Positions 1 through 64,000 of a stretch of DNA of 64,000 nt are shown in pieces. Below the pieces are notes generated by a model. It was given only the letters and a program-made list of their open reading frames with translations, did no database searches and was not told the DNA's origin. Source of the DNA: Lentzea albida. GTDB taxonomy: Bacteria > Actinomycetota > Actinomycetes > Mycobacteriales > Pseudonocardiaceae. The stretch lies in NCBI RefSeq assembly GCF_900111005.1, contig NZ_FOFV01000001.1:992001-1056000 (forward strand), in the 5' to 3' direction. The translations under genes and the position numbers were made by a program. Numbering within the stretch: the stretch's first letter is position 1; each line of letters starts with the position of its first letter.

Positions 1-234
1 GTGTTCGTGCGCCAGGCGGACGGCGCGTGGGGTTCCTACTTCGCCCTGGCCGCGGCGATCGTGGCCGTGCACCTCGTGCTGCTGGGGACGCTGCGGTCCG
101 CCGGTCTGCTGATCAAGGTGTTCAAGGAGAGCGGCATCCTGCTGATGGCCAAGATCGCCGGTCTGCTGCTGGCCGCGATCGCCGTGCAGCTCGTCGCGTC
201 GTCCGTGCAGGGCTTCATCACGTCGGGCGTCTAG
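1..234 (+). CDS. MarC-family integral membrane protein, C-terminal fragment
   Basis: Only the last 77 residues are present; the gene begins before the window, so the GTG at base 1 need not be its start. Two hydrophobic segments flank a short charged loop, and the ending (gly-leu-leu-leu-ala-ala-ile-ala-val-gln) matches what I know of the last helix of MarC/YhgN proteins, multi-pass inner-membrane proteins of unclear function. MarC itself was wrongly linked to multiple antibiotic resistance, so no resistance role should be read in. The TAG stop at 232-234 shares the palindrome CTAG with the stop of the convergent next gene. The family call rests on a short tail and could be wrong. Confidence 0.6.
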   Translation: MFVRQADGAWGSYFALAAAIVAVHLVLLGTLRSAGLLIKVFKESGILLMAKIAGLLLAAIAVQLVASSVQGFITSGV

Positions 235-533
235 CGCTCGATGCGCGCGCTGTCGCCGTCGATGATGATCGGCCGTTCGATGAGGCTCGGGTTGGCGACC
301 ATGTGCTCGATCCACTTCGCGCGGTCGTGCTCGAGGGTCACGGGGTAGGCGGCCTCCTTCTTGCGCGCGATCTCCCAGGGCTGCTTGTCCAGCAGCTCTA
401 GGACGTGGTCGAGCTCCTCGAAGGTGGGCACGTCGTCGAGATAGCGCCGTTCGGTGTATTCGACGTTGCTCTCGTCCAGGCGCTGCTTGGCCGCGCGGCT
501 CTTCGAGCAGCGGGGGTTGTGCCAGATCTCCAT
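231..533 (-). CDS. ArsC/Spx-fold arsenate reductase-like protein
   Basis: This is a 100-residue protein of the ArsC thioredoxin-fold family (PF03960). The N-terminus reads EIWHNPRCSKSR, with the catalytic-type Cys at residue 9 in the loop after the first strand. The C-terminal half keeps the NPSLIERP stretch that, in ArsC, forms part of the oxyanion site. Family members reduce arsenate with glutaredoxin or act as Spx-like regulators; the single N-terminal Cys and the retained NPxLxxRP favour the reductase type. No ars operon surrounds it, so it is probably a housekeeping paralog. The start is ATG 533. It converges on the MarC gene and shares the four bases CTAG, so each stop codon lies within the other. 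Confidence 0.85.
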   Translation of the reverse strand: MEIWHNPRCSKSRAAKQRLDESNVEYTERRYLDDVPTFEELDHVLELLDKQPWEIARKKEAAYPVTLEHDRAKWIEHMVANPSLIERPIIIDGDSARIER

Positions 534-575
534 GCGGTTGATTTTCTGTCAGGGTGGCTGAGTAACTTGGCCGGG

Positions 576-1415
576 GTGGAACAACTCGGCTTCGACTTCG
601 GCACCGCGGCACCACGTCGGCTCGTGCGCGTCACGCCCGCGAAGCTCGCGACGTGGACGGACTGCCCGCGCCGCTTCCGGATGACGTACCTCGACCGCCC
701 CTCACCACCCCGAGGCGGCGCCTGGGCGCACAACACGCTGGGCGCCGTCGTGCACAACGCGCTGAAGGCCCTGTTCGACCTGCCGGCCGACCGCCGCACC
801 CCGGACCAGGCCGTGGCCCTGGTCAGCCGCCAGTGGAAGTCCGAGGGCTTCCGCGACGTGGACCAGGCCGCCGAGTACCGCACCCGGGCCCAGGGCTGGG
901 TCCACGAGTACGTCTCGTCCCTGGACGTCGACTTCGAACCGCTCGGCGTCGAGCGCTGGGTGTCCTCCCCGACCGAGCGCATCGTCGCCGAGGGCCGCGT
1001 GGACCGCATCGACCACCGCGACGGCGAACTGGTCATCGTCGACTACAAGACCGGCCGCCACGTCCTGACCTCCGACGACGCCCGAGGCTCCCAGGCCCTG
1101 GCGCTGTACGCGCTGGCGGCCCGCCGCACCCTGCGCAAACCGTGCCGCCGCGTCGAACTGCACCACCTGCCGTCCGGCTCGATCGCCGTGTGGGAGCACA
1201 CGGAGGAGTCGCTGGCGCGGCACGTGCGGCGGGCGGAGGAGGCGGCGGACGAGATCGACCTGGCCACGGAGACGCTGAAGGCGGGTGGGGACCCGGAGGT
1301 GCTGTTCCCGCCGGTCACGGGGCGGCAGTGCCAGTGGTGCGATTTTCGGCGGAGTTGTGCGGAGGGGCAGGCGGCGGCTCCGTCGTTGGAGCCTTGGGCG
1401 CTGTTGGCGCCTTAG
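576..1415 (+). CDS. RecB-family PD-(D/E)XK nuclease with a Cys cluster
   Basis: A 279-residue stand-alone nuclease domain related to the RecB/AddB C-terminal module (PF12705). Visible motifs are GRVDRID followed by VIVDYKTGR, the D...DYK metal-binding core of the PD-(D/E)XK fold. One Cys near the N-terminus (WTDCPRRF) and three near the C-terminus (CQWCDFRRSC) have the spacing of the 4Fe-4S staple in AddB, Cas4 and Dna2. The open frame extends upstream across arsC, but that part is antisense shadow. GTG 576 gives a compact start (VEQLGFDFG) and is the last plausible codon before the conserved domain; a TTG at 567 is an alternative. The role is probably DNA end processing. There is no helicase beside it, unlike the adnAB pair later in the window. 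Confidence 0.85.
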   Translation: MEQLGFDFGTAAPRRLVRVTPAKLATWTDCPRRFRMTYLDRPSPPRGGAWAHNTLGAVVHNALKALFDLPADRRTPDQAVALVSRQWKSEGFRDVDQAAEYRTRAQGWVHEYVSSLDVDFEPLGVERWVSSPTERIVAEGRVDRIDHRDGELVIVDYKTGRHVLTSDDARGSQALALYALAARRTLRKPCRRVELHHLPSGSIAVWEHTEESLARHVRRAEEAADEIDLATETLKAGGDPEVLFPPVTGRQCQWCDFRRSCAEGQAAAPSLEPWALLAP

Positions 1416-1549
1416 GCGGTGGCGGCCTCCGGCTTGCTGGGGCTCCGGCTTGCCGCCGTGTGGCCCGGAAGGGTGTCTGGAGTGCGGCTTTTGCCGTAGC
1501 CGTGGCGGCGGCCGTCCGGGTCATGCCTGCCCGCGCACCCCAGGACCCG

Positions 1550-1562
1550 TAGGGTGGCGGGA
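1550..1562 (+). promoter_or_regulatory. Putative -10 element (TAGGGT) for a leaderless transcript
   Basis: TAGGGT at 1550-1555 lies 7 nt before GTG 1563. A TANNNT hexamer placed 6-8 nt before a start codon is the usual layout of an actinobacterial leaderless promoter and recurs in this window. No clear -35 box was seen. Confidence 0.5.
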
Positions 1563-1865
1563 GTGGACGTGGAAGCAGCAAAGCGGCCGTCGCGGACCTA
1601 CGGACTCCTGCGCGCCGTGAGCGGTGTGCTCGCGGTGGGCTTGGTGCTGCTCGCCCTGGGGAACATCGGCGTCCAGTTCTACGCGAACTCCCGCGATCTG
1701 CCGGGGCCCGGCACGTTGTCTGTGGTCGCGCACGTGGTGGCGGCGTTGCTGGTGGTCGCGGCGCAGATCGTGGCCGACCGGTACGCGGACTGGAAGGCGC
1801 CGGTCGCGTCCGTCGTGGTGCTCGTGGTCACGGGCGTGACGTTGTGGACGTTCTGGTGGGCCTAG
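1563..1865 (+). CDS. Small membrane protein of unknown function
   Basis: A 100-residue protein with three predicted transmembrane helices: about residues 15-36 (after the basic KRPSRTYGLLR), 46-65, and 73-93 ending in TFWWA. I do not recognise the family; it resembles the small uncharacterised membrane proteins common in Pseudonocardiales. GTG 1563 is chosen because a TAGGGT element sits 7 nt upstream; in-frame GTG codons at 1554 and 1569 are alternatives. No Shine-Dalgarno is needed if the transcript is leaderless. It is monocistronic, followed by a short GC hairpin and then tandem repeats. Confidence 0.6.
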   Translation: MDVEAAKRPSRTYGLLRAVSGVLAVGLVLLALGNIGVQFYANSRDLPGPGTLSVVAHVVAALLVVAAQIVADRYADWKAPVASVVVLVVTGVTLWTFWWA

Positions 1866-1884
1866 CCCGCGGTTGAGTCGCGGG
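1866..1884 (+). terminator. Short GC hairpin after the small membrane gene
   Basis: CCCGCG (1866-1871), a 7-nt loop and CGCGGG (1879-1884) form a 6-bp stem directly after the stop codon. There is no U tract, so termination activity is only plausible. Confidence 0.4.
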
Positions 1885-1892
1885 CGCGCCGC

Positions 1893-2021
1893 CGGCCAAG
1901 GCCGGTCCGCACCTCAGCAAGCCGGCTCACGACATCGGCCAAGGCCGCGCCACACCCCGGCAGGCCCGCTCACGCCGCCGGCCGAGGCCGCGCCGCACCC
2001 CAGCAAGCCGGCTCAGGACGT
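1893..2021. repeat. 43-bp imperfect tandem repeat, three copies
   Basis: Units begin at 1893, 1936 and 1979 with CGGCCAAGG or CGGCCGAGG and continue through a conserved CACC(C/T)C-GCAAG-CCGGCTCA core. The third copy runs into the stop codon of the hydrolase gene on the minus strand, so the end of that gene is part of the array. Copies differ by scattered substitutions. Confidence 0.7.
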
Positions 2022-2891
2022 CAGCCACGCCCGCCAGGTCGGCAGGAGGGTGGCGATGAGGTCCAGCGGCGCCTCGGTGTTGGGGGAGTGCATCACGCCC
2101 GGCAGCACGGCGAAGTCCGCGTCCAGGCGTTCCGCCATGTCGCGCTGGGCGGCTGGGGTCCAGGCGTCGTCCGCGTCGCCGCACACCACCAGGCACGGCG
2201 TGCCGGAGGAGCGGAGGGCGCGGGCCAGTTTGGCGACCTGGTCCGGTTCGAAGCGCAGGCCGTTGGCCATGCCCAGGAGGGCGGCGGCGTTCGACTTGAG
2301 GAACCTCGCGCGGTAGAAGTCGCGCAGTTCCTGCGGTAGTGCGGCGTAGGCCGGGTTCTGTTGTGACCGCAGCTCGTTCAGCCTCTGGGTGCCCTCCACG
2401 CCCTGTTCGGCCAGCACGTGCTCGCCCACTTCGAGGACGGTGCGGCGTTCGCCTGCCGGGATTTCCGCTGGGCCCGACGACATCAGGGTCAGGCCGGCGA
2501 TCGGGGCGCCCGCGAAGACCGCGGCGCGTGCCACCAGGCCGCCGTAGGAGTGGCCGAGCAGCAGGACTTTCCGGCCGTCCGCGGCGATCTTGCCGATCAG
2601 CTCGGCGATGACCGAGCCGAGCGGGCCGGGGCGGTAGAGCGCCTCGTCGTCCGGGCCCGCCGAGTCCTGCTGGCCCGGCAGGTCCAGGGCGACGACCTCG
2701 AAGCCCGCGTCGGCGATCGGGTCGATCATCGGTGCGAAGTCCTCTTTGGACCCCGTGTAGCCGGGCACCAGCAGCACGGTGGTGCGCATCGCGTCGTCGC
2801 CCATCGCGGGCGCGCGCAACGCGGCGATCGTGCCGTGGCGGCCCTGGAAGTCGACGCGTTGCGCCCGGTGCGGACTGATCTGCGAGTACAC
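2013..2891 (-). CDS. Alpha/beta hydrolase (lipase/esterase type)
   Basis: A 292-residue alpha/beta hydrolase. The oxyanion segment is LLVPGYTGSKEDF, the nucleophile elbow is GHSYGG (Ser), the acid is likely an Asp in CGDADDAWTP, and the catalytic His lies in GVMHSPNTEAP. The overall pattern fits monoacylglycerol-lipase or peroxidase-like hydrolases; the substrate is unknown. The frame stays open far upstream, but that part lies opposite the preceding gene. GTG 2891, giving VYSQISPHRAQRVDFQG, is the best start and is 8 nt after the stop of the beta-propeller gene, with no good Shine-Dalgarno, so the two are probably translationally coupled in one operon with rhlE. Confidence 0.85.
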   Translation of the reverse strand: MYSQISPHRAQRVDFQGRHGTIAALRAPAMGDDAMRTTVLLVPGYTGSKEDFAPMIDPIADAGFEVVALDLPGQQDSAGPDDEALYRPGPLGSVIAELIGKIAADGRKVLLLGHSYGGLVARAAVFAGAPIAGLTLMSSGPAEIPAGERRTVLEVGEHVLAEQGVEGTQRLNELRSQQNPAYAALPQELRDFYRARFLKSNAAALLGMANGLRFEPDQVAKLARALRSSGTPCLVVCGDADDAWTPAAQRDMAERLDADFAVLPGVMHSPNTEAPLDLIATLLPTWRAWLTS

Positions 2892-2899
2892 GAGCTGAA

Positions 2900-4234
2900 C
2901 TATCGCAGCGCGACCAGGGTTTCGCCACGCTGCTCGAGGACGACGGAACCGGCTGTGGCGAGTTGCACAGGGCCCGTGTGGCCTTCGCGGTCCAGCTTGA
3001 CCGTGCCCACGACGGCGCCGGTGGCCTGCTCGAACACGCGCAGACCCTCCTGCACCGGGATGATCGCGCGGCCCGCGAGGGTGGTGCCGGCGCCCAGCGT
3101 GCCGTCGGCGGTCCACAGTGGAGTGAGCGTGTCGAGCGACAGCGCGATCGTGCGCGATCCGGTGAACCAGAAGGCGTTCGTCTTGGTGTTGAAGACGCGG
3201 GACACGTGGTTCGGCGGGTCGGTGAAGTCGGCGGCCGGCACGTCGATCGGGGCCTCGTTGACCTGGTTGCCGGTCTCGGCGTCGTAGATCAGCAGCCGAC
3301 TCGGGTTCGGCACGGCCACCGCGACGAGCTTGTCGGTGACGGCGACGACCTGCGCGCCCTTCGCGCCGGTGACGGAGCTGCCGAACACCTTGGGCTCGTC
3401 GGACTTGTCCGGGTTCGGCTTGAGGATCGTCACGCGGTCCGACGCGTCCTCGGGGCAGCGCTCGATCATCGCGAACCTGCCGGACGCGACGGCGACCGAG
3501 CCGTACGTGCAGCCGACGCGCGGCTGCTTGCCCGGGTTCACGATCGCCCGGAGGCCGCCGTACTCGAGGGAGCGCACCAGGTCGTCACGCCGGTAGACCT
3601 CGACGAACTTCGAGCCCGTCGTGATCAGGTGCGACCCCTCGTTGAGCAGTGCCGTGCCCGGTTCCGCGTCGCCGTTGCGCTGCGCCCGCCGCTCGCCGGT
3701 CACGCCGTCGAGCGACGTGAGCTCCGAGCAGTTCTCGCCCTTGGAGTACAGCGCCATGGCCCGGCCCCAAGCCGAGCTCACGACGCACAACGGCAGGTCG
3801 CGCTTGTACGTCCACCGCACGTCGCCGGTCAGCGGGTCGCGCCCGTTGACCTCGCCGCCGTCGCCGGTGACGACCGTCGAGGGCTTCTCCTCGCCGGTCT
3901 CCTTCGACGGCGTCAGCACCACCACGGGCGACTGCGACGCGCCGCTGCGCGCCCGCCACACCTCGGAGAGCGACGGCGGCAGCGCGGCCGCCTCGGGCAG
4001 CGGGGCCCACGACGACGGCCCGGTGATCGACGTCGTGGCGCGAGCATCGCTGAAGGCCCACGTCAGCACCGACGCCACCACCGACACCACCGCGATCACG
4101 GCGACCGCGATGAAGTCGGCGCGGGTGCGCCAGGACCGGGCGGGCGGACGCTCCTCGACGGGCGGCGCTGTCTCGTGCGCGGGCTCGTCGAGGACGTCCT
4201 CGACGTCGGTGACGTCGGAACCGGGGGACGACAT
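2900..4234 (-). CDS. Membrane-anchored PQQ-like beta-propeller protein (Rv3212-like)
   Basis: A 444-residue protein. An acidic cytoplasmic N-terminus of about 45 residues is followed by one transmembrane helix (AVAVIAVVSVVASVLTWAF) and an extracytoplasmic region with PQQ-like blades: GEVNGRDPLTGDVRWTY, then LYSKGENCSELTSLDG, LIYDAETG and the last blades after SLDTLTPLWTADG. A Cys pair (LPLCVVSS and GENCSEL) may form a disulfide. ATG 4234 is chosen; the upstream extension is shadow of the rhlE end. It starts 4 nt after the rhlE stop, the same order as Rv3211-Rv3212 in M. tuberculosis. Function unknown; beta-propellers of this type usually scaffold envelope complexes. Confidence 0.75.
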   Translation of the reverse strand: MSSPGSDVTDVEDVLDEPAHETAPPVEERPPARSWRTRADFIAVAVIAVVSVVASVLTWAFSDARATTSITGPSSWAPLPEAAALPPSLSEVWRARSGASQSPVVVLTPSKETGEEKPSTVVTGDGGEVNGRDPLTGDVRWTYKRDLPLCVVSSAWGRAMALYSKGENCSELTSLDGVTGERRAQRNGDAEPGTALLNEGSHLITTGSKFVEVYRRDDLVRSLEYGGLRAIVNPGKQPRVGCTYGSVAVASGRFAMIERCPEDASDRVTILKPNPDKSDEPKVFGSSVTGAKGAQVVAVTDKLVAVAVPNPSRLLIYDAETGNQVNEAPIDVPAADFTDPPNHVSRVFNTKTNAFWFTGSRTIALSLDTLTPLWTADGTLGAGTTLAGRAIIPVQEGLRVFEQATGAVVGTVKLDREGHTGPVQLATAGSVVLEQRGETLVALR

Positions 4235-4238
4235 GTGA

Positions 4239-5873
<1,635 letters not shown>

Positions 5874-6027
5874 GCGCGTACGAGCCCTGCCGGGCCTCTC
5901 GACCGCGCTTGGGAATCAGCTGCGGGAAAGGTGTACGCGCACCATTTCGTGCGCCTCGCGGCGGTTCGTCACACTCGTCACGCCGGGCGTCCAGGCCCAT
6001 TCTACCTGCCCAGACGCATTTGACCAC

Positions 6028-6041
6028 TAGGCTTGCGTCTC
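6028..6041 (+). promoter_or_regulatory. Leaderless promoter -10 (TAGGCT-N8-ATG)
   Basis: TAGGCT at 6028-6033 stands exactly 8 nt before ATG 6042, so transcription is expected to begin at or next to the A of the start codon. There is no Shine-Dalgarno in between. Confidence 0.6.
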
Positions 6042-6683
6042 ATGGGTGTTGCGGAGGGTGTTGTCGATCTTCTGGGAGCGCTCGCATATGGCGAGCTCTC
6101 GGCTTTCGACCGGATGACGGAGGACTCGCGCACGGCGCCGACCCTGGCGGGCCGCGCGGCGCTCGCGCAGATGGCGGCGGCCGAGATCGGGCACTTCACG
6201 CTGTTGCAGAAGCACCTCGCCGCCGAGGGGATCGCCGTCGAGGACGCGATGGCGCCGTTCGTGAAGGGTTTCGACGCGTTCCACGAGTCGACGAGCCCCA
6301 AGTCGTGGCTCGAGTCGCTCGTGAAGGCGTACGTCGGTGACGGGCTCGCGGCCGACTTCTACCGCGAGGTGGCGAACTGGCTCGACGAGCCGACGAAGGA
6401 ACTCGTGCTCCACGTGCTCGCCGACACGGGTCACTCGGCGTTCGCTGAACGCGAAGTCCTGGCCGCCGTCGAGTCCGATCCGCGGGTCCGCGACCGGCTC
6501 GCGCTGTGGGGCCGGCGGCTCCTCGGAGAGGCGTTGACGCAGGCCCAGTACGTGGTGGCGGAGCGGGACGGGCTCTCGGAGCTCATCGTGCGGGGGTCGG
6601 GAGACCTCGCCGGGATCGGTCAGCTGTTCCGCCGGCTCCAGCAGTCGCACGCGCGGCGCATGACGCAGCTGGGTCTGGGCTAG
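6042..6683 (+). CDS. Ferritin-like-fold protein (Rv3210c-like, MiaE-related)
   Basis: A 213-residue, largely helical protein of the ferritin-like superfamily. Acidic and His residues sit where a four-helix-bundle diiron protein carries ligands: [12 protein letters not shown] in helix 1, [11 protein letters not shown] (E..H) in helix 2, and [13 protein letters not shown] further on. Relatives are annotated as tRNA-(ms2io6A)-hydroxylase-like, but the set is incomplete here and I would not assert that reaction. ATG 6042 is chosen over an upstream in-frame TTG 6033 because a TAGGCT element lies 8 nt before it. It is divergent from rhlE, as in mycobacteria. Confidence 0.75.
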
Positions 6684-6684
6684 G

Positions 6685-6722
6685 TAGGCTCGGGTTCAGT
6701 TTTTTCTCTTGAGCACGGAGGT
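6685..6722 (+). promoter_or_regulatory. Promoter -10 (TAGGCT) and ribosome binding site (GGAGGT) of the DUF3107 gene
   Basis: TAGGCT at 6685-6690 would place the transcript start near 6697. GGAGGT at 6717-6722 is 4 nt before GTG 6727 and decides that start over the in-frame TTG at 6709. Confidence 0.6.
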
Positions 6723-6726
6723 CAGC

Positions 6727-6951
6727 GTGGAGGTCAGGATCGGCGTCGCGGACAGCGGGCGCGAACTCGTCGTGACCAGTGAGCTCAACCCGTCCGAGGT
6801 CGAGTCCCTGGTGGCGGACGCGGTGTCCGGCAAGTCCAGCGTGCTGACGCTGGTGGACGCCAAGGGCGCGCGGTTCGTCGTGCCCGCTGGCCGCGTCGCG
6901 TACGTGGAGATCGGCCCGCAGGACTCGCGCAGGGTCGGTTTCGGCGCCTGA
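6727..6951 (+). CDS. DUF3107 protein (TB9.4-like)
   Basis: A 74-residue soluble protein matching the DUF3107 family, whose M. tuberculosis member is TB9.4/Rv3208A. The sequence begins VEVRIGVADSGRELVVTSEL and is predicted as beta strands plus one helix (NPSEVESLVADAVSG), with the conserved GARFVVPAGRVAYVEIG near the end; length equals the family norm. Function is unknown. GTG 6727 is fixed by GGAGGT just upstream. In mycobacteria it lies beside the fasR-type TetR gene; here some 10 kb of accessory DNA separates the two. A 17-bp perfect stem terminator follows 12 nt after the stop. Confidence 0.88.
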   Translation: MEVRIGVADSGRELVVTSELNPSEVESLVADAVSGKSSVLTLVDAKGARFVVPAGRVAYVEIGPQDSRRVGFGA

Positions 6952-6963
6952 GTCGTCAGAGCG

Positions 6964-7000
6964 GAGGAGGGCCCCGGTCGTCACGACCGGGGCCCTCCTC
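6964..7000 (+). terminator. Very strong intrinsic terminator, 17-bp perfect stem
   Basis: The arms 6964-6980 and 6984-7000 are perfectly complementary with a 3-nt loop (TCA), followed by CGTTTCG. It isolates the DUF3107 transcript from the giant repeat gene downstream. Confidence 0.9.
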
Positions 7001-7108
7001 GTTTCGGGAACGGCGCAGTATCGGACAAGGTCGGGCAGCCCGCATCCCCGCCGTGCGTCGAGGTCGCCTGAAGCGGTGATTGCGCTGGTAGGAGGGTTTG
7101 AGCGCACC

Positions 7109-7131
7109 TAGCGTGACGGAGTCGTCACGCT
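7109..7131 (+). promoter_or_regulatory. -10 box overlapping a 9-bp palindrome before the giant surface gene
   Basis: TAGCGT (7109-7114) resembles a -10. Overlapping it, AGCGTGACG (7110-7118) and CGTCACGCT (7123-7131) are perfect inverted repeats with a 4-nt gap. The palindrome ends 3 nt before the GAGGAG ribosome binding site (7135-7140). It could be an operator, or a 5' UTR hairpin controlling translation. No -35 was evident. Confidence 0.5.
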
Positions 7132-7144
7132 GTTGAGGAGTGCT

Positions 7145-10100
7145 ATGCGCGCCGCCCTGCTCGCCCTGTTGCTCGTGGTCTCGGCAACGACCTTCTCGCT
7201 GCCCGCGCAGGCGTACCAGTCGCACGCGGCCGGGTCGTGGTCCACGTCCTCGGCGCTGCCCGCGACCAACGCCTCCGCGCGCTCGACGCTGTCGTCCGGC
7301 ACGCAGGTCACGGCCTCGGTGTCGGGAGCGAACGTGCGGCTGACCACGCTGAACTCCCCTCCCGGCGACCGGGGGGCGGTGCCGGGCAACTTCCGGCCGC
7401 AGATCCCGGCGAACACGGCGCTGATCGGCCTGACGGCGGCGGCCGCGGGGTGTGCGGCGTTCGTCGACTGCTTCAACCGGGGCACGCTCACGTTCTCGTT
7501 CAACCGGCCGGTGCGCGACCCGGTGCTGCACATCGCGGGCAGCGGCGCGACCGTCGGCAACACTGGCAGCACGCACGTCGCCCACACGCTGACCACGCCG
7601 GGAGTCACGCTCGACGGGCCCCTCGCGGGCGCGACCAACATGACGATCGGGCAGAACGGCACCCGCATCGAGGCGCCGAACCGCAACCTCAACGTGCTGT
7701 GCAACTCCAACGGCGCGAGGCTGGCGCCGGCGTCGTGCGGCAGCGTGAAGCTCAACGGCACGATCAGCTCCGTGAGCTTCCAGATCGACATGCTCACCAA
7801 CAGCAGCACGCCGACCGACGACTTCTACGTCGCGGGTGTCTCCGTGGACGAGGACTTCGGTGACGCGCCCGCGAGCTACGACGCCGGGTCCGCCGCGAGC
7901 CACACCATCGGAGATCTGGTGATGGGCTCGGGCGTGTCGGCCGACAACCCGGCGACGATCAACACCGGGTCCGTGACGCCGAGCCCGAAGGCCGTGGCGG
8001 CCGGCGCGGACAACAACACGCCCAACGGCGACGACCTCGACGACGGCGTGGCGGCGTTCCCGCGCCTCGCCAGGTCGGACGCGGGCGAGGACTACTCGGT
8101 GCGGGTGGCCTTGTCCGGCGCCTCGCAACCAGGTCGAACCTGCGCGTGGATCGACTTCAACGGCAACGACACGTTCGACAGCGGCAACGAACGCGCCTGC
8201 ACGGACTTCCCGGCCGGCGCCACCTCGGTCACGATCACGTGGAAGATCCCGGGGAGCATCAGGTGCGGCACCACCTACGCGCGCTTCCGGGCGAGCTACA
8301 ACGTCGACCAGGTGCGCAACGAGAAGGGCCTCGCGGACAGCGGCGAGGTCGAGGACTACCGACTGCCGGTCGAGTGCCTGGACATCAAGAAGTCCACGAC
8401 CAAGACCACGGCGAACCCCGGTGAGCAGGTGCCGTACACGGTCACCATCACCAACTCCGGCGCCACGGACGTCACCGGGCTCAGCGTCTCCGACGACCTC
8501 ACGCAGGTGCTGGACGACGCGACGTTCAACAACGACCAGGCCGCGACCTCCGGCTCGATCTCCTACACCGCACCGAAACTGACGTGGTCCGGCGACATCG
8601 GCAAGGGCAGGACCGTCACGCTGACGTACTCCGTCACGGTCAAGAACCCGATCACCGGTGACCACCAGCTGCGCAACGCCGTCGTCAGCAGCGCGGGCAA
8701 CTGCCTGGCCGGCTCGACCGACCCCGACTGCTCGACCACGGTGAACACACCGGGCGTGAAGATCGAGAAGTCCGTGGACCGGCAGGCCGCGAACCCCGGC
8801 GACACGGTGACGTACACGGTGAAGGTCACCAACACCGGCAAGACGCCGCTGAACGCGATGTTCGCCGATGACCTGACGAAGGTGCTCGACGACGCGACCT
8901 GGGGCTCCGCGACGGCGTCCAGCGGCACGGCGAACTTCGTGTCCCCGACGCTGACCTGGACGGGCGCGCTGGCCGTCGGCGCGTCGGCGACGGTCACCTA
9001 CACGGTCGTCGTGACCGGCAAGGGCGACAAGCAGCTCACGAACGTCGTCACCTCGGAGACGCCCGGCAACAACTGCGTGCCGAGCTGCACGACCGACACC
9101 CCGGTCTCCGGCATCACCTTCGAGAAGAAGGCCGACAAGCAGTCGGCGAACCCCGGCGAGACCGTCACGTACACGGTCACCGTCACGAACACCGGCAGGA
9201 CTCCTTGGCAGGGCGCCACTTTCACCGACGACCTGGCGCGCGTCCTCGACGACGCCGAGTGGGTGTCGGCGGCAGCGTCGTCGGGCACGGCCGAGTTCAC
9301 CGCGCCGAAGCTGACCTGGACCGGCAACCTGCCGGTCGGCGGGTCCGCGACCGTCACCTACGCGGTGAAGGTCACCAACCCCGTCCAGGGCGACTTCCAG
9401 CTGGCCAACGCGATCACGTCCACCACGCCGGGCGGCAACTGCCCGCCGGGGTCGACCGATCCGAAGTGCGGCACGACCACACCGGTCGCCGGCTTGAAGA
9501 TCGAGAAGTCCGTCGACCGGCAGTCCGCGAACCCCGGTGACACCGTCACGTACACGGTGAAGGTCACCAACACCGGCAAGACCGCGCTGAACGCCACGTT
9601 CTCCGACGACCTGTCGAAGGTGCTGGACGACGCCGACTGGATCGGCACCAGCGCGGGCACGTTCACCTCGCCGGTGCTGACGTGGAACGGTTCGCTCGCG
9701 GTCGGTGGCTCGGCCACCGTCACGTACTCGGTGAAGGTGACCGGCAAGGGCGATCACCTGCTGGACAACGTGATCACCTCGACCACGCCCGGCTCCAACT
9801 GCCCGGAGGGGTCCGCGGACGCGGACTGCCGCACCTCCACGCCCGTGTCCGGGGTGGAGATCAAGAAGGGCGTGGACCGGCAGTCCGCGAACCCCGGTGA
9901 CACCGTGAAGTACACGGTCACCGTGCGGAACACCGGCAAGACGGCGTCGACCCCGTCGTTCATCGACGACCTGACGCAGGTGCTCGACGACGCGACCTGG
10001 GGTTCGGTCACCGCTTCGAGCGGTACGGCGGACTTCGCCGCGCCGAAGCTGACCTGGACCGGCCCGCTGGCGCCCGGCGAGGCGGCGACGATCACCTACA

Positions 10101-13100
10101 CCGTGGTCGTGAACGGCAAGGGCGACAAGCAGCTGACGAACGTCGTCACCTCGGAGACGCCGGGGAACAACTGCGTGCCGAACTGCACGACGACGACCCC
10201 GGTGTCCGGCGTCGAGTTCGAGAAGGCGGTCGACCGGCAGTCGGCCAAGCCCGGCGACACCGTCAAGTACACGGTGACCGTGCGCAACACCGGCAAGACC
10301 CCGTTGCAGGGAGCCACGTTCACCGACGACCTGGCGAAGGTCCTGGACGACGCCGAGTGGGTTTCCGCTGAAGCCTCAACGGGTTCGGCGACCTTCACGG
10401 CTCCGCGGCTCACGTGGACCGGCGATCTCGCGGCCGGCGGCACGGCCACCGTCACCTACACGGTGAAGGTCGGCGACCCGGCGGACTTCAGGCTGGACAA
10501 CGTCATCACGTCGACCACGCCCGGCGCGAACTGCCCCGGCGGCGACAAGTGCTCGACCAGCACACCGATCGCCGGGCTGCGGATCGAGAAGTCCGACGAC
10601 CGCGACCAGGTCGTGCCCGGTGACACCGTGACCTACACGATCAAGGTCACCAACACCGGCCAGACCGTCCAAACAGGAGCGTCGTTCACCGACGACCTGA
10701 CGCAGGTCCTGGACGACGCGCGCTACAACGACGACGCGCAGGCCACGATCGGCGCCGTCGCGCTGGTGTGGCCGAGGCTGGAGTGGAAGGGCGACCTGCC
10801 GATCGGGGCCACCGCCACGATCACCTACACGGTGACGGTGAAGAACCCGAACCCCGGCGACAAGAGGCTCAACAACAAGATCACCTCGGACACGCCCGGC
10901 ACCAACTGCCCGCCGGGGTCCAAGGACCCGTCGTGCAGCACCGAGACGCCCGGCCGTGAGCTGACGATCGAGAAGAAGGTGGACCGGCAGCCCGCGAACC
11001 CCGGTGACCCGGTCACCTACACCGTGACGATCACCAACACCGGCCAGGTGCCGCTGACCGGCGCGAAGGTGACGGACGACCTGTCCGGCGTGCTCGACGA
11101 CGCCACGTGGGTGTCCGGGCAGGCGACTCCGGGTGCGGTGGCGCTCGTGGCACCGACGCTGACGTGGACCGGTGACCTCGCGGTCGGCGCCACGGCGACG
11201 GTGACGTACGTGGTCCGCGTCGACGACCCGATCAAGGGCGATCACGCGCTGGTCAACCGCGTCAGCACCGAGATCCCCGGCAACTGCCCGCCCGGCTCGA
11301 CGGATCCCCGTTGCGGCACCACGACCCCGTTGCCCGGCATGGAGATCGTGAAGGAGGTCGACCGGAAGTCCGCGAACCCCGGCGACACCGTCACCTACAC
11401 CGTGACCGTGCGGAACACGGGTCAGACCGAGCTGAACGCGTCGTTCCGCGACGACCTGACCCAGGTCCTCGACGACGCGACGTGGGGCGGCACGGACGCG
11501 GGCACGTTCACCTCGCCCGTGCTGACCTGGAACGGCACGCTGCCGGTCGGCGGGACCGCCACCATCAGGTACTCGGTCGTCGTGACCGGCAAGGGTGATC
11601 ACCAGCTGACGAACGTCGTCACGTCCGACACCCCCGGCAACAACTGCGTGCCGAACTGCACGACGACGACCCCGGTGTCCGGCGTGCAGATCACGAAGAC
11701 CGCCGAGCCGTCGTCGGCCAAGCCGGGCGACACCGTCACGTACACCGTGACCGTGCGGAACACCGGCAGGACCGTGCTCGACGCGTCGTTCCGCGACGAC
11801 CTGACCGGTGTGCTGGACGACGCCACGTGGATCGGCGCGAGCGCGGGCACGTTCGCCTCGCCCGTGCTGACCTGGTCCGGACAGCTGGCGGTGGACGGGA
11901 CGGCGACCGTCACGTACACGGTGAAGGTGACCGGCGCCGGCGACAAGCGGCTCAAGAACGTCGTGACGTCCGAGACGCCGGGCAACAACTGCGCCGACGG
12001 CTGCACGACGGACACGCCGGTCGCCTCGCTGAAACTCGTGAAGAGGTCCGAGCCCGCCACGGCGAAACCCGGTGACATCGTCAAGTACACGGTGACGATC
12101 TCCAACACCGGTCAGACGGTCCACAGTGGAATCTCCGTGACCGACGACCTGACCGGGGTGCTGGACGACGCGACCTGGAACGACGACCAGGTCCCCAGCG
12201 CGGGCACGCTGTCCTTCGCGGCACCGGAGCTGACGTGGACCGGTGACCTCGCGGTCGGGGCGTCGGTGACGGTCACGTACTCGGTGAAGGTCACGGGAGC
12301 GGGGGACAAGCGGCTGAAGAACGTGGTGTCGTCGGAGACCCCGGGCACCGACTGCTCGGAGGGCTGCACGACCGACACCCCGGTGGCGGGCCTCGCGATC
12401 GAGAAGGAGGTCTCGCCGGACAAGCCCGTGCCGGGTGACGTAGTGACCTACACGGTGACCGTGAAGAACACCGGCCAGACGGCCCAGAAGGCGTCGTTCC
12501 GCGACGACCTGACCGGCGTGCTGGACGACGCGACCTGGAACGACGACGCGGCGGCGACCGTGGGCGAAGTCGCCTACGCGGCTCCGGCGCTGACGTGGAC
12601 CGGTGACCTGCCGATCGGCTCGCAGGCCGTCATCACCTACTCGGTGAAGGTGACCGGCGACGGTGACCACAGGCTCACCAACGTCGTCACCTCGGACACG
12701 CCCGGCGGCAACTGCCCGCCGGGGTCGGCCGATCCGAAGTGCTCGACCTCGACCCCGTTGCCGGGCATGGAGGTCAGCAAGTCCGTCGACGTGAAGTCGG
12801 CCAAGCCCGGTGACACCGTGACGTACACCGTCGAGGTCGTGAACACCGGTCAGACCGACCTGCTCGGAGCCTCGTTCTCCGACGACCTGGGCAAGGTCCT
12901 GGACGACGCGACGTTCGGCACGTGGTCGGCTTCGGGTGGCACGGTGGCGGTCGCCGAGCCGACGCTGACGTGGACCGGCGATCTTCTGGTCGGCACCTCG
13001 GTGACCGTGACGTACACGGTCGTCGTGAAGAACCCGGTGACCGGTGACTTCAGCCTGGACAACGTCGTGACGACGAAGACACCGGGCGGCAAGTGCGTCG

Positions 13101-14650
13101 AGTGCGCGACCGTCACGCCGATCGCCGGGCTGAAGCTGGTGAAGAAGTCCGAGCCGGAGTCCGCCAAGCCGGGTGACACCGTCCGGTACACCGTGACGGT
13201 CACCAACACCGGCAAGACGGTCCACAGTGGAATCTCGGTCACCGACGACCTGTCCGGTGTGCTGGACGACGCCACCTGGATCGGCACGGACGCGGGCACG
13301 TTCACCTCGCCCGTGCTGACGTGGACGGGTGACCTCGCGGTCGGCGCGTCGGTGACGATCACGTACTCGGTGAAGGTGACCGGCGACGGCGACAAGCGGC
13401 TCAAGAACGCCGTGACGTCGGACGTGCCGGAGACCGACTGCTCGGACGGCTGCACCACGGACACCCCCGTCGCCGGCTTCCAGCTCGTGAAGAAGGCGGA
13501 CCGGACCGAGGCGAAGCCGGGGGAGAAGGTCACGTACACGATCGTCGTGAAGAACACCGGCGCCACCGTGTTGCAGGACGCCACGTTCGTCGACGACATG
13601 ACCGAGGTGCTCGACGACGCCACCTACAACGGCGACGCGGCCTCGACCTCGGGCTTCGCGACCTACGCCGAGCCGAAGCTGACGTGGAAGGGCACGCTCG
13701 GGCAGGGCGCCGAGGCGACGGTCCGGTACTCCGTGACCGTCACGAGCAAGGGCGACCTGCGGCTGAAGAACGTCGTCACGTCCGACACCCCCGGCTCGAA
13801 CTGCCGCGACGGCTGCTCGGTCGAGGTCCTCGTGCCGCGGCTGGAGATCGTGAAGAAGGTGGACGTGGCGTCGGCCAAGCCCGGCGACCTCGTCACCTAC
13901 ACCGTGACGGTCACGAACACGGGCCAGACCGCGTTGCCGGCGGCGAGCTTCGTCGACGACCTGAGCGGCGTGCTCGACGACGCGTCCTTCGTGGACACGA
14001 GCGCCGGCGCGTTCACCGCGCCGAAGCTCACGTGGACCGGCGAACTCGCCGTCGGGGCCACGAGGTCGGTCACGTACCGGGTGCGGGTGAACGACCCGCC
14101 GACCGGTGACTTCCGCCTCCGCAACGTGGTCACGTCCGGCACGCCGTCGAACTGCCCCGGCGAGGAGTGCGGCACCGAGACCCCGGTGTCGGGCCTGGAG
14201 GTCGTCAAGAAGGCGGACCGGACCGAGGCGAAACCGGGCGACCGGATCACCTACACCGTGACCGTCCGGAACACGGGCCGGACGCCGGTCGAGGCCTCGT
14301 TCAGCGACTCGCTGGCCGACGTGCTGAAGCACGCGACCTGGGACGGCACCGACGCGGGCACCTTCGCGTCACCGGTGCTGACCTGGTCCGGCGAGCTGGC
14401 GGTCGGGGCCACGGCCACGATCACGTACCGGGTGACCGCGACCGGGCCCGGCGAGCTGCGCAACGTCGTGACCTCGGACGTGCCGGGCTCGAACTGCAAG
14501 CCGGGCGGGTCCGACCCGAGGTGCTCGGCGACGGTGAAGGTGCGGCAGGACCCGCCGATCGCGTGGACCGGTTTCCCGGCACTGCCCCTGGCGGCGTTCG
14601 GCCTGGTCCTGGTGCTCGCGGGCGTGCTGCTGAGGAGGAGGAACGCGTAG
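7145..14650 (+). CDS. Giant secreted surface protein: CshA-like, GEVED, 17 DUF11 repeats, sortase-like tail
   Basis: A 2501-residue secreted protein. ATG 7145 follows GAGGAG. A signal peptide ends near LPAQA (residue 23). A CshA-fibril-like domain (about 75-240, NRGTLTFSFNRPV) and a GEVED domain (about 240-412, ending DSGEVEDYRLP) precede 17 DUF11-type beta-sandwich repeats of about 115-125 residues (413-2466). Each repeat carries a version of NPGDTVTYTVTVTNTG, then DDLTxVLDDATW, LTWTG and a Cys-pair linker. The tail is PPIAWTG, a hydrophobic helix and RRRNA, which looks like a cell-wall sorting signal with a non-consensus motif. DUF11 arrays usually form extended adhesin stalks, so an aerial-surface or attachment role is inferred. 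Very long antisense frames here are GC shadow. Confidence 0.92.
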   Translation: MRAALLALLLVVSATTFSLPAQAYQSHAAGSWSTSSALPATNASARSTLSSGTQVTASVSGANVRLTTLNSPPGDRGAVPGNFRPQIPANTALIGLTAAAAGCAAFVDCFNRGTLTFSFNRPVRDPVLHIAGSGATVGNTGSTHVAHTLTTPGVTLDGPLAGATNMTIGQNGTRIEAPNRNLNVLCNSNGARLAPASCGSVKLNGTISSVSFQIDMLTNSSTPTDDFYVAGVSVDEDFGDAPASYDAGSAASHTIGDLVMGSGVSADNPATINTGSVTPSPKAVAAGADNNTPNGDDLDDGVAAFPRLARSDAGEDYSVRVALSGASQPGRTCAWIDFNGNDTFDSGNERACTDFPAGATSVTITWKIPGSIRCGTTYARFRASYNVDQVRNEKGLADSGEVEDYRLPVECLDIKKSTTKTTANPGEQVPYTVTITNSGATDVTGLSVSDDLTQVLDDATFNNDQAATSGSISYTAPKLTWSGDIGKGRTVTLTYSVTVKNPITGDHQLRNAVVSSAGNCLAGSTDPDCSTTVNTPGVKIEKSVDRQAANPGDTVTYTVKVTNTGKTPLNAMFADDLTKVLDDATWGSATASSGTANFVSPTLTWTGALAVGASATVTYTVVVTGKGDKQLTNVVTSETPGNNCVPSCTTDTPVSGITFEKKADKQSANPGETVTYTVTVTNTGRTPWQGATFTDDLARVLDDAEWVSAAASSGTAEFTAPKLTWTGNLPVGGSATVTYAVKVTNPVQGDFQLANAITSTTPGGNCPPGSTDPKCGTTTPVAGLKIEKSVDRQSANPGDTVTYTVKVTNTGKTALNATFSDDLSKVLDDADWIGTSAGTFTSPVLTWNGSLAVGGSATVTYSVKVTGKGDHLLDNVITSTTPGSNCPEGSADADCRTSTPVSGVEIKKGVDRQSANPGDTVKYTVTVRNTGKTASTPSFIDDLTQVLDDATWGSVTASSGTADFAAPKLTWTGPLAPGEAATITYTVVVNGKGDKQLTNVVTSETPGNNCVPNCTTTTPVSGVEFEKAVDRQSAKPGDTVKYTVTVRNTGKTPLQGATFTDDLAKVLDDAEWVSAEASTGSATFTAPRLTWTGDLAAGGTATVTYTVKVGDPADFRLDNVITSTTPGANCPGGDKCSTSTPIAGLRIEKSDDRDQVVPGDTVTYTIKVTNTGQTVQTGASFTDDLTQVLDDARYNDDAQATIGAVALVWPRLEWKGDLPIGATATITYTVTVKNPNPGDKRLNNKITSDTPGTNCPPGSKDPSCSTETPGRELTIEKKVDRQPANPGDPVTYTVTITNTGQVPLTGAKVTDDLSGVLDDATWVSGQATPGAVALVAPTLTWTGDLAVGATATVTYVVRVDDPIKGDHALVNRVSTEIPGNCPPGSTDPRCGTTTPLPGMEIVKEVDRKSANPGDTVTYTVTVRNTGQTELNASFRDDLTQVLDDATWGGTDAGTFTSPVLTWNGTLPVGGTATIRYSVVVTGKGDHQLTNVVTSDTPGNNCVPNCTTTTPVSGVQITKTAEPSSAKPGDTVTYTVTVRNTGRTVLDASFRDDLTGVLDDATWIGASAGTFASPVLTWSGQLAVDGTATVTYTVKVTGAGDKRLKNVVTSETPGNNCADGCTTDTPVASLKLVKRSEPATAKPGDIVKYTVTISNTGQTVHSGISVTDDLTGVLDDATWNDDQVPSAGTLSFAAPELTWTGDLAVGASVTVTYSVKVTGAGDKRLKNVVSSETPGTDCSEGCTTDTPVAGLAIEKEVSPDKPVPGDVVTYTVTVKNTGQTAQKASFRDDLTGVLDDATWNDDAAATVGEVAYAAPALTWTGDLPIGSQAVITYSVKVTGDGDHRLTNVVTSDTPGGNCPPGSADPKCSTSTPLPGMEVSKSVDVKSAKPGDTVTYTVEVVNTGQTDLLGASFSDDLGKVLDDATFGTWSASGGTVAVAEPTLTWTGDLLVGTSVTVTYTVVVKNPVTGDFSLDNVVTTKTPGGKCVECATVTPIAGLKLVKKSEPESAKPGDTVRYTVTVTNTGKTVHSGISVTDDLSGVLDDATWIGTDAGTFTSPVLTWTGDLAVGASVTITYSVKVTGDGDKRLKNAVTSDVPETDCSDGCTTDTPVAGFQLVKKADRTEAKPGEKVTYTIVVKNTGATVLQDATFVDDMTEVLDDATYNGDAASTSGFATYAEPKLTWKGTLGQGAEATVRYSVTVTSKGDLRLKNVVTSDTPGSNCRDGCSVEVLVPRLEIVKKVDVASAKPGDLVTYTVTVTNTGQTALPAASFVDDLSGVLDDASFVDTSAGAFTAPKLTWTGELAVGATRSVTYRVRVNDPPTGDFRLRNVVTSGTPSNCPGEECGTETPVSGLEVVKKADRTEAKPGDRITYTVTVRNTGRTPVEASFSDSLADVLKHATWDGTDAGTFASPVLTWSGELAVGATATITYRVTATGPGELRNVVTSDVPGSNCKPGGSDPRCSATVKVRQDPPIAWTGFPALPLAAFGLVLVLAGVLLRRRNA
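8381..14540 (+). repeat. Array of 17 coding repeats (about 345-385 bp each)
   Basis: Repeats start near 8381, 8756, 9113, 9494, 9856, 10210, 10576, 10960, 11338, 11683, 12029, 12392, 12767, 13130, 13478, 13840 and 14196. Most are closed by a linker with two Cys residues, either nine apart (NCPPGSTDPKC) or three apart (NCVPNC, DCSEGC). Some segments are identical at DNA level between non-adjacent repeats, for example 47 nt at 10166-10212 and 11639-11685, indicating recent duplication or gene conversion. Confidence 0.9.
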
Positions 14651-14657
14651 CCGTGGC

Positions 14658-14678
14658 GGCCCGGCGCTCGTCCGGGCC
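14658..14678. terminator. GC hairpin between convergent genes
   Basis: GGCCCGG (14658-14664) and CCGGGCC (14672-14678) form a 7-bp stem with a 7-nt loop in the 34-bp gap between the giant gene and the DUF4873 gene. It may serve both directions; there is no U tract. Confidence 0.55.
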
Positions 14679-14684
14679 TCCCCG

Positions 14685-14999
14685 CTAGTGCTCGACCGGC
14701 TCCTCGATCCGGTAGGGCGGGGTGGACGTGCCACCGACCCGGTAGCGGCCCCACGGGTCCTGGTCGGTGAGCGTCCCCTCCGCCTCGCCGGTGGGGGTGC
14801 GCAGCACCGCCTTGCGGGCGCCCCCTTCGACGCGGCTCGTGACGTCGTCGCTGGCCTTCACGCGCCCGTACCAGTGGTAGCGGCCGTCGATCGGCTGGAA
14901 GTAGCCCCGGAGGTCGACCTCGACCGGGACCGCGTCCTCGCCGAACACCAGGACCGCGGAGCCGCTGTAACCCTCTTCGTCGTGCTCGTGCTCGCTCAT
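14685..14999 (-). CDS. DUF4873 domain protein
   Basis: A 104-residue protein that matches, from memory, DUF4873: an acidic N-terminus (MSEHEHDEEGYSG), then beta-rich VEVDLRGYFQPIDGRYHWYGR and a C-terminal DPWGRYRVGG. The domain is often fused to or encoded near flavin monooxygenases and other oxygenases in actinobacteria; its function is unknown. ATG 14999 overlaps the TetR stop by one base (TGATG), so the two genes are translationally coupled. A diiron oxygenase gene lies across the divergent promoter, which fits an oxygenase-linked role. Confidence 0.65.
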   Translation of the reverse strand: MSEHEHDEEGYSGSAVLVFGEDAVPVEVDLRGYFQPIDGRYHWYGRVKASDDVTSRVEGGARKAVLRTPTGEAEGTLTDQDPWGRYRVGGTSTPPYRIEEPVEH

Positions 15000-15682
15000 C
15001 AATCAACCAATCGGAGAGGCGTGAGGGGTTGTCCGGGGTCCGCCTGGATGCCCGCCGACCGCAGCAGCCCGTCGATGGCGTGCCAGATCAGCGTGGCGAG
15101 GTAGTCGCTGAGGTTCGCGCGGGACATGGTCTGGCGGTCGAGCCACCAGTCGCCCGCGTTCTGCACCATGCCGACGAGCGCGTGCGCCCACGGCTCGGCG
15201 CCGCCGGAGTCCATGTCGAACGAGCGCAGGTAGTCGCCGAGGATCCGGGCCAGGGTCGTCGCGATGAGGTTCTTGTCCTCCGCGACCAGGTCCTTCTCCA
15301 CCGGCCGGTCGACGAACGAGCCCTTGACCACGAACTTGTAGAGGTTCGGGTTCTCCTCGATCACCGACAGGTAGGCGTCGACGATGCCCGCGATGCGGCC
15401 GCGGATCGGCCCGTCGGCGACCAGGGCCGGGCCCATGCGGTCCATCAGCAGTTCGGTGGCCTTCTGGCCCACTGCCAGGTACAGGTCGGACTTGTCGGTG
15501 AAGTGCCGGTACAGCACCGGCTTGCTGACGCCGGCCTCCGCGGCCACGTCGTCCATGCCGACGTCCGGGCCCTTCCTCGCCACGGCGGCGATCGTGGCCT
15601 CCACGAACTCCGCCCTGCGCTGCTCGCGGTGACCCTTCCACCGCTCCCGTCGCGCGTCCGGCCCCTTGACAGTACGTGCCAT
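14999..15682 (-). CDS. TetR-family regulator divergent from the AurF-type oxygenase
   Basis: A 227-residue TetR protein. The helix-turn-helix is DVGMDDVAAEAGVSKPVLYRHFTDKSDLY (residues about 38-66); the C-terminal ligand domain has no recognisable subfamily motif. ATG 15682 (MARTVKGPDARR) is chosen; the 14-codon extension to 15724 would run through the operator region. It is coupled to the DUF4873 gene and divergent from the AurF-like gene across 61 bp that hold two operator-like repeats, so it probably represses both sides and itself. It is distinct from the FasR-type TetR nearby, which has a different ligand domain. Confidence 0.9.
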   Translation of the reverse strand: MARTVKGPDARRERWKGHREQRRAEFVEATIAAVARKGPDVGMDDVAAEAGVSKPVLYRHFTDKSDLYLAVGQKATELLMDRMGPALVADGPIRGRIAGIVDAYLSVIEENPNLYKFVVKGSFVDRPVEKDLVAEDKNLIATTLARILGDYLRSFDMDSGGAEPWAHALVGMVQNAGDWWLDRQTMSRANLSDYLATLIWHAIDGLLRSAGIQADPGQPLTPLRLVD

Positions 15683-15699
15683 GTGACGCACGCTACCAG

Positions 15700-15731
15700 A
15701 AGTAACCGTTACCTCAAGTAACACTTACCGG
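15700..15731. promoter_or_regulatory. Two tandem TetR operator-like sites
   Basis: A 16-bp direct repeat reads AAGTAACCGTTACCTC at 15700-15715 and AAGTAACACTTACCGG at 15716-15731. Each copy contains an inverted repeat, GTAACCGTTAC (15702-15712) and GTAACACTTAC (15718-15728). The position between the TetR and AurF-like start codons makes them strong candidate binding sites for this TetR. Confidence 0.75.
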
Positions 15732-15743
15732 GGAGGGCAACCG

Positions 15744-16631
15744 ATGAGGGTCGCCGATCGGGAGAAGACCGCGGAGAGGCTGCTCAAGTCGTCCGCCGAG
15801 AAGTTCTACGACCCCGAGGTGGACATCGACTGGTCCGCACCTCTGGCCGAAGGCCTCTTCTACATCCCTGAAAAGCGCATTTCGCTCTACGGCACGCCTC
15901 TCTACGACTCGCTCACGCAGGAGCAGCGCATCGAGCTGTCGAAGCACGAGCTGGCGTCCATCGCGTCCGTGGGCCTGTGGTTCGAGCTGCTGCTCATGCA
16001 GATGCTGGTCAAGATGGTCTACAACACCGACCCGACCTCGCGGCACGCCCAGTACGCGCTGACCGAGGTCGCCGACGAGTGCCGTCATTCGACGATGTTC
16101 GCGCGCCTGGTCGAGCGGATCGGCTGCCCGGCCTACGGGCCGACGAAGCACACGCACCGCATGGGCAAGCTGCTGCCGATCATCGGCTACGGCCCTGCGA
16201 TGTACGGCTCGATCCTGGTCGCCGAGGAGATCCTCGACCGGCTGCAGCGCGAGGCGATGACCGACGAGACCGTCCAGCCGATCGTGCGGATGGTGAACCG
16301 GATCCACGTGCTCGAGGAGGCCCGCCACGTGCGGTTCGCCCGCGAGGAGCTCCAGCGGGGCATGGCCGGGCTCAAGGGCTACGAGAAGCCGTACCAGAAG
16401 TGGCTGATCGGGTACGTGTCGATGATGATCACGCGCGCGATCATCAACCCGCAGGTGTACGCGGCCGTCGGCCTGGACGTGCGCGAGGCGCACCGCCAGG
16501 CGCTCGGCAACCCGAAGTTCCAGGAGACCATCCGCTGGTCGGGGGAGCGGATCATGTCGTTCCTGGATGAGGCCGGACTCGTCGGAAAGCCGGGGATGCG
16601 CTCGTGGCGCCGCTCGTTCTTGATCGGCTGA
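15744..16631 (+). CDS. AurF-family diiron oxygenase
   Basis: A 295-residue member of the AurF family (PF11583), non-haem diiron enzymes of which AurF N-oxygenates p-aminobenzoate. Helical segments carry the expected acid/His ligands: QRIELSKHELASIASVG, ALTEVADECRHSTMFARL (E..C.H), VAEEILDRLQ and HVLEEARHVRFAREEL (EE..H). No partner gene indicates the substrate; mycobacterial and pseudonocardial relatives are often linked to lipid metabolism, so aryl-amine oxidation should not be assumed. ATG 15744 follows GGGGAGGG. The downstream hydrolase overlaps its end by 28 nt, suggesting one transcript under the TetR operators. Confidence 0.88.
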   Translation: MRVADREKTAERLLKSSAEKFYDPEVDIDWSAPLAEGLFYIPEKRISLYGTPLYDSLTQEQRIELSKHELASIASVGLWFELLLMQMLVKMVYNTDPTSRHAQYALTEVADECRHSTMFARLVERIGCPAYGPTKHTHRMGKLLPIIGYGPAMYGSILVAEEILDRLQREAMTDETVQPIVRMVNRIHVLEEARHVRFAREELQRGMAGLKGYEKPYQKWLIGYVSMMITRAIINPQVYAAVGLDVREAHRQALGNPKFQETIRWSGERIMSFLDEAGLVGKPGMRSWRRSFLIG

Positions 16632-17389
16632 ACGTCGTCACGTCGGGGCCTTCGTCCTCCGACGTGACCGCCGTCCTGCTGCACGGCTGGACCATGGACC
16701 TCACGACGTGGGACCGCGTCGCCGCCGCACTGCCCGGCCGGGTCGTGCGCTACGACGTGCGCGGTCACGGGCTCTCGGCGGGCACCGGCACCGGGACCAT
16801 CGCGGACCTCGCGGACGACCTGGCGGCCGTGCTGGACAGGCACGTCCCCACCGGGCGGATCGTGCTGGCCGGCCACTCGCTGGGCGGCATGACGATCATG
16901 GCGCTCGCCGAGCAGCGCCCCGAGCTGTTCGAGCGCGTCTCGGGCGTGGCGCTGATCGCCACGTCGTGCGGGAACCTGCCGCGGCAGAGCGCGGTGGAGC
17001 GACTTGCGGGGAAGTGGCTGGTCAAGCGGCCCAAGGTCGGGTTCGGGCGGGTGCTCGCGCCGGGTCTGCGGGTGACGTTCGGGCGTCGTCCGCGCTGGGC
17101 CGACGTGCGGGCCGCCGCGGCGATGGCCGGGAACACGTCCGGCGAGGCGTTCGTCGGGATCCGCGAGGAGTTGACGCTGCACCAGCGGCGCGAGGCGCTG
17201 GCCGTGCTGTCGGACGTCCCGACCGTCGTGATGGCGGGGTCGTGGGACGTGCTGACGCCCATGCGGCACTCACGGGTGCTCGCCGAGGCGCTGCCGTCGG
17301 CGCGGTTCGTGATCTACCCGAAGACCGGGCACATGCTGCCGCTCGAACGCTCCGAGGACGTGGCCAGACGGATCGCCGCGCTGATGTGA
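16604..17389 (+). CDS. Alpha/beta hydrolase downstream of the AurF-type oxygenase
   Basis: A 261-residue alpha/beta hydrolase: oxyanion loop LLHGWTMDLTTWD, nucleophile elbow GHSLGG, acid in AGSWDVLTP and His in PKTGHMLPLERSE. The substrate is unknown. GTG 16604 places the first 28 nt inside the AurF-like gene, which implies translational coupling. Together with the divergent TetR/DUF4873 pair it forms a four-gene unit, possibly for oxidation followed by hydrolysis of an ester or lipid. The gene ends at a strong terminator shared with the convergent fasR gene. Confidence 0.82.
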   Translation: MAPLVLDRLNVVTSGPSSSDVTAVLLHGWTMDLTTWDRVAAALPGRVVRYDVRGHGLSAGTGTGTIADLADDLAAVLDRHVPTGRIVLAGHSLGGMTIMALAEQRPELFERVSGVALIATSCGNLPRQSAVERLAGKWLVKRPKVGFGRVLAPGLRVTFGRRPRWADVRAAAAMAGNTSGEAFVGIREELTLHQRREALAVLSDVPTVVMAGSWDVLTPMRHSRVLAEALPSARFVIYPKTGHMLPLERSEDVARRIAALM

Positions 17390-17390
17390 G

Positions 17391-17419
17391 AAAGGGCCCG
17401 CGCCGAGCGGGCCCTTTTT
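17391..17419. terminator. Bidirectional intrinsic terminator
   Basis: AAAGGGCCCGC (17391-17401), loop GCCGA, GCGGGCCCTTT (17407-17417) then TTC: an 11-bp stem with a U run on the plus strand and an A run that serves the minus strand. It separates the hydrolase from fasR. Confidence 0.92.
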
Positions 17420-17426
17420 CGCGTCG

Positions 17427-18056
17427 TCAGTGCTGGAGCGGGAAACCGCCACCGATGCCGCGCCACGCCAGGTTGGAGATCAGCGCGACCGCCTCCTCCT
17501 TCGGCACCCGGCGGTTGTCGGCGAGCCAGGACCGGGCGGTGACCTGCGACAGGCCGACGAGGCCGACGGCCAGCAGGCGGGCGCGCTCCTCGTCGAGGCC
17601 GGCGTCGGCCGTGATGGTCTCGGTGATCGCGTCGACGGAGTCCGTCGTGGCGCGCTCGACCGCGGACTGCACCGACGGCTCCGAGCGCAGGTCCGACTCG
17701 AACACCATGCGGAACGCCTGGCCCTCGCCGTCCACGAAGTCGTAGAACGCGGCCACGGCGGCACGCACGCGCAGCTTGTTGTCACTCGTGGAGCCGATGG
17801 CGGTGCGCACGCGGCCGACCAGCTCGTCCACATGGGACTCGAGCAGTGCCATGTAGAGCTCGAGCTTGCCCGGGAAGTGCTGGTACAGCACAGGCTTGGA
17901 CACGCCGGCACGTTCGGCGATCTCGTCCATCGCCGCGGCGTGGTAGCCGTTGGCGACGAACACGTCCTGCGCCGCTGCCAGCAGTTGCGCGCGGCGGGCG
18001 GTGCGCGGCAGTCGAACGCCCCTTCCTGCGGGTGCGCTCTGCGCCGTCTCCGTCAT
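17427..18056 (-). CDS. fasR: FasR-type TetR regulator of fatty acid synthesis
   Basis: A 209-residue TetR protein. The segment GYHAAAMDEIAERAGVSKP with VLYQHFPGKLELYMALLESH closely resembles mycobacterial FasR (Rv3208), including the N-terminal RLPRTARRAQLL and the C-terminal EEAVALISNLAWRG. In mycobacteria FasR is an acyl-effector-responsive activator of the fas-acpS operon; the target here is outside the window, so function is inferred from similarity and synteny. ATG 18056 has GGAGG five bases upstream, which excludes the long in-frame extension to 18476. A TAAGGT -10 lies at 18124-18119 on the minus strand. It is convergent with the inserted hydrolase. Confidence 0.85.
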   Translation of the reverse strand: MTETAQSAPAGRGVRLPRTARRAQLLAAAQDVFVANGYHAAAMDEIAERAGVSKPVLYQHFPGKLELYMALLESHVDELVGRVRTAIGSTSDNKLRVRAAVAAFYDFVDGEGQAFRMVFESDLRSEPSVQSAVERATTDSVDAITETITADAGLDEERARLLAVGLVGLSQVTARSWLADNRRVPKEEAVALISNLAWRGIGGGFPLQH

Positions 18057-18118
18057 TGGTGCCTCCAGCACGAGTGATGCGCCGTCGGAGAGGGGTTGCC
18101 TGACCGGGGCTGAGCGCA

Positions 18119-18124
18119 ACCTTA
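18119..18124 (-). promoter_or_regulatory. Putative -10 element of fasR
   Basis: TAAGGT read on the minus strand, about 62 nt before ATG 18056. No convincing -35 was identified. Confidence 0.4.
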
Positions 18125-18182
18125 CTCGCTGGTAGCCCACATGCGGGAACCATCTGGGCCCGATTTCCCGCATCCTGGTCCG

Positions 18183-19136
18183 GTGAGCACGTTCATCCCC
18201 GCCCCGTTGTCCACCGTCGAGCTGCCGCCGCTGGACACGTCCCAGACGCCGTGGCCCGGCGAGTTCCAGCAGGTCGACGGCCACGAGGTGCACATCAGGA
18301 CCACCCCCGGCGACGGTCCTCCCGCCGTGTACGTGCACGGCCTCGGCGGGTCCGCGACGAACTGGACGGATCTCGCGGCCCAGCTGCGCGACCACGTCAC
18401 CGGTCACTCGATCGACCTGCCCGGGTTCGGGCGGTCGGAGCCGATCCCGGGCTACGACTTCAGCCTCGCCACGCACGCGCGCACGGTGACCAAGTACCTG
18501 GAAACGCTCTCACAGCCCGTGCACCTGTTCGGCAACTCCATGGGCGGCGCCATCTCGGTCATCGTCGCCGCGGGCAGGCCGGACCTCGTGAAGACGCTCA
18601 CGCTGGTCTCCCCGGCCGTGCCGGACTTCCGGCCCCGCCTCGACCGCATGTCCGACCCGCGGATGGCCCTCGCCGTCCTGCCGGTCGTCGGCGCCAGGGT
18701 CCGCCGCGAGCTCGCGAAGCTGACGCCGCACCAGCGGACCAGGCAGATGCTGGAGCTGTGCTTCGCCGACCCGAGCGTCGTGCCGGACAACCGCATCGAG
18801 GAGTCGATCGCGGAGAACGAGGAGCGCGCCCGGCAGAGGTGGGCGGGGCACGCCCTCAACCGCAGCACGGTCGGTCTCGTGCAGAGCTGGCTCACACCCG
18901 GCGCGAGGTCCCTGTGGCGGCTCCTGCCGCTGGTCGAGGCGCCGACGCTGGTGCTGTGGGGCGAGAACGACCGGCTCGTCAGCGTCCGGAAGGGCCCGCG
19001 GACGGCGCGGGCGCTGCCGAAGGGGCGACTGCTGGTGCTCCCCAAGACCGGCCACGTCGCCCAGATGGAGCGGCCCGCCACCGTGGCGAGGGCCGTGCTG
19101 GGCATGTGGGAGGCCGTCGACCAGAACACATGGTGA
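18183..19136 (+). CDS. Alpha/beta hydrolase
   Basis: A 317-residue alpha/beta hydrolase: oxyanion VHGLGGSATNW, nucleophile GNSMGG (Gly-Asn-Ser-Met-Gly), acid in WGENDRLVS, His in PKTGHVAQMERP. The GNSMGG elbow is typical of haloperoxidase and lipase-like actinobacterial hydrolases, but the substrate is unknown. GTG 18183 (VSTFIPAPLSTVELPPLD) is chosen because upstream sequence lies in the divergent fasR promoter region. It is divergent from fasR and 40 nt before the DUF3152 gene. Confidence 0.85.
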   Translation: MSTFIPAPLSTVELPPLDTSQTPWPGEFQQVDGHEVHIRTTPGDGPPAVYVHGLGGSATNWTDLAAQLRDHVTGHSIDLPGFGRSEPIPGYDFSLATHARTVTKYLETLSQPVHLFGNSMGGAISVIVAAGRPDLVKTLTLVSPAVPDFRPRLDRMSDPRMALAVLPVVGARVRRELAKLTPHQRTRQMLELCFADPSVVPDNRIEESIAENEERARQRWAGHALNRSTVGLVQSWLTPGARSLWRLLPLVEAPTLVLWGENDRLVSVRKGPRTARALPKGRLLVLPKTGHVAQMERPATVARAVLGMWEAVDQNTW

Positions 19137-19176
19137 CGAACGACGGCCATACGGGGGATGTGGGACCCTGGACGAC

Positions 19177-20175
19177 GTGAATCGCGCCCCCGAGCGAGGA
19201 CGCTCTGCTCCGCCCGCTGACCGCTACCGCCGTGGCGAGCGCCGGACCAGCGCGGAACCGCTCGCGGCCTCCTGGGAACCGGACGCCACGCAGGCGATGC
19301 GGCGGCCCCGCAAGGCCCGCGGTGTGAAGAGACTCGTCGCCAACTACGGGTGGCGGATCTACGCGATCCCGGTCCTGCTCGTGCTGACGGCTCTGGTGGT
19401 GCTCGACACCGTCCAGCCGAAGGCGCCCGCGACCGGGAGCGACGGCACCAGCACGAACGCCGCCGAGACGCCCGTGAGCACGCCCGAGGTGCCTCCGTCG
19501 GAGCTGCCGGGCAAGAAACCCGACCTGAAGATCCCGACCGCCGAGCTGCCCGCCGGTCCGGACTTCTCGCAGGACGGCGTCGGCACGTTCAAGGTCGTCG
19601 CGGGCAGCGGCCCCCGCGTCGGCGAGGGCGGCGCGCCGAAGTTCCGCAGGTACGCGATCGCCATCGAGGACGGCGTCAAGCCGGCCGACTACAACGACGA
19701 CGCGGCCGCGTTCGCCCGCACCGTCGAGGGGATCCTCTCCGACCCGCGCAGCTGGATCGGCACCAAGCAGGTCGCGCTGCAGCGGGTCGAGGCGAACCAG
19801 AACCCGGACTTCGTCGTGGCGCTGACCACCACGAAGACGACCCACACGCTCTGCGGCAAGGAGATCCCGTTCGAGACCTCCTGCTTCAACCCCGCCCAGA
19901 AGCGCGTGATCATCAACGTCGCGCGCTGGGTCCGCGGCGCCATGGTCTACGGCTCCGACCTGGCCGGATACCGCACGTACGTGATCAACCACGAGGTCGG
20001 GCACGCCCTGGGCAGCGGCCACGCGGCGTGCACCGAGAACGACGCGCCGGCCCCCGTGATGATGCAGCAGACGTTCGGCGTCTCGAACGACTTCGTCTCG
20101 CAGCTCAACGCGGGCCAGGACGTCGTGCCGGCCGACGGCAAGGTGTGCAAGCCGAACGCGTTTCCCGCTGGGTGA
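19177..20175 (+). CDS. DUF3152 membrane-anchored metzincin-like protease (Rv3207c-like)
   Basis: A 332-residue protein. A basic cytoplasmic segment (to about residue 58) is followed by one transmembrane helix (IYAIPVLLVLTALVVL), a Pro/Thr-rich spacer to about 115 and a DUF3152 domain. The domain contains HEVGHALGSGH, an exact HEXXHXXGXXH metzincin zinc motif, and a downstream VMM that could be the Met-turn. Cys residues (TLCGKE, TSCFNP, AACTEN, KVCKP) could form two disulfides, fitting an extracytoplasmic site. Proteolysis is inferred from the motif. GTG 19177 is used. Order with moeZ matches Rv3207c-Rv3206c. Confidence 0.85.
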   Translation: MNRAPERGRSAPPADRYRRGERRTSAEPLAASWEPDATQAMRRPRKARGVKRLVANYGWRIYAIPVLLVLTALVVLDTVQPKAPATGSDGTSTNAAETPVSTPEVPPSELPGKKPDLKIPTAELPAGPDFSQDGVGTFKVVAGSGPRVGEGGAPKFRRYAIAIEDGVKPADYNDDAAAFARTVEGILSDPRSWIGTKQVALQRVEANQNPDFVVALTTTKTTHTLCGKEIPFETSCFNPAQKRVIINVARWVRGAMVYGSDLAGYRTYVINHEVGHALGSGHAACTENDAPAPVMMQQTFGVSNDFVSQLNAGQDVVPADGKVCKPNAFPAG

Positions 20176-20254
20176 GACGGCTTTCCAACGGGGAAGAGCC
20201 GAGGCAGGGTAGACGTTGTCTCGGACACGGAGACATTCGTCGAGGAGGACCAGC

Positions 20255-21427
20255 ATGGCGCTTCCGCCGCTCGTTGAGCCAGCCGCGGAGCTGACCAAGG
20301 AAGAAGTCGCGCGCTACAGCCGGCACCTGATCATCCCGGACGTCGGGGTGGACGGGCAGAAGCGCCTGAAGAACGCGAAGGTGCTCGTCGTCGGCGCGGG
20401 CGGCCTGGGCAGCCCGGCACTGCTGTACCTGGCCGCGGCCGGGGTCGGCACGCTCGGCGTCGTCGACTTCGACGTCGTGGACGAGTCGAACCTGCAGCGC
20501 CAGGTGATCCACGGCCAGTCCGACGTCGGCCGCCCCAAGGCGGAGTCGGCGCGCGACTCGGTCGCCGAGATCAACCCGTTCGTCAAGGTGGTCCTGCACC
20601 AGACGCACCTCAACTCCGAGAACGCGCTGGAGATCTTCCGCGACTACGACCTGATCCTCGACGGCACCGACAACTTCGCCACCAGGTACCTGGTGAACGA
20701 CGCCGCGGTGCTGCTGGGCAAGCCGTACGTGTGGGGCTCGATCTTCCGGTTCGAGGGCCAGGTCAGCGTCTTCTGGGAGGACGCCCCGAACGGCCAGGGC
20801 CTCAACTACCGCGACCTCTACCCGGAGCCGCCGCCTCCCGGCATGGTCCCCTCCTGCGCCGAGGGCGGCGTGCTGGGTGTGCTGTGCGCGTCCATCGGCT
20901 CGATCATGGTGACCGAGGCGATCAAGCTGCTCACGGGCATCGGCGACCCGCTGCTGGGCCGCCTGATGGTCTACGACGCGCTCGAGATGTCGTACCGGAC
21001 CATCAAGATCCGCAAGGACCCGGAGTCGCCGAAGATCACCGAGCTGATCGACTACGAGGCGTTCTGCGGGGTCGTGTCCACGGACGCGCAGCAGGCCGCC
21101 GCGGGCAACACGATCACGCCGCTCGAGCTCAAGCACAAGCAGGAGTCCGGTGAGGACTTCCTGCTGGTGGACGTGCGCGAGCCGCACGAGTACGAGATCG
21201 TCAAGATCCCGGGCTCGGTGCTGATCCCGAAGGACAGGATCCTCTCGGGCGAGGCGTTCTCGGAGCTGCCGCAGGACAAGCCGCTCGTGCTGCACTGCAA
21301 GTCCGGTGCCCGGTCCGCCGAGGCCCTCGCCGCGCTGCACAAGGCGGGGTTCAAGGACGCCGTGCACGTCGGTGGCGGCGTGCTGGCGTGGGCCCGCGAG
21401 GTCGACCCGAGCCTGCCCACTTACTGA
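20255..21427 (+). CDS. moeZ: MoeZ: adenylyltransferase/sulfurtransferase for sulfur-carrier proteins
   Basis: A 390-residue two-domain protein. The N-terminal ThiF/MoeB E1-like domain has GAGGLGSPAL, the conserved Arg in ESNLQRQVI and the Asp of DGTDNF; it adenylates the C-terminal Gly-Gly of MoaD, ThiS or CysO-type carriers. The C-terminal rhodanese domain (LLVDVREPHEY) has its active Cys at residue 348 in LHCKSGARS and supplies sulfur to form the thiocarboxylate. Actinobacterial MoeZ serves molybdopterin, thiamine, cysteine and some natural-product pathways; here molybdopterin is also needed by the nitrate reductase nearby. ATG 20255 follows GAGGAGG; the 13-codon upstream extension is rejected. 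Confidence 0.96.
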   Translation: MALPPLVEPAAELTKEEVARYSRHLIIPDVGVDGQKRLKNAKVLVVGAGGLGSPALLYLAAAGVGTLGVVDFDVVDESNLQRQVIHGQSDVGRPKAESARDSVAEINPFVKVVLHQTHLNSENALEIFRDYDLILDGTDNFATRYLVNDAAVLLGKPYVWGSIFRFEGQVSVFWEDAPNGQGLNYRDLYPEPPPPGMVPSCAEGGVLGVLCASIGSIMVTEAIKLLTGIGDPLLGRLMVYDALEMSYRTIKIRKDPESPKITELIDYEAFCGVVSTDAQQAAAGNTITPLELKHKQESGEDFLLVDVREPHEYEIVKIPGSVLIPKDRILSGEAFSELPQDKPLVLHCKSGARSAEALAALHKAGFKDAVHVGGGVLAWAREVDPSLPTY

Positions 21428-21438
21428 CGCGAGTTCGT

Positions 21439-21516
21439 GCCGGTCGTCCGGTCAACCGTTCTCGTCGAATTCGGCGTAGCCCAATTCGACGAGAACGATT
21501 CGGCCGGACGACCGGC
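21439..21516. repeat. Nested inverted repeat 1 (13-bp outer, 14-bp inner arms)
   Basis: Outer arms GCCGGTCGTCCGG (21439-21451) and CCGGACGACCGGC (21504-21516); inner arms GTTCTCGTCGAATT (21458-21471) and AATTCGACGAGAAC (21483-21496); an 11-nt centre and 6/7-nt internal loops. It begins 11 nt after the moeZ stop, so it can act as terminator, but it is longer and more ordered than needed. Confidence 0.85.
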
Positions 21517-21564
21517 TTCTCGACGGACTCGCCGCCACCTGCGGAGCAGTGGCCGTCGAACACT

Positions 21565-21598
21565 GGTGCATTCGGGTGGTTCGGTGCCCGAATGCACC
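21565..21598. repeat. Inverted repeat 2 (12-bp perfect arms)
   Basis: GGTGCATTCGGG (21565-21576) and CCCGAATGCACC (21587-21598) with a 10-nt centre, in the same intergenic stretch as the other two palindromes. Confidence 0.85.
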
Positions 21599-21617
21599 TA
21601 CCAGCTGATGCGCTGTT

Positions 21618-21660
21618 CGGGTGGCGGCGCGAATCACGGCGTGTCGTGATCCACCACCCG
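21618..21660. repeat. Nested inverted repeat 3
   Basis: Outer arms CGGGTGG (21618-21624) and CCACCCG (21654-21660); inner arms ATCACG (21633-21638) and CGTGAT (21645-21650). It ends 15 bp before the -10 of the next gene, so it could be an operator. Confidence 0.65.
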
Positions 21661-21675
21661 GACGGTCTAAGCAGG

Positions 21676-21689
21676 TAGCGTGCCCGACC
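21676..21689 (+). promoter_or_regulatory. Leaderless promoter -10 (TAGCGT-N8-GTG)
   Basis: TAGCGT at 21676-21681 is 8 nt before GTG 21690, fixing that start for the kinase-fold gene. Confidence 0.6.
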
Positions 21690-22487
21690 GTGACCCGGTC
21701 CCCCGAACCGCCCCCTGCGCACGTGCGTGCGGCGTTCGGGGCACGTGACGCCGAACCAGAGCTCATCGACGGCGGCCCGGCCTGGCGCTGCGGCGACGCC
21801 ACGATCCGGCCCGCGCCCAAGCCCGCCGAGGCCACCTGGATCGCCAAGACCCTCGACGGCCTCGACGTGCACCACCTGCGCATCGGCCGCCCGCTCAGAT
21901 CCACCGACGGCCGGTACGTCGTCGGCGGCTGGTCCGCCACCAAGTTCCTCGCCGGCCGGGCCGAGTCGCGTCACGACGAGGTCATCGCCGTCGCGCAGCG
22001 CCTGCACCAGGCCACGGCCGAGCTGCCCAAGCCCCGGTTCCTCGACGCCCGCACGGACGTGTTCGCCGTCGCGGACCGCAAGGCGTGGGGCGAGGAGGAC
22101 GTGCCGCTCGAAGCCGACCTCGGCGGGCGGACGTTCGACGCGCTGAAGGAACTGCGCAAGCCGATCAACCTCAGGCCGCAGGTCGTGCACGGGGACCTGT
22201 TCGGCAACGTGCTGTTCGCGGGCAACGCGCCGCCGGCCGTCATCGACTTCACCGCGTACTGGCGCCCCGCCGAGTGGGCCGCGGCCGTGATCGCGGTGGA
22301 CGCCGTCGCGTGGGGCGGCGCGGACTCAGGCCTGTTCCACCGGTGGAGCCACCAGGCCGAGTGGGAGCAGGCGCTGCTGCGCGCGACGCTGTTCCGCCTG
22401 GCCGTGCACGCGTTGCACCCGCTGTCGACACCGCAGTCCTTCGCGGGTCTGGAGCGGGCGGCTCACCACGTCACGACCCTGCTCTGA
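21690..22487 (+). CDS. TIGR02569-family protein with aminoglycoside-phosphotransferase fold (Rv3205c-like)
   Basis: A 265-residue protein. VVHGDLFGNVLF followed by VIDFTAYWRP is the catalytic and metal-binding pattern of the APH/choline-kinase fold (HGDxxxxN then IDF). The N-terminal lobe has a beta-rich pattern, but I cannot place the ATP lysine with certainty. The family is conserved in actinobacteria next to moeZ and has no assigned substrate; antibiotic phosphorylation should not be inferred. GTG 21690 is supported by TAGCGT 8 nt upstream; the long upstream extension crosses the palindromes. Confidence 0.75.
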   Translation: MTRSPEPPPAHVRAAFGARDAEPELIDGGPAWRCGDATIRPAPKPAEATWIAKTLDGLDVHHLRIGRPLRSTDGRYVVGGWSATKFLAGRAESRHDEVIAVAQRLHQATAELPKPRFLDARTDVFAVADRKAWGEEDVPLEADLGGRTFDALKELRKPINLRPQVVHGDLFGNVLFAGNAPPAVIDFTAYWRPAEWAAAVIAVDAVAWGGADSGLFHRWSHQAEWEQALLRATLFRLAVHALHPLSTPQSFAGLERAAHHVTTLL

Positions 22488-22527
22488 GCGGGCCAATTAG
22501 CAGGTACGAAACATTGCGGAGCATCGG

Positions 22528-22549
22528 GTTAACGCGCGGTTCCTAGCGT
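22528..22549 (+). promoter_or_regulatory. Nitrate reductase promoter with an element shared with narK
   Basis: The 19-mer at 22528-22546 (GTTAACGCGCGGTTCCTAG) matches 17 of 19 bases at 25983-26001 upstream of narK. It contains the -10 TAGCGT (22544-22549), 7 nt before GTG 22557. On the complementary strand it includes an AC-N9-AC pattern, as described for GlnR sites, so GlnR or NnaR binding is possible but unproven. Confidence 0.55.
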
Positions 22550-22556
22550 CAGCGGC

Positions 22557-24512
22557 GTGACCCATTGCCCCTACTGCGCGCTGCAGTGCTCCATGAGCGT
22601 CATCGACGGCCAGGTGACTCCTGGTCCCGGTGGGCTGTGCCAGAAGGGCTGGACGGCGGGCGAGCTGCTGCGCCATCCGGGCCGGCTCACCACGCCGTTG
22701 CTGCACGGCCGGCCCGTGTCGTGGGACGAGGCGCTGGACTTCGTGGCGTCGCGGATCGCCTCCTTCGAGCCCGACGAGGTCGCCGTGTTCGGCGGCGGCG
22801 GACTGACGAACGAAAAGGCCTACGCGCTCGGGAAGTTCGCCCGCGTGGCGTTGAAGACCTCGCAGATCGACTACAACGGCCGGTTCTGCATGTCGTCCGC
22901 CGCGGCCGCGGGCAACAAGGCGTTCGGGCTGGACCGCGGCCTGCCGTTCCCGTTGACGGACCTGCGTTCCGCCGACACCGTGCTGCTGGCGGGCTCCAAC
23001 CCGGCCGAGACGATGCCGCCTTTCCTGCGGTACCTGGAAGGTGCGCGGCTGATCGTCATCGACCCGCGCCGCACGCCCACCGCCGAACGCGCGACGCTGC
23101 ACCTGCAGCCCGCACCGGGCACGGACCTGGCGCTGGCACTGGGGCTGTTGCACACGGCGGTCATCGAGGGCGTGATCGACAAGGAATACGTCACCTCGCG
23201 CACCACGGGCTTCGACGACGCGTGGCGCGTCGCGGCGCAGTGGTGGCCCGAGCAGACCGAACGCGTGACCGGGGTCTCGGCCGCGGACCAGCGCGCCGCC
23301 GTGCACATGCTGGCCGGGCGGTCGTACGTGCTGAGCGGGCGCGGCACCGAGCAGCACGCGTCCGGCACCGACACCGTCTCGGCGTGGATCAACCTGGCGC
23401 TGGCGCTGGGACTTCCCGGCCGGGTGGGCTCCGGGTACGGCTGCCTGACCGGGCAGGGCAACGGCCAGGGCGGCCGCGAGCACGGGCAGAAGGCCGACCA
23501 GCTCCCCGGTTACCGCAAGATCGACGATCCCGTGGCGCGCCGGCACGTCATGGACGTGTGGGGTGTGTCGTGGCTGCCGGGACCGGGCCGCAGCGCCTAC
23601 GAACTGCTCGTCGCCGAGGACGTCAAGGCGATGCTGGTGTTCGGCAGCAACCCGGTGGTGTCGGCGCCGCGCGCGTCCGGTGTGGCCGACCGGTTGCGGT
23701 CGCTGGACCTGCTGGTGGTGGCGGACTTCGTGATGTCGGAGACCGCCGCGATGGCCGACGTCGTGTTCCCGGTCACGCAGTGGGCCGAGGAGGACGGCAC
23801 GATGACCAACCTCGAAGGCCGGATCATCCGGCGCCGCAAGGCACTCGACCCGCCGCCCGGAGTCCGCAGCGACCTGGAGTTGCTGCAGGGCCTGGCTTCC
23901 CGACTCGGCGTGCCGAACGGGTTCCCGGCGGAACCGGCCGAGGTCTTCGAGGAGCTGCGCCGCGCGTCCGCCGGCGGGCTCTCCGACTACTCCGGCGTCA
24001 CCTACGAGCGGCTCGACTCCGAGCAACTGCACTGGCCGGTGCCCTCGGTGGAACATCCAGGCACACCAAGGCTCTTCCTCGACCGGTTCGCGCACGCCGA
24101 CGGCCTCGCGCGGTTCGTCCCGGTCGACCACCGCGGCCCCGCCGAACCGCCCGACGGCGAGTTCCCGTTGCAGGCCACCACGGGACGCGTGTTGCAGCAC
24201 TACCAGTCGGGCGCGCAGACGCGGCGCGTCGGCGAACTGCTGGCCGCCGTGCCCGAGATGTACGTGGAGGTGCACCCGGACACGGCGTCCCGGGCGGGAC
24301 TGGCCGCCGGCGAGTCCGCACACGTCGTGTCCCGGCGGGGAACCGTGACCGCGGTCGTGCGGTGCGTGCCGAGCATGCGCCCCGACGCGGTGTTCCTGCC
24401 GTTCCACTTCCCCGGTGACGGCCGGGCGAACCTGCTCACCAACCCCGCGCTCGATCCCACGAGCCGGATGCCCGAGTTCAAGGTCTGCGCTGTGCGATTG
24501 GAGCCGGCATGA
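22557..24512 (+). CDS. nasA: Assimilatory nitrate reductase catalytic subunit
   Basis: A 651-residue molybdopterin oxidoreductase that reduces nitrate to nitrite in the cytoplasm. The N-terminal 4Fe-4S ligands are Cys 4, 7, 11 and 28, and the first Cys lies three residues from the start. Later signatures include RFCMSSAAAAG, GSNPAETMP, VIDPRRTPTA, GYGCLTGQGNGQGGREHGQKAD and GSNPVVSAP. The C-terminal molydopterin-dinucleotide-binding domain starts near PLQATTGRVLQHYQSG. No Tat signal is present, consistent with an assimilatory enzyme. GTG 22557 sits 7 nt after TAGCGT, so the mRNA is probably leaderless. The next gene overlaps by 4 nt (ATGA). It depends on MoeZ-linked cofactor synthesis. Confidence 0.93.
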   Translation: MTHCPYCALQCSMSVIDGQVTPGPGGLCQKGWTAGELLRHPGRLTTPLLHGRPVSWDEALDFVASRIASFEPDEVAVFGGGGLTNEKAYALGKFARVALKTSQIDYNGRFCMSSAAAAGNKAFGLDRGLPFPLTDLRSADTVLLAGSNPAETMPPFLRYLEGARLIVIDPRRTPTAERATLHLQPAPGTDLALALGLLHTAVIEGVIDKEYVTSRTTGFDDAWRVAAQWWPEQTERVTGVSAADQRAAVHMLAGRSYVLSGRGTEQHASGTDTVSAWINLALALGLPGRVGSGYGCLTGQGNGQGGREHGQKADQLPGYRKIDDPVARRHVMDVWGVSWLPGPGRSAYELLVAEDVKAMLVFGSNPVVSAPRASGVADRLRSLDLLVVADFVMSETAAMADVVFPVTQWAEEDGTMTNLEGRIIRRRKALDPPPGVRSDLELLQGLASRLGVPNGFPAEPAEVFEELRRASAGGLSDYSGVTYERLDSEQLHWPVPSVEHPGTPRLFLDRFAHADGLARFVPVDHRGPAEPPDGEFPLQATTGRVLQHYQSGAQTRRVGELLAAVPEMYVEVHPDTASRAGLAAGESAHVVSRRGTVTAVVRCVPSMRPDAVFLPFHFPGDGRANLLTNPALDPTSRMPEFKVCAVRLEPA

Positions 24513-25939
24513 GGCGAGTGGTGGTCGTCGGGTACGGCATGGCGGGGGCACGACTGGCGGACGAGCTGCGCCGCCGCGACCCGGACGTGTCGGTGACGGT
24601 GGTGGGCGCCGAGCCGCACGCCGCGTACAACCGGGTGCTGCTGTCGACGGTGGTGGCGGGCACGATGACGCCGGAGTCGACGCGGCTGCACGACGAGAGG
24701 TGGGCGGCGGAGCACGGCGTCGACCTGCGGGTGGGCTGCGAGGTGCTGGAGATAGACCGCTCCGCGCGGACCGTGGAACTCGATTCCGGTGAACTCGTTC
24801 CCTACGACGCTCTGGTCCTCGCCACCGGCAGCACCCCGTGGGTCCCGCCCGCCGAAGGCCTGGTCGAGGACGGCGTACTCGCCCCCGGCGTCGTCGCGTT
24901 CCGCACCCTCGACGACTGCGCCGAGATCGAGGCCAAGGCCCACCGGGGCGCTCCCGTGGTCGTCCTCGGCGGCGGCCTGCTCGGCATCGAGGCCGCCCGC
25001 GGCCTGGCCGGACGCGGCTGCCTCGTCACCGTCGTCCACCCCGTCGGCCACCTCATGGAACGCCAGCTCGACCCCGATGCGGGCCACGTCCTCGCCCGCA
25101 CGCTGGGCGGCCTCGGCATCGAGTTCCGGCTCAACTCCACCGCCGCCAAGTACCTCCCCGGCGACGGCCTGGTCCTCGACGACGGCACCCACCTCCCCGC
25201 CGAGCTGGTCGTGGTCTCCGCCGGCGTGCGCGCCGAGACGTCGTTGGCGCGCAAGGCGGGCCTGACCGTCGACCGCGGCATCGTCGTGGACGACGCGTTG
25301 CGCACCAGCGACCCGCGCGTCCACGCGATCGGCGACTGCGCCCAGCACCCCGGAACGGTGTCGGGCCTGGTGCAGCCCGCGTGGGACCAGGCCGCCGTGC
25401 TCGCAGACCGCCTGACCGGCGCGAACCCCGCCGCGCGGTACCGGGGGACGTCCGTCGTCACGCGGTTGAAGGCGCGCGACGTGGACCTGGCGGCGCTGGG
25501 GGACGTGCACACCGGCGTCGACTGCCCCGACTCCGAGGTCCTGTGCTTCCAGGAACCCTCGCGCGGGCGGTACGCCAAGCTCGTGCTGCGCGACGACCGG
25601 GTCGCGGGGGCGATCGTGCTCGGCGCGCCCGACGCGGCGGCCACGATCACGCAGCTCTACGACCGCGGCATCCCCGCGCCGACCGACCGGCTCGCGCTGC
25701 TGCTCGGACGGGCGTTGCCGGCGGAGGCCGCGTCCCCCGCCGACCTGCCGTCCAGCGCGGTGATCTGCCGCTGCAACACCGTCTCCAAAGGACAGATCGT
25801 GTCGGCCTGGCGGGCGGGCGCGGAGTCGTTGCCGCAGCTCGCGGAGGCCACGCGGGCGACGACCGGGTGCGGTGGCTGCAAGGACGCGGTGTGCGGGCTG
25901 CTCGACTGGCTCGGCGCCTCACAGCCCGCCCCGGCGTGA
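24509..25939 (+). CDS. Nitrate reductase electron-transfer flavoprotein (NirB N-terminal-half-like, BFD domain)
   Basis: A 476-residue FAD/NAD(P)H oxidoreductase. The FAD fold starts VVVVGYGMAGARLADEL, the NAD fold is VVLGGGLLGIEAARGL, and the second FAD contact is VHAIGDCAQHP. The C-terminal 55 residues form a BFD-like 2Fe-2S domain with CRC and CGGC. This is the domain set of the first half of NirB without the siroheme half, so it most likely passes electrons from NAD(P)H to the nitrate reductase it is coupled to (4-nt overlap, ATGA). The role is inferred from architecture and position; standing alone it could be taken for a rubredoxin-type reductase. Confidence 0.85.
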   Translation: MRRVVVVGYGMAGARLADELRRRDPDVSVTVVGAEPHAAYNRVLLSTVVAGTMTPESTRLHDERWAAEHGVDLRVGCEVLEIDRSARTVELDSGELVPYDALVLATGSTPWVPPAEGLVEDGVLAPGVVAFRTLDDCAEIEAKAHRGAPVVVLGGGLLGIEAARGLAGRGCLVTVVHPVGHLMERQLDPDAGHVLARTLGGLGIEFRLNSTAAKYLPGDGLVLDDGTHLPAELVVVSAGVRAETSLARKAGLTVDRGIVVDDALRTSDPRVHAIGDCAQHPGTVSGLVQPAWDQAAVLADRLTGANPAARYRGTSVVTRLKARDVDLAALGDVHTGVDCPDSEVLCFQEPSRGRYAKLVLRDDRVAGAIVLGAPDAAATITQLYDRGIPAPTDRLALLLGRALPAEAASPADLPSSAVICRCNTVSKGQIVSAWRAGAESLPQLAEATRATTGCGGCKDAVCGLLDWLGASQPAPA

Positions 25940-25982
25940 TGTGCGGCTTAGTTGCCTCCGCCGTCACGCGCCAGAACGCCCT

Positions 25983-26004
25983 GGTAATGCGCGGTTCCTA
26001 GGTT
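25983..26004 (+). promoter_or_regulatory. narK promoter with an element shared with the nitrate reductase gene
   Basis: GGTAATGCGCGGTTCCTAG (25983-26001) repeats the upstream element of the nitrate reductase gene. The -10 TAGGTT is at 25999-26004; a leader of about 30 nt follows with GGAGG at 26028-26032 before ATG 26040. Confidence 0.55.
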
Positions 26005-26039
26005 TTGCCGCAGTCGCCGAACCCTTGTGGAGGACTTTC

Positions 26040-27341
26040 ATGAGCTGGATCGACCACTGGGAACCGGAGAAGCCCGAGTTCTGGGAGTCGACGGGCAAGC
26101 GGATCGCCCGCAAGAACCTCGCGCTCAGCATCTTCGCGGAGAACCTCGGGTTCAGCGTGTGGGTGCTGATGAGCATCGTGGTGGTGAGCCTGAGCTCGGT
26201 CGGGTTCGCCTTCAGCGTCGGCCAGCAGTTCTGGCTGCTGATCGTGCCGAACCTGGTCGGCGCCGTGCTGCGGGTGCCGTACACGTTCGCCGTGCCGCGC
26301 TTCGGTGGGCGGTTGTGGACGACGATCAGCGCCGGGTTGCTGCTGATCCCGTGCGCGATGCTCGCCTACGCCGTCTCCACGCCGGGCACGCCGTTCTGGT
26401 TCTTCCTGCTCACGTCGGCCGCGATGGGCCTCGGCGGCGGCAACTTCTCGTCCTCGATGGCGAACATCTCGTTCTTCTACCCGGAGGGCAAGAAGGGCCT
26501 GGCGCTCGGCATGAACGCGGCCGGCGGCAACCTCGGCGTCGCCGTCACGCAGCTCATCGTGCCGTTCGTGATCACCCTCGGCACCGGGATCCACCTCGCC
26601 TACGCGGCGCTGATCTGGATGCCGTTCATCGTGCTCGCGACCGCGCTCGCCTGGTTCTTCATGGACAGCCTCACGCAGGCCAAGCCCGACGGGCAGTCGT
26701 ACCGGCTGGCGCTGTCGAACCAGCACACGTGGGTGATGTCGTTCCTGTACATCGGCACGTTCGGGTCGTTCATCGGGTACTCGTTCGCGTTCCCGTCGCT
26801 GATCAAGCTGAGCTTCGTCGACTACAAGGGCTGGGTGGCGCTCGCGTTCCTCGGCGCGCTGATCGGGTCGATCGCCCGCCCGTTCGGCGGCTGGCTGGCC
26901 GACCGGGTCGGTGGTGCGAAGGTCACGCTCTGGACGTTCCTCGGGCTCGCCGCCGGCACACTCGGCGTGATCGTCAGCGTGGACACCCGGAACTTCGCGC
27001 TGTTCTTCGGTTCCTTCATCGCGCTGTTCGTGCTGGCGGGCGTGGGCAACGGCTCCACGTACCGGATGATCCCGGCGATCTTCCGCACCCAGTCCGAGGA
27101 CGACAAGTCCGCCAAGCGCCAGGCCGCCGCCGTGGTCGGCATCGCAGGAGCGATCGGCGCGGCCGGAGGCGTGCTGGTGAACCTGGTCTTCAAGTTCTCG
27201 CTGGAGGGCTCGAAGACCCTGACGCCCGCGCTGACCGCGATCCTCGTGTTCTACGCGCTCTGCCTCGGTACGACCTGGTGGTTCTACCTGAGGCGCACCG
27301 TGTTCGCCGCTCGTCCATCGCTCGCCTACGCAGGCGTTTAA
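26040..27341 (+). CDS. narK: Nitrate/nitrite transporter, NarK type
   Basis: A 433-residue major-facilitator protein with 12 hydrophobic segments. The two nitrate-signature stretches are present: GGGNFSSSMANISFFYPEGK with GMNAAGGNLG in the first half, and GVGNGSTYRMIPAIF in the second, which line the nitrate path in NarK/NRT proteins. It imports nitrate and/or exports nitrite for the flanking reductases. ATG 26040 has GGAGG 7 nt upstream; the 56-codon upstream extension overlaps the flavoprotein gene end and is rejected. It has its own promoter and is 73 nt ahead of nirB. Confidence 0.94.
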   Translation: MSWIDHWEPEKPEFWESTGKRIARKNLALSIFAENLGFSVWVLMSIVVVSLSSVGFAFSVGQQFWLLIVPNLVGAVLRVPYTFAVPRFGGRLWTTISAGLLLIPCAMLAYAVSTPGTPFWFFLLTSAAMGLGGGNFSSSMANISFFYPEGKKGLALGMNAAGGNLGVAVTQLIVPFVITLGTGIHLAYAALIWMPFIVLATALAWFFMDSLTQAKPDGQSYRLALSNQHTWVMSFLYIGTFGSFIGYSFAFPSLIKLSFVDYKGWVALAFLGALIGSIARPFGGWLADRVGGAKVTLWTFLGLAAGTLGVIVSVDTRNFALFFGSFIALFVLAGVGNGSTYRMIPAIFRTQSEDDKSAKRQAAAVVGIAGAIGAAGGVLVNLVFKFSLEGSKTLTPALTAILVFYALCLGTTWWFYLRRTVFAARPSLAYAGV

Positions 27342-27414
27342 CACCGCGGACACGCGGCTGACCCAGGCACGACACACCGCCCGGTGACGATGCCGGGCGG
27401 AAGGAGGGGTTCCG

Positions 27415-29871
27415 ATGACTCGAACGCTCGTCGTGATCGGCTACGGCATGGTCGGCCACCGGCTCACCGACCTCCTGCGCGACTCCGGGTGGCGGATCGT
27501 GGTGTTCGGCGAGGAGTCCCGCCCCGCCTACGACCGCGTCGCACTCTCGTCCTATGTGGACACGTGGAGTTCCGCCGACCTCGAACTGCCCGCGCTGACC
27601 GGGTGTGAGCTCCGCCTTGGCGAGAAGGTCGTGTCCGTGGACCGCGACCGCCGGGTCGTGGTCGGTGCCTCCGGCGTCGAGGTGACGTACGACGCGCTGG
27701 TGCTGGCCACGGGATCGGTGCCGTTCGTGCCCCCGGTCCCCGGCCGCGACCTGCCCGGCTGCCACGTCTACCGGACCATCGACGACCTCGACGAGATCCG
27801 GGCGACGGTCGAGGCGGCCTCACGTCCCGGCCGGAAGTCCGGCATGGTGCTCGGCGGCGGCCTGCTGGGGCTGGAGGCGGCCAACGCGTTGCGCGGCATG
27901 GGCGTCTCGCCGCACGTCGTCGAGCTCGCACCGCGGCTGATGCCCATCCAGGTCGACGAGGGCGGCGCCGGGCTGCTGAAGCGGCTGGTCGAGAAGCTCG
28001 ACCTGACCGTGCACACCGGCACCTCCGCCTCCTCGATCGAACGCGACGGGTCGCGGTTGATCGCGAAGCTGGCGTCCGGACTCGAGCTCGACCTCGACGT
28101 GGTGGTGTTCAGCGCCGGCATCCGGCCGCGCACCGAGCTGGACCTCGGGCTCCCGCTCGGGCCACGCGGTGGGTACCTGGTCGACGAGGCCTGCCGGACG
28201 TCCGATCCGCACGTGTTCGCGATCGGCGAGTGCGCCGCGGTCGAGGGCGTGACGTACGGGCTCGTCGCTCCCGGCTACTCGATGGCCGAGGTGGTCGCGG
28301 ACCAGCTCGCCGGTGGTGCGCGGGTGTTCCCGGGCGCCGACGTGTCCACCAAGCTGAAGCTGCTCGGGGTGGACGTGGCGTCGTTCGGCGACGCGCACGC
28401 CACCACCGAGGGCGCCTTGGAAGTGGTCGTGAACAACGCCGTCGCGGGCACCTACAGCAAGCTCGTGGTGTCGGACGACGCCCGGATCCTGCTGGGCGGT
28501 GTGCTCGTCGGCGACGCATCCTCGTACCTGTCGCTGCGGCCGTTGGTGGGCAAGGAGGTTCCCGCCGCCCTGCTGCAGCCCGGCGGTGCCGTGGACGTGG
28601 AAATGCCCGCTGACGCGCAGGTCTGCTCGTGTCTCGCGGTGACCAAGCAGACGATCACGGACGCGATCGTGTCCGGCGTGGCCTGCGACGTGGCCGAGCT
28701 GAAGGCGTGCACCAAGGCCGGCACGGGCTGCGGCTCGTGCGTGCCGATGCTGAAGAAGCTGCTGACGGAGTGCGGTGTCGAGCAGTCCAAGGCGTTGTGC
28801 GAGCACTTCACGCACTCCCGCGCGGAGCTGTTCGAGATCGTCCGGGCGACCCGCATCACGACGTTCTCCGCGCTCGTGGAGAAGCACGGCACCGGACGCG
28901 GCTGCGACATCTGCAAGCCCGCGGTGGCCTCGATCCTGGCGTCGCTCGGCAACGGGCACATCCTCGGCGCGGAGCAGGTGTCGTTGCAGGACACCAACGA
29001 CAGGTTCCTGGCGAACCTGCAGCGCAACGGCACGTACTCGGTCGTGCCGCGCATCCCCGGCGGTGAGATCACGCCGGAGAAGCTGATCGTCATCGGTGAG
29101 GTGGCCCGCGACTACGGGCTCTACACGAAGATCACCGGTGGTCAGCGCATCGACCTGTTCGGCGCGACCGTCGACCAGCTGCCCGAGATCTGGCGCCGGC
29201 TCGTCGACGCCGGGTTCGAGTCCGGCCACGCGTACGGCAAGTCGTTGCGCACGGTGAAGTCCTGCGTCGGCACGACCTGGTGCCGTTACGGCGTGCAGGA
29301 CTCCGTCGGCCTGGCGATCGAGCTGGAGCTGCGCTACCGGGGGCTGCGGTCACCGCACAAGCTCAAGTCGGCGGTGTCCGGTTGTGCGCGCGAGTGCGCC
29401 GAGGCGCGCAGCAAGGACTTCGGCATCATCGCCACCGAGAACGGCTGGAACCTCTACGTGGCCGGCAACGGCGGCTTCACCCCGCGTCACGCCGACCTGC
29501 TCGTGTCCGATGTGGACACCGAACAGCTGATCCGGGTGATCGACCGGTTCCTGATGTTCTACATCCGCACGGCCGACCGCCTGCAGCGCACCGCGGCGTG
29601 GCTGGAGGGGCTCGACGGCGGGCTCGACCACCTGCGCGAGGTCGTCGTGGACGACAAGCTCGGCATCTGCGCCGACCTGGAGGCCGCGATGGAGTCGCAC
29701 GTCTCCGACTACGCCGACGAGTGGCGCGGTGTGCTGGAGGACCCGGAGAAGCTGGCGCGGTTCACGTCGTTCGTGAACGCGCCCGGCACCCCCGACCCCA
29801 CGATCTCGTTCCGCGCTGAACGCGGTCAGCGCGTCCCCGTCTCCCTGGGCATCCCGGAGGTCGTCAGGTGA
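27415..29871 (+). CDS. nirB: NAD(P)H nitrite reductase, large subunit
   Basis: An 818-residue enzyme that reduces nitrite to ammonia with six electrons. In order: FAD fold (VVIGYGMVGHRLTDLL), NAD fold (MVLGGGLLGLEAANAL), BFD-like 2Fe-2S domain (CSCLAV...GCGSC), then the siroheme/4Fe-4S domain with KSCVGTTWCRYG and SGCARECAEA carrying the four cluster Cys. Length matches NirB. ATG 27415 is preceded by GGAAGGAGGGG, the strongest ribosome binding site in the window. nirD overlaps its end by 4 nt (GTGA). The enzyme needs siroheme, made with the last two genes of this operon. Confidence 0.97.
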   Translation: MTRTLVVIGYGMVGHRLTDLLRDSGWRIVVFGEESRPAYDRVALSSYVDTWSSADLELPALTGCELRLGEKVVSVDRDRRVVVGASGVEVTYDALVLATGSVPFVPPVPGRDLPGCHVYRTIDDLDEIRATVEAASRPGRKSGMVLGGGLLGLEAANALRGMGVSPHVVELAPRLMPIQVDEGGAGLLKRLVEKLDLTVHTGTSASSIERDGSRLIAKLASGLELDLDVVVFSAGIRPRTELDLGLPLGPRGGYLVDEACRTSDPHVFAIGECAAVEGVTYGLVAPGYSMAEVVADQLAGGARVFPGADVSTKLKLLGVDVASFGDAHATTEGALEVVVNNAVAGTYSKLVVSDDARILLGGVLVGDASSYLSLRPLVGKEVPAALLQPGGAVDVEMPADAQVCSCLAVTKQTITDAIVSGVACDVAELKACTKAGTGCGSCVPMLKKLLTECGVEQSKALCEHFTHSRAELFEIVRATRITTFSALVEKHGTGRGCDICKPAVASILASLGNGHILGAEQVSLQDTNDRFLANLQRNGTYSVVPRIPGGEITPEKLIVIGEVARDYGLYTKITGGQRIDLFGATVDQLPEIWRRLVDAGFESGHAYGKSLRTVKSCVGTTWCRYGVQDSVGLAIELELRYRGLRSPHKLKSAVSGCARECAEARSKDFGIIATENGWNLYVAGNGGFTPRHADLLVSDVDTEQLIRVIDRFLMFYIRTADRLQRTAAWLEGLDGGLDHLREVVVDDKLGICADLEAAMESHVSDYADEWRGVLEDPEKLARFTSFVNAPGTPDPTISFRAERGQRVPVSLGIPEVVR

Positions 29872-30179
29872 TCGTCTGTGACTTCGACGTGTTGAGGCCG
29901 GAGCAGGGCGTCGCGGCGTTGCTGCCCGACGGCTCGCAGGTGGCGGTGTTCCTGACCGCCGACGGCTCGGTGCACGCGCTGGACAACATCGACCCGTTCA
30001 GCGGGGCGGCCGTGCTGTCGCGCGGCATAGTGGGCGACCGCGGCGGCGTTCCCGTGGTGGTGTCCCCGGTCTACAAGCAGGCGTTCGAGCTGGCGACCGG
30101 CAAGTGCCTGGACCAGCCGGACGTCGCCGTCACCGTGCACGGCGTGCGCGTGCGCGACGGTGTCGTGGAGCTGACGTGA
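29868..30179 (+). CDS. nirD: Nitrite reductase small subunit
   Basis: A 103-residue Rieske-fold protein. As is usual for NirD, it lacks the Cys/His ligands of true Rieske proteins; only single Cys residues are present (IVCDF and GKCLDQ). The pattern LPDGSQVAVFLTADGSVHALDNIDPFSGA is characteristic. It is needed for NirB activity. The start GTG 29868 overlaps the nirB stop, and its own stop overlaps the next start, so NirB, NirD and the HemD-like protein are translationally coupled. Confidence 0.93.
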   Translation: MIVCDFDVLRPEQGVAALLPDGSQVAVFLTADGSVHALDNIDPFSGAAVLSRGIVGDRGGVPVVVSPVYKQAFELATGKCLDQPDVAVTVHGVRVRDGVVELT

Positions 30180-31267
30180 CGGGCCCGCTGGCGGGCTTCA
30201 CCATCGGCGTCACCGCGGCCCGCCGCGCGGACGAGCTCATCGCGTTGCTGGAACGCAAGGGCGCCGCCGTCCTGCACGGCCCGGCCCTGCGGATCGTGCC
30301 GCTGCCCGACGACGCCACCCTGCACGCGGCGACGCTGGAGCTCGTGTCGTCCCCGGTCGACGTGGTCGTCGCCACGACCGCGATCGGCTTCCGCGGCTGG
30401 TTCGAGGCGGCCGAGGGGTGGGGACTCGCCTCGCGGCTGCACCGCGCGCTGGAAGGTGCGGTGGTCTTGCCACGCGGCCCCAAGGCGAAGGGCGCGGTGC
30501 GGGCGGCGGGGTTGACGGAGACCTGGTCGCCCTCGTCGGAGTCGAACGCCGAGCTGTTGCAGTACCTGCTGCGGATGGGCGTGTCCGGCAAGCGCGTGGC
30601 CGTTCAGCTGCACGGCGAACCGTTGCCGGACTTCGTGAACACCCTCGCCGCCGCCGGAGCCGATGTCGTCGAGATCCCCGTCTACCGGTGGGAGCCGCCT
30701 GCCGATCTCGGCCCGTTGCAGCGGTTGATCGACGCCGTGGTGGCCGGGCAGGTGGATGCCCTGACCTTCACGTCGGCGCCGGCGGCTGCCTCCGTGCTGC
30801 GGACCGCGCCGGATCACAGTGCGCTGGTGTCCTGCCTGAGGCGGGATGTCCTGGTGGTCGGGGTCGGAGCGATCACCGCCGGACCGTTGGTGGCGGCCGG
30901 GATCCCCGTGGTGCAGCCCGCCCGGTCGCGGATCGGGTCGATGGTGCGGGAGTTGGCCCTGGAGCTGCCTTCCCGTGCGCTGCGGTTGCGGATCGCCTCG
31001 CGGGACATGGAGATGCGGGCTCAGGCCGTGCTGATCGACGGCGAGCTCCGTCCTGTGGCTCCGGCTCCCATGGCCGTGTTGCGGACTTTGGTGGCCGCTC
31101 GCGGCCGGGTGGTGTCGCGGCAGGACCTGTTGGCCGCCTTGCCCTCCGGTGGGGAGGAGCACGCCGTCGAGACCGCTATCGGACGGCTGCGGACCGCCTT
31201 GGGGTCGCCGCAGATGGTGTGCACCGTGGTGAAGCGCGGGTACCGATTGGCGATGGAGCCCGTATGA
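30176..31267 (+). CDS. nnaR: NnaR-type protein: uroporphyrinogen-III synthase domain fused to a winged helix
   Basis: A 363-residue fusion. Residues about 1-260 form a HemD fold (FTIGVTAARRADELIALLERKG, VDALTFTSAPAAASVL, VVGVGAITAGPLVAAGI). Residues about 275-360 are an OmpR/PhoB-type DNA-binding domain (PMAVLRTLVAARGRVVSRQDL and a recognition-helix region ending VKRGYRLA). In Streptomyces and M. smegmatis such proteins (NnaR) co-activate nitrate/nitrite assimilation genes; whether the HemD domain is catalytic or senses a tetrapyrrole is not settled here. GTG 30176 overlaps nirD by 4 nt; the upstream extension is rejected. It probably regulates this locus through the shared promoter element. 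Confidence 0.85.
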   Translation: MTGPLAGFTIGVTAARRADELIALLERKGAAVLHGPALRIVPLPDDATLHAATLELVSSPVDVVVATTAIGFRGWFEAAEGWGLASRLHRALEGAVVLPRGPKAKGAVRAAGLTETWSPSSESNAELLQYLLRMGVSGKRVAVQLHGEPLPDFVNTLAAAGADVVEIPVYRWEPPADLGPLQRLIDAVVAGQVDALTFTSAPAAASVLRTAPDHSALVSCLRRDVLVVGVGAITAGPLVAAGIPVVQPARSRIGSMVRELALELPSRALRLRIASRDMEMRAQAVLIDGELRPVAPAPMAVLRTLVAARGRVVSRQDLLAALPSGGEEHAVETAIGRLRTALGSPQMVCTVVKRGYRLAMEPV

Positions 31268-31905
31268 AACTGGTGCTGGCGTTCCACGGGACGCGCGATC
31301 CCCGTGGTCTCGAGGTGTGTTCCGCGATCGCGTCCATGGTCGCTGCTTCGGTCGACGTGCCTGTCGACGTGGCCTACGCCGACGTGGTGCAGCCGGACGT
31401 GCGGTCCGTTGTGGACGGACCTTGTGTGGTGGTGCCGGTGTTCCTCGCCGCCGGCTATCACGTTCGAGTGGACATTCCCGCGCAGATCGGTGATCGCGAC
31501 GGAGTGGTGCTGACGCCGCCCTTGGGGCTGGACGCGGTACCGGCCGTGCTCGACCGGCTGCGCGAGGCAGGTGTCCGCCGCGGTGACGCAGTAGTGCTTG
31601 CCGCGGCGGGATCTTCTGACGCGCGGGCGTTGGCGACCGTGCGGAGGGCGGCGGCTCTGGTGGGAGCCTCCGCCGTGGGGTACGTGGCCACCGCGACGCC
31701 CCGCGTGGCCGATGTCGTGGGTGCCTTGCGGGGGCGCCGGGTGGCCGTGGCCTCGTGGCTCCTGGCACCGGGGGCATTCCACGGGGTGCTGGCCGGGTGC
31801 GGCGCGGACGTCGTGTCCGAACCGGTCGGGGCACATCCTCTGGTGGTCGAGGCTTTGTTGCGCAGGTACTACGAGGCTCTCCGGGTGTTGCACCGGTCAG
31901 CTTGA
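31264..31905 (+). CDS. sirB: Sirohydrochlorin chelatase (SirB/CbiX type)
   Basis: A 213-residue class II chelatase. The N-terminal LAFHGTRDPRG supplies the first active-site His, and VVVPVFLAAGYHVRVDIP the second His region, which together bind the metal in CbiX/SirB proteins. It inserts Fe2+ into sirohydrochlorin to give siroheme for NirB; cobalt chelation for cobalamin is the alternative, but no cobalamin gene is near. ATG 31264 overlaps the previous stop (ATGA). Last gene of the nirB-nirD-nnaR-sirB operon. An earlier in-frame start inside nnaR is shadow. Confidence 0.88.
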   Translation: MKLVLAFHGTRDPRGLEVCSAIASMVAASVDVPVDVAYADVVQPDVRSVVDGPCVVVPVFLAAGYHVRVDIPAQIGDRDGVVLTPPLGLDAVPAVLDRLREAGVRRGDAVVLAAAGSSDARALATVRRAAALVGASAVGYVATATPRVADVVGALRGRRVAVASWLLAPGAFHGVLAGCGADVVSEPVGAHPLVVEALLRRYYEALRVLHRSA

Positions 31906-32041
31906 GCCTCGGTGGTCGAGTTTCGCTCGCGGGTCGGGCTTGTGTGCGGGTCGGCCGCGGTTCCAGCGGGGTTGGTCGCGTTTGGTTGGGCGGGTCGCGT
32001 TGCGTGGCCTGGTTGCGCGGGTCTTGACGATTTTGGGGTGC

Positions 32042-32162
32042 GATTGGGGCTTGACCTTGAGCCTCTGGCGGGGTGCTGGGACGGCCGGAAAGGGCCGGGC
32101 TGAAAAGCGCCCGGCCGTGCCCAGAGGGGTAGCACCCCACCCCTCAAGGTAAAGCCCCAATC
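32042..32162. repeat. Long hairpin element with 20-bp arms
   Basis: Outer arms are GATTGGGGCTTGACCTTGAG (32042-32061) and CTCAAGGTAAAGCCCCAATC (32143-32162), complementary except for one position. Inside, ACGGCCGG (32081-32088) pairs with CCGGCCGT (32111-32118), while CCTCTGG/CCAGAGG and GGGGTGCT/AGCACCCC pair in crossed order, so alternative folds exist. It lies 136 bp after sirB, so it is more than a simple terminator. Confidence 0.8.
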
Positions 32163-32239
32163 GCCAGTGCGGGTGTGCACCGCCTCTGAGAGCCCGAAAG
32201 GTCCAGACGGCTCGCTTCGCATCGCCACGCCAGGCTGCG

Positions 32240-32492
32240 TGCGTGGTTGGCCTTGTGCGGGTGGGCGCCGGTTGGCACCGCGCGCCTGGCCTGCGTGCGT
32301 GGTCGCCCTGCGAGGGCGACTGCGGTTGGTACCGCGCGCCTGGCCTGCGTGCGGGTCGCTTTGCGTGGCGAGTGCGGTTGGTACCGCGCGCCTGGCCTGC
32401 GTGCGGGTCGCTTTGCGTGGCGAGTGCGGTTGGTACCGCGTGCCGGGCCTGCGTGCGCGGTCGCCCTGCGAGGGCGAGTGCGGTCGTCACCG
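32240..32492. repeat. 52/54-bp tandem repeats, about 4.5 copies
   Basis: The motif (T)GCGGTTGGTACCGCGCGCC followed by TGGCCTGCGTGCG recurs with phase points at 32269, 32323, 32375, 32427 and 32481, giving spacings of 54, 52, 52 and 54 bp. The 54-bp units contain TCGCCCTGCGAGGGCGA, a small palindrome, in place of TCGCTTTGCGTGGCGA in the 52-bp units. Confidence 0.8.
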
Positions 32493-32522
32493 CTCCCTGT
32501 TCGCCCCGCCCGCGTCCCCGCG

Positions 32523-32849
32523 CTACCAGAGGCCCGGCGGCTCGGCCGGCTCCTCCTTGCGGGCGTCCTCCCAGCGGTAGTCCCGGAGGTTCACCTTGCC
32601 ATCGAGGTTGGGCACGCCCTCCTCGTGCAGCATCTGGAGCTGCGTGTCGCGCAGGTGCGGCGCGCAGGTGCCGTCGGCCTTCAGAACTCGTTGCCACGGC
32701 AGGTCGTGGCCGTCCTCGTTGAGGATGCGGCCCACCAGGCGTGGCGACGGGGCCTTGGCGAGGTCCGCGATGTCGCCGTAGGTGGCGACTCGTCCGCGGG
32801 GGATGGCCTTGATGAGTTCACGGACTCGCTCGTGGATCTCCTCGTCCAT
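32523..32849 (-). CDS. Alkyltransferase-like (ATL) DNA-binding protein
   Basis: A 108-residue protein with the C-terminal DNA-binding fold of O6-alkylguanine-DNA alkyltransferase (PF01035): IPRGRVATYGDIADLAKAP and PRLVGRILNEDG. The active-site PCHRV is replaced by PWQRV, so the acceptor Cys is Trp, the defining change of ATL proteins, which bind alkylated guanine and recruit nucleotide excision repair rather than repairing it directly. ATG 32849. Rv3204 is the mycobacterial positional match. It is isolated between noncoding stretches. Confidence 0.88.
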   Translation of the reverse strand: MDEEIHERVRELIKAIPRGRVATYGDIADLAKAPSPRLVGRILNEDGHDLPWQRVLKADGTCAPHLRDTQLQMLHEEGVPNLDGKVNLRDYRWEDARKEEPAEPPGLW

Positions 32850-33416
32850 CTCGCGAGTCTAGCCAGACGGTGCTCGGCCGCGGGGGAGGAGCGGGCGCTG
32901 CATCGGCCGCGTGGGTGCCGGTCTCCGTCGGGACGGGCGTCTCCTCGGCGATCGTGACCGCGAGCCGCCGCAGGTGGTCGTCGATGACGCGGATCTGGCC
33001 GGGGTGCCACCGCGCAGCCAGCGGAGCAGCAGCACGAGCCATCGTCGGGGCATGGGTTTCAAATCCGTTCGGGAGAGCTCGGACCGCTGCGGGACAGGAA
33101 CTTCGTGAGTCGGCGAAGGACTCGTCACGAAGGCGGGCCGGTTGGGGACGGACCACCTCAGAGTCCGTTTGGGACGAGACGACAGTGCCTGAACGGGTGG
33201 ATCGGCGTCACTCCGATGGTGCAGCGCGGTGGCTGAGCAACCGGACCTGCGGACTTCGCCGGCGAGGCGGCCCTGAGCGTGTTCTTGTACGCTTGCATTG
33301 GTCGTACGGACTGAAACCACGCTGTAGTGTCGGAGGATCACACGGTTGGCGCAATGGGTGTCGACCGCCGGTAGGTAAACTCCCGGACACTCTCCAACCC
33401 ATACAGGGCAACGGGA
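32850..33416. other. 567-bp intergenic region
   Basis: No gene is supported. Frames on both strands have compositions of shadow type and no recognisable domain. The last 60 bp contain the promoter motif shared with the second GGDEF-EAL gene. The rest shows no clear repeat; it may be decayed coding sequence. Confidence 0.5.
33361..33384 (+). promoter_or_regulatory. Promoter motif of the first GGDEF-EAL gene (TCGAC-N8-GGTAAACTCCC)
   Basis: TCGAC (33361-33365), 8 nt, GGTAAACTCCC (33374-33384), with TAAACT as a likely -10 and 32 nt to ATG 33417. The same arrangement precedes the paralog at 38963. Confidence 0.6.
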
Positions 33417-35501
33417 ATGACGAAACCGAGCCGAAGACCCGATGCCGCTCCACCCGCGGACACCGCCGCCGTCCGCGCGCGAGAAGCCTTGTCGCGCAAG
33501 TGGAGCTACCTGCTCAGCAGCGTAGTGGTGGTCGCGCTGAGCAGGGACGAGCTGGACGCCGAACTGGGCGCCCAGCTCGACGCGTTGTGCGCGGCGCTGC
33601 ACCACGAGCCGTTCGACCCTGCCCCTTTCGAGGCGGTCGGTGAACGGCTCGTCGCTCTGGGTCACGTGAATGAGCCGGGCCTCAAGCGCACGGTCGACGT
33701 GCTCGGAAAGGGCTTGCTCGGGCTGGCCGAGTTCCGCTCGAACGACCAGCACACGGTGCGCGTCGTCGGCGGTATCGGGGCTCTGGCGTGCGGTTTCACC
33801 GCGGCGCGGGCGCGTTCGATCCTGGACCAGCAGGAGAGCATGCAGCGCTCGCTGCTCAAGGCCGCCCACGACGCGCAACGGGACCGGCGGCAGAGCGAGG
33901 CGAAGTTCGAAGGCATCGCGTCCTCGTCCACGAATGGCGTGCTGATCGTCGGTCTCGACGGCCGGCTCGCCTGGAGCAACGAGTCGATCCGCGCGATCGT
34001 CGGCCGCGAGCCGGAACCGGGCACGCGGCTGGTCGAGCTCATCGCGCCGACCTCGATCGTCGTGTTCCGCGAGATGATGGAACGAGTCCTCTCCGAGCGC
34101 GGCGAGTTCGAACGCGAGCCGATGCAGCTGGTGCGCGGCGACGGCGACTTCGCCAAGGTCACGCTCACCGCGTCCCTGCTGCGCGACGACGACGGCAAGG
34201 CGAGCCACGTCCTCGTGATGGCGGACGACGACACGGAACTCGCGCTGCTGCAAGGAGAACTGCGCCGCCAGTCACTGCACGACGTGCTGACCGGCCTGCC
34301 GAACAGGCAGTTCTTCACCACGCACCTCGAGACCGTGCTGCGCAGGGCGGACCCCGAGTTCGGCGTGACGCTCTTCCACCTCGACCTCGACGCGTTCGGC
34401 CTGGTGTGCAACAGCCTGGGCGCACGGGTCGGCGAACACCTGCTCCAGCACGTCGCCCGCAGGCTCAGGGCCGTGATGTCCCACGAGAAGGCCATGGTCG
34501 CCCGGTTCGACGGCGACGAGTTCGGCATCGTCGTCGAGAACACGTCGCTGACACCGGACGTCGCGACCACGATGGCGAGCATCAACGCGGACCTGGGCGA
34601 ACCGACCTATGTGGACGATCACGGCCTCGCGGTCTCGGTGAGCGCGGGCGTCGTGCACAAACCGGCCCCCGACGTGGACCCGGTGGAACTGCTGCGCACC
34701 GCGGACATGGCCCTGCGCCAGGCGAAACGCGACCGCCGGGGCCAGTGGGAACTGTTCCACACCAACGAGGACTCCGCCGGCCGCCGGGACGCGGCACTGG
34801 CCGTCGTCATGCCGGGCGCCTGGGAACAGGGTGACATCGGCGTCGTCTACCGCCCGGTGCGGGAACTGGCGACCGGAGCCCTCGCGGGCGTGGAAGCCCT
34901 GCTGCACTGGGAACTCTCCGACCGCTGCGCCGCGCTGGCCGACGAGAGCGGCCTGATCCTGCCGATGGGCGAGTGGCTCATCAGGATCGCCGCGGGCCAA
35001 GCGCAGTGGTGGCGCCAGCGGGGTGAGATGGACCAGCAGTTCGGCATCCGCCTGACCCACCACCAGTCGACCGACGCGGACCTCGTGTCCCGGGTGGCGC
35101 AGGTGCTGGAGGAGACGGCGATGCCCGCCGCCAGGCTGACCCTGACCATGCCGGTGGGCGTCCTGGGCGTGGCCGACGCGGCCGACAACCTGGGCACCCT
35201 CGCCGACATGGGCGTCCGCATCGCGCTGGACGACTTCGGCCTCGGCCCGCGGGACCTGGCTTGGCTCTCCGAACTGCCGATCGTGTCCGTGCTCGTGCCG
35301 ACGGACCTGGTGAAGCGCCAGGACCCCCGTTCGGCCGCGCTCATCCCGGCCGTGCACGAACTCGGCGTGAACCTCTGCGTCGACGGCATCGAGACCGCGC
35401 AGCAGGCGGCGTGGTGGCAGGAGAGGGGCGCCGACCTGGCGATCGGCCCCCTCTACGGCACGCCGCGCGACGCGGGCGAGTTCCTGCGCAAGCTCAGCTG
35501 A
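33417..35501 (+). CDS. PAS-GGDEF-EAL protein with degenerate catalytic sites (paralog 1)
   Basis: A 694-residue cytoplasmic protein: a helical N-terminal domain (about 1-150) I cannot name, a PAS-like region (150-275), GGDEF (285-430) and EAL (450-694). The GGDEF signature is DGDEF and the substrate-binding stretch reads FGLVCNSLGARVGE where F-K-x-I-N-D-x-x-G-H-x-x-G-D is usual. EAL is kept (VEALLHW), but the metal-ligand Asn is His (LTHHQS), the KID lysine region is VPTDLV and EGVET is DGIET. Both enzymatic activities are therefore doubtful; c-di-GMP or GTP sensing is the likelier role. No RxxD I-site is present. A 10-bp-stem terminator follows. Confidence 0.88.
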   Translation: MTKPSRRPDAAPPADTAAVRAREALSRKWSYLLSSVVVVALSRDELDAELGAQLDALCAALHHEPFDPAPFEAVGERLVALGHVNEPGLKRTVDVLGKGLLGLAEFRSNDQHTVRVVGGIGALACGFTAARARSILDQQESMQRSLLKAAHDAQRDRRQSEAKFEGIASSSTNGVLIVGLDGRLAWSNESIRAIVGREPEPGTRLVELIAPTSIVVFREMMERVLSERGEFEREPMQLVRGDGDFAKVTLTASLLRDDDGKASHVLVMADDDTELALLQGELRRQSLHDVLTGLPNRQFFTTHLETVLRRADPEFGVTLFHLDLDAFGLVCNSLGARVGEHLLQHVARRLRAVMSHEKAMVARFDGDEFGIVVENTSLTPDVATTMASINADLGEPTYVDDHGLAVSVSAGVVHKPAPDVDPVELLRTADMALRQAKRDRRGQWELFHTNEDSAGRRDAALAVVMPGAWEQGDIGVVYRPVRELATGALAGVEALLHWELSDRCAALADESGLILPMGEWLIRIAAGQAQWWRQRGEMDQQFGIRLTHHQSTDADLVSRVAQVLEETAMPAARLTLTMPVGVLGVADAADNLGTLADMGVRIALDDFGLGPRDLAWLSELPIVSVLVPTDLVKRQDPRSAALIPAVHELGVNLCVDGIETAQQAAWWQERGADLAIGPLYGTPRDAGEFLRKLS

Positions 35502-35511
35502 GAGAACGCCT

Positions 35512-35535
35512 GTGGCGCCTCGGGCGAGGCGCCAC
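35512..35535. terminator. 10-bp stem terminator between convergent genes
   Basis: GTGGCGCCTC (35512-35521), loop GGGC, GAGGCGCCAC (35526-35535), between the GGDEF-EAL gene and the convergent esterase. Confidence 0.75.
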
Positions 35536-35546
35536 CCGTTCGCCCG

Positions 35547-36548
35547 CTAGAAGCCGCGCTGCCACCCGACGACCGCCGCGTGGTACTGGTTCGCGGTCCG
35601 CGTGTCGAAGTTGAACACGTGCCCGTACCCGTTGACGACGAACCCGTCCACACGAGGAGCCTTGGGGTAGAACGGCTTCTCCGACCGGACCAGCGCGTCC
35701 GCGGACGAGCAGTCGGCTCCGAGGGGCGGGGTGCCGCAGAAGTAGTCCGCCGACGTCTGGACGGTCATCACCGGTACGTTGATCAGCGCGCTGACGGGCA
35801 GGACCAGGTTCGACATCAACGTCGTCGTGACGAACTCGCCCGCCGAGACGACGTCCTTCGTGGCCTCGTCGAGGTTGATCACATCGGGGATGTTCGGCCC
35901 CGGCGCGTGGAACATGGTGTAGCGCGTGCCCGGCACCGTCGTCAGGTAGCCGACGTCGAGGCCGCGCAGGCTGAGCTTGGAGTCGAGCGGCGCGGGGATC
36001 AGGTTCGTCAGCGCGGGCACGGCCCGGACGTAGTCCCACTGGTGCGTCATCCCGGTGACCAGCACGCCGTCGACGTCGCGGTAGGTGCCGGCCTCCGCCA
36101 TCGCGATGGCCGAGCCGATGGAATGCCCGCCCACCAACACCTTCGAGAACCGCGGCCGCAGGTTCTGGATGACCTGGTGCACGGCCTGGGCCTGGTTCGG
36201 CACGTCGACGAGGATGCTGAGCGGCTTCGAGCTCTTGCCGGAACCGATGCGGTCCACCGTCATCGTGGCGATGCCCGCGCTGTTCATGGCCTTGGTGACG
36301 GAACGGGTCCCGCCGTCCACCGGGATGTCCCAGTAGCCACTCGTGTACGTGCCGCCGGGGACGAGCACCTGGACGGTCCTGGCTCCCTGCGGGACGCAGA
36401 GCCTGCCGTACATCGTCTGCCGGATGAGCCCGAACTGAACGGGGGTGTAGACGTCCTCGCAGGTGGTCGGAGCGGCGGCGTTCGCGGGCGTGGGAACCGG
36501 CAGGAACGCTGCGAGCAGCACGGCGGCACAGAGCCGACGGAAACGCAT
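35547..36548 (-). CDS. Secreted alpha/beta-hydrolase esterase/lipase
   Basis: A 333-residue exported hydrolase. The signal peptide MRFRRLCAAVLLAAFLPVP ends near ANA (residue 24). The nucleophile elbow is GGHSIGSAIA, the acid is likely in TVQTSADYFC and the His in NGYGHVFNFDT. Cys pairs (TTCEDV, GRLCVP, YFCGTP, ADCSSA) suggest two disulfides. The fold resembles secreted actinobacterial lipases, but the substrate is unknown. ATG 36548 has GGAGG 9 nt upstream; the extension to 36719 is opposite-frame sequence of the P450 end. It is 17 nt after the cytochrome P450 gene, so the two are probably co-transcribed. Confidence 0.82.
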   Translation of the reverse strand: MRFRRLCAAVLLAAFLPVPTPANAAAPTTCEDVYTPVQFGLIRQTMYGRLCVPQGARTVQVLVPGGTYTSGYWDIPVDGGTRSVTKAMNSAGIATMTVDRIGSGKSSKPLSILVDVPNQAQAVHQVIQNLRPRFSKVLVGGHSIGSAIAMAEAGTYRDVDGVLVTGMTHQWDYVRAVPALTNLIPAPLDSKLSLRGLDVGYLTTVPGTRYTMFHAPGPNIPDVINLDEATKDVVSAGEFVTTTLMSNLVLPVSALINVPVMTVQTSADYFCGTPPLGADCSSADALVRSEKPFYPKAPRVDGFVVNGYGHVFNFDTRTANQYHAAVVGWQRGF

Positions 36549-36565
36549 GGGGGAACAACCTCCAG

Positions 36566-37879
36566 CTAGCGGGGGACGACCTTCATCATCAGGTCGTGGG
36601 GGTAGGCCGCGTTCGTGAACGTGGTGCGCACGGGCCGGTCGGGGACCAGCCGGTGGCGCGAGCAGACCGTCGCCACGACGATGGCGATCTCGGTCAGGGC
36701 GAAGTGGTTGCCGATGCACTGGTGGATGCCGCCGCCGAACGGGACGAACGCGCCCTTGGGCAGCTGCTTCGCGCGTTCGGGCAGCCAGCGGTCCGGGTCG
36801 AACCGCTCGGGGTCCGGGAAGTGCGCCGGGTCGTGGTGCACGGTGTGCGGGCTGACGATCACCTCGGTGCCCGGAGGCAGGACGGCGTCGCCGAGCCGCA
36901 CCTCCTCGGCGGTGCGGCGCATGACGAGCCAGAGCGGGTACTTGCGCAGGACCTCCTGCGCGACACGGCCGATGTACGTCAGCCTCGGCACGTCGTCGAC
37001 GGTGACCTGACGGCCCGCCAGCACCTCGTCGACCTCCGCCAGCACCCGTCGTTCGACCTCGGGGTCGGCGGCGATCTCGTGGAAGATCCAGGCGAGCGCG
37101 AGCGCGGTGGTCTCGATGCCCGCGGTCAGCAGCGTCACGACCTCGTCGAAGACCTGCTCGTCGGTCATCGGTTCGCCGGTCTCGGGATCCCTGGCCTGCA
37201 ACAGGGTCGACAGCAGGTCGCCGTGGTCGGTGTCGTCGCCGCGGCGGCTCTCGACGACCTCGTGCACGATCGCGCGCATCCGGGCGATGGCCTCGTCGAA
37301 CTCGCGGTTCGCGGGGATCGGCAGCTTCTCGACGAACCCCGGCGACAGCGCGCGCAGGATGCCGTTCTTGATGATCACGAACACCGAGCGGCGGGCCTCG
37401 GCGATCGCCTTCTGGCCGATCTCGGTGGAGAACAACGACTCGCCGACGATCGAGACGGCGAGGCCCTGCATGTCGGCCTCCAGCTGCCGCACCTCGCCGG
37501 GCCGCCAGCTCCCGGCGAGGTCGAGGGTCGCGCGGACCATCGTGGTCGCGTAGCCCGCGATCCGGTCCCGGTGGAACGCCGGCTGCATCATCCGGCGCTG
37601 GCGCAGGTGGAACGCGCCGCTGGAGACCGCCAGCCCGTTGCCGACGAACGCGCGGAACTTGTCGTACATCCGGCCTTTGTGGAACTTCGGCGCGTCCGTG
37701 ACCAGCACCTGGTGCGTCAAACGGGCGCTGGCGACGAAATAGGCGCGCATCGGGCCGAGGTGGACTTCGACGAGTTCGCCCCGGTCCCGTAAATTCCCGG
37801 TGAAAGCGAATCTTTTCCTGAGCATCGGTAACGAATGCCCGAGAAATGGCAGCCGGCCGGGCGCCACCGGGACGGACAT
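36566..37879 (-). CDS. Cytochrome P450
   Basis: A 437-residue soluble P450 monooxygenase. Landmarks: I-helix AGIETTALALAW with the acid-Thr pair, K-helix EVLRKYP (ExxR), a PERF-like FDPDRWLPE, and the haem-binding FGGGIHQCIGNHF with the axial Cys. It resembles CYP groups acting on terpenes, steroids or fatty acids; no ferredoxin or reductase gene is adjacent, so the electron donor is elsewhere and the substrate cannot be assigned. ATG 37879 (MSVPVAPGRLPFLGH) is 5 nt after GAGGAG; an ATG 3 nt earlier is the alternative. Co-directional with the esterase. Confidence 0.93.
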   Translation of the reverse strand: MSVPVAPGRLPFLGHSLPMLRKRFAFTGNLRDRGELVEVHLGPMRAYFVASARLTHQVLVTDAPKFHKGRMYDKFRAFVGNGLAVSSGAFHLRQRRMMQPAFHRDRIAGYATTMVRATLDLAGSWRPGEVRQLEADMQGLAVSIVGESLFSTEIGQKAIAEARRSVFVIIKNGILRALSPGFVEKLPIPANREFDEAIARMRAIVHEVVESRRGDDTDHGDLLSTLLQARDPETGEPMTDEQVFDEVVTLLTAGIETTALALAWIFHEIAADPEVERRVLAEVDEVLAGRQVTVDDVPRLTYIGRVAQEVLRKYPLWLVMRRTAEEVRLGDAVLPPGTEVIVSPHTVHHDPAHFPDPERFDPDRWLPERAKQLPKGAFVPFGGGIHQCIGNHFALTEIAIVVATVCSRHRLVPDRPVRTTFTNAAYPHDLMMKVVPR

Positions 37880-38005
37880 CATCGCTCCTCGTGAGCCGGA
37901 AAGAGACCGCGCCACCCTATGAGTCGTTCGGGCGACCGTAACAGTGCCCGATCGGGTGGTGCGCGTTCACACTAGCGGCGTAGTCGAGCGCGCTTTGTGC
38001 ATGAC

Positions 38006-38011
38006 TAAGCT
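38006..38011 (+). promoter_or_regulatory. Putative -10 (TAAGCT) of the SAM methyltransferase gene
   Basis: TAAGCT at 38006-38011, 32 nt before GTG 38044, with a GAAGAGGTGGG ribosome binding site between. The same hexamer and spacing are used at the second GGDEF-EAL gene. Confidence 0.5.
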
Positions 38012-38043
38012 AGTGTGTCCGCAACCTGAAGAGGTGGGTCGTC

Positions 38044-38859
38044 GTGTCCGACGGGCAGAACTGGATTCCGCAGAGCGTCGATGTTTCCGTGCCCAGTGCG
38101 GCGCGCGTGTACGACTACCTCCTCGGGGGCGCGCACAACTTCGCGGTCGACCGCCTGATGGGCGACAAGGCCGAGGAGATGATGCCGAACTCGCGCAACG
38201 CGGCCAGGCTGAACAGGGCGTTCCTGCGGCGTGCCGTGCGGTTCATGACCGATCAGGGCGTGCGCCAGTTCCTCGACATCGGTTCCGGCATCCCGACCGT
38301 GGCGAACGTGCACGAGGTCGCGCAGGACGAGGCGCCCGAGTGCCGGGTCGTGTACGTCGACCGCGATCCCGTCGCGGTGGCACACGGTGAGCTCATCGTC
38401 GCGGGCAACGACCGCGTCGGCGTGCTGCAGGCCGACATGCGCGACCCCGAGAGCATCCTGGCCAGCGGCGAGGTGAACCGGCTGCTCGACTTCGACCAGC
38501 CGATCGGGCTGCTGATGCTGTTCATGGTCCACTGGGTGCCGGACGAGGCGGACCCGCAGGGGCTGCTCAAGCGCTACCGCGAGGCGTTGCCGAGCGGGAG
38601 CTACCTCGCGATCTCGCACATGGCGGGCGACCACGTGAACGAGGACGCCAGGTCCGTGACGGACCGGATGTCGAAGTCGGGCGGTGGTGACGTCACCTAT
38701 CGGGACCGCGCCGAACTCGAGTCGTTCTTCGGTGATTTCGAACTGGTCGAACCCGGTCTTGTCAAGTTCGCCGAATGGCGTCCGACAGGCCCCGGTGACA
38801 TCTCGGACGACCCGGCTGTGAACAAGATCGCGTTCGCGGGTGTCGGTCGAAAGCCATAG
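38044..38859 (+). CDS. SAM-dependent methyltransferase, DUF574/Methyltransf_19 family
   Basis: A 271-residue protein of PF04672. The family hallmark near the N-terminus, SAARVYDYLLGGAHNFAVDR, is complete; the SAM loop is FLDIGSGIPT, with YVDRDPVA binding the ribose and LQADMRDP the adenine. These proteins are abundant in actinomycetes, often beside regulators, and no substrate is established for most. GTG 38044 follows GAAGAGGTGGG. It ends 103 nt before the second GGDEF-EAL gene, has a like-spaced promoter and sits between the two paralogs, hinting at a common signalling module. Confidence 0.88.
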   Translation: MSDGQNWIPQSVDVSVPSAARVYDYLLGGAHNFAVDRLMGDKAEEMMPNSRNAARLNRAFLRRAVRFMTDQGVRQFLDIGSGIPTVANVHEVAQDEAPECRVVYVDRDPVAVAHGELIVAGNDRVGVLQADMRDPESILASGEVNRLLDFDQPIGLLMLFMVHWVPDEADPQGLLKRYREALPSGSYLAISHMAGDHVNEDARSVTDRMSKSGGGDVTYRDRAELESFFGDFELVEPGLVKFAEWRPTGPGDISDDPAVNKIAFAGVGRKP

Positions 38860-38907
38860 GAGTTGTCGATAGGGTGAAGTCGATTCACGCTGCCGGTTGA
38901 GGTGGGA

Positions 38908-38931
38908 TCGACTGTGCGTGGGTAAGCTCCC
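38908..38931 (+). promoter_or_regulatory. Promoter motif of the second GGDEF-EAL gene (TCGAC-N8-GGTAAGCTCCC)
   Basis: TCGAC (38908-38912), 8 nt, GGTAAGCTCCC (38921-38931), -10 TAAGCT, 31 nt to ATG 38963. It matches the motif before the first paralog in sequence and spacing. Confidence 0.6.
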
Positions 38932-38962
38932 TGTCCTCAGAGCCGATGTGAGGCTGCCCCGA

Positions 38963-41083
38963 ATGTCCAACCCGAGTCGAATACCCGGCGCATCGCCTTC
39001 GCCTCAGGACAATGCGCGGGCGCGGGACACACTTGCCCGGAAATGGTCGTATCGCCTGCTCGGAGCAGTCGCGATTCCGATGGGGCGAGAGGATCTGGAC
39101 GCGGAACTGGGCGTCCGGCTGGACGCGTTGTGCTCGATGCTGCACGCGGAGCCGTTCGCCACGGCCCCGATCGAGGCGGCGGGCGCGGACTTCGCGACAC
39201 TCGGTCACCTCGGCAGGCTCGGCCTGCGCTGCACCGCGGAGGTGCTCGGCAAGGGCCTGCTCGCGCTGCCGGAGTTCCAGCCGCTGCAGAAGTACGCCGA
39301 ACGGATCGCGCTCGCCCTGGGCGCGCTCGGCGCCGGCTTCACCGCCGCCAACGCCGAGTCGGTGCTCGCGCAGCAGGAGAGCATGCAGAGGTCGCTGCTC
39401 AAGGCCGTGCGCGACGCGAACTGGAACCTGAAGGAGAGCGAGGCCCGCTTCAACGAGGTCGTGACGTCGTCCACCAACGGCGTGCTGATCGTCGACCTCG
39501 AAGGCCGCCTGCTGCAGGTGAACGCGGCCATCGGCCAGATCCTCGGCCGCACCCCGGAGGAGCTCACCGGCACACCCCTGCTCGACCTGATCGAGCCCTC
39601 CTTCACCGAGATGCTGCGGGAGGCGCTGACCGACCTCGCCGCGGGTGCCACGGACCGGGCCCAGCAGTCGCAGCGGCTGCGGCGCGACGACGGCGAGTCC
39701 GCGCGGGTGACGCTCACGGTGTCGTTGCTGCGCGGCGCTGACGACAAGCCGATGCACTTCGTCGTGGTGGTAGAGGACGGCACCGAGCTCGAGCTGCTGC
39801 AGAGCGAGCTCCAGCGGCAGGCGCTGCACGACCCGCTGACCGGCCTGCCGAACCGCCAGTTCTTCACCACCCAGCTGGAGATCGCGCTGCGCAAGGCCGA
39901 TCCCGAGCACGGCATCACCGTCTTCCACCTCGACCTCGACGCGTTCGGCATGCTGCGCGACACGTTCGGCGGCCGGGTCGTCGAACGGTACCTGCAGCAC
40001 GTCGCGGGCAGGCTGAAAGCGTTGCTGGCGGGCGAGAAGGTCATGATCGCGCGCTTCGGCGGAGACGAGTTCGGCGTCCTCGTGGAGAACTCGGCGACCA
40101 CGCCCGGCATCGACACGATCATGAAGAGCATCAACGAGGACCTGATGTCCGAGCCGACCTTCGTGGACGGCCACGGGCTCGCGGCGTCGATGAGCGCGGG
40201 CGTCGTGCACCGGCCGCCAAGCGGTGTGGAACCGCTCGACGTGCTGCGCTCGGCGGAGAGGTCGTTGCGGCGCGCCAAGAAGGGCAGGCGCGGCCAGTGG
40301 GAGCTGTTCCACGCCGGCCAGGACGCCGAGGAACGCCGCGACGACGCGCTGGCCGTGGCGATGCCGGCCGCGTGGGAGGACGGCGAGATCACCGTGCGGT
40401 ACCGGCCCGTCGTCCGGCTGTCCAGCGGTGAGGTCACCGGCGTCGAGGCCGAGTTGCACTGGGACAGGCCGGATTCCGGTGAGCTGGACCACGACCGGTG
40501 CGCGGGCCTCGCCGAGCAGACCGGGCTCATCCTGCCGCTCGGCGGGTGGCTGCTGAAGGTCGCGGGCGGCCAGGCGACGTGGTGGCGGCAGCGCGGCCAG
40601 TTCGACCTGCCACTGGCCGTGCGGCTCACCGCGCACCAGGCGTCCGACGCGGACCTGGTCTCGCGGGTGGTGGCGGTGCTCGACGAGATCGGCGTGCCCG
40701 CGGAGAAGCTGATGATCAGCGTCCCCGGCGGCGTGCTGGTGCTGGCCGACGCGGTGGACAACCTCGCGGTCCTGACCCGCATGGGCGTGCTGACGGCGAT
40801 CGACGACTTCGGCATGGGACCGCTGGACTTCGGCCTGCTCGCGTCCGACGTGCCGGTGCGCGCCGTGCGGGTCGCCCGCGAGCTGGTGGCGTCGCGATCC
40901 CTTTACGTGGCGGCGTTGTTGCCGTTGCTGCGGGAGCGGGGCGTGCGGATCGCCGTCGAGGGCATCGACAGCGCCGAGCAGGCGTCGTGGTGGCGCGTCG
41001 CGGGCGCGGACTTCGCGACCGGTGACCACTTCGGGAAGGCGCGCACGCCGGGGGACTTCCTGCAGGCGTTGGAACCCCGGTGA
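38963..41083 (+). CDS. PAS-GGDEF-EAL protein (paralog 2; intact GGDEF motif, degenerate EAL)
   Basis: A 706-residue paralog of the protein at 33417 with the same order: helical domain (RKWSYRLLGAV), PAS (about 155-275), GGDEF, EAL. GGDEF itself is intact (FGGDEFG), but the guanine-binding Asn is Arg and the GHxxGD stretch is GGRVVE, so diguanylate cyclase activity is uncertain; no I-site. EAL is EAE (VEAELHW), the Asn ligand is His (LTAHQAS), DDFG is kept and the KID lysine is absent, so phosphodiesterase activity is unlikely. ATG 38963 follows the shared promoter by 31 nt. It follows the methyltransferase gene. Confidence 0.9.
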   Translation: MSNPSRIPGASPSPQDNARARDTLARKWSYRLLGAVAIPMGREDLDAELGVRLDALCSMLHAEPFATAPIEAAGADFATLGHLGRLGLRCTAEVLGKGLLALPEFQPLQKYAERIALALGALGAGFTAANAESVLAQQESMQRSLLKAVRDANWNLKESEARFNEVVTSSTNGVLIVDLEGRLLQVNAAIGQILGRTPEELTGTPLLDLIEPSFTEMLREALTDLAAGATDRAQQSQRLRRDDGESARVTLTVSLLRGADDKPMHFVVVVEDGTELELLQSELQRQALHDPLTGLPNRQFFTTQLEIALRKADPEHGITVFHLDLDAFGMLRDTFGGRVVERYLQHVAGRLKALLAGEKVMIARFGGDEFGVLVENSATTPGIDTIMKSINEDLMSEPTFVDGHGLAASMSAGVVHRPPSGVEPLDVLRSAERSLRRAKKGRRGQWELFHAGQDAEERRDDALAVAMPAAWEDGEITVRYRPVVRLSSGEVTGVEAELHWDRPDSGELDHDRCAGLAEQTGLILPLGGWLLKVAGGQATWWRQRGQFDLPLAVRLTAHQASDADLVSRVVAVLDEIGVPAEKLMISVPGGVLVLADAVDNLAVLTRMGVLTAIDDFGMGPLDFGLLASDVPVRAVRVARELVASRSLYVAALLPLLRERGVRIAVEGIDSAEQASWWRVAGADFATGDHFGKARTPGDFLQALEPR

Positions 41084-41317
41084 CCGGGCGGGGCCGGGGT
41101 CGCGTCCGGCCCACCGGCGCGGACCGTCCGCTCCGGAACTGATCACCGCATCACCGCGGCGACGTACGGTCGACCGCCCCACCGGTCCGGGGCGGCGGTG
41201 GGGTCTGGGGCCCCGCCTGGCTGGCGGTGATGTGCGTTCACGGCCCTGACCAGCGCCGACCCGCGTGCCGCGGCGGCCCGGAACGATCTTGTCGGTGCCG
41301 CGTGGTGCAATCGGTGC
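41084..41317. other. 234-bp intergenic region before adnA
   Basis: No gene is supported. GC-rich with short inverted elements (CGGGGCCGGGG runs) and no clear promoter; TGCAAT at 41306-41311, 6 nt before GTG 41318, is a weak candidate leaderless -10. Confidence 0.4.
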
Positions 41318-44300
41318 GTGGCACTTCCACCCCAGCTGGTCCGCCGGAAGCCGGAGACGCGCCCGCGTCCCCGGTGGGACGCCGCTGCCCAGCGGGTCTT
41401 CGAGCACGAGGGCTTCGTCCGCGTGCTCGGCGGCCCCGGCACCGGCAAGACGACGCTGCTCGCCGAACTGGCCGCGCACGTCGTGCTGGAGGGCGGGGCC
41501 GACCCGGAGAACGTGCTCGTGCTGACGGCGAACCGGCGCGCGTCGGTGGCGTTGCGCGCGCAGATCACGTCGTTGCTGACGGGGCACCTGTCGGCGATCC
41601 GCGAGCCGTTGGTGCGGACCGTGCACTCCTACGCGTTCGCGGTGCTGCGCAACCAGGCGGTGCTGCTGGGCGAGCCGCCACCGCGGCTGTTGTCCGGGCC
41701 GGATCAGGACGCGATGGTGCGCGAGCTGCTGGCCGGTGACGTCGAGATGGGCGCGGTGAAGTGGCCGGAGAGGCTGCGGCCCGCCCTGGAGCTGCCGGGC
41801 TTCGCGCACGAGCTGCGGGATCTGCTGCTGCGGGCGGCGGAACGCGGTCTCGGGCCGGAGGACCTGGTCGAGCTCGGCGAGCGGCACGGGCGTGACGAGT
41901 GGGTGGCGGCCGGGCGGTTCGGGGCGCAGTACGAGGCCGTGAACCTGTTGTCGGGCATGGACTCCGCGACGGCGTACGCCCCGGCCTACGACGCGGCGGA
42001 ACTGGTGTCCTCGGCCTACGCGGCGTTCGTCAACGACGAGGACCTGCTGTTCGCCGAACGGCGGCGGGTGCGGTACCTGCTGGTCGACGACGCGCAGCAC
42101 CTCGACCCGATGCAGTACTCGCTGGTCCGCACGCTCGGGTCCGGTGCCGCGCGGTTCGTCCTGGCGGGCGACCCTGACCAGGCGATCTTCACGTTCCGCG
42201 GCGCCGATCCGGAGATCCTGCGGGACGCCGGCGGCGAGACGGTGGTGCTGCGGCAGTCACACCGCATGATGCCGGAGATCCGGGACGCGGTGGCGCGGCT
42301 CGCGGCCCGGCTGCCCGGCGCCTCTCCCGCGCGCGTGGTGGACCCGGTCGACGGCGAGGGGTCCGTGCAGGTGCGGTTGCTCGCGTCGTCCGCGCAGGAG
42401 GCGACGTGGGTCGCGGACCAGTTGCGGCGCTCGCACCTGGCCGACGAGGTGCCGTGGTCGCGGATGGCCGTGGTGGTGCGGTCGGCGACGTTGTCCCTGC
42501 CCGTGCTGCAACGGGCTCTGCTCGCCGCGGGCATCCCGGTGTCCGTCTCGTCGGACGAGCTGCCGCTGGCACAGCAGCCCGCCGTGCGTCCGTTGCTCGC
42601 CCTGGTTCGCGCGGCCGCCGTGCCGGGCTCGTTGGACGAGGACACGGCGGCCATGCTGCTGTCCTCTTCGTACGGTGGCGCGGATCCGCTGGCGCTGCGG
42701 CGGTTGCGGCGGGGGCTCCGGCGGCTGGAGATGGCCGCCGGGGGTGACAGGCCGAGCGGTGAACTGCTGGTCGAGGTCGTCGAGACGGCGGACAGGCTGG
42801 CGGCGCTGGAGGACGCGGAGTCGTTGCCCGCGCGCCGGATCGGCCGCCTGCTGTCGCTGGCGCGCAAGGCGATCGAGGCCGGGAAGTCCGTCGAGGTCGT
42901 GCTGTGGGACCTGTGGACGGAGTCGGGCCTGCAGGAGCGCTGGGTCGGGCAGTCGGCCCGCCGTGGGATGCCCGGCATGCAGGCGGACCGCGACCTCGAC
43001 GCGATCGTGGCGCTGTTCGAGGCCGCGGCGAAGTACGTCGACAGGCTGCCGGGGTCCGGTGTGGCCGGGTTCGCGGACTACCTGGAGTCCCAGCGGATCG
43101 TGGGCGACACGCTGGCCGCGTCGGCCCCGACCGGTGAGGCGGTGTCGGTGCTGACGGCGCACTCGGCGGCCGGGCGCGAGTGGGAGGTCGTCGCCGTGCC
43201 GGGCGTGCAGGAGGGCAGCTGGCCCGACCTGCGGCTGCGCGGCACGGTCCTGGGCGTGGAACGCATGGTGGACGTGCTGGCCGGGCTGGAGCCCTCGGTG
43301 TCGGCGGTGGCGCCCATTCTGGCCGAGGAACGCCGGCTGCTGCTGGTCGCGGCGTCGCGGGCGCGGTCGAAGCTGCTGATCAGCGCCGTGCGGGGCGAGG
43401 ACGAGCAGCCGTCGCGCTTCCTCGACGAGATCGAGTCGTCCGCCGAGGACGAGCGCAAGCTGCACCGGCCGCAGCGCGGTCTGGTGCTCGGTGAGCTCGT
43501 CGGCGAGCTGCGCCGGGTGGTGTGCTCGGACTCCGAGGACCCGGACCGCCGGTCGCGGGCCGCCGTCCAGCTGGCGCGGCTGGCCGAGGCGGGCGTGCCC
43601 GGTGCACACCCGGAGTCCTGGTACGGCCTGGCCGAGGTGTCCGTCGACGCTCCACTGTGGACCGAAGACCAGAAGGTCAGCGTGACGCCGTCGACCATCG
43701 AGGTGATCACGAAGTGCCCGCTGCGCTGGGTCGTCGAGCGGCACGGCGGGCAGGACCCGGCGGAGCTCGCCTCGGTGACGGGCACCCTCGTGCACGCGCT
43801 GGCGCAGGCAGCCGCCTCGGGAGCCGATTCCGCGCAGCTGCGGGTGAAGCTCGACGAGGCGTGGGCCGCGGTCGACGCCGGAGCGCCGTGGTTCTCCCGC
43901 CGCGAACGGATGCGCGTGGAGAAGATGCTCGACACGTTCCTCGCGTGGCTGACGATGAGCCGCGGCCAGCTCACCCAGGTCGCGGTCGAGGAGGAGATGG
44001 TCGTCGAGGTCCCCAAGCGCGACGGAGGCCCGTGGCTCCAGGTCAGGGGCCGCGTCGACCGCCTCGAACGCGACGAGGACGGCCGCCCGATCGTGATCGA
44101 CCTCAAGACCGGCAAGAGCCCGGTGTCGAAGGAGTCGGCGCAGGAACACCCGCAGCTGGCCGTCTACCAGCTCGCGTCGTCCCTGGGCGGCTTCACCCAC
44201 ATCGGACTGGGATCGGAGCCGGGCGGTGCCCGCCTGCTCTACGTGGCGAAGGAGGACAAGAAGACAGGAGCCGTCGAACGCACCCAGGCGCCCCTGGACG

Positions 44301-44455
44301 AACAGGGCGTGCAGGCGTGGCTGGAGGTCGTGCAGGGCGCCGCGGAGTCGGTGCTCGGCCCCGAGTACACGGCGCGCGAGAACGCGGACTGCGACCGGTG
44401 CCCGGCGCGCACGACGTGCCCGGTCCACCCGTCCGGGCGGCAGGTCAGCGAGTAA
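41318..44455 (+). CDS. adnA: AdnA subunit of the AdnAB helicase-nuclease
   Basis: A 1045-residue UvrD-type helicase with a C-terminal RecB nuclease domain, the same length I recall for mycobacterial AdnA. Walker A is GGPGTGKTTLL (residues about 38-48), motif II is LLVDDAQHLD (Asp-Asp rather than Asp-Glu), and motif III AGDPDQAIFTFRG. The nuclease core is GRVDRL...VIDLKTGK near residue 930, with Cys at ITKCPLRW and a terminal CDRCPARTTC forming the 4Fe-4S site. AdnAB resects double-strand breaks for recombination, replacing RecBCD in actinobacteria. GTG 41318 is used. adnB follows after 97 nt. Confidence 0.95.
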   Translation: MALPPQLVRRKPETRPRPRWDAAAQRVFEHEGFVRVLGGPGTGKTTLLAELAAHVVLEGGADPENVLVLTANRRASVALRAQITSLLTGHLSAIREPLVRTVHSYAFAVLRNQAVLLGEPPPRLLSGPDQDAMVRELLAGDVEMGAVKWPERLRPALELPGFAHELRDLLLRAAERGLGPEDLVELGERHGRDEWVAAGRFGAQYEAVNLLSGMDSATAYAPAYDAAELVSSAYAAFVNDEDLLFAERRRVRYLLVDDAQHLDPMQYSLVRTLGSGAARFVLAGDPDQAIFTFRGADPEILRDAGGETVVLRQSHRMMPEIRDAVARLAARLPGASPARVVDPVDGEGSVQVRLLASSAQEATWVADQLRRSHLADEVPWSRMAVVVRSATLSLPVLQRALLAAGIPVSVSSDELPLAQQPAVRPLLALVRAAAVPGSLDEDTAAMLLSSSYGGADPLALRRLRRGLRRLEMAAGGDRPSGELLVEVVETADRLAALEDAESLPARRIGRLLSLARKAIEAGKSVEVVLWDLWTESGLQERWVGQSARRGMPGMQADRDLDAIVALFEAAAKYVDRLPGSGVAGFADYLESQRIVGDTLAASAPTGEAVSVLTAHSAAGREWEVVAVPGVQEGSWPDLRLRGTVLGVERMVDVLAGLEPSVSAVAPILAEERRLLLVAASRARSKLLISAVRGEDEQPSRFLDEIESSAEDERKLHRPQRGLVLGELVGELRRVVCSDSEDPDRRSRAAVQLARLAEAGVPGAHPESWYGLAEVSVDAPLWTEDQKVSVTPSTIEVITKCPLRWVVERHGGQDPAELASVTGTLVHALAQAAASGADSAQLRVKLDEAWAAVDAGAPWFSRRERMRVEKMLDTFLAWLTMSRGQLTQVAVEEEMVVEVPKRDGGPWLQVRGRVDRLERDEDGRPIVIDLKTGKSPVSKESAQEHPQLAVYQLASSLGGFTHIGLGSEPGGARLLYVAKEDKKTGAVERTQAPLDEQGVQAWLEVVQGAAESVLGPEYTARENADCDRCPARTTCPVHPSGRQVSE

Positions 44456-44552
44456 GTACTGTTGACCTGCGTGTTTCTCGCGTTGGAACTGTCGGCGAAC
44501 ACACCGTCCCGGGTGGTGCGGGCGCCGATGTGCCGGGTAGGAAGATGTACTG

Positions 44553-47500
44553 GTGACCGTCAGCCCGTTTGAGATCGCTGAGGCGCTCGGGCTGAACAAG
44601 CCGACCCCCGAGCAGGCCGAGGTGATCGCCGCACCCGCGCAACCCGCGCTGGTGGTGGCGGGCGCCGGCGCGGGCAAGACCGAGACCATGGCCGCGCGCG
44701 TCGTCTGGCTGGTCGCGAACGGGCTCGTGCAGCCCGACCGCGTGCTCGGCCTGACGTTCACGCGCAAGGCCGCGCGCCAGCTCGCGGACCGCGTGCGGGC
44801 CCGGCTGCGCAGGCTGGCGGGATCGTCCCTGCTGGACGAGCTCGACCCGTCCGGCGAGCGCAAGATGTCCGTGCTCACCGGCGAGCCCGTGGTGCTGACC
44901 TACCACGCCTACGCGGGGCGCCTGGTGACGGAGCACGGCCTCCGGCTGCCGGTGGAGCCCGGCGTGCGGCTGCTGACCGAGACGGCGTCCTGGCAGCTCG
45001 CGCACCGGGTGGTGTCGACGTGGGCGAAGGACCTCGACACGGACAAGGTGCCGGCGACGATCACCGGGTACCTGCTGTCGCTGGCCGGTGAGCTGGGCGA
45101 GCACCTCGTGACGCCCGAGGCGTTGGAAGCACACGCCCTGGAGTTCTGCGCGCTGGTCGAGAACGCGCCACGCGCACCCCGCCAGCGGGACGCGTTGCCG
45201 GAGAAGCTCCGCGAGATCGTTGCGGCACAACGGTTGCGGGTCGCGCTGCTGCCGTTGCTGGACGCCTACCAGCAGCGCAAGCGCAAGGAGGCGGCGCTGG
45301 ACTTCGCGGACCAGATGTCGCTCGCCGCGCAGCTCGCCGCGTTCGACGAGGTGTCCTCGGGCGAACGCGAGCGGTACGGCGCGGTGCTGCTCGACGAGTA
45401 CCAGGACACCGGGCACGCGCAACGCGTGCTGCTGAGGTCGTTGTTCGGTGACGGCGCACCGATGCCGGTGACGTCCGTGGGCGACCCGGCGCAGGCCATC
45501 TACGGCTGGCGCGGGGCGTCGGCCGCGAACCTGCCGCGCTTCGTCGACGACTTCCCGCCCGCGCGCAAGTACGGGCTGCTGACCAGCTTCCGCAACCCGC
45601 CGGAGGTCCTGGAGCTCGCGAACGCGGTGTCGCTGCCGTTGCGCGAGGCCGGTCTCGACGTCGAGGAGCTGCGGGCCCGCCCCGGCGCCGGCGCCGGTGA
45701 CGTCCGCCTCGCGCTGCACGCCGACATCCGCGCCGAGCTCGACTGGATGGCGGACAACGTTGCGGCGCAATGGGAAGCGCACCTCGACGCCGAAGGAGCC
45801 CCGCCGACGGCAGCGGTGCTGGTGCGCCGCCGTTCGGACATGGCCGCCATCGCCGCCGCCCTGCGCGAACGAGGCCTGCCGGTCGAGGTCGTCGGCCTCG
45901 GCGGCCTGCTCGACGAACCCGAGGTGCGCGACCTCGTGTCGGCGCTGAGGGTCCTGGTCGACCCGCTCGCGGGCACGGCCGCCGCCCGCCTGCTCACCGG
46001 CTCGCGCTGGCGCCTGGCGGCGGTGGACCTCGCCGCACTGTGGTCGAGGGCGCGCGAACTGGCGGGTGTCGCACCGCGACAGTCCGTTGTGGACGATCCA
46101 CTCATGGTGCTGGCGGACGCCCTGCCCGGCGAACACGCCGAACAGGCGGGCCTCGCCGACGCGCTCGACGATCCCGGCGACCCCGACGCGTACTCGGCCG
46201 ACGGCTACCGGCGCATCCGCAGGCTCGGCGGCGAGCTCGCGGCGTTGCGGCGAAGGCTCGACCAGCCGCTGCCCGAACTGGTCGCCGACGTGGAACGCAC
46301 CCTCCTGCTGGACATCGAGTCGATGTCCCGCCCCGGCATGGTCGGCCGCGCACACCTCGACGCCTTCTCCGACGTGGTCATGGACTTCGCCGCCGCCTCC
46401 CCGTCCGCGACGCTCCCGTCGTTGCTCGACTACCTCTACACCGCCGAGCACGCCGAGGACGGCCTGGAACCGGGCGAGGTCGAGGTCTCCGAGGACCGCG
46501 TGCAGATCCTGACCGTCCACTCCGCGAAGGGCCTGGAGTGGCGGATCGTCGCACTCCCGCACCTCGTCCGCGACGTGTTCCCGGGCCGCAAGAAGTCCTC
46601 CTGCTGGCTCAAGAACGTGACCGACCTCCCCGCCTCCCTGCGAGGCGACTCGGCCGACCTGCCGACGTTGAAACTGACCGCCGGCTACAACCGCAAGGAG
46701 GTCGACGAGGCCCTGACCGTCCACGCGGAGGAGTTCGAGGAGCGCCGCCTCGTCGAGGAACGCCGCCTCTTCTACGTGGGCGTCACGCGAGCCGAACACA
46801 GCCTGCTGATGTCCGGCCACTGGTGGGCCGAGGCAGGCGACAAGCCGAAGGGCCCGTCGGTCTTCCTGCAGGAGATGCACGAGGTCCTGCAACGCGACAA
46901 CGCCCCCGGCGACATCTCGGTCTGGGCCCCGGAACCCGACCCCGACACCCCGAACCCGCTGGCCGAGGACGTGAAGTCGTCGATCTGGCCCTCCGACCCC
47001 CTGGGCAAGCGCCGCGACGCCGTGGTGGAAGGCGCCAGGATGGTGCTGACCGCCCTCGACGAGCTGCGCAACGCCCCACCCGAGCCGCTGGCACTGATCT
47101 TCGACGAGCCAGAACCAGAACTGGTGGACGAGGACTACCCGCCCCCCACCGAAGAGCCGCCGGACGACGACTTCCCACCAGAACCGGAACCACTCCCGGA
47201 CGACGTCGTCCCGGACGACCCGGAAATGCCGCCGGACGAGGACCCGGAAGGCTGGGCCCGGGACGTCGACGTGCTCCTGGCAGAACGCGCCGCCTCCCAG
47301 ACCCGCCGGGAACAGGTGGAACTCCCGGGCCACCTCTCGGTCTCACAACTGGTGGAACTGGCCAAGGACCCGGACCTCCTCGCCCGCCGCCTGCGCCGCC
47401 CTCTCCCGTTCCCCCCGAACCCGCTGGCCCGCAGGGGCACCGCCTTCCACACGTGGCTGGAGAACCGCTTCGGCGCCACCCGCCTCCTCGACATAGACGA

Positions 47501-47912
47501 GCTCCCAGGAGCAGGCGACGCGGACGCGGCCCCGGACGCGGACCTGGAACGCCTGAAGCAGGCGTTCCTCGCCAGCGCCTGGGCCGACCGCACACCACAC
47601 GACGTGGAGGTGCCGTTCGAGGCGGAGTTCGACGGCATCTCGGTCCGAGGCCGCATGGACGCCGTCTACCGCGACCCGGACGGCTGGACCGTCGTGGACT
47701 GGAAAACCGGCGCCGTCCCGGACGCCGACGCCCTGCCGGCACTCTCGGTGCAGCTGGCGGCCTACCGCCTGGCGTGGGCAGCTCTGGTCGGCGCGCCTTT
47801 GGAGCAGGTGCGGGCCGCGTTCCACTACGTGCGGCACGACCACACGGTGCGGCCGGCGGACCTGTTGGAGGAGCAGGGCCTCAAGGACCTGATCCGGTCC
47901 GTCGAGTCGTGA
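44553..47912 (+). CDS. adnB: AdnB subunit of the AdnAB helicase-nuclease
   Basis: A 1119-residue partner, slightly longer than mycobacterial AdnB. Walker A VAGAGAGKTETMAARV, motif Ia LGLTFTRKAARQLADR, motif II LLDEYQDTGHAQ, motif III GDPAQAIYGWRGA, late motifs TVHSAKGLEW and YVGVTRAEHSLL. The C-terminal nuclease has VRGRMDAVYRDPDGWTVVDW-KTG, but no Cys cluster, unlike AdnA. In mycobacteria AdnB is the main translocating motor. An acidic Pro/Asp/Glu-rich linker (residues about 848-905) joins helicase and nuclease and accounts for the extra length. GTG 44553 has AGGAAG 8 nt upstream. The stop lies inside a 15-bp tandem duplication. Confidence 0.95.
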   Translation: MTVSPFEIAEALGLNKPTPEQAEVIAAPAQPALVVAGAGAGKTETMAARVVWLVANGLVQPDRVLGLTFTRKAARQLADRVRARLRRLAGSSLLDELDPSGERKMSVLTGEPVVLTYHAYAGRLVTEHGLRLPVEPGVRLLTETASWQLAHRVVSTWAKDLDTDKVPATITGYLLSLAGELGEHLVTPEALEAHALEFCALVENAPRAPRQRDALPEKLREIVAAQRLRVALLPLLDAYQQRKRKEAALDFADQMSLAAQLAAFDEVSSGERERYGAVLLDEYQDTGHAQRVLLRSLFGDGAPMPVTSVGDPAQAIYGWRGASAANLPRFVDDFPPARKYGLLTSFRNPPEVLELANAVSLPLREAGLDVEELRARPGAGAGDVRLALHADIRAELDWMADNVAAQWEAHLDAEGAPPTAAVLVRRRSDMAAIAAALRERGLPVEVVGLGGLLDEPEVRDLVSALRVLVDPLAGTAAARLLTGSRWRLAAVDLAALWSRARELAGVAPRQSVVDDPLMVLADALPGEHAEQAGLADALDDPGDPDAYSADGYRRIRRLGGELAALRRRLDQPLPELVADVERTLLLDIESMSRPGMVGRAHLDAFSDVVMDFAAASPSATLPSLLDYLYTAEHAEDGLEPGEVEVSEDRVQILTVHSAKGLEWRIVALPHLVRDVFPGRKKSSCWLKNVTDLPASLRGDSADLPTLKLTAGYNRKEVDEALTVHAEEFEERRLVEERRLFYVGVTRAEHSLLMSGHWWAEAGDKPKGPSVFLQEMHEVLQRDNAPGDISVWAPEPDPDTPNPLAEDVKSSIWPSDPLGKRRDAVVEGARMVLTALDELRNAPPEPLALIFDEPEPELVDEDYPPPTEEPPDDDFPPEPEPLPDDVVPDDPEMPPDEDPEGWARDVDVLLAERAASQTRREQVELPGHLSVSQLVELAKDPDLLARRLRRPLPFPPNPLARRGTAFHTWLENRFGATRLLDIDELPGAGDADAAPDADLERLKQAFLASAWADRTPHDVEVPFEAEFDGISVRGRMDAVYRDPDGWTVVDWKTGAVPDADALPALSVQLAAYRLAWAALVGAPLEQVRAAFHYVRHDHTVRPADLLEEQGLKDLIRSVES

Positions 47913-47938
47913 TCTTCGAGGTTGTGATCTTCGAGGTG
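47909..47938 (+). repeat. 15-bp perfect-type tandem duplication across the adnB stop
   Basis: GTGATCTTCGAGGTT (47909-47923) and GTGATCTTCGAGGTG (47924-47938) differ only in the last base. The adnB stop TGA (47910-47912) is in the first copy. Confidence 0.85.
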
Positions 47939-47962
47939 CGGCCGCCCGGTCATGATCGCAAG

Positions 47963-48023
47963 TTGTCCACAGGGCTTGGCTTTCTGACCTGCGGTTATCG
48001 TTCGAGCGGTAACCTGTGGACAG
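47963..48023. repeat. Inverted pair of DnaA-box-like sites
   Basis: TTGTCCACA (47963-47971) equals the actinobacterial DnaA box as I know it; TGTGGACAG (48015-48023) is the inverse with one mismatch. They form 10-bp perfect arms TGTCCACAGG and CCTGTGGACA, with inner GGTTA/TAACC. It could be a hairpin terminator for adnB or a DnaA-binding site. Confidence 0.5.
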
Positions 48024-48039
48024 CCGGGAACCTGAACGG

Positions 48040-48389
48040 TGGTTCGCTCGTTGCGTGACAAGGAAGCGCGCGGGGGCAGCGGCAGGCCAGGTCGTGGAGG
48101 CCCGCCGACCCGCCACCGACGCAAGACTGAGCTGCGAATGCGAGACCCAGCTGGATGCGAGACCCGCAGCCCGTGACCGCAGGGCTGGGACGCGAGACCC
48201 GCTGCGATGCAGGACCCCTGCGGCGTGAGACCTGCGGCGGCGCGAGACCGAGCGGCGACGCGAGGCACCTGTTGCGACGCGACCGGCTGCCACGCGAGAC
48301 CCAGCTGCGGCGTGAGACTCAGCTGCGGTGCGAGACGAAGCGTGCGACCCAGCTGCCACGCGAGTCCCAGCTGCGGCGTGCGCCCCAGC
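48040..48389. other. Noncoding stretch after adnB
   Basis: No supported gene. It consists mainly of degenerate repeats built on CGAGACC and CAGCTGCGG; frames across it are Arg/Glu/Thr-rich artefacts of the repeats. Confidence 0.65.
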
Positions 48390-48396
48390 TCAGCCC
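48294..48396. repeat. 18-bp degenerate tandem repeats
   Basis: GCGAGACCCAGCTGCGGC (48294-48311) and GTGAGACTCAGCTGCGGT (48312-48329) are followed by shorter or mutated copies up to about 48396; weaker copies extend back to about 48130. The array touches the end of the minus-strand gene at 48390. Confidence 0.75.
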
Positions 48397-48944
48397 TGCG
48401 AGCCCGGGCTGCTGCCGGCCGGCGCGTGCGAGGCCTTCAGCACCCGCTCGTAGAGCACCTCGAGCAGCCACCGTCCGAACAGGGACGGCCCGAACTCCGG
48501 TGAGCGGTCCTCCGGCGGCACCATGAGGTCGGCCGAGGTGTCGTCGCCCACCACGACGCCGATGCCGTAGTAGTCGAGCTCGATGAACGACCACGCCTGG
48601 GACTCGTCGGTGCGGGGGAGCATGACGGCGCACGGGGCGAGGGTCAGGAGGGTGCCGCACGACTGGAGGGCCCGGTCCGTTGTGGACTCGCTCACGAGGA
48701 CGCCGACCAGTTCCACCGCGGCGACCGGGAGGCGGTCGTGTGCGGCCGGCTCGAACCAGGAGCGGAACCACGACGGGTCGGCTCTCGGGGGCCAGCCGTT
48801 CTGGGTTCGCCACTCGTGCACGTCGGGCCGCAAACGCACCACCGCGGACACCTGCTGGCCCAGGACGGCGACGTCGGGAACGACGACTCCGTCCCAGCCG
48901 AGCGCTGTCGCGGCGCGCTGGAGAAGCGTTTGCACAGGGCGCAT
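48390..48944 (-). CDS. Hypothetical protein
   Basis: A 184-residue soluble protein I do not recognise. The N-terminal MRPVQTLLQRAATALGWDGVVVPDVAV and central ELDYYGIGVVVGDDTSADLMVP look like a folded alpha/beta protein with normal codon bias, and the frame is free of repeat composition until its last residues (SSPGSQG), which lie in the tandem repeat. ATG 48944 lacks an obvious Shine-Dalgarno. A run WSFIELDYYGIGV suggests a ligand or partner-binding sheet, as in SUKH- or SMI1-like proteins, but I cannot support that family. Confidence 0.6.
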   Translation of the reverse strand: MRPVQTLLQRAATALGWDGVVVPDVAVLGQQVSAVVRLRPDVHEWRTQNGWPPRADPSWFRSWFEPAAHDRLPVAAVELVGVLVSESTTDRALQSCGTLLTLAPCAVMLPRTDESQAWSFIELDYYGIGVVVGDDTSADLMVPPEDRSPEFGPSLFGRWLLEVLYERVLKASHAPAGSSPGSQG

Positions 48945-48998
48945 CCTAAGGTTCCTCGCGCGGGAAATGACAGCGTTTGCGGGATACTTGGTTAAGGA

Positions 48999-49391
48999 TT
49001 ACCCAGGGTGGTCGTTGGTGGCTTTCGCGACTTTCCACGCCCATGCGACAAGTGGGATCTGCAGCGGCAGGCGGCCGTAGGCGATGGCGCGGGCTTTGGG
49101 GGATTTGTCCCGGAAATCAAGAGCCATTTTCACGTTCGCCGGGAAGACGGCCACGAACAGCGCTGCGGCGGCGAGGCCGCCCAGGCGGCGCGTTCGGGGG
49201 GTGGCCACCGCGGCTGCCACGGCGAGTTCGGCCACACCTGACGCGTACGTCCACTGCCTCGGGGTGCCGGGGAGTGCGCGGGGGACGATCGCGTCGTAGT
49301 ACTTCGGCCTGGCGAAGTGGGTGGCGCCCGCGAGGCCGAGCAGTGCGGCCAGTGCCAGCGCCGACCGCGTTCGGGAACGGGTTGGTTCCAT
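48999..49391 (-). CDS. DoxX-family membrane protein
   Basis: A 130-residue membrane protein with four hydrophobic segments: LALAALLGLAGATHF, YASGVAELAVAAAVA, LGGLAAAALFVAVFPANV and PLQIPLVAWAWKV. The motif THFARPKYYDAIVPRALPG and FPANVKMALDF are characteristic of the DoxX-like group related to MauE/SdoX; members are linked to thiol or quinone oxidation, but the role here is unknown. ATG 49391. It is divergent from the M20 peptidase gene, with only about 60 bp between the start codons. Confidence 0.8.
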   Translation of the reverse strand: MEPTRSRTRSALALAALLGLAGATHFARPKYYDAIVPRALPGTPRQWTYASGVAELAVAAAVATPRTRRLGGLAAAALFVAVFPANVKMALDFRDKSPKARAIAYGRLPLQIPLVAWAWKVAKATNDHPG

Positions 49392-49439
49392 GGAGTCACC
49401 CTGTCATGCCTACGCCACGTAGGCGAGGCGGGGCTGGCC

Positions 49440-49453
49440 TATTCTCCACGGGC
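49440..49453 (+). promoter_or_regulatory. Leaderless promoter -10 (TATTCT-N8-GTG)
   Basis: TATTCT at 49440-49445 is 8 nt before GTG 49454. This is the argument for including the repetitive N-terminal tail in the peptidase. Confidence 0.5.
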
Positions 49454-51298
49454 GTGGCAGGTGATTCTCGTCATTCCGAACGTCCTGAGCGGTCCGTTCA
49501 CGCCGAACGCACCGGATTCGGTGAGGGGACCGTTCACGCCGAACGGACCGCTCACGCCGAGCATGGTGAGCACGGCGCGGGGGCTGGTGCAGCTGGGCGC
49601 GCTGAGGGAGCGGTCGGCGCCGGGGGTGGTGAGCGGACCGATGACGCCGATGGTGTCGACGGGACCGCTGGTGCTGAGCATGCGGAGAGGCCGGTCGGCG
49701 CGGAGGGTGGTGACGGGACCGCTGGTGCTGAGCGTGCGGAGAGGCCGGCCGGCGCGGAGGACGGTGACGGGTCGGCTGGTGCTGAACGTGCCGAGCGGAC
49801 CGTTGGCGCCGAGCGTGATGAGGCGGCTGGCTCCCAGGGTGCCGAACGGACCGTTGACGCCAAGCCCGCCCCCGAACGCGCGCAACAGCCCACCAACCCC
49901 GAAAGAGCCGCGATAACCGCCCTGACCGACTCCTTCGTGCCCACCCTCTGCGACTGGCTCAGGATCCCGAGCATCGGCGTCGACCCGGCCCACCACCCCG
50001 ACGTGCGCAGATCCGCCGACTGGCTGGCGACCCAGCTCAAGCAGGACGGCTGGCCCGAGGTAGAGGTCTGGGACGAGGGCCCCGCGCTCCCGGCGGTGTT
50101 CGCGTGCTGGCCGGCGGAGGACCCGGACGCGCCGACCGTGCTCGTCTACGGGCACCACGACGTGCAGCCGGTCGATCCCGTCGGGAAGTGGGAGCACCCG
50201 CCGTTCGAGCCGCGGGTCGTCGGGGAGGAGATCCGGGGCCGGGGCGCCAGCGACGACAAGGGGCAGGTCGCGATGCACCTGCTCGCGGTCAAGGCCCATC
50301 TCGCGGCCACGAAGCAGAGCGCGCCGAGTGTCACGCTCAAGTTGTTCGTGGAAGGTGAAGAGGAATCGGGGTCGCCGCACTTCCGGAAGACGCTCGAAGA
50401 TCGCGGAGAGCGACTCGAATGCGATCTTGTCGTGTTCACCGACACGGCATTGCACGAACGTGACGCGCCCACGGTCAACACCGGGCAACGGGGTGTTCTC
50501 GGCGCCGAGATCGTGTTCGAAGGCGGTACCGAGGACGTTCATTCCGGGCGCGCGGGTGGTGCCATTCCCAATCCCGCGACCGCCCTCGCCAAACTGATCG
50601 CCGCGCTGCACGACGACGACGGCAGGATCCAGCTCCCGCACTTCTACGACGACGTTCGCGAGCCGTCCGCGAAGGAGCGCGAGGACTACGGGTCGCTGCC
50701 GTTCGACGAGCGGGACTGGCTCAAGCGCAACGGTGGTGGCGCGCAGAAGACGCACGGCGAGCCCGGCTACACGACGTACGAACGGTTGTGGGTGCGGCCC
50801 ACCGCCGAGGTCAACGGGATCAGCGGCGGCTACACCGGGCCCGGCTTCAAGACGATCATTCCCGCCAGTGCCACTGCGAAGATCAGCTTCCGGCTCGTGC
50901 CCGACCAGCACCCCGACAGGACCACGGCGCAGCTCCGGAGGTTCGTCGAGGACCACACGCCGGACGGCATCACCGCGACCGTCACCATTCGGGGTGAAGG
51001 GGTGCCGCCGTACGCGATCAGTCCGGACGACCCCGCCAACGCCACCGTCAAGAAGGCCGTGGAGATGGCTTTCGACCAGCCCGTCCGGTTCGCGCGGGCC
51101 GGTGGGTCCGGGCCCGCGGCGGTGCTCCAGCAGAAGCTCGGGGTGCCCCTCGTCTACCTCGGCGCGACGTTGCCGGATGATCGCGTCCACGCGCCGAACG
51201 AGCGCGTAGTGGTGCCGTTGCTCCTCAAAGGCGCGGAGGCGGCCGCTCACCTGTGGCGGATGCTCGCCGAAGCGGAGATCGCGAAGAGGGTGCCCTGA
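49454..51298 (+). CDS. M20-family metallopeptidase (dipeptidase) with repetitive N-terminal tail
   Basis: A 614-residue protein. Residues about 150-614 are a full M20 peptidase (CNDP/ArgE type): VYGHHDVQP (metal His and Asp), RGASDDKGQ (bridging Asp), EGEEESGS (catalytic and metal Glu), VFTDTALHERD (metal Asp), GTEDVHSG in the lid domain and a C-terminal RVHAPNER (metal His). Relatives are about 450 residues. The first 150 are low-complexity repeats of AERTVGAE type, likely disordered. In-frame starts are absent between GTG 49454 and the catalytic domain, so the tail is probably translated unless initiation occurs at GTG codons inside the domain (VPTLCDW). Coupled to the channel gene (TGATG). 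Confidence 0.85.
   Translation: MAGDSRHSERPERSVHAERTGFGEGTVHAERTAHAEHGEHGAGAGAAGRAEGAVGAGGGERTDDADGVDGTAGAEHAERPVGAEGGDGTAGAERAERPAGAEDGDGSAGAERAERTVGAERDEAAGSQGAERTVDAKPAPERAQQPTNPERAAITALTDSFVPTLCDWLRIPSIGVDPAHHPDVRRSADWLATQLKQDGWPEVEVWDEGPALPAVFACWPAEDPDAPTVLVYGHHDVQPVDPVGKWEHPPFEPRVVGEEIRGRGASDDKGQVAMHLLAVKAHLAATKQSAPSVTLKLFVEGEEESGSPHFRKTLEDRGERLECDLVVFTDTALHERDAPTVNTGQRGVLGAEIVFEGGTEDVHSGRAGGAIPNPATALAKLIAALHDDDGRIQLPHFYDDVREPSAKEREDYGSLPFDERDWLKRNGGGAQKTHGEPGYTTYERLWVRPTAEVNGISGGYTGPGFKTIIPASATAKISFRLVPDQHPDRTTAQLRRFVEDHTPDGITATVTIRGEGVPPYAISPDDPANATVKKAVEMAFDQPVRFARAGGSGPAAVLQQKLGVPLVYLGATLPDDRVHAPNERVVVPLLLKGAEAAAHLWRMLAEAEIAKRVP
49480..49880 (+). repeat. 27-bp-based coding repeats in the peptidase tail
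   Basis: Degenerate 27-bp units built on GGACCGCTGGTGCTGAGC-type sequence. The clearest is a 54-bp dimer repeated at about 49667 and 49721 (GGGACCGCTGGTGCTGAGC then GGCCGG(T/C)CGGCGCGGAG). All three plus-strand frames remain open over much of it. Confidence 0.75.
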
Positions 51299-52341
51299 TG
51301 AGCCTGACCGACGAAGCGTCGCACTCACTCGTCGGCGTGATCAGGATGCCGGACAAGGTCGAGAGCCCTGTCCGCGCGATCCTGAAACGCGTCATCGGCG
51401 CCATGGCGGCGCTGATGCTCGCGGTGTTGATCGTTTACCTGGATCGCGACGGGTATCGCGACGTCAACGAGGACGGCGTCAGTCTTCTCGACGCGTTCTA
51501 CTACGCGACGGTGTCTCTCTCGACGACGGGCTACGGCGACATCACGCCCGCGTCGTCGTCGGCGCGGCTGGTCAACGTCCTGGTCATCACGCCGTTGCGG
51601 GTCCTGTTCCTGATCGTGCTGGTCGGCACGACACTCGAAGTTCTCACCGAGCGCTCCCGTCAGGCGTTGCGCATTCAAAAGTGGAGGCGGGTCGTGAGGG
51701 ACCACGTCGTGGTCGTGGGGTACGGCACCAAGGGGCGGTCGGCTGTCGCCGCGCTGCTCGGTGACGGTGTCGAGCCCGGCTCGATCGTCGTCGTCGACAC
51801 CGTGCAGGAGTCGCTCGACGCGGCCACCGCCAAGGGGCTCGTGGTCGTGCACGGGTCCGGTACGCGCAACGACGTGCTGAGGGTCGCCGGTGCGGCCCGT
51901 GCGCGCGCGATCGTCGTTGCGCCGAACCGGGACGACACGGCGGTGCTGGTGACGTTGACGGCCCGCGAGCTCGCCCCCAAGGCGCAGATCGTGGCGTCCG
52001 TGCGGGAACGCGAGAACGAGCACCTGCTGCGCCAGTCCGGCGCCGACTCGGTGGTCGTGTCGTCGGAGACGGCGGGGCGGCTGCTCGGCATGGCCACGGC
52101 CACGCCGTCCGTGGTGGCGATGGTCGAGGACCTGCTCACGCCCGACCAGGGTCTCGCGATCTCCGAACGGGACGTCGAGCCGTCCGAGATCGGTGGCTCG
52201 CCGCGGCACCTGCCCGACATAGTGCTCGGCGTGGTGCGGGGCGGGACGCTCTACCGGGTGGACGCCCCGGAGGCCGACGCGATCGAGCCGGGCGACCGGC
52301 TGCTCTACGTCAAGAAGGTGACTCCGCCCGGCGAGGAGTGA
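51298..52341 (+). CDS. Potassium channel with RCK/TrkA-N domain (Rv3200c-like)
   Basis: A 347-residue two-helix K+ channel. TM1 is VIGAMAALMLAVLIVYL, the pore loop carries the selectivity filter TTGYGD, and TM2 is VNVLVITPLRVLFLIVLVGTTL. A cytoplasmic RCK N domain follows (VVVVGYGTKGRSAVAALL, a Rossmann fold with Asp at VVDTVQES), and a TrkA-C-type domain ends the protein (GDRLLYVKK). It should form a ligand-gated K+ channel at the cell membrane. ATG 51298 shares one base with the peptidase stop. Rv3200c follows adnB in the same direction in mycobacteria, so the peptidase and its neighbours are insertions. Confidence 0.93.
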   Translation: MSLTDEASHSLVGVIRMPDKVESPVRAILKRVIGAMAALMLAVLIVYLDRDGYRDVNEDGVSLLDAFYYATVSLSTTGYGDITPASSSARLVNVLVITPLRVLFLIVLVGTTLEVLTERSRQALRIQKWRRVVRDHVVVVGYGTKGRSAVAALLGDGVEPGSIVVVDTVQESLDAATAKGLVVVHGSGTRNDVLRVAGAARARAIVVAPNRDDTAVLVTLTARELAPKAQIVASVRERENEHLLRQSGADSVVVSSETAGRLLGMATATPSVVAMVEDLLTPDQGLAISERDVEPSEIGGSPRHLPDIVLGVVRGGTLYRVDAPEADAIEPGDRLLYVKKVTPPGEE

Positions 52342-52403
52342 CTTTCGCCCGTGCGGCCTGTCCAATGGCAGGTCGTGCGGGGGAACGCTCTTCGGGGGGA
52401 TGC

Positions 52404-52964
52404 ATGAGTTTTCCTGATGTCCTGATGGTGGCCGGCCTCGTCCTGCTGGTCGGGGTGGTGCTGGTGTCGATCACGAAGACCGGCGAGGAGGAGGCGAGGC
52501 TCCGCTCCTCCAAGGAGGCCACCGGCGCGGTCGACCGCTACGCGAAGACGGTCGGCTGGACGCACGTTCCCAAGGAGGAACACGTCCCGGCCGGGCTGCT
52601 GAAGGGCCTGCCCGACGTCGGGCCGAACGTGGCGGTGGCGGGAACTCACGAGGGACGGGCGGTCAGGGTCGCCGTCATCAGCTCGTACGCCCCCAGCAAG
52701 GCGGTCGGGGTGCAGAACGGCACGACCACCGTCGCGCTCGTGGTGGTGTTCGACGCGCCGGAACTCCCCGCGGACGCGACGGTCGACCCCGGGTCGCGGG
52801 TCGTCTCCGCGCTCAAGCCCTACCAGGTGCCCGTCCTGGAGATCGCCGACGGGCTCGCCTGCTTCACCTTCACCGACCTGGCCGTCGCCGACGAGCTCGA
52901 CCACGTGGTCGGCCTGACGCACGACGTCGTCAAGGCGCTCGGAAGCGTCAGGAACGCGGAGTAG
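52404..52964 (+). CDS. Membrane-anchored hypothetical protein
   Basis: A 186-residue protein with an N-terminal helix (VLMVAGLVLLVGVVLVS) followed by an alpha/beta domain: KTVGWTHVPKEEHVPAGLLKGLPDVGPNVAVAGTHEG reads like proteins that compare an old and a new state of a surface domain, but I cannot name a family. The rest (VALVVVFDAPELPADATV) is regular. ATG 52404 follows a GGGGGGA run. It is convergent with the next gene and the two ends overlap by 17 nt. Confidence 0.65.
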   Translation: MSFPDVLMVAGLVLLVGVVLVSITKTGEEEARLRSSKEATGAVDRYAKTVGWTHVPKEEHVPAGLLKGLPDVGPNVAVAGTHEGRAVRVAVISSYAPSKAVGVQNGTTTVALVVVFDAPELPADATVDPGSRVVSALKPYQVPVLEIADGLACFTFTDLAVADELDHVVGLTHDVVKALGSVRNAE

Positions 52965-53388
52965 GCAGCACGGCCGGCGCGCGCAGAGGCGCGTAGCGGA
53001 ACAGGAACGCGTAGAAGCCGCCCGCCAGCGCCGCCATGCACAGCAGCAGCGCGGTGAGGCGGCGCCCGACCGGGAGTCCGGCCGGGACGGACGCGGCGGA
53101 CGACACCACCTCGCCGCCGGTGTTGACGATCTCGACGCTCTCGCCCTTGGTGTGGCCGCAGCCGTCGAGCTTCGCCTGCTTCTTCTGGCCGTCGGCGTCC
53201 CACTCCACCGTGTCCATGCCGGAGCCGCACGACCCGCTCTCGACGACTGTCGCCATCACGGGTCTGGGGGGTTCCTCGGCGCCCAACATCCTGGCGGGCA
53301 CCAGAAGCGCGACCGCGACCCCGATCCCCACCAGTCCTACGACCAGCAGGATGAACACCCATCTGTCCGGGCTTCGCGGAACCGCCAC
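52948..53388 (-). CDS. Small membrane protein with extracytoplasmic Cys pair
   Basis: A 146-residue protein of the hypothetical class. TM1 is VFILLVVGLVGIGVAVALLVP and TM2 near the C-terminus LTALLLCMAALAGGFYAFLF; between them lies an exported loop with SGSCGSGMDTVEWDADG and LDGCGHTKGE, whose two Cys could pair. GTG 53388 is used; the long extension belongs to the frame across the DUF5666-like gene. Function unknown. Confidence 0.55.
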   Translation of the reverse strand: MAVPRSPDRWVFILLVVGLVGIGVAVALLVPARMLGAEEPPRPVMATVVESGSCGSGMDTVEWDADGQKKQAKLDGCGHTKGESVEIVNTGGEVVSSAASVPAGLPVGRRLTALLLCMAALAGGFYAFLFRYAPLRAPAVLPTPRS

Positions 53389-53432
53389 ACTGCGATGTTC
53401 GCAGACGCGGCGGCCCGCGTGGAGCCCAGGTT

Positions 53433-53999
53433 TTACTTCGGCAGCTGACGCAGCTTCTCGACCTTGATGGTCTTGCCGTCGGACACGGTGCCGGTCACCG
53501 CGACGAGGTCGCCGTTCTTCGGCTTCTCGCTCACGGCGGACAGGTCGAGCGGCGTCTGCAGGCCGTCGACCTGCACCAACGTCGCGTTGTTGCCGTTGAC
53601 GTCCTTGACGGTGCCGCGCTCCTGCGCCTTCGCCAGCGCCACGTTGAGCGCCTTGCCGTCCTTCACGCGCACGGTCACGCGCTGGTCGGCCTTGAGGCCC
53701 GCGAGGTCGCCGCCGCGCAGCTTCGTCGAGCCGTCGGTGGTCAACGACACCTCGCCGCCGTCGTCCTTGGTGATCGTGAGCTTGCCGGACTCGACCGACT
53801 TGACCCGTCCGACGACGAGCGTGCTGTCCTTGAGCTTCGCCTTGCCGGGACCGCCCTTGCCAGGACCACCGGGGTGGCGTTCCGCGAACGCCGCGGGCGG
53901 GCCGTCGGGGCCCTCGGCCGCCGTCGCGACCGCGATGCCGCCGACGGTGAGGCCGACGGCCGCGACGATGGCGCCGGCCCACGCTGATTTCTTCGACAT
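53433..53999 (-). CDS. Secreted DUF5666-like protein
   Basis: A 188-residue exported protein. The N-terminal helix SAWAGAIVAAVGLTVGGIAVATA is a signal peptide or anchor; a Gly/Lys/Pro spacer is followed by OB-like beta repeats (TLVVGRVKSVESGKLTITKDDGGEVSL, QERGTVKDVNGNNATLVQVDG, DLVAVTGTVSDGKTIKVEKL) typical of DUF5666 domains. Function unknown. ATG 53999; a GTG two codons earlier is possible. It is divergent by 80 bp from a two-component system, whose output may be this gene. Confidence 0.7.
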   Translation of the reverse strand: MSKKSAWAGAIVAAVGLTVGGIAVATAAEGPDGPPAAFAERHPGGPGKGGPGKAKLKDSTLVVGRVKSVESGKLTITKDDGGEVSLTTDGSTKLRGGDLAGLKADQRVTVRVKDGKALNVALAKAQERGTVKDVNGNNATLVQVDGLQTPLDLSAVSEKPKNGDLVAVTGTVSDGKTIKVEKLRQLPK

Positions 54000-54079
54000 G
54001 CGCACCAGCGTGCGCGCCCATTCTGAGCGCGAGCTGAAGGCGAGTCGCCCGAAGTCCCGATGATCAGCAGAATGGACAC

Positions 54080-54748
54080 GTGTCCGCCAGGGTGTTGGTG
54101 ATCGAGGACGCCGAGGCGATCGGCGCCGCGGTGTCGTCCGCGTTGCGCGAGTCCGGGTACGAGGTGCAGCACCGCCTGGACGGGCGCCAGCTGGAGACCG
54201 ACCTCGGCCGCTTCCGCCCCGACCTGGTCGTGCTCGACGTGATGCTGCCCGGCCGCGACGGCTTCCAGCTCCTCGAGGTCATCCGGCGCTCGTCCGGCGC
54301 CGGGGTCGTCATGCTGACCGCGCGCGACGGCGTCCCCGACCGGCTGCGCGGCCTCGCCGGCGGCGCCGACGACTACGTGGGCAAGCCGTTCGTGCTGGCC
54401 GAGCTCGTCGCGCGGGTGTCGGCGGTGCTGCGCCGCCTCGGCCGCACGCCGTCGACGGTCCAGGTCGGCGACCTGGTCGTGGACGCCGACGCGGGTGTCG
54501 TCATGCGCGCCGACCGGCCGATCGAACTGACGGCGACCGAGCTGCGCCTGCTGGTGTACCTGGCCGCGCAACGCGGGCGCGTCGTGTCGAAGACGCAGAT
54601 TCTCACGGCCGTGTGGGGCTACGAGGACTACGACCCCAACCTGGTCGAGGTCCACGTCAGCGCGGTGCGCCGCAAGCTCGAGGAACACGGCACCCGGCTC
54701 GTGCACACCGTGCGCGGCCTTGGGTACGTGCTGCGGGCCGAAGAATGA
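54080..54748 (+). CDS. OmpR-family response regulator
   Basis: A 222-residue response regulator. The receiver has acidic residues IEDAE, phospho-acceptor Asp 53 (VVLDVMLPGRDG), TAR and Lys in VGKPF. The C-terminal winged helix is OmpR-type (IELTATELRLLVYLAAQRGRVV, KTQILTAVWG, VHVSAVRRKL and TVRGLGYVL). GTG 54080 is used. The kinase gene overlaps by 4 nt (ATGA). The 80-bp gap to the divergent DUF5666-like gene is short for two promoters and could hold its binding site. Confidence 0.93.
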   Translation: MSARVLVIEDAEAIGAAVSSALRESGYEVQHRLDGRQLETDLGRFRPDLVVLDVMLPGRDGFQLLEVIRRSSGAGVVMLTARDGVPDRLRGLAGGADDYVGKPFVLAELVARVSAVLRRLGRTPSTVQVGDLVVDADAGVVMRADRPIELTATELRLLVYLAAQRGRVVSKTQILTAVWGYEDYDPNLVEVHVSAVRRKLEEHGTRLVHTVRGLGYVLRAEE

Positions 54749-56022
54749 ACCTCCGCACGGTCTCGTTGCGGCGGCGGGTCGCGGTGTCCGTGCTGCTCGT
54801 GCTGTTCCTCGTGCTCGTGGCGCTGGTCATCTCGGTCGACCGGACGTTCGCCGGGCAGTCCTCGAAGGACGTCGACGGGGTGCTCGTCAGCTCCGGCAAC
54901 CGCGCCGTGGAGATGCTGAAGAACGGCAGGCGCCCCGCCGAGGTCGTCGGCGCGCTGAGCAAGCGGAACATCCACGTCACCATCGACCTGCCCAACGGCA
55001 CGAAGGTCGGCAGCGTGCCGGACGGCGGCGAGCTCGAGAGCAGGGTCCGCAACTTCGGCCGCAACAAGATCACCCTCTACGCCGACACCGAGGTGATCTC
55101 GCAGGCGCAGCACCGGTTGCGCAAGCTGCTGCTCATCCTCGGACTCGGGGCGATCGCCGTCACCGGCGTGCTGATCGTCGTGGTGGTGCGGCGCGCGTTG
55201 GCGCCGTTGGACGCCATGACGTCGTTGGCGCAGGCCATCGCGGCCGGGCACAGGGGCGGGCGGCTCAACCCGTCGCGGACCGACACCGAGCTCGGGCGCA
55301 CCGCGGCCGCGTTCGACGGCATGCTCGACTCCCTGGAGGGCTCCGAGCAACGCACACGGCGGTTCGTCGCCGACGCCGCCCACGAACTGAGGACGCCCAT
55401 CACCGGCGTGCAGGCCGTCGCCGAGGCCCTCGTGCAGGCGCCCGTCGACTCACCCGACCGCGACCAGATGTCGTTCCTGCTGGTCCGGGAGGCGCGGCGG
55501 GCCGGGCGGCTCGTCGACGACCTGCTCGCGCTGGCCCAGCTCGACGCCGGGTACGAGATGCAGCGCGAGTCGGTCGACCTGCTCGCGCTCGCGGAGGCCG
55601 AGGTGTCGCGGACCCGGTTCGTGGCGCCCGACTTCGACATCGCGGCCGAGGGCGTCCCGGTCGCGGTCGTCGGTGACGGGCAACGGCTCGCGCAGGTGCT
55701 CGCGAACCTCGTCGACAACGCCCGGCAGGCCACCGGCCCGTCCGGGACCGTGCGCATCCGGGTCGACCTGACCGGGTTCACCGTCTCCGACAACGGGCCG
55801 GGCGTCCCCGAGGCCGAACGGGAACGGATCTTCGACCGGCTGGTGCGCCTCGACGACGCCCGCGACCGGCGTTCGGGCGGCTCCGGGCTGGGCCTCGCCA
55901 TCGCCCGCGGCGTGGTCCGTGCGCACGGCGGCGACCTGACCTGCGAGCGGTCCGCGGAAGGCGCCGTGTTCCGCGTCGTGCTGCCGGCCGTCAATCCGGT
56001 CGCCCAGCCGGGCCTCGTTTGA
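54745..56022 (+). CDS. Sensor histidine kinase
   Basis: A 425-residue HisKA/HATPase kinase. TM1 VSVLLVLFLVLVALVIS, an extracytoplasmic sensor of about 90 residues, TM2 LLLILGLGAIAVTGVLIVVVV, HAMP, then the H-box ADAAHELRTPITG with His 213, N-box LVDNARQA, G1 DNGPGV and G2 GSGLGLAIARG. No PAS domain. It should phosphorylate the coupled response regulator. The signal is unknown; the small sensor domain has no recognisable fold. Confidence 0.93.
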   Translation: MNLRTVSLRRRVAVSVLLVLFLVLVALVISVDRTFAGQSSKDVDGVLVSSGNRAVEMLKNGRRPAEVVGALSKRNIHVTIDLPNGTKVGSVPDGGELESRVRNFGRNKITLYADTEVISQAQHRLRKLLLILGLGAIAVTGVLIVVVVRRALAPLDAMTSLAQAIAAGHRGGRLNPSRTDTELGRTAAAFDGMLDSLEGSEQRTRRFVADAAHELRTPITGVQAVAEALVQAPVDSPDRDQMSFLLVREARRAGRLVDDLLALAQLDAGYEMQRESVDLLALAEAEVSRTRFVAPDFDIAAEGVPVAVVGDGQRLAQVLANLVDNARQATGPSGTVRIRVDLTGFTVSDNGPGVPEAERERIFDRLVRLDDARDRRSGGSGLGLAIARGVVRAHGGDLTCERSAEGAVFRVVLPAVNPVAQPGLV

Positions 56023-56034
56023 TTCCATGACCGC

Positions 56035-56508
56035 GTGGACGTCGTCGTGCAGTGGGTGCGCACCGAGTGGACCAAGCAGTCCCGGGGTGAGCCCGAGGCG
56101 ACCCGGCGCAACGCCGTGCCGGAGGCGTTCCCGCTGCCGCACCTGAGGCCCGCGGTGCACGAGGTGCGCCTGCTGCAGTGGCACGACTTCGCCCCGGACT
56201 GGGCCCCGGAGCGCGCCGAGCCCGACCGGATGGCCCTGAGCCTGCGCGAGGACGACGGGGTCCTCGCCGTGCAGCTGCAGGACACCATGATCGCCACACC
56301 ACGCCGGCAGCACCGCCCGTCGCCGGTGCGGCTCGCCCGTGGCGAGTGGCTGCGCTGGCAGATCAACCACCGGTGGGCGCGTCCGCGCGACGGCGGCTGG
56401 AACTACCTGCTGGTCACGCTGAACCTCGCCTACGGGCCCGTCGGCGACGCGAAGCTGTTCCTCGGCACGCCCACGCGGTACGTGGACGAGCGGGCCCGGC
56501 TCCGTTAA
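56035..56508 (+). CDS. Hypothetical protein
   Basis: A 157-residue soluble protein I do not recognise, with a beta-rich C-terminal half (GEWLRWQINHRWARPRDGGWNYLLVTLNLAYG) and many Trp residues. It resembles short uncharacterised proteins of Pseudonocardiales. GTG 56035 starts 12 nt after the kinase stop. Its TAA stop shares TTAA with the convergent metallopeptidase stop. Confidence 0.6.
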   Translation: MDVVVQWVRTEWTKQSRGEPEATRRNAVPEAFPLPHLRPAVHEVRLLQWHDFAPDWAPERAEPDRMALSLREDDGVLAVQLQDTMIATPRRQHRPSPVRLARGEWLRWQINHRWARPRDGGWNYLLVTLNLAYGPVGDAKLFLGTPTRYVDERARLR

Positions 56509-57398
56509 CCGACGGAGGGCGCCGGAGCGGCGAACGTGTTGCAGGCGTCCGTCGAATTCGCCTTGAAGCCCGCGGACGCCCACTGCGCCTGGTTCCTGGC
56601 GGAGCCGTGCGCGTTGTCCTCCGGCTTCTCCTCGACGGCGAACTGGAAGTCCTCCTGCGCCTGGCGCGCCAGGTTCGCCGTCACGGAACCACGGCCGGAC
56701 GCCGAGTTCAGGAACATGCCCGCGAAGCAGTTCGCCTGCAGCTCGATCCGGCGCGACATCTCGAGACCCGCGGCGCTCTTCTCGCCCGCGTCGGTGATCT
56801 TCAGGTCCGCCGCCCGCAGCAGGCCGGTCAGCGCCTGGACGTGGTGGCCGTACTCGTGCGAGAGCGTGGCCAGGTGCGTCGCCGGGGCCTCACCGCCGCC
56901 GTTGTCGCGCAGGCGGGACGTGGGCATGTAGATCGTGCGGTTGCGGCCGCAGTAGTAGGCCACCGCGTGGTCCGACTGCGGCGCGGCGCCGCACGGGCCG
57001 TCCTTCAACGTCGGCGAGGCGTCCAGGACGGGCTTGTCGAACGGCAGGTTCGCGCCGGTCAGCACCGGGCCCCAGGCCGCGTCCAGGCACTCGACGCCCG
57101 CCGCGTAGTAGGCGGCGAGCTGTCCGTCCGAGACGCCGAACGGCGGCAGCGAGCAGGTGACCGGCGCCAGCGCGACCGGCTTCACCAGGAGCGGGTGGTC
57201 GGCCAGCCGGTAGACCGCGCGCGGCCGGATCGCCGTCGACGGCTCGGTCGACGGGGTCGTGGCCTGGCGTGAGTCCGCCAGCGCGTGACCCGTGACCACT
57301 CTGGGACGGCCCAGTTGACCGATCCCGAGGACGAACGCGACCACCAGCACGAAGACCCCGGCGAGCAGGACAGGGTTGTTCTGGGCCGGTCGGGTCAC
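56505..57398 (-). CDS. Neutral zinc metallopeptidase paralog A
   Basis: A 297-residue exported or anchored protease of the YpfJ/PF04228 neutral zinc metallopeptidase type. A single N-terminal helix (LLAGVFVLVVAFVLGIGQL) is followed by the domain with Cys pairs (VTCSLPP, VECLDAA, DGPCGAA, YYCGRN) and the zinc motif TLSHEYGHHVQALTG (HEXXH); a later ELQANCFAGM supplies the Glu ligand region. The cytoplasmic Pro-rich tail of the two neighbours is missing. GTG 57398 with GGGGAGA upstream. Last gene of a three-paralog run; substrate unknown. Confidence 0.85.
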   Translation of the reverse strand: MTRPAQNNPVLLAGVFVLVVAFVLGIGQLGRPRVVTGHALADSRQATTPSTEPSTAIRPRAVYRLADHPLLVKPVALAPVTCSLPPFGVSDGQLAAYYAAGVECLDAAWGPVLTGANLPFDKPVLDASPTLKDGPCGAAPQSDHAVAYYCGRNRTIYMPTSRLRDNGGGEAPATHLATLSHEYGHHVQALTGLLRAADLKITDAGEKSAAGLEMSRRIELQANCFAGMFLNSASGRGSVTANLARQAQEDFQFAVEEKPEDNAHGSARNQAQWASAGFKANSTDACNTFAAPAPSVG

Positions 57399-57410
57399 GC
57401 TCTCCCCTTC

Positions 57411-58613
57411 CTAGGAGACGGAACCTGGGTCGGCGGCCCAGGTGTTGCACTCGGACGCCTTGTTCGTCTTGTAGCCGCGGTCTACCCAGGTCGCGTTGTT
57501 CTGCGGTGTGCCGTGGTCCTTCGTCGGATAGATGTCGTAGTCTCCGCGGTTGCCCGCGTCGGTCAGGGCCACCCTGATCACGTCGATCGGGATGGCGCCG
57601 TGCGACAACGGGGCCAGCGACATGCCTCCGAAGCAGGTCGCCTGCAGCTCCATCCGGCGGTTCAGGTCGAGGCCCTTCGGAGTATCCCATCCGCCCGCGT
57701 CGTACTGCGCGCGGTCCGACGCTTTGAGCATCCCGGTGAGCCACTGGACGTGGTGGCCGTACTCGTGGGCGAGCTGGCCCAGGTACTTGCCGGGGTGGTT
57801 CGGGTTGTTCGGGTTGCGCTCGGCGGCGTACGCGTTCGCCGTCCAGTAGATGCCGCCCTGGCAGTACCGCGCCGTCTGGTCCGCGCGGACCGTGCCGCAC
57901 GGGTACTGCGTGGTCTCGGTGATGACGTGCAGCTCAACGGGCTGGTACGGCAGGTTCGCGGCCTGCAGCGCCGGCTTCCACATGTTCTCGATGCACGGCA
58001 GGGCGGCGCGCAGGAAGCGGTCCTGGCCCGCCGGCGAGTAGTCCATCGCGGGCAGGCCGCAGCCGGAGATCGTGTTCGCGCCGAAGCCCGGCTTGAGGAA
58101 CGGGTGGTCCGCCAGCGCGTAGACGGCCTTCGGGCCGGCCGGGGTCGCCGGGGCGGACGGGGTGCGCGAGGCCGAGGTGGGCGGCGCGGTCGTCGTCGCC
58201 GCGGCCTCCTCGGTCGTGCTCGGGAGCGTGAACGTCGGGCTGTACGTCGTGTAGTTCGAGTAGCCCGTGTCCTTCACCTTGCTGTTCAGCGTCGCCGCGA
58301 AGAGACCGACCGCGCCGAGGCCGAGGATCACGACACCGCCGAGGACCAGGGCGACGATCGCGCCGCTGTTCCTGCGCCGCGGCGGCGGTCCCCCCGGATG
58401 CGGTCCGTAACCGGGAGGTGGGCCCCACGCCGGCTGCGGCGGAGGCATGACCTGGCCGGGAGGCGGCGGGCCGTAGTAGCCCGGTGGCGGGCCCTGCGGC
58501 TGGACGTAGGGCGGCGGTGGGCCCTGGGGCGGACGCTGCCCGAGCGGTGCGGGCATCGGCGGCGGGCCGACCGGGCGCGGTGGCGGCCAGGTGCCCGGCG
58601 GTGGTTGCGTCAT
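57411..58613 (-). CDS. Neutral zinc metallopeptidase paralog B with Pro-rich N-terminus
   Basis: A 400-residue paralog. Cytoplasmic Pro/Gly-rich tail (residues 1-90), TM helix (SGAIVALVLGGVVILGLGAVGLF), a Thr/Pro linker and the peptidase domain with HEYGHHVQWLTGM and ELQATCFGGM. Cys placement matches paralogs A and C. The segment SKVKDTGYSNYTTYSPT after the helix is identical to paralog C. ATG 58613 (MTQPPPGTW) is used; ATG 58631 with AGGA upstream is an alternative. Follows paralog C by 78 nt and precedes paralog A by 12 nt. Confidence 0.85.
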   Translation of the reverse strand: MTQPPPGTWPPPRPVGPPPMPAPLGQRPPQGPPPPYVQPQGPPPGYYGPPPPGQVMPPPQPAWGPPPGYGPHPGGPPPRRRNSGAIVALVLGGVVILGLGAVGLFAATLNSKVKDTGYSNYTTYSPTFTLPSTTEEAAATTTAPPTSASRTPSAPATPAGPKAVYALADHPFLKPGFGANTISGCGLPAMDYSPAGQDRFLRAALPCIENMWKPALQAANLPYQPVELHVITETTQYPCGTVRADQTARYCQGGIYWTANAYAAERNPNNPNHPGKYLGQLAHEYGHHVQWLTGMLKASDRAQYDAGGWDTPKGLDLNRRMELQATCFGGMSLAPLSHGAIPIDVIRVALTDAGNRGDYDIYPTKDHGTPQNNATWVDRGYKTNKASECNTWAADPGSVS

Positions 58614-58691
58614 CGCCTGAGGTCCCCCCATTGGTCATCCTGGGTCGGGTACGAGCATAGGCGGACCGGGATCGCCCGTCCCCCGACCGGG

Positions 58692-60068
58692 CTAACACGT
58701 CCCCGTACTGGAGACGCGCGGGCCGGGCGTTCGGTTCACGAGACGTCCGCGGAACTCGCCGCCCCAGGTGTTGCACGCGTTGATCTTGTTCTGCTTGTGG
58801 CCGTGCATCACCCAACGTTCGTTGTTGGGCGCACTTCCGTGGTCGGGCCTGCGGTTGTAGTCACCGCGCTTGCCCGCGTCGCTCAGACCGGTGTTCACGA
58901 CCTCCATCGGGATGACGTTCTTGTGCGAGAACGGCGCCAGCGTCATCCCGCCGAGGCACGTCGCCTGCAGCTCGAGCCTGCGGTTGAGCTCCAGGCCCTT
59001 CGGGGTGTCGAACCCGCCGACGTCGTACTGCGCCTGGTCGGCCGCGCGCAGCATGCCGGTCAGCCACTGGAGGTGGTGCCCGTACTCGTGGCTGAGCTGC
59101 CCCAGGTACACACCGGGGTGCCGGACCGTCGAGCCGCCCTCGTTCGCGTAGAACGTGCCGGGCCAGTAGATGACGCCCCGGCAGAACATCGCCGTCGTGT
59201 TGTTCTGCCGCGACCCGCACGGCGTCTGCACGGTGCCGGTGAACACCTGCAGCTCCGCCGGCTGGTACGGCAGGTTCGCGGCCTTGAGCGCCGGCTGCCA
59301 CGCCTTCTCGATGCACGGCAGCGCGGCCTCGAGGAACCTGCGTTCCCCTGCCGGGCTGTACTCCATCCGCGGCAACGGACACGAGTCGAAGTCGTTCGCG
59401 CCGACGTTCGTCGCGAAGATCGGGTGGTCGGCGAGCTTGTAGACCGCCTTGGGACCGGCCGGGGTCGGCTGGGTGCTCGGCGTGCGGGTCGTGGTGGGGC
59501 GGGTGGTCGTGGTGGTCGGTTCCGCGGTGGTCGACGTGTAGGTGTAGGTCGGGCTGTACGTCGTGTAGTTCGAGTAGCCCGTGTCCTTGACCTTGCTGTT
59601 GAGGGCCGCCGCGAAGACGCCGATCGCGCCCAGGCCGAGGACGACCACTCCGCCCAGGACCAGGGCCACGATCGGGCCGCTGCTGCTGCGGCGCGGCGGG
59701 GCCATGGGGTAGGGCGGGGGTGCGTACGCACCGGGGTGGCCGTGGCCCCACGTCGGTTGCGGAGGGGGCATGACCGGACGCGGCGGCGGCATGACCGGGT
59801 GTGGTGGGGGGAGCGGGGCACGACCGGGAGGTGGGCCGTAAGGAGGAGGCGCGCCGTACGGCGGTGGCGGACCGATCGGCATGGGCGGCGGAAGCGGCGC
59901 ACGGCCGGGCGGCGGCCTGTACGCGGGAGGCGCGCCGTACTGAGGTGGTGCGCCCACAGGCGGTCGACCCATCGGCGGACGCGACTGTCCCTGGATCGGA
60001 CGAGGTGCCGGCGGCGGAACTGCCGGGCGTGGCGGCGGCCAGGTGCCCGGTGGCGGTGGTTGCGTCAT
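58692..60068 (-). CDS. Neutral zinc metallopeptidase paralog C with long Pro-rich N-terminus
   Basis: A 458-residue paralog with a 125-residue cytoplasmic tail of PPP, GRAPLPPP and PPYG repeats, TM helix (SGPIVALVLGGVVVLGLGAIGVF), a Thr-rich linker and the peptidase domain with HEYGHHLQWLTGM and ELQATCLGGM. The C-terminus extends past the Cys of NACNTWGG to a final Cys. ATG 60068 (MTQPPPPGTW) is conserved with paralog B. Divergent from the DUF2207 gene. Pro-rich cytoplasmic tails in actinobacteria often bind division or cell-pole proteins, which is only a suggestion here. Confidence 0.85.
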   Translation of the reverse strand: MTQPPPPGTWPPPRPAVPPPAPRPIQGQSRPPMGRPPVGAPPQYGAPPAYRPPPGRAPLPPPMPIGPPPPYGAPPPYGPPPGRAPLPPPHPVMPPPRPVMPPPQPTWGHGHPGAYAPPPYPMAPPRRSSSGPIVALVLGGVVVLGLGAIGVFAAALNSKVKDTGYSNYTTYSPTYTYTSTTAEPTTTTTRPTTTRTPSTQPTPAGPKAVYKLADHPIFATNVGANDFDSCPLPRMEYSPAGERRFLEAALPCIEKAWQPALKAANLPYQPAELQVFTGTVQTPCGSRQNNTTAMFCRGVIYWPGTFYANEGGSTVRHPGVYLGQLSHEYGHHLQWLTGMLRAADQAQYDVGGFDTPKGLELNRRLELQATCLGGMTLAPFSHKNVIPMEVVNTGLSDAGKRGDYNRRPDHGSAPNNERWVMHGHKQNKINACNTWGGEFRGRLVNRTPGPRVSSTGTC

Positions 60069-60129
60069 CGCCGGAGATCCCCCAGGTGGCGTCCGTTCGA
60101 AAGTCCGCCGGAGCATATGAGGACTCCGC

Positions 60130-60143
60130 TATTGTCCGCAGCC
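60130..60143 (+). promoter_or_regulatory. Leaderless promoter -10 (TATTGT-N8-GTG)
   Basis: TATTGT at 60130-60135 is 8 nt before GTG 60144. It supports GTG 60144 over ATG 60117 and over the very long open frame that runs back through the peptidase genes. Confidence 0.55.
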
Positions 60144-61766
60144 GTGTTGAAGAACTGGGGTGCGGCGATCTTCGTCGCCGTCGCGCTGACGTCCGTCACG
60201 TCTCCGGGGACGGCTGCCGGCGCGCTCGCGCAGCCCCTTCCCGGCACCGTCAGCACCGAGGTGCGGCTGAAGCTGGAGCGCGACGCCCGGCTGTCCGTCA
60301 CCGAGACGGTCCAGGTGCCCGAGGGCAGGACGGTGAAGCGGACCGTCCCCTTGCGACTCGCGGTCGGCAACGACCTCGAGCGCCTGTACGAGGTCACCGA
60401 CGCGAAGGTCGAGGGCAAGGGCAGCACCTCCACGGGTGACGACACCTTCACCGTCACGCTCGAAGGCACCTCCACGCTGACCTACACGGTCGTCGGCGCG
60501 GTGGCGCCGGTCGGCGACGTGCTGGAGGTGCGCTGGCAGATCGCGGGCGGCTGGGACACCGAACTGGACAGGGTCGCGCTCTCGTTCTCCGCACCCGACT
60601 CACCGACGTCGGTGAACTGCCTCGCCGGTCCCGTCGGGTCGTCGCAGCCGTGCACGAGCGCGGACCTCGCGGACGGCAAGGGCGTGCGGGCGCAGGAGAT
60701 CAAGCTCGGCGCCGGGGAACGCGTGGACGTCGCGATCGGACTGTCCGCCGGGGTCGTGCCCCCGAACGCCGTCGTGGTCGAGCAGTCCGGTCTCGCGGCC
60801 GCGTTCGCGCTCACGCCGGTCAGCGGTGCCGCGCTCGGTGCGCTGCTCGTGCTGCTGCTCGGTGGTGTGGCGCTGCTCTGGTACCTGCGCGGACGGGACG
60901 CCGCGGCGCTCGCCAGCGAGGTCGGGGCGGTGTCCGTGCTGGTCCGCGACCAGGACGGCCGCGTCGCGTTCGCCTCGCCCGACGGGGTGCTGCCGGGCCA
61001 GGTCGGCACGGTCGTCGACGAGCACGTGGACGTGGTCGACGTCACCGCCACGGTGATCGACCTCGCCGTCCGCAACTACCTCTGGATCACCGAGACCGAG
61101 GGTCACGACTGGCAGATCGTGCGCCGCAACCCCGTCGACGACTCGTTGTCCGGGTACGAGAAGGCCGTCTGCGAAGCCCTGCTGCCGCAGGGGACCGACG
61201 CGGTGAGCGTGTCCGAGCTGCGCGGCCGGCAGATCGACCTCGCGCACGTCCGCGACCGGCTCTACGCCGACGTCGTGGAGAAGCGCTGGTTCGCGCGCCG
61301 CCCGGACGCCGAGCGGAACCTGTTCTGGTGGGCTGGAATCGCGATCGCGGTGCTCGGCGTGGCCGCCACGGTCGTGCTCGCGCTGACGGTCGGCAACGCG
61401 CTGTTCGGGCTCGCGGTCGCGGTCGGTGGTGTGGCGCTCGCGTTCGGTGCGCGGTCGATGCCCGCGCGCACCAGGCGCGGCAGCGAGTTGCTCGAACACG
61501 TCCGGGGGTTGCGCGGGTACCTCCACGGGGTGACGCCCGCGGACGTCCCCGAGGCCGACCGCGAGCTCGTGTTCTCCCGGTCGCTGCCGTACGCGGTGGT
61601 GCTCGGCGCGACCGAGCACTGGCTCTCCACGTTCGGCCAGCAGGACCTTTACTGGTACGGCAACGCCACCGACTTCCGGCGCGGCTTCCCCGCGTTCCTC
61701 GGGGCGCTCGACGGCGTGCTCGCCCAGGCGGGCCACCTGCGATCGCTCCGGGCGCCGAACCCGTAG
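60144..61766 (+). CDS. DUF2207 membrane protein
   Basis: A 540-residue membrane protein of the DUF2207 family. Signal peptide (LKNWGAAIFVAVALTSV, cleavage near TAAGA), an extracytoplasmic beta domain (TEVRLKLERDARLSVTETVQVPEG), TM helix (LGALLVLLLGGVALLWYLRG), a cytoplasmic region with a winged-helix-like part (LWITETEGHDWQIVRR) and two further helices (WWAGIAIAVLGVAATVVLAL and FGLAVAVGGVALAF). Function unknown. GTG 60144 gives a clean signal peptide and fits TATTGT 8 nt upstream. Its TAG stop overlaps the -10 of the M16 peptidase gene. Confidence 0.82.
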   Translation: MLKNWGAAIFVAVALTSVTSPGTAAGALAQPLPGTVSTEVRLKLERDARLSVTETVQVPEGRTVKRTVPLRLAVGNDLERLYEVTDAKVEGKGSTSTGDDTFTVTLEGTSTLTYTVVGAVAPVGDVLEVRWQIAGGWDTELDRVALSFSAPDSPTSVNCLAGPVGSSQPCTSADLADGKGVRAQEIKLGAGERVDVAIGLSAGVVPPNAVVVEQSGLAAAFALTPVSGAALGALLVLLLGGVALLWYLRGRDAAALASEVGAVSVLVRDQDGRVAFASPDGVLPGQVGTVVDEHVDVVDVTATVIDLAVRNYLWITETEGHDWQIVRRNPVDDSLSGYEKAVCEALLPQGTDAVSVSELRGRQIDLAHVRDRLYADVVEKRWFARRPDAERNLFWWAGIAIAVLGVAATVVLALTVGNALFGLAVAVGGVALAFGARSMPARTRRGSELLEHVRGLRGYLHGVTPADVPEADRELVFSRSLPYAVVLGATEHWLSTFGQQDLYWYGNATDFRRGFPAFLGALDGVLAQAGHLRSLRAPNP

Positions 61767-61775
61767 GCTTGCTCC
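61764..61775 (+). promoter_or_regulatory. Promoter -10 (TAGGCT) overlapping the DUF2207 stop
   Basis: TAGGCT at 61764-61769 is 6 nt before ATG 61776; its first three bases are the DUF2207 stop codon. It gives the peptidase pair its own leaderless promoter. Confidence 0.5.
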
Positions 61776-63059
61776 ATGGCCTCACCCGAACTGCACAGGT
61801 TCACGTTGCCCAACGGCCTGCGGGTGGTGCTCGCCCCCGACGCCAGCGCACCGGTCGTCGGCGTCAGCGTGCACTACGACGTCGGCTTCCGCTCCGAGCC
61901 CGAAGGGCGCACCGGGTTCGCGCACCTCTTCGAACATCTGATGTTCCAGGGCAGCGAGAGCCTCGAGAAGCTGGCGCACTTCCGGCACGTGCAGTCGTCG
62001 GGCGGCACGTTCAACGGGTCCACGCACCCCGACTACACCGACTACTACCAGGTGCTGCCGAGCGCGGCCCTGGAGCGGGCGCTGTTCCTCGAAGCCGACC
62101 GCATGCGCGCGCCGAAGCTCACCGAGGAGAACCTCCGCAACCAGATCGACGTGGTGAAGGAGGAGATCCGGCTCAACGTGCTGAACCGCCCGTACGGCGG
62201 GTTCCCCTGGATCCTGCTGCCCGCGGTGCTGTTCAAGACGTTCGCCAACGCGCACAACGGCTACGGCGACTTCGTCGACCTGGAGAGCGCGACGGTCGAC
62301 GACTGCGCGGAGTTCTTCGACACCTACTACAGCCCCGCCAACGCGGTGCTGACCGTGGCGGGCGACCTCGACGTCGAGGCCACGAAGGCGTTGGTGGAGA
62401 AGCACTTCGGCGACGTGCCCGCGCGGCCGAAGCCCGAGCGCCCCTCGTTCGCCGAGCCCGCCCCGCAGGGCGAGGTCCGCCACGAGCACGGCGACGCGCT
62501 GGCCCCGCTGCCCGCGATCGCGATCGGCTACCGCGTGCCGGACCCGACCACCGACATCGACGGCTACCTCGCCTACCTGGTGCTCGCCGGCGTGCTCGCG
62601 GACGGCGACAGCTCGCGCCTGCAGCAGCGCCTCGTGCACCGCGAGGGCATCGTGATCGACCTGAACGCGGGCTGCGGCCTGTTCGGCCCGCTCGAAGCGC
62701 GCGACCCGGACACGTTCAGCATCACCGCGATCCACGCCGCCGAGGTCGAGGCCGCCCAGGTCGTCGCGGCCATCGACGAGGAGCTGCAGAAGCTCGCGCA
62801 GGAGCCGCCGTCGGCCGAGGAGCTCGCGAAGGTCACGGCCCGCTGGGCGTCGACCATGCACAAGGAGCACGACCGGCTCACGAACCGCACGCTGGGCCTC
62901 GGCTCCGCGGAGCTGCTGTTCGGCCGCGCCGAGCTGATCTACGAACTGCCGGAGCGGATCGCCTCGGTGACCGTCGACGAGGTGTCCGCCGCGGCCAAGG
63001 CGCTGCGTCCCGACTCCCGCGCCCTTCTTCTCGTCAAGCCCACCGGAGGAGCCCAGTGA
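61776..63059 (+). CDS. M16 zinc metallopeptidase, catalytic member of a pair
   Basis: A 427-residue M16B peptidase (processing-peptidase/PqqL-like). The inverted zinc motif HXXEH is in FAHLFEHLMFQG, with the distal Glu in VVKEEIRLN. The C-terminal half is the second M16 lobe (YYSPANAVLTVAGDLD, RLQQRLVHREG). Such bacterial proteins work as a dimer with an inactive partner, and the next gene, overlapping by 4 nt, encodes it. ATG 61776. The likely role is degradation of peptides; it is cytoplasmic, with no signal peptide. Confidence 0.93.
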   Translation: MASPELHRFTLPNGLRVVLAPDASAPVVGVSVHYDVGFRSEPEGRTGFAHLFEHLMFQGSESLEKLAHFRHVQSSGGTFNGSTHPDYTDYYQVLPSAALERALFLEADRMRAPKLTEENLRNQIDVVKEEIRLNVLNRPYGGFPWILLPAVLFKTFANAHNGYGDFVDLESATVDDCAEFFDTYYSPANAVLTVAGDLDVEATKALVEKHFGDVPARPKPERPSFAEPAPQGEVRHEHGDALAPLPAIAIGYRVPDPTTDIDGYLAYLVLAGVLADGDSSRLQQRLVHREGIVIDLNAGCGLFGPLEARDPDTFSITAIHAAEVEAAQVVAAIDEELQKLAQEPPSAEELAKVTARWASTMHKEHDRLTNRTLGLGSAELLFGRAELIYELPERIASVTVDEVSAAAKALRPDSRALLLVKPTGGAQ

Positions 63060-64000
63060 CCTCGGCAAAGACCCACCGCACCGCCGAGGAGATCGGGCGC
63101 ACCGCAACGGGCCCGCGCCCGCTGCCGCCGCTGGGCGAGCAGAAGGCGGCCGCGGAGCTGTCCACTGTGGACACGACGCTGCCGAACGGCCTGCGCGTCA
63201 TCGCCGTCCGCCGCGCCACCGTGCCGATGGTCGAGCTGCGCCTGCGGGTCCCGTTCGCGGACCCGTCCGGCACCAGCGCCGGCTCCCAGCACTCCGCGGC
63301 GGCCGAGATCCTCGCGAACACCGTGCTGACGGGCACGTCCACGCGTTCGCGCGTCGAGATCGACACCGAGCTGGCGCTGGTCGGCGGCGAGCTCGACGCC
63401 GTGGTCGACCCGGAGCGCCTGAGCTTCACCGGCAACGCACTGGCGAGCGGCCTCGGCACCGTGCTGGAGGTGCTGGCCGACGTCCTGACCGGCGCCGCCT
63501 ACCCGGCCGACGAGGTCGAGCGCGAGCGCGCCCGCCTGGTCGAGCGCATCACGCTCGCCCGGTCGCAGCCGAGCGTCATCGCCCGCGAGGCGCTGCAGAA
63601 GCTGCTCTACGGCGACCACCCGTACGCCAAGGAGATGCCGGAGGCCGACGAGGTCGCCGCCGTCTCCCGTGAGGACGTGGTGGCCCTGCACGGCAAGGCG
63701 CTGCTGCCGCGTGGCTCGGTGCTGGTCGTCGTCGGTGACGTCGAGCCCGCCGAGGCCGTGTCCCAGATCGGCGACGCCCTCGGTGCGTGGCAGGGCGACG
63801 GCGAGGCCGTCCAGCTGCCGCCGCTGCCGAAGGTGTCCGGTGGCGACGTGGCGCTGGTGCACCGCGCCGGTGCCGTTCAGTCGCAGATCCGCCTCGCCGC
63901 ACAGGCGATCCCGCGCACCGACGAGCGCTACCCGGCGCTGCAGCTCGCGAACCTGGTCTACGGCGGGTTCTTCTCGTCGCGCCTGGTCGAGAACATCCGC
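63056..64000 (+). CDS. M16-family partner subunit lacking the zinc motif (runs off the window)
   Basis: The first 315 codons are present, translated here from GTG 63056 (GTGA overlap with the previous stop). It aligns with the M16 fold (TTLPNGLRVIAVRR, LPRGSVLVVVGDVEPAE, LVYGGFFSSRLVENIR), but the position of HXXEH reads SQHSAAAEIL, with no His-x-x-Glu-His. It is therefore the structural, non-catalytic subunit of the pair. An N-terminal extension of about 38 residues precedes the domain. Confidence 0.88.
   Translation, partial: MTSAKTHRTAEEIGRTATGPRPLPPLGEQKAAAELSTVDTTLPNGLRVIAVRRATVPMVELRLRVPFADPSGTSAGSQHSAAAEILANTVLTGTSTRSRVEIDTELALVGGELDAVVDPERLSFTGNALASGLGTVLEVLADVLTGAAYPADEVERERARLVERITLARSQPSVIAREALQKLLYGDHPYAKEMPEADEVAAVSREDVVALHGKALLPRGSVLVVVGDVEPAEAVSQIGDALGAWQGDGEAVQLPPLPKVSGGDVALVHRAGAVQSQIRLAAQAIPRTDERYPALQLANLVYGGFFSSRLVENIR

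Follow-up and report, generated by a model that had tools for sequence, protein, structure and literature searches.

CshA of Streptococcus gordonii combines an N-terminal non-repeat head, a GEVED domain, 17 repeats and a sortase-type C-terminus; its repeats are CshA repeats and its NR2 head binds fibronectin, as described in PMC10952558. The Gram-negative Acinetobacter silvestris provides a second system with B9T28_05395, which comprises a CshA_NR2-like head, a GEVED-like domain, a long stalk of DUF11-type isopeptide domains and an OmpA-like C-terminal anchor (PMC12617251). One DUF11 domain of this protein was crystallised (9IFR), revealing an isopeptide bond between Lys715 and Asn806 with Asp748 and a disulfide between Cys818 and Cys821 near the end of the repeat. 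According to the same source, DUF7927 is listed among the predicted isopeptide families, and disulfides occur in 41.3% of such isopeptide domains in Actinomycetota. Two actinomycete proteins, L090 (genome G705) and L136 (G817), both read in part, show GEVED followed by DUF7927 repeats. The Lentzea albida protein described here is of this known kind, with a variant head. It resembles B9T28_05395 in its head, GEVED and long DUF11-type stalk with C-terminal anchor as well as in the cysteine pair of its repeats, and differs in that its head is unnamed, its repeats are all of the DUF7927 type and its tail is of the sortase type. L090 and L136 hold a true CshA_NR2 head where the Lentzea protein has the unnamed one. 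The repeat number of 17, shared with S. gordonii CshA, is probably a coincidence. Searches of an open-access library, which leaves out subscription papers, listed no paper recognised as a description of the stalk protein or its head.

The analysed window comprised 64,000 nucleotides of a L. albida contig. The stalk gene (7145–14650, +) starts with ATG, a few bases downstream of the sequence gaggag, and forms an open frame of 2501 residues plus stop without internal stop codons. The original prediction of a secreted protein of this length agreed with this single intact frame and with its start, where a signal-peptide-like sequence, MRAALLALLLVVSATTFSLPAQA|Y, was recognised by eye (residues 1–23; 7145–7213, +). 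The calculated mass of the mature protein was about 255 kDa with a pI of 4.6. The whole protein contains 42 cysteines, 34 in the repeats and eight before them. Full-length orthologues with 17 repeats each were found in two other Lentzea assemblies, with 88–89% identity to the window protein. Across the three genomes, dN/dS ranged from 0.22 to 0.24, and the gene is under purifying selection. A more distant homologue, from a different genus of this family (G085), is similar in head and GEVED, with 57% N-terminal identity, and likewise continues with DUF7927 repeats and an IASTG tail. It differs in length, with 4122 residues from a start codon of our choice and 29 repeats. The closest correspondence to the Lentzea repeats is that of its first and last three; the middle of its array does not correspond. 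None of the tested neighbour genes of the window was present in the 3.6–3.9 kb flanking the G085 homologue.

The tandem repeats extend from residue 412 to about residue 2465 (8378–14539, +). Pfam assigned 17 stretches to DUF7927 with 1121 bits (cut-off 31) and, in line with the 17 DUF11 repeats originally proposed, 17 stretches to DUF11 with 595 bits (cut-off 24.6). In NCBIfam, 17 stretches were likewise detected by TIGR04226, which models isopeptide-forming fimbrial domains. DUF7927/DUF11 repeats in this number make up the stalk of repeated known stalk domains that is typical of fibrillar adhesins. Elsewhere in the genome, DUF11 was limited to two stretches in one frame of 1139 residues, which has no sorting signal at its end. 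Identity between repeats averaged 57% (range 42–77%), and the highly identical tandem repeats of Periscope proteins were not seen.

In an alignment of 80 repeats, comprising 17 from each of the three Lentzea proteins and 29 from the G085 relative, one lysine, one aspartate, one asparagine and two cysteines were invariant in all 80. Exactly two cysteines were present in 79 repeats and three in one segment. Spacings were 33–34 residues from Lys to Asp, 85–97 from Lys to Asn and 3–15 between the cysteines. The repeat profile matched 9IFR as the only PDB sequence at a threshold of E 0.01 (E 5.7e-5), with Lys, Asp, Asn and the second Cys in register and a Lys–Asp spacing of 33 in 9IFR. AlphaFold2 modelled repeats 9–10 as two mostly-beta domains with a mean pLDDT of 95.9, and K5, D38 and N92 as well as K120, D153 and N207 were located on predicted strands. 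The best 50 Foldseek matches of this model were integrins, transglutaminases and similar chains with TM-scores of 0.32–0.52, which we take to be Ig-like folds; 9IFR was absent among these 50. The repeats resemble CnaA-like isopeptide domains in both the family profile, which was matched over its cut-off, and the Lys-Asp-Asn triad at the bond positions.

A frameshift and an assembly collapse, both of which had been considered as possible flaws in the original prediction, were not found. The frame is intact and its orthologues are full-length in two assemblies, the longest exact DNA repeat within the array has 47 bases, and the repeats themselves are as diverged as described above. In both Lentzea orthologues, 17 of 17 repeats were closest to the repeat at the same position, and this position-matched set of 17 makes a collapse unlikely. 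Long open frames were observed on the opposite strand at 6956–9757 and 10376–14332 (−), with 933 and 1318 residues. The possibility that the array is an artefact, either collapsed or hiding a true gene on that strand, draws on these frames, which are of a kind that can occur at 71% G+C. It is opposed by over-cut-off domain matches in the stalk frame, by purifying selection, by the agreement of three genomes in the number and order of repeats and by the shortness of the longest exact repeat; the probability left to it is negligible. The opposite-strand frames were taken as shadows of high G+C coding, and collapse, frameshift and chance are excluded for practical purposes.

At the C-terminus, a probable sorting signal was identified by eye (14558–14647, +), consisting of IAWTG (residues 2472–2476), a hydrophobic segment and the final residues RRRNA. 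The tail anchor originally proposed was correct in so far as a hydrophobic segment is followed by RRR, and understated, as the tail looks like a sortase signal. IAWTG was also present in both Lentzea orthologues and IASTG in G085, and thus IAxTG, a hydrophobic segment and a basic end were found in four of four close homologues. The genome contained six sortase matches. One passed the class E model (250 bits, cut-off 160), two passed class F and three scored best in class F below its cut-off. Class E sortases act on LAXTG signals according to PMC5148588. IAWTG has Ile at the first place and otherwise fits; the hydrophobic segment and RRR, read by eye, and the class E sortase gene in the genome are as expected for class E substrates. 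Owing to the Ile, the tail is graded as only a probable sortase sorting signal, resembling those of class E.

Alternatively, the protein could be held in the membrane by its hydrophobic segment or be released, without any sortase and with IAWTG as an accident. The first-place Ile points in this direction, as does the C-terminus, of which the last 150 residues matched no NCBIfam family at E 0.1. However, IAxTG is kept in four close homologues, one of them only 57% identical N-terminally. Moreover, six other Lentzea proteins with two DUF7927 domains end in LAATG (twice), LAVTG, LARTG, LPVTG and LAAGG, each followed by a hydrophobic stretch and a basic end, so that LAxTG or LPxTG occupies the same place in five of the six and LAAGG in the sixth. 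A sortase-free fate is therefore considered improbable. The six two-DUF7927 proteins (L099–L104, frames of 1630–1890 residues) belong to genomes G011, G003, G019, G001, G014 and G002. None of these six genomes contained the 17-repeat gene, which may be chance with three and six genomes out of 24.

Upstream of the stalk, two regions were distinguished. GEVED, proposed in the original prediction, was confirmed at residues 333–407 (8141–8365, +) by PF20009 with 55.4 bits (cut-off 24.4), a feature shared with CshA-type adhesins. The head domain (residues 24–240; 7214–7864, +) matched no model of Pfam, NCBIfam or PHROGs at the limits applied, and related heads exist elsewhere. GEVED was the sole Pfam match for residues 1–412 at E values up to 10. 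The head alone gave one sub-threshold Pfam match (E 0.055), five heads gave none in NCBIfam and the window head gave none in PHROGs, the library through which phages were covered. A known adhesive domain, as used to recognise fibrillar adhesins, was thus not found in these three libraries. The same applies to more than 90% of the predicted cases with a known stalk in Firmicutes and Actinobacteria, as given in PMC9210967. Structure prediction of the head yielded a mean pLDDT of 45.4. Profiles of the N-terminus, run against the sequences of the PDB, retrieved nothing or only one chain at chance level (E 0.13).

A CshA-like domain had been predicted for this N-terminus, and this assignment found no support in the sequence. 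The CshA_NR2 model, PF18651, had no match in this genome. A search over 296 genomes gave no match anywhere, controls included; the same model matched 10 of 150 genomes in another family. Profile comparisons of the head with CshA_NR2 gave probabilities of 2.7% with one NR2 domain and of 0.09% and 0.10% with eight. Two separate sets of heads were linked at 99.8%. With Pfam, genome and profile comparisons all negative, a CshA_NR2 identity appears unsupported by sequence, and the NR2 head of CshA-type adhesins was, by this measure, not found. Of the 32 families matched by the whole stalk protein, the best 25 did not include CshA repeats (PF19076). The head might still be a CshA_NR2 domain of the same fold whose sequence has diverged past recognition. 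Its position before GEVED is that of the true CshA_NR2 in L090 and L136, and PMC10952558 characterises NR2 folds as very mutable and as frequently escaping sequence-based detection. In addition, a PDB search at E 0.1 with our own profile, built from eight NR2 domains, retrieved no chain, CshA included, which indicates limited power. On the other side are the missing PF18651 match and the values of 0.1–2.7% compared with 99.8% between the two head sets. Furthermore, 4 of 16 aligned heads had no GEVED match behind them, and NR2 is reportedly always partnered by GEVED (PMC10952558). Descent from CshA_NR2 is accordingly regarded as doubtful. One fold shared by head and CshA_NR2 is possible, since NR2 folds vary beyond sequence recognition and the NR2 profile missed CshA in the PDB.

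The head recurred in a small number of genomes. The N-terminal 409 residues had matches in 4 of 390 genomes of the family and the head profile in 10 of 394 genomes of the class, the own genome included in both counts. In a phylum survey with a longer N-terminal profile, matches were obtained in 5 of 396 genomes, with the head part covered only in the own genome and in G747. The head was also present in an Acidimicrobiales bin and in one of 72,556 plasmid records, that of Arthrobacter sp. StoSoilB13. The starts of the relatives described here appeared signal-peptide-like by eye, so that none of these matched the cytoplasmic homologue named in the original prediction as a possible objection. In an alignment of 16 heads, 15 were located near the start of the frame; the one in G1226 was internal, behind other domains. 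GEVED followed the head in 12 of 16 and was not detected in G1188, G1064, G1270 and G747. A sortase-type motif with hydrophobic segment and basic end was recognised by eye in 10 of the 16 proteins, with IAWTG three times, LPDTG twice and IASTG, LPLTG, LPSTG, LASTG and LPESG once each. Three had no such end (G1206, G1035 and G1232), and the remaining three were readable only in part.

The stalk behind the head varied. DUF7927 was the partner in the three Lentzea proteins and G085, DUF7507 in G1024 and G1014, CshA repeats in G1226 and G1188, SdrD_B in G1064 and G1270 and DUF6923 in G1232. G1024 was scanned over 2500 of 6440 residues, G085 over the first 700 and G1226 over the first 1500. The Arthrobacter protein combined the head with DUF7507, one DUF7927 and SpaA, and the Acidimicrobiales protein with SpaA_3 and DUF7507 up to the contig end. 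G1206 and G1035 showed no stalk domain after GEVED, and G747 gave only an Ig-like match below cut-off. Conversely, GEVED-DUF7927 stalks carried a true CshA_NR2 head in L090 (170 bits) and L136 (188 bits) and followed a DUF6923 domain in G615. These varied pairings, together with NR2 or DUF6923 on GEVED-DUF7927, indicate that head and stalk have been exchanged between proteins. The 217-residue head may be the founder of an undescribed family of adhesin tips, shuffled in actinomycetes onto at least four stalk types (DUF7927, DUF7507, CshA repeats and SdrD_B) and onto bare GEVED, and swapping with CshA_NR2 on one GEVED-DUF7927 chassis; we give this proposal an even chance. If true, the head would be a second interchangeable class of tip of such fibres, with a ligand of its own. 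Among the single proteins, the G1024 frame of 6440 residues (L126, 508–19827, −) combined this head and GEVED with numerous DUF7507 domains and closed with an LPDTG-type end. The Arthrobacter protein (L137, 11677–14406, +) has 910 residues with head, GEVED, DUF7507, DUF7927 and SpaA, and is encoded on a 1.0-Mb plasmid.

The surface fibre suggested in the original prediction remains the best reading, based on domain content, the predicted repeat fold and the comparison with relatives. More specifically, the protein is likely a fibrillar adhesin that is anchored to the wall of a filamentous soil actinomycete and has a stalk cross-linked in two ways, with a probability of roughly 0.7. The domain order, the invariant residues, the predicted repeat fold, purifying selection and the class E sortase gene were shown here and are the basis for this reading. 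Points against it are the absence of 9IFR among the best 50 Foldseek matches, the Ile in IAWTG, the lack of an NCBIfam match at the C-terminus, the low confidence of the head model and the absence of the gene from most testable genomes of the genus. The protein would cross the membrane through Sec. On the outer side, each of the 17 domains would fold as a CnaA-like beta-sandwich and would close a Lys-Asn isopeptide bond, assisted by Asp, and one disulfide near its end. The stalk would then be a chain of covalently clipped links. Ig-like domains measure about 4–4.5 nm. With the protein anchored to the wall, the 17 domains would form a rod of perhaps 70–80 nm (17 × ~4–4.5 nm), carrying the head and GEVED at its tip. 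There, head and GEVED might attach to a ligand presented by another cell, by a polymer or by a particle.

A structural protein of the wall or sheath was weighed against this adhesin. In that case, the stalk would strengthen or space hyphae, spores or aggregates, and the head would contact the surface of its own cell. A constant repeat number in three species fits such a fixed spacing role, and substrates of class E sortases serve morphogenesis in Actinoplanes missouriensis, as stated in PMC13251363. Yet other genera combine the head with unrelated stalks, a pattern more in keeping with an exchangeable tip than with a fixed structural part, and 19 of the 22 testable genomes in the genus lack the gene. 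A purely structural role is consequently judged unlikely, and the adhesin reading is preferred.

The locus was compared in related genomes, as the original prediction had suggested. Upstream of the stalk gene lies a DUF3107 gene (6727–6951, +; PF11305, 99.2 bits). Downstream follow a convergent DUF4873 gene (14685–14999, −; PF16170, 122.8 bits) and a TetR-family gene (14999–15724, −; TetR_N 46.2 bits, TetR_C_32 65.7 bits). The best solved relatives of the latter were 6o6p (68.5 bits) and 6o6n (65.6 bits), presumably both FasR. The predicted position between DUF3107 and fasR homologues was right for both outer genes and had overlooked the intervening DUF4873 gene. DUF3107 was present in 24 of 24 genomes of the genus survey. 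It shared a contig with TetR in 22, which were considered testable; two contigs ended too early. DUF4873 was found in all 22 loci reaching TetR. The stalk gene was located between DUF3107 and TetR in 3 of the 22 and missing there in 19. The block of neighbours thus exists without the gene in most genomes, as implied by the claim that the gene breaks a conserved block, but no operon is broken, since the gene occupies a gap between convergent genes. Most of the testable genomes in the genus lack it, so that it is dispensable there.

In the 19 empty sites, DUF3107 and TetR were 358–448 bases apart, except for 1770 bases in G007, and the DUF3107 stop was 49–133 bases away from the point where the aligned DUF4873 gene ends. 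Five loci, including G015, showed nucleotide similarity to the extra segment, and only over its initial 79 bases. This stretch includes a GC-rich inverted repeat after DUF3107 (6963–7001, +), detected by reading and present at empty sites too. The empty-site layout and the confined similarity indicate that the stalk gene lies in the convergent-gene gap with a leader of its own. The leader contains a palindrome, AGCGTGAC-N6-GTCACGCT (7110–7131, +), directly 5' of the sequence resembling a ribosome-binding site; its 22 bases were identical in the three genomes. A simple scan of 6900–7160 revealed no sigma-70-type promoter and no terminator. A regulon for the palindrome was considered and rejected: no second exact copy exists in this genome, and 16 sites with one or two mismatches were counted versus eight for a reversed-pattern control.

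The contig of G015 ends 167 bases past the DUF3107 stop before DUF4873 is reached, unlike the 19 empty sites. G015 may be a broken-off carrier; a DUF7927 search of its genome found none. In G018, which has the stalk gene, a transposase-like frame of 402 residues (L059, 14251–15456, +; OrfB_IS605 106.6 bits, Cas12f1-like_TNB 88.6 bits) lies between DUF4873 and TetR. G007, without the stalk gene, holds an insert of similar length between DUF4873 and TetR.

Relative to four flanking genes, the stalk gene showed a synonymous divergence higher by factors of 1.40, 1.41 and 1.44 in the three carrier pairs. In five of five neighbouring genes, the carrier G022 was closer to the gene-less G006 and G017 than to the other carriers. 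The carriers did not form one clade in the flanking-gene tree (AU p 1.3e-5), which was calculated from four linked genes with 2484 columns and has modest support at several branches. A recent transfer between carriers is not the simplest account of divergence proportional to the flanks, of G022 flanks that follow gene-less relatives and of carriers that are not one clade on the tree. The simplest account is an old gene cleanly lost several times, and it leaves the absence of scars from these losses unaccounted for.

If the adhesin reading is right, L. albida would possess a fibre in which both covalent locks are kept in each of 17 links, with a tip drawn from a recurring domain set that is unnamed in the searched libraries. 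The interest lies mainly in this set of heads and in the full retention of both locks across the repeats. Close relatives that either carry or lack the gene at a single clean site would then allow a natural comparison. The head would be a candidate tip module for the way in which filamentous soil bacteria hold on to other cells, polymers or particles.
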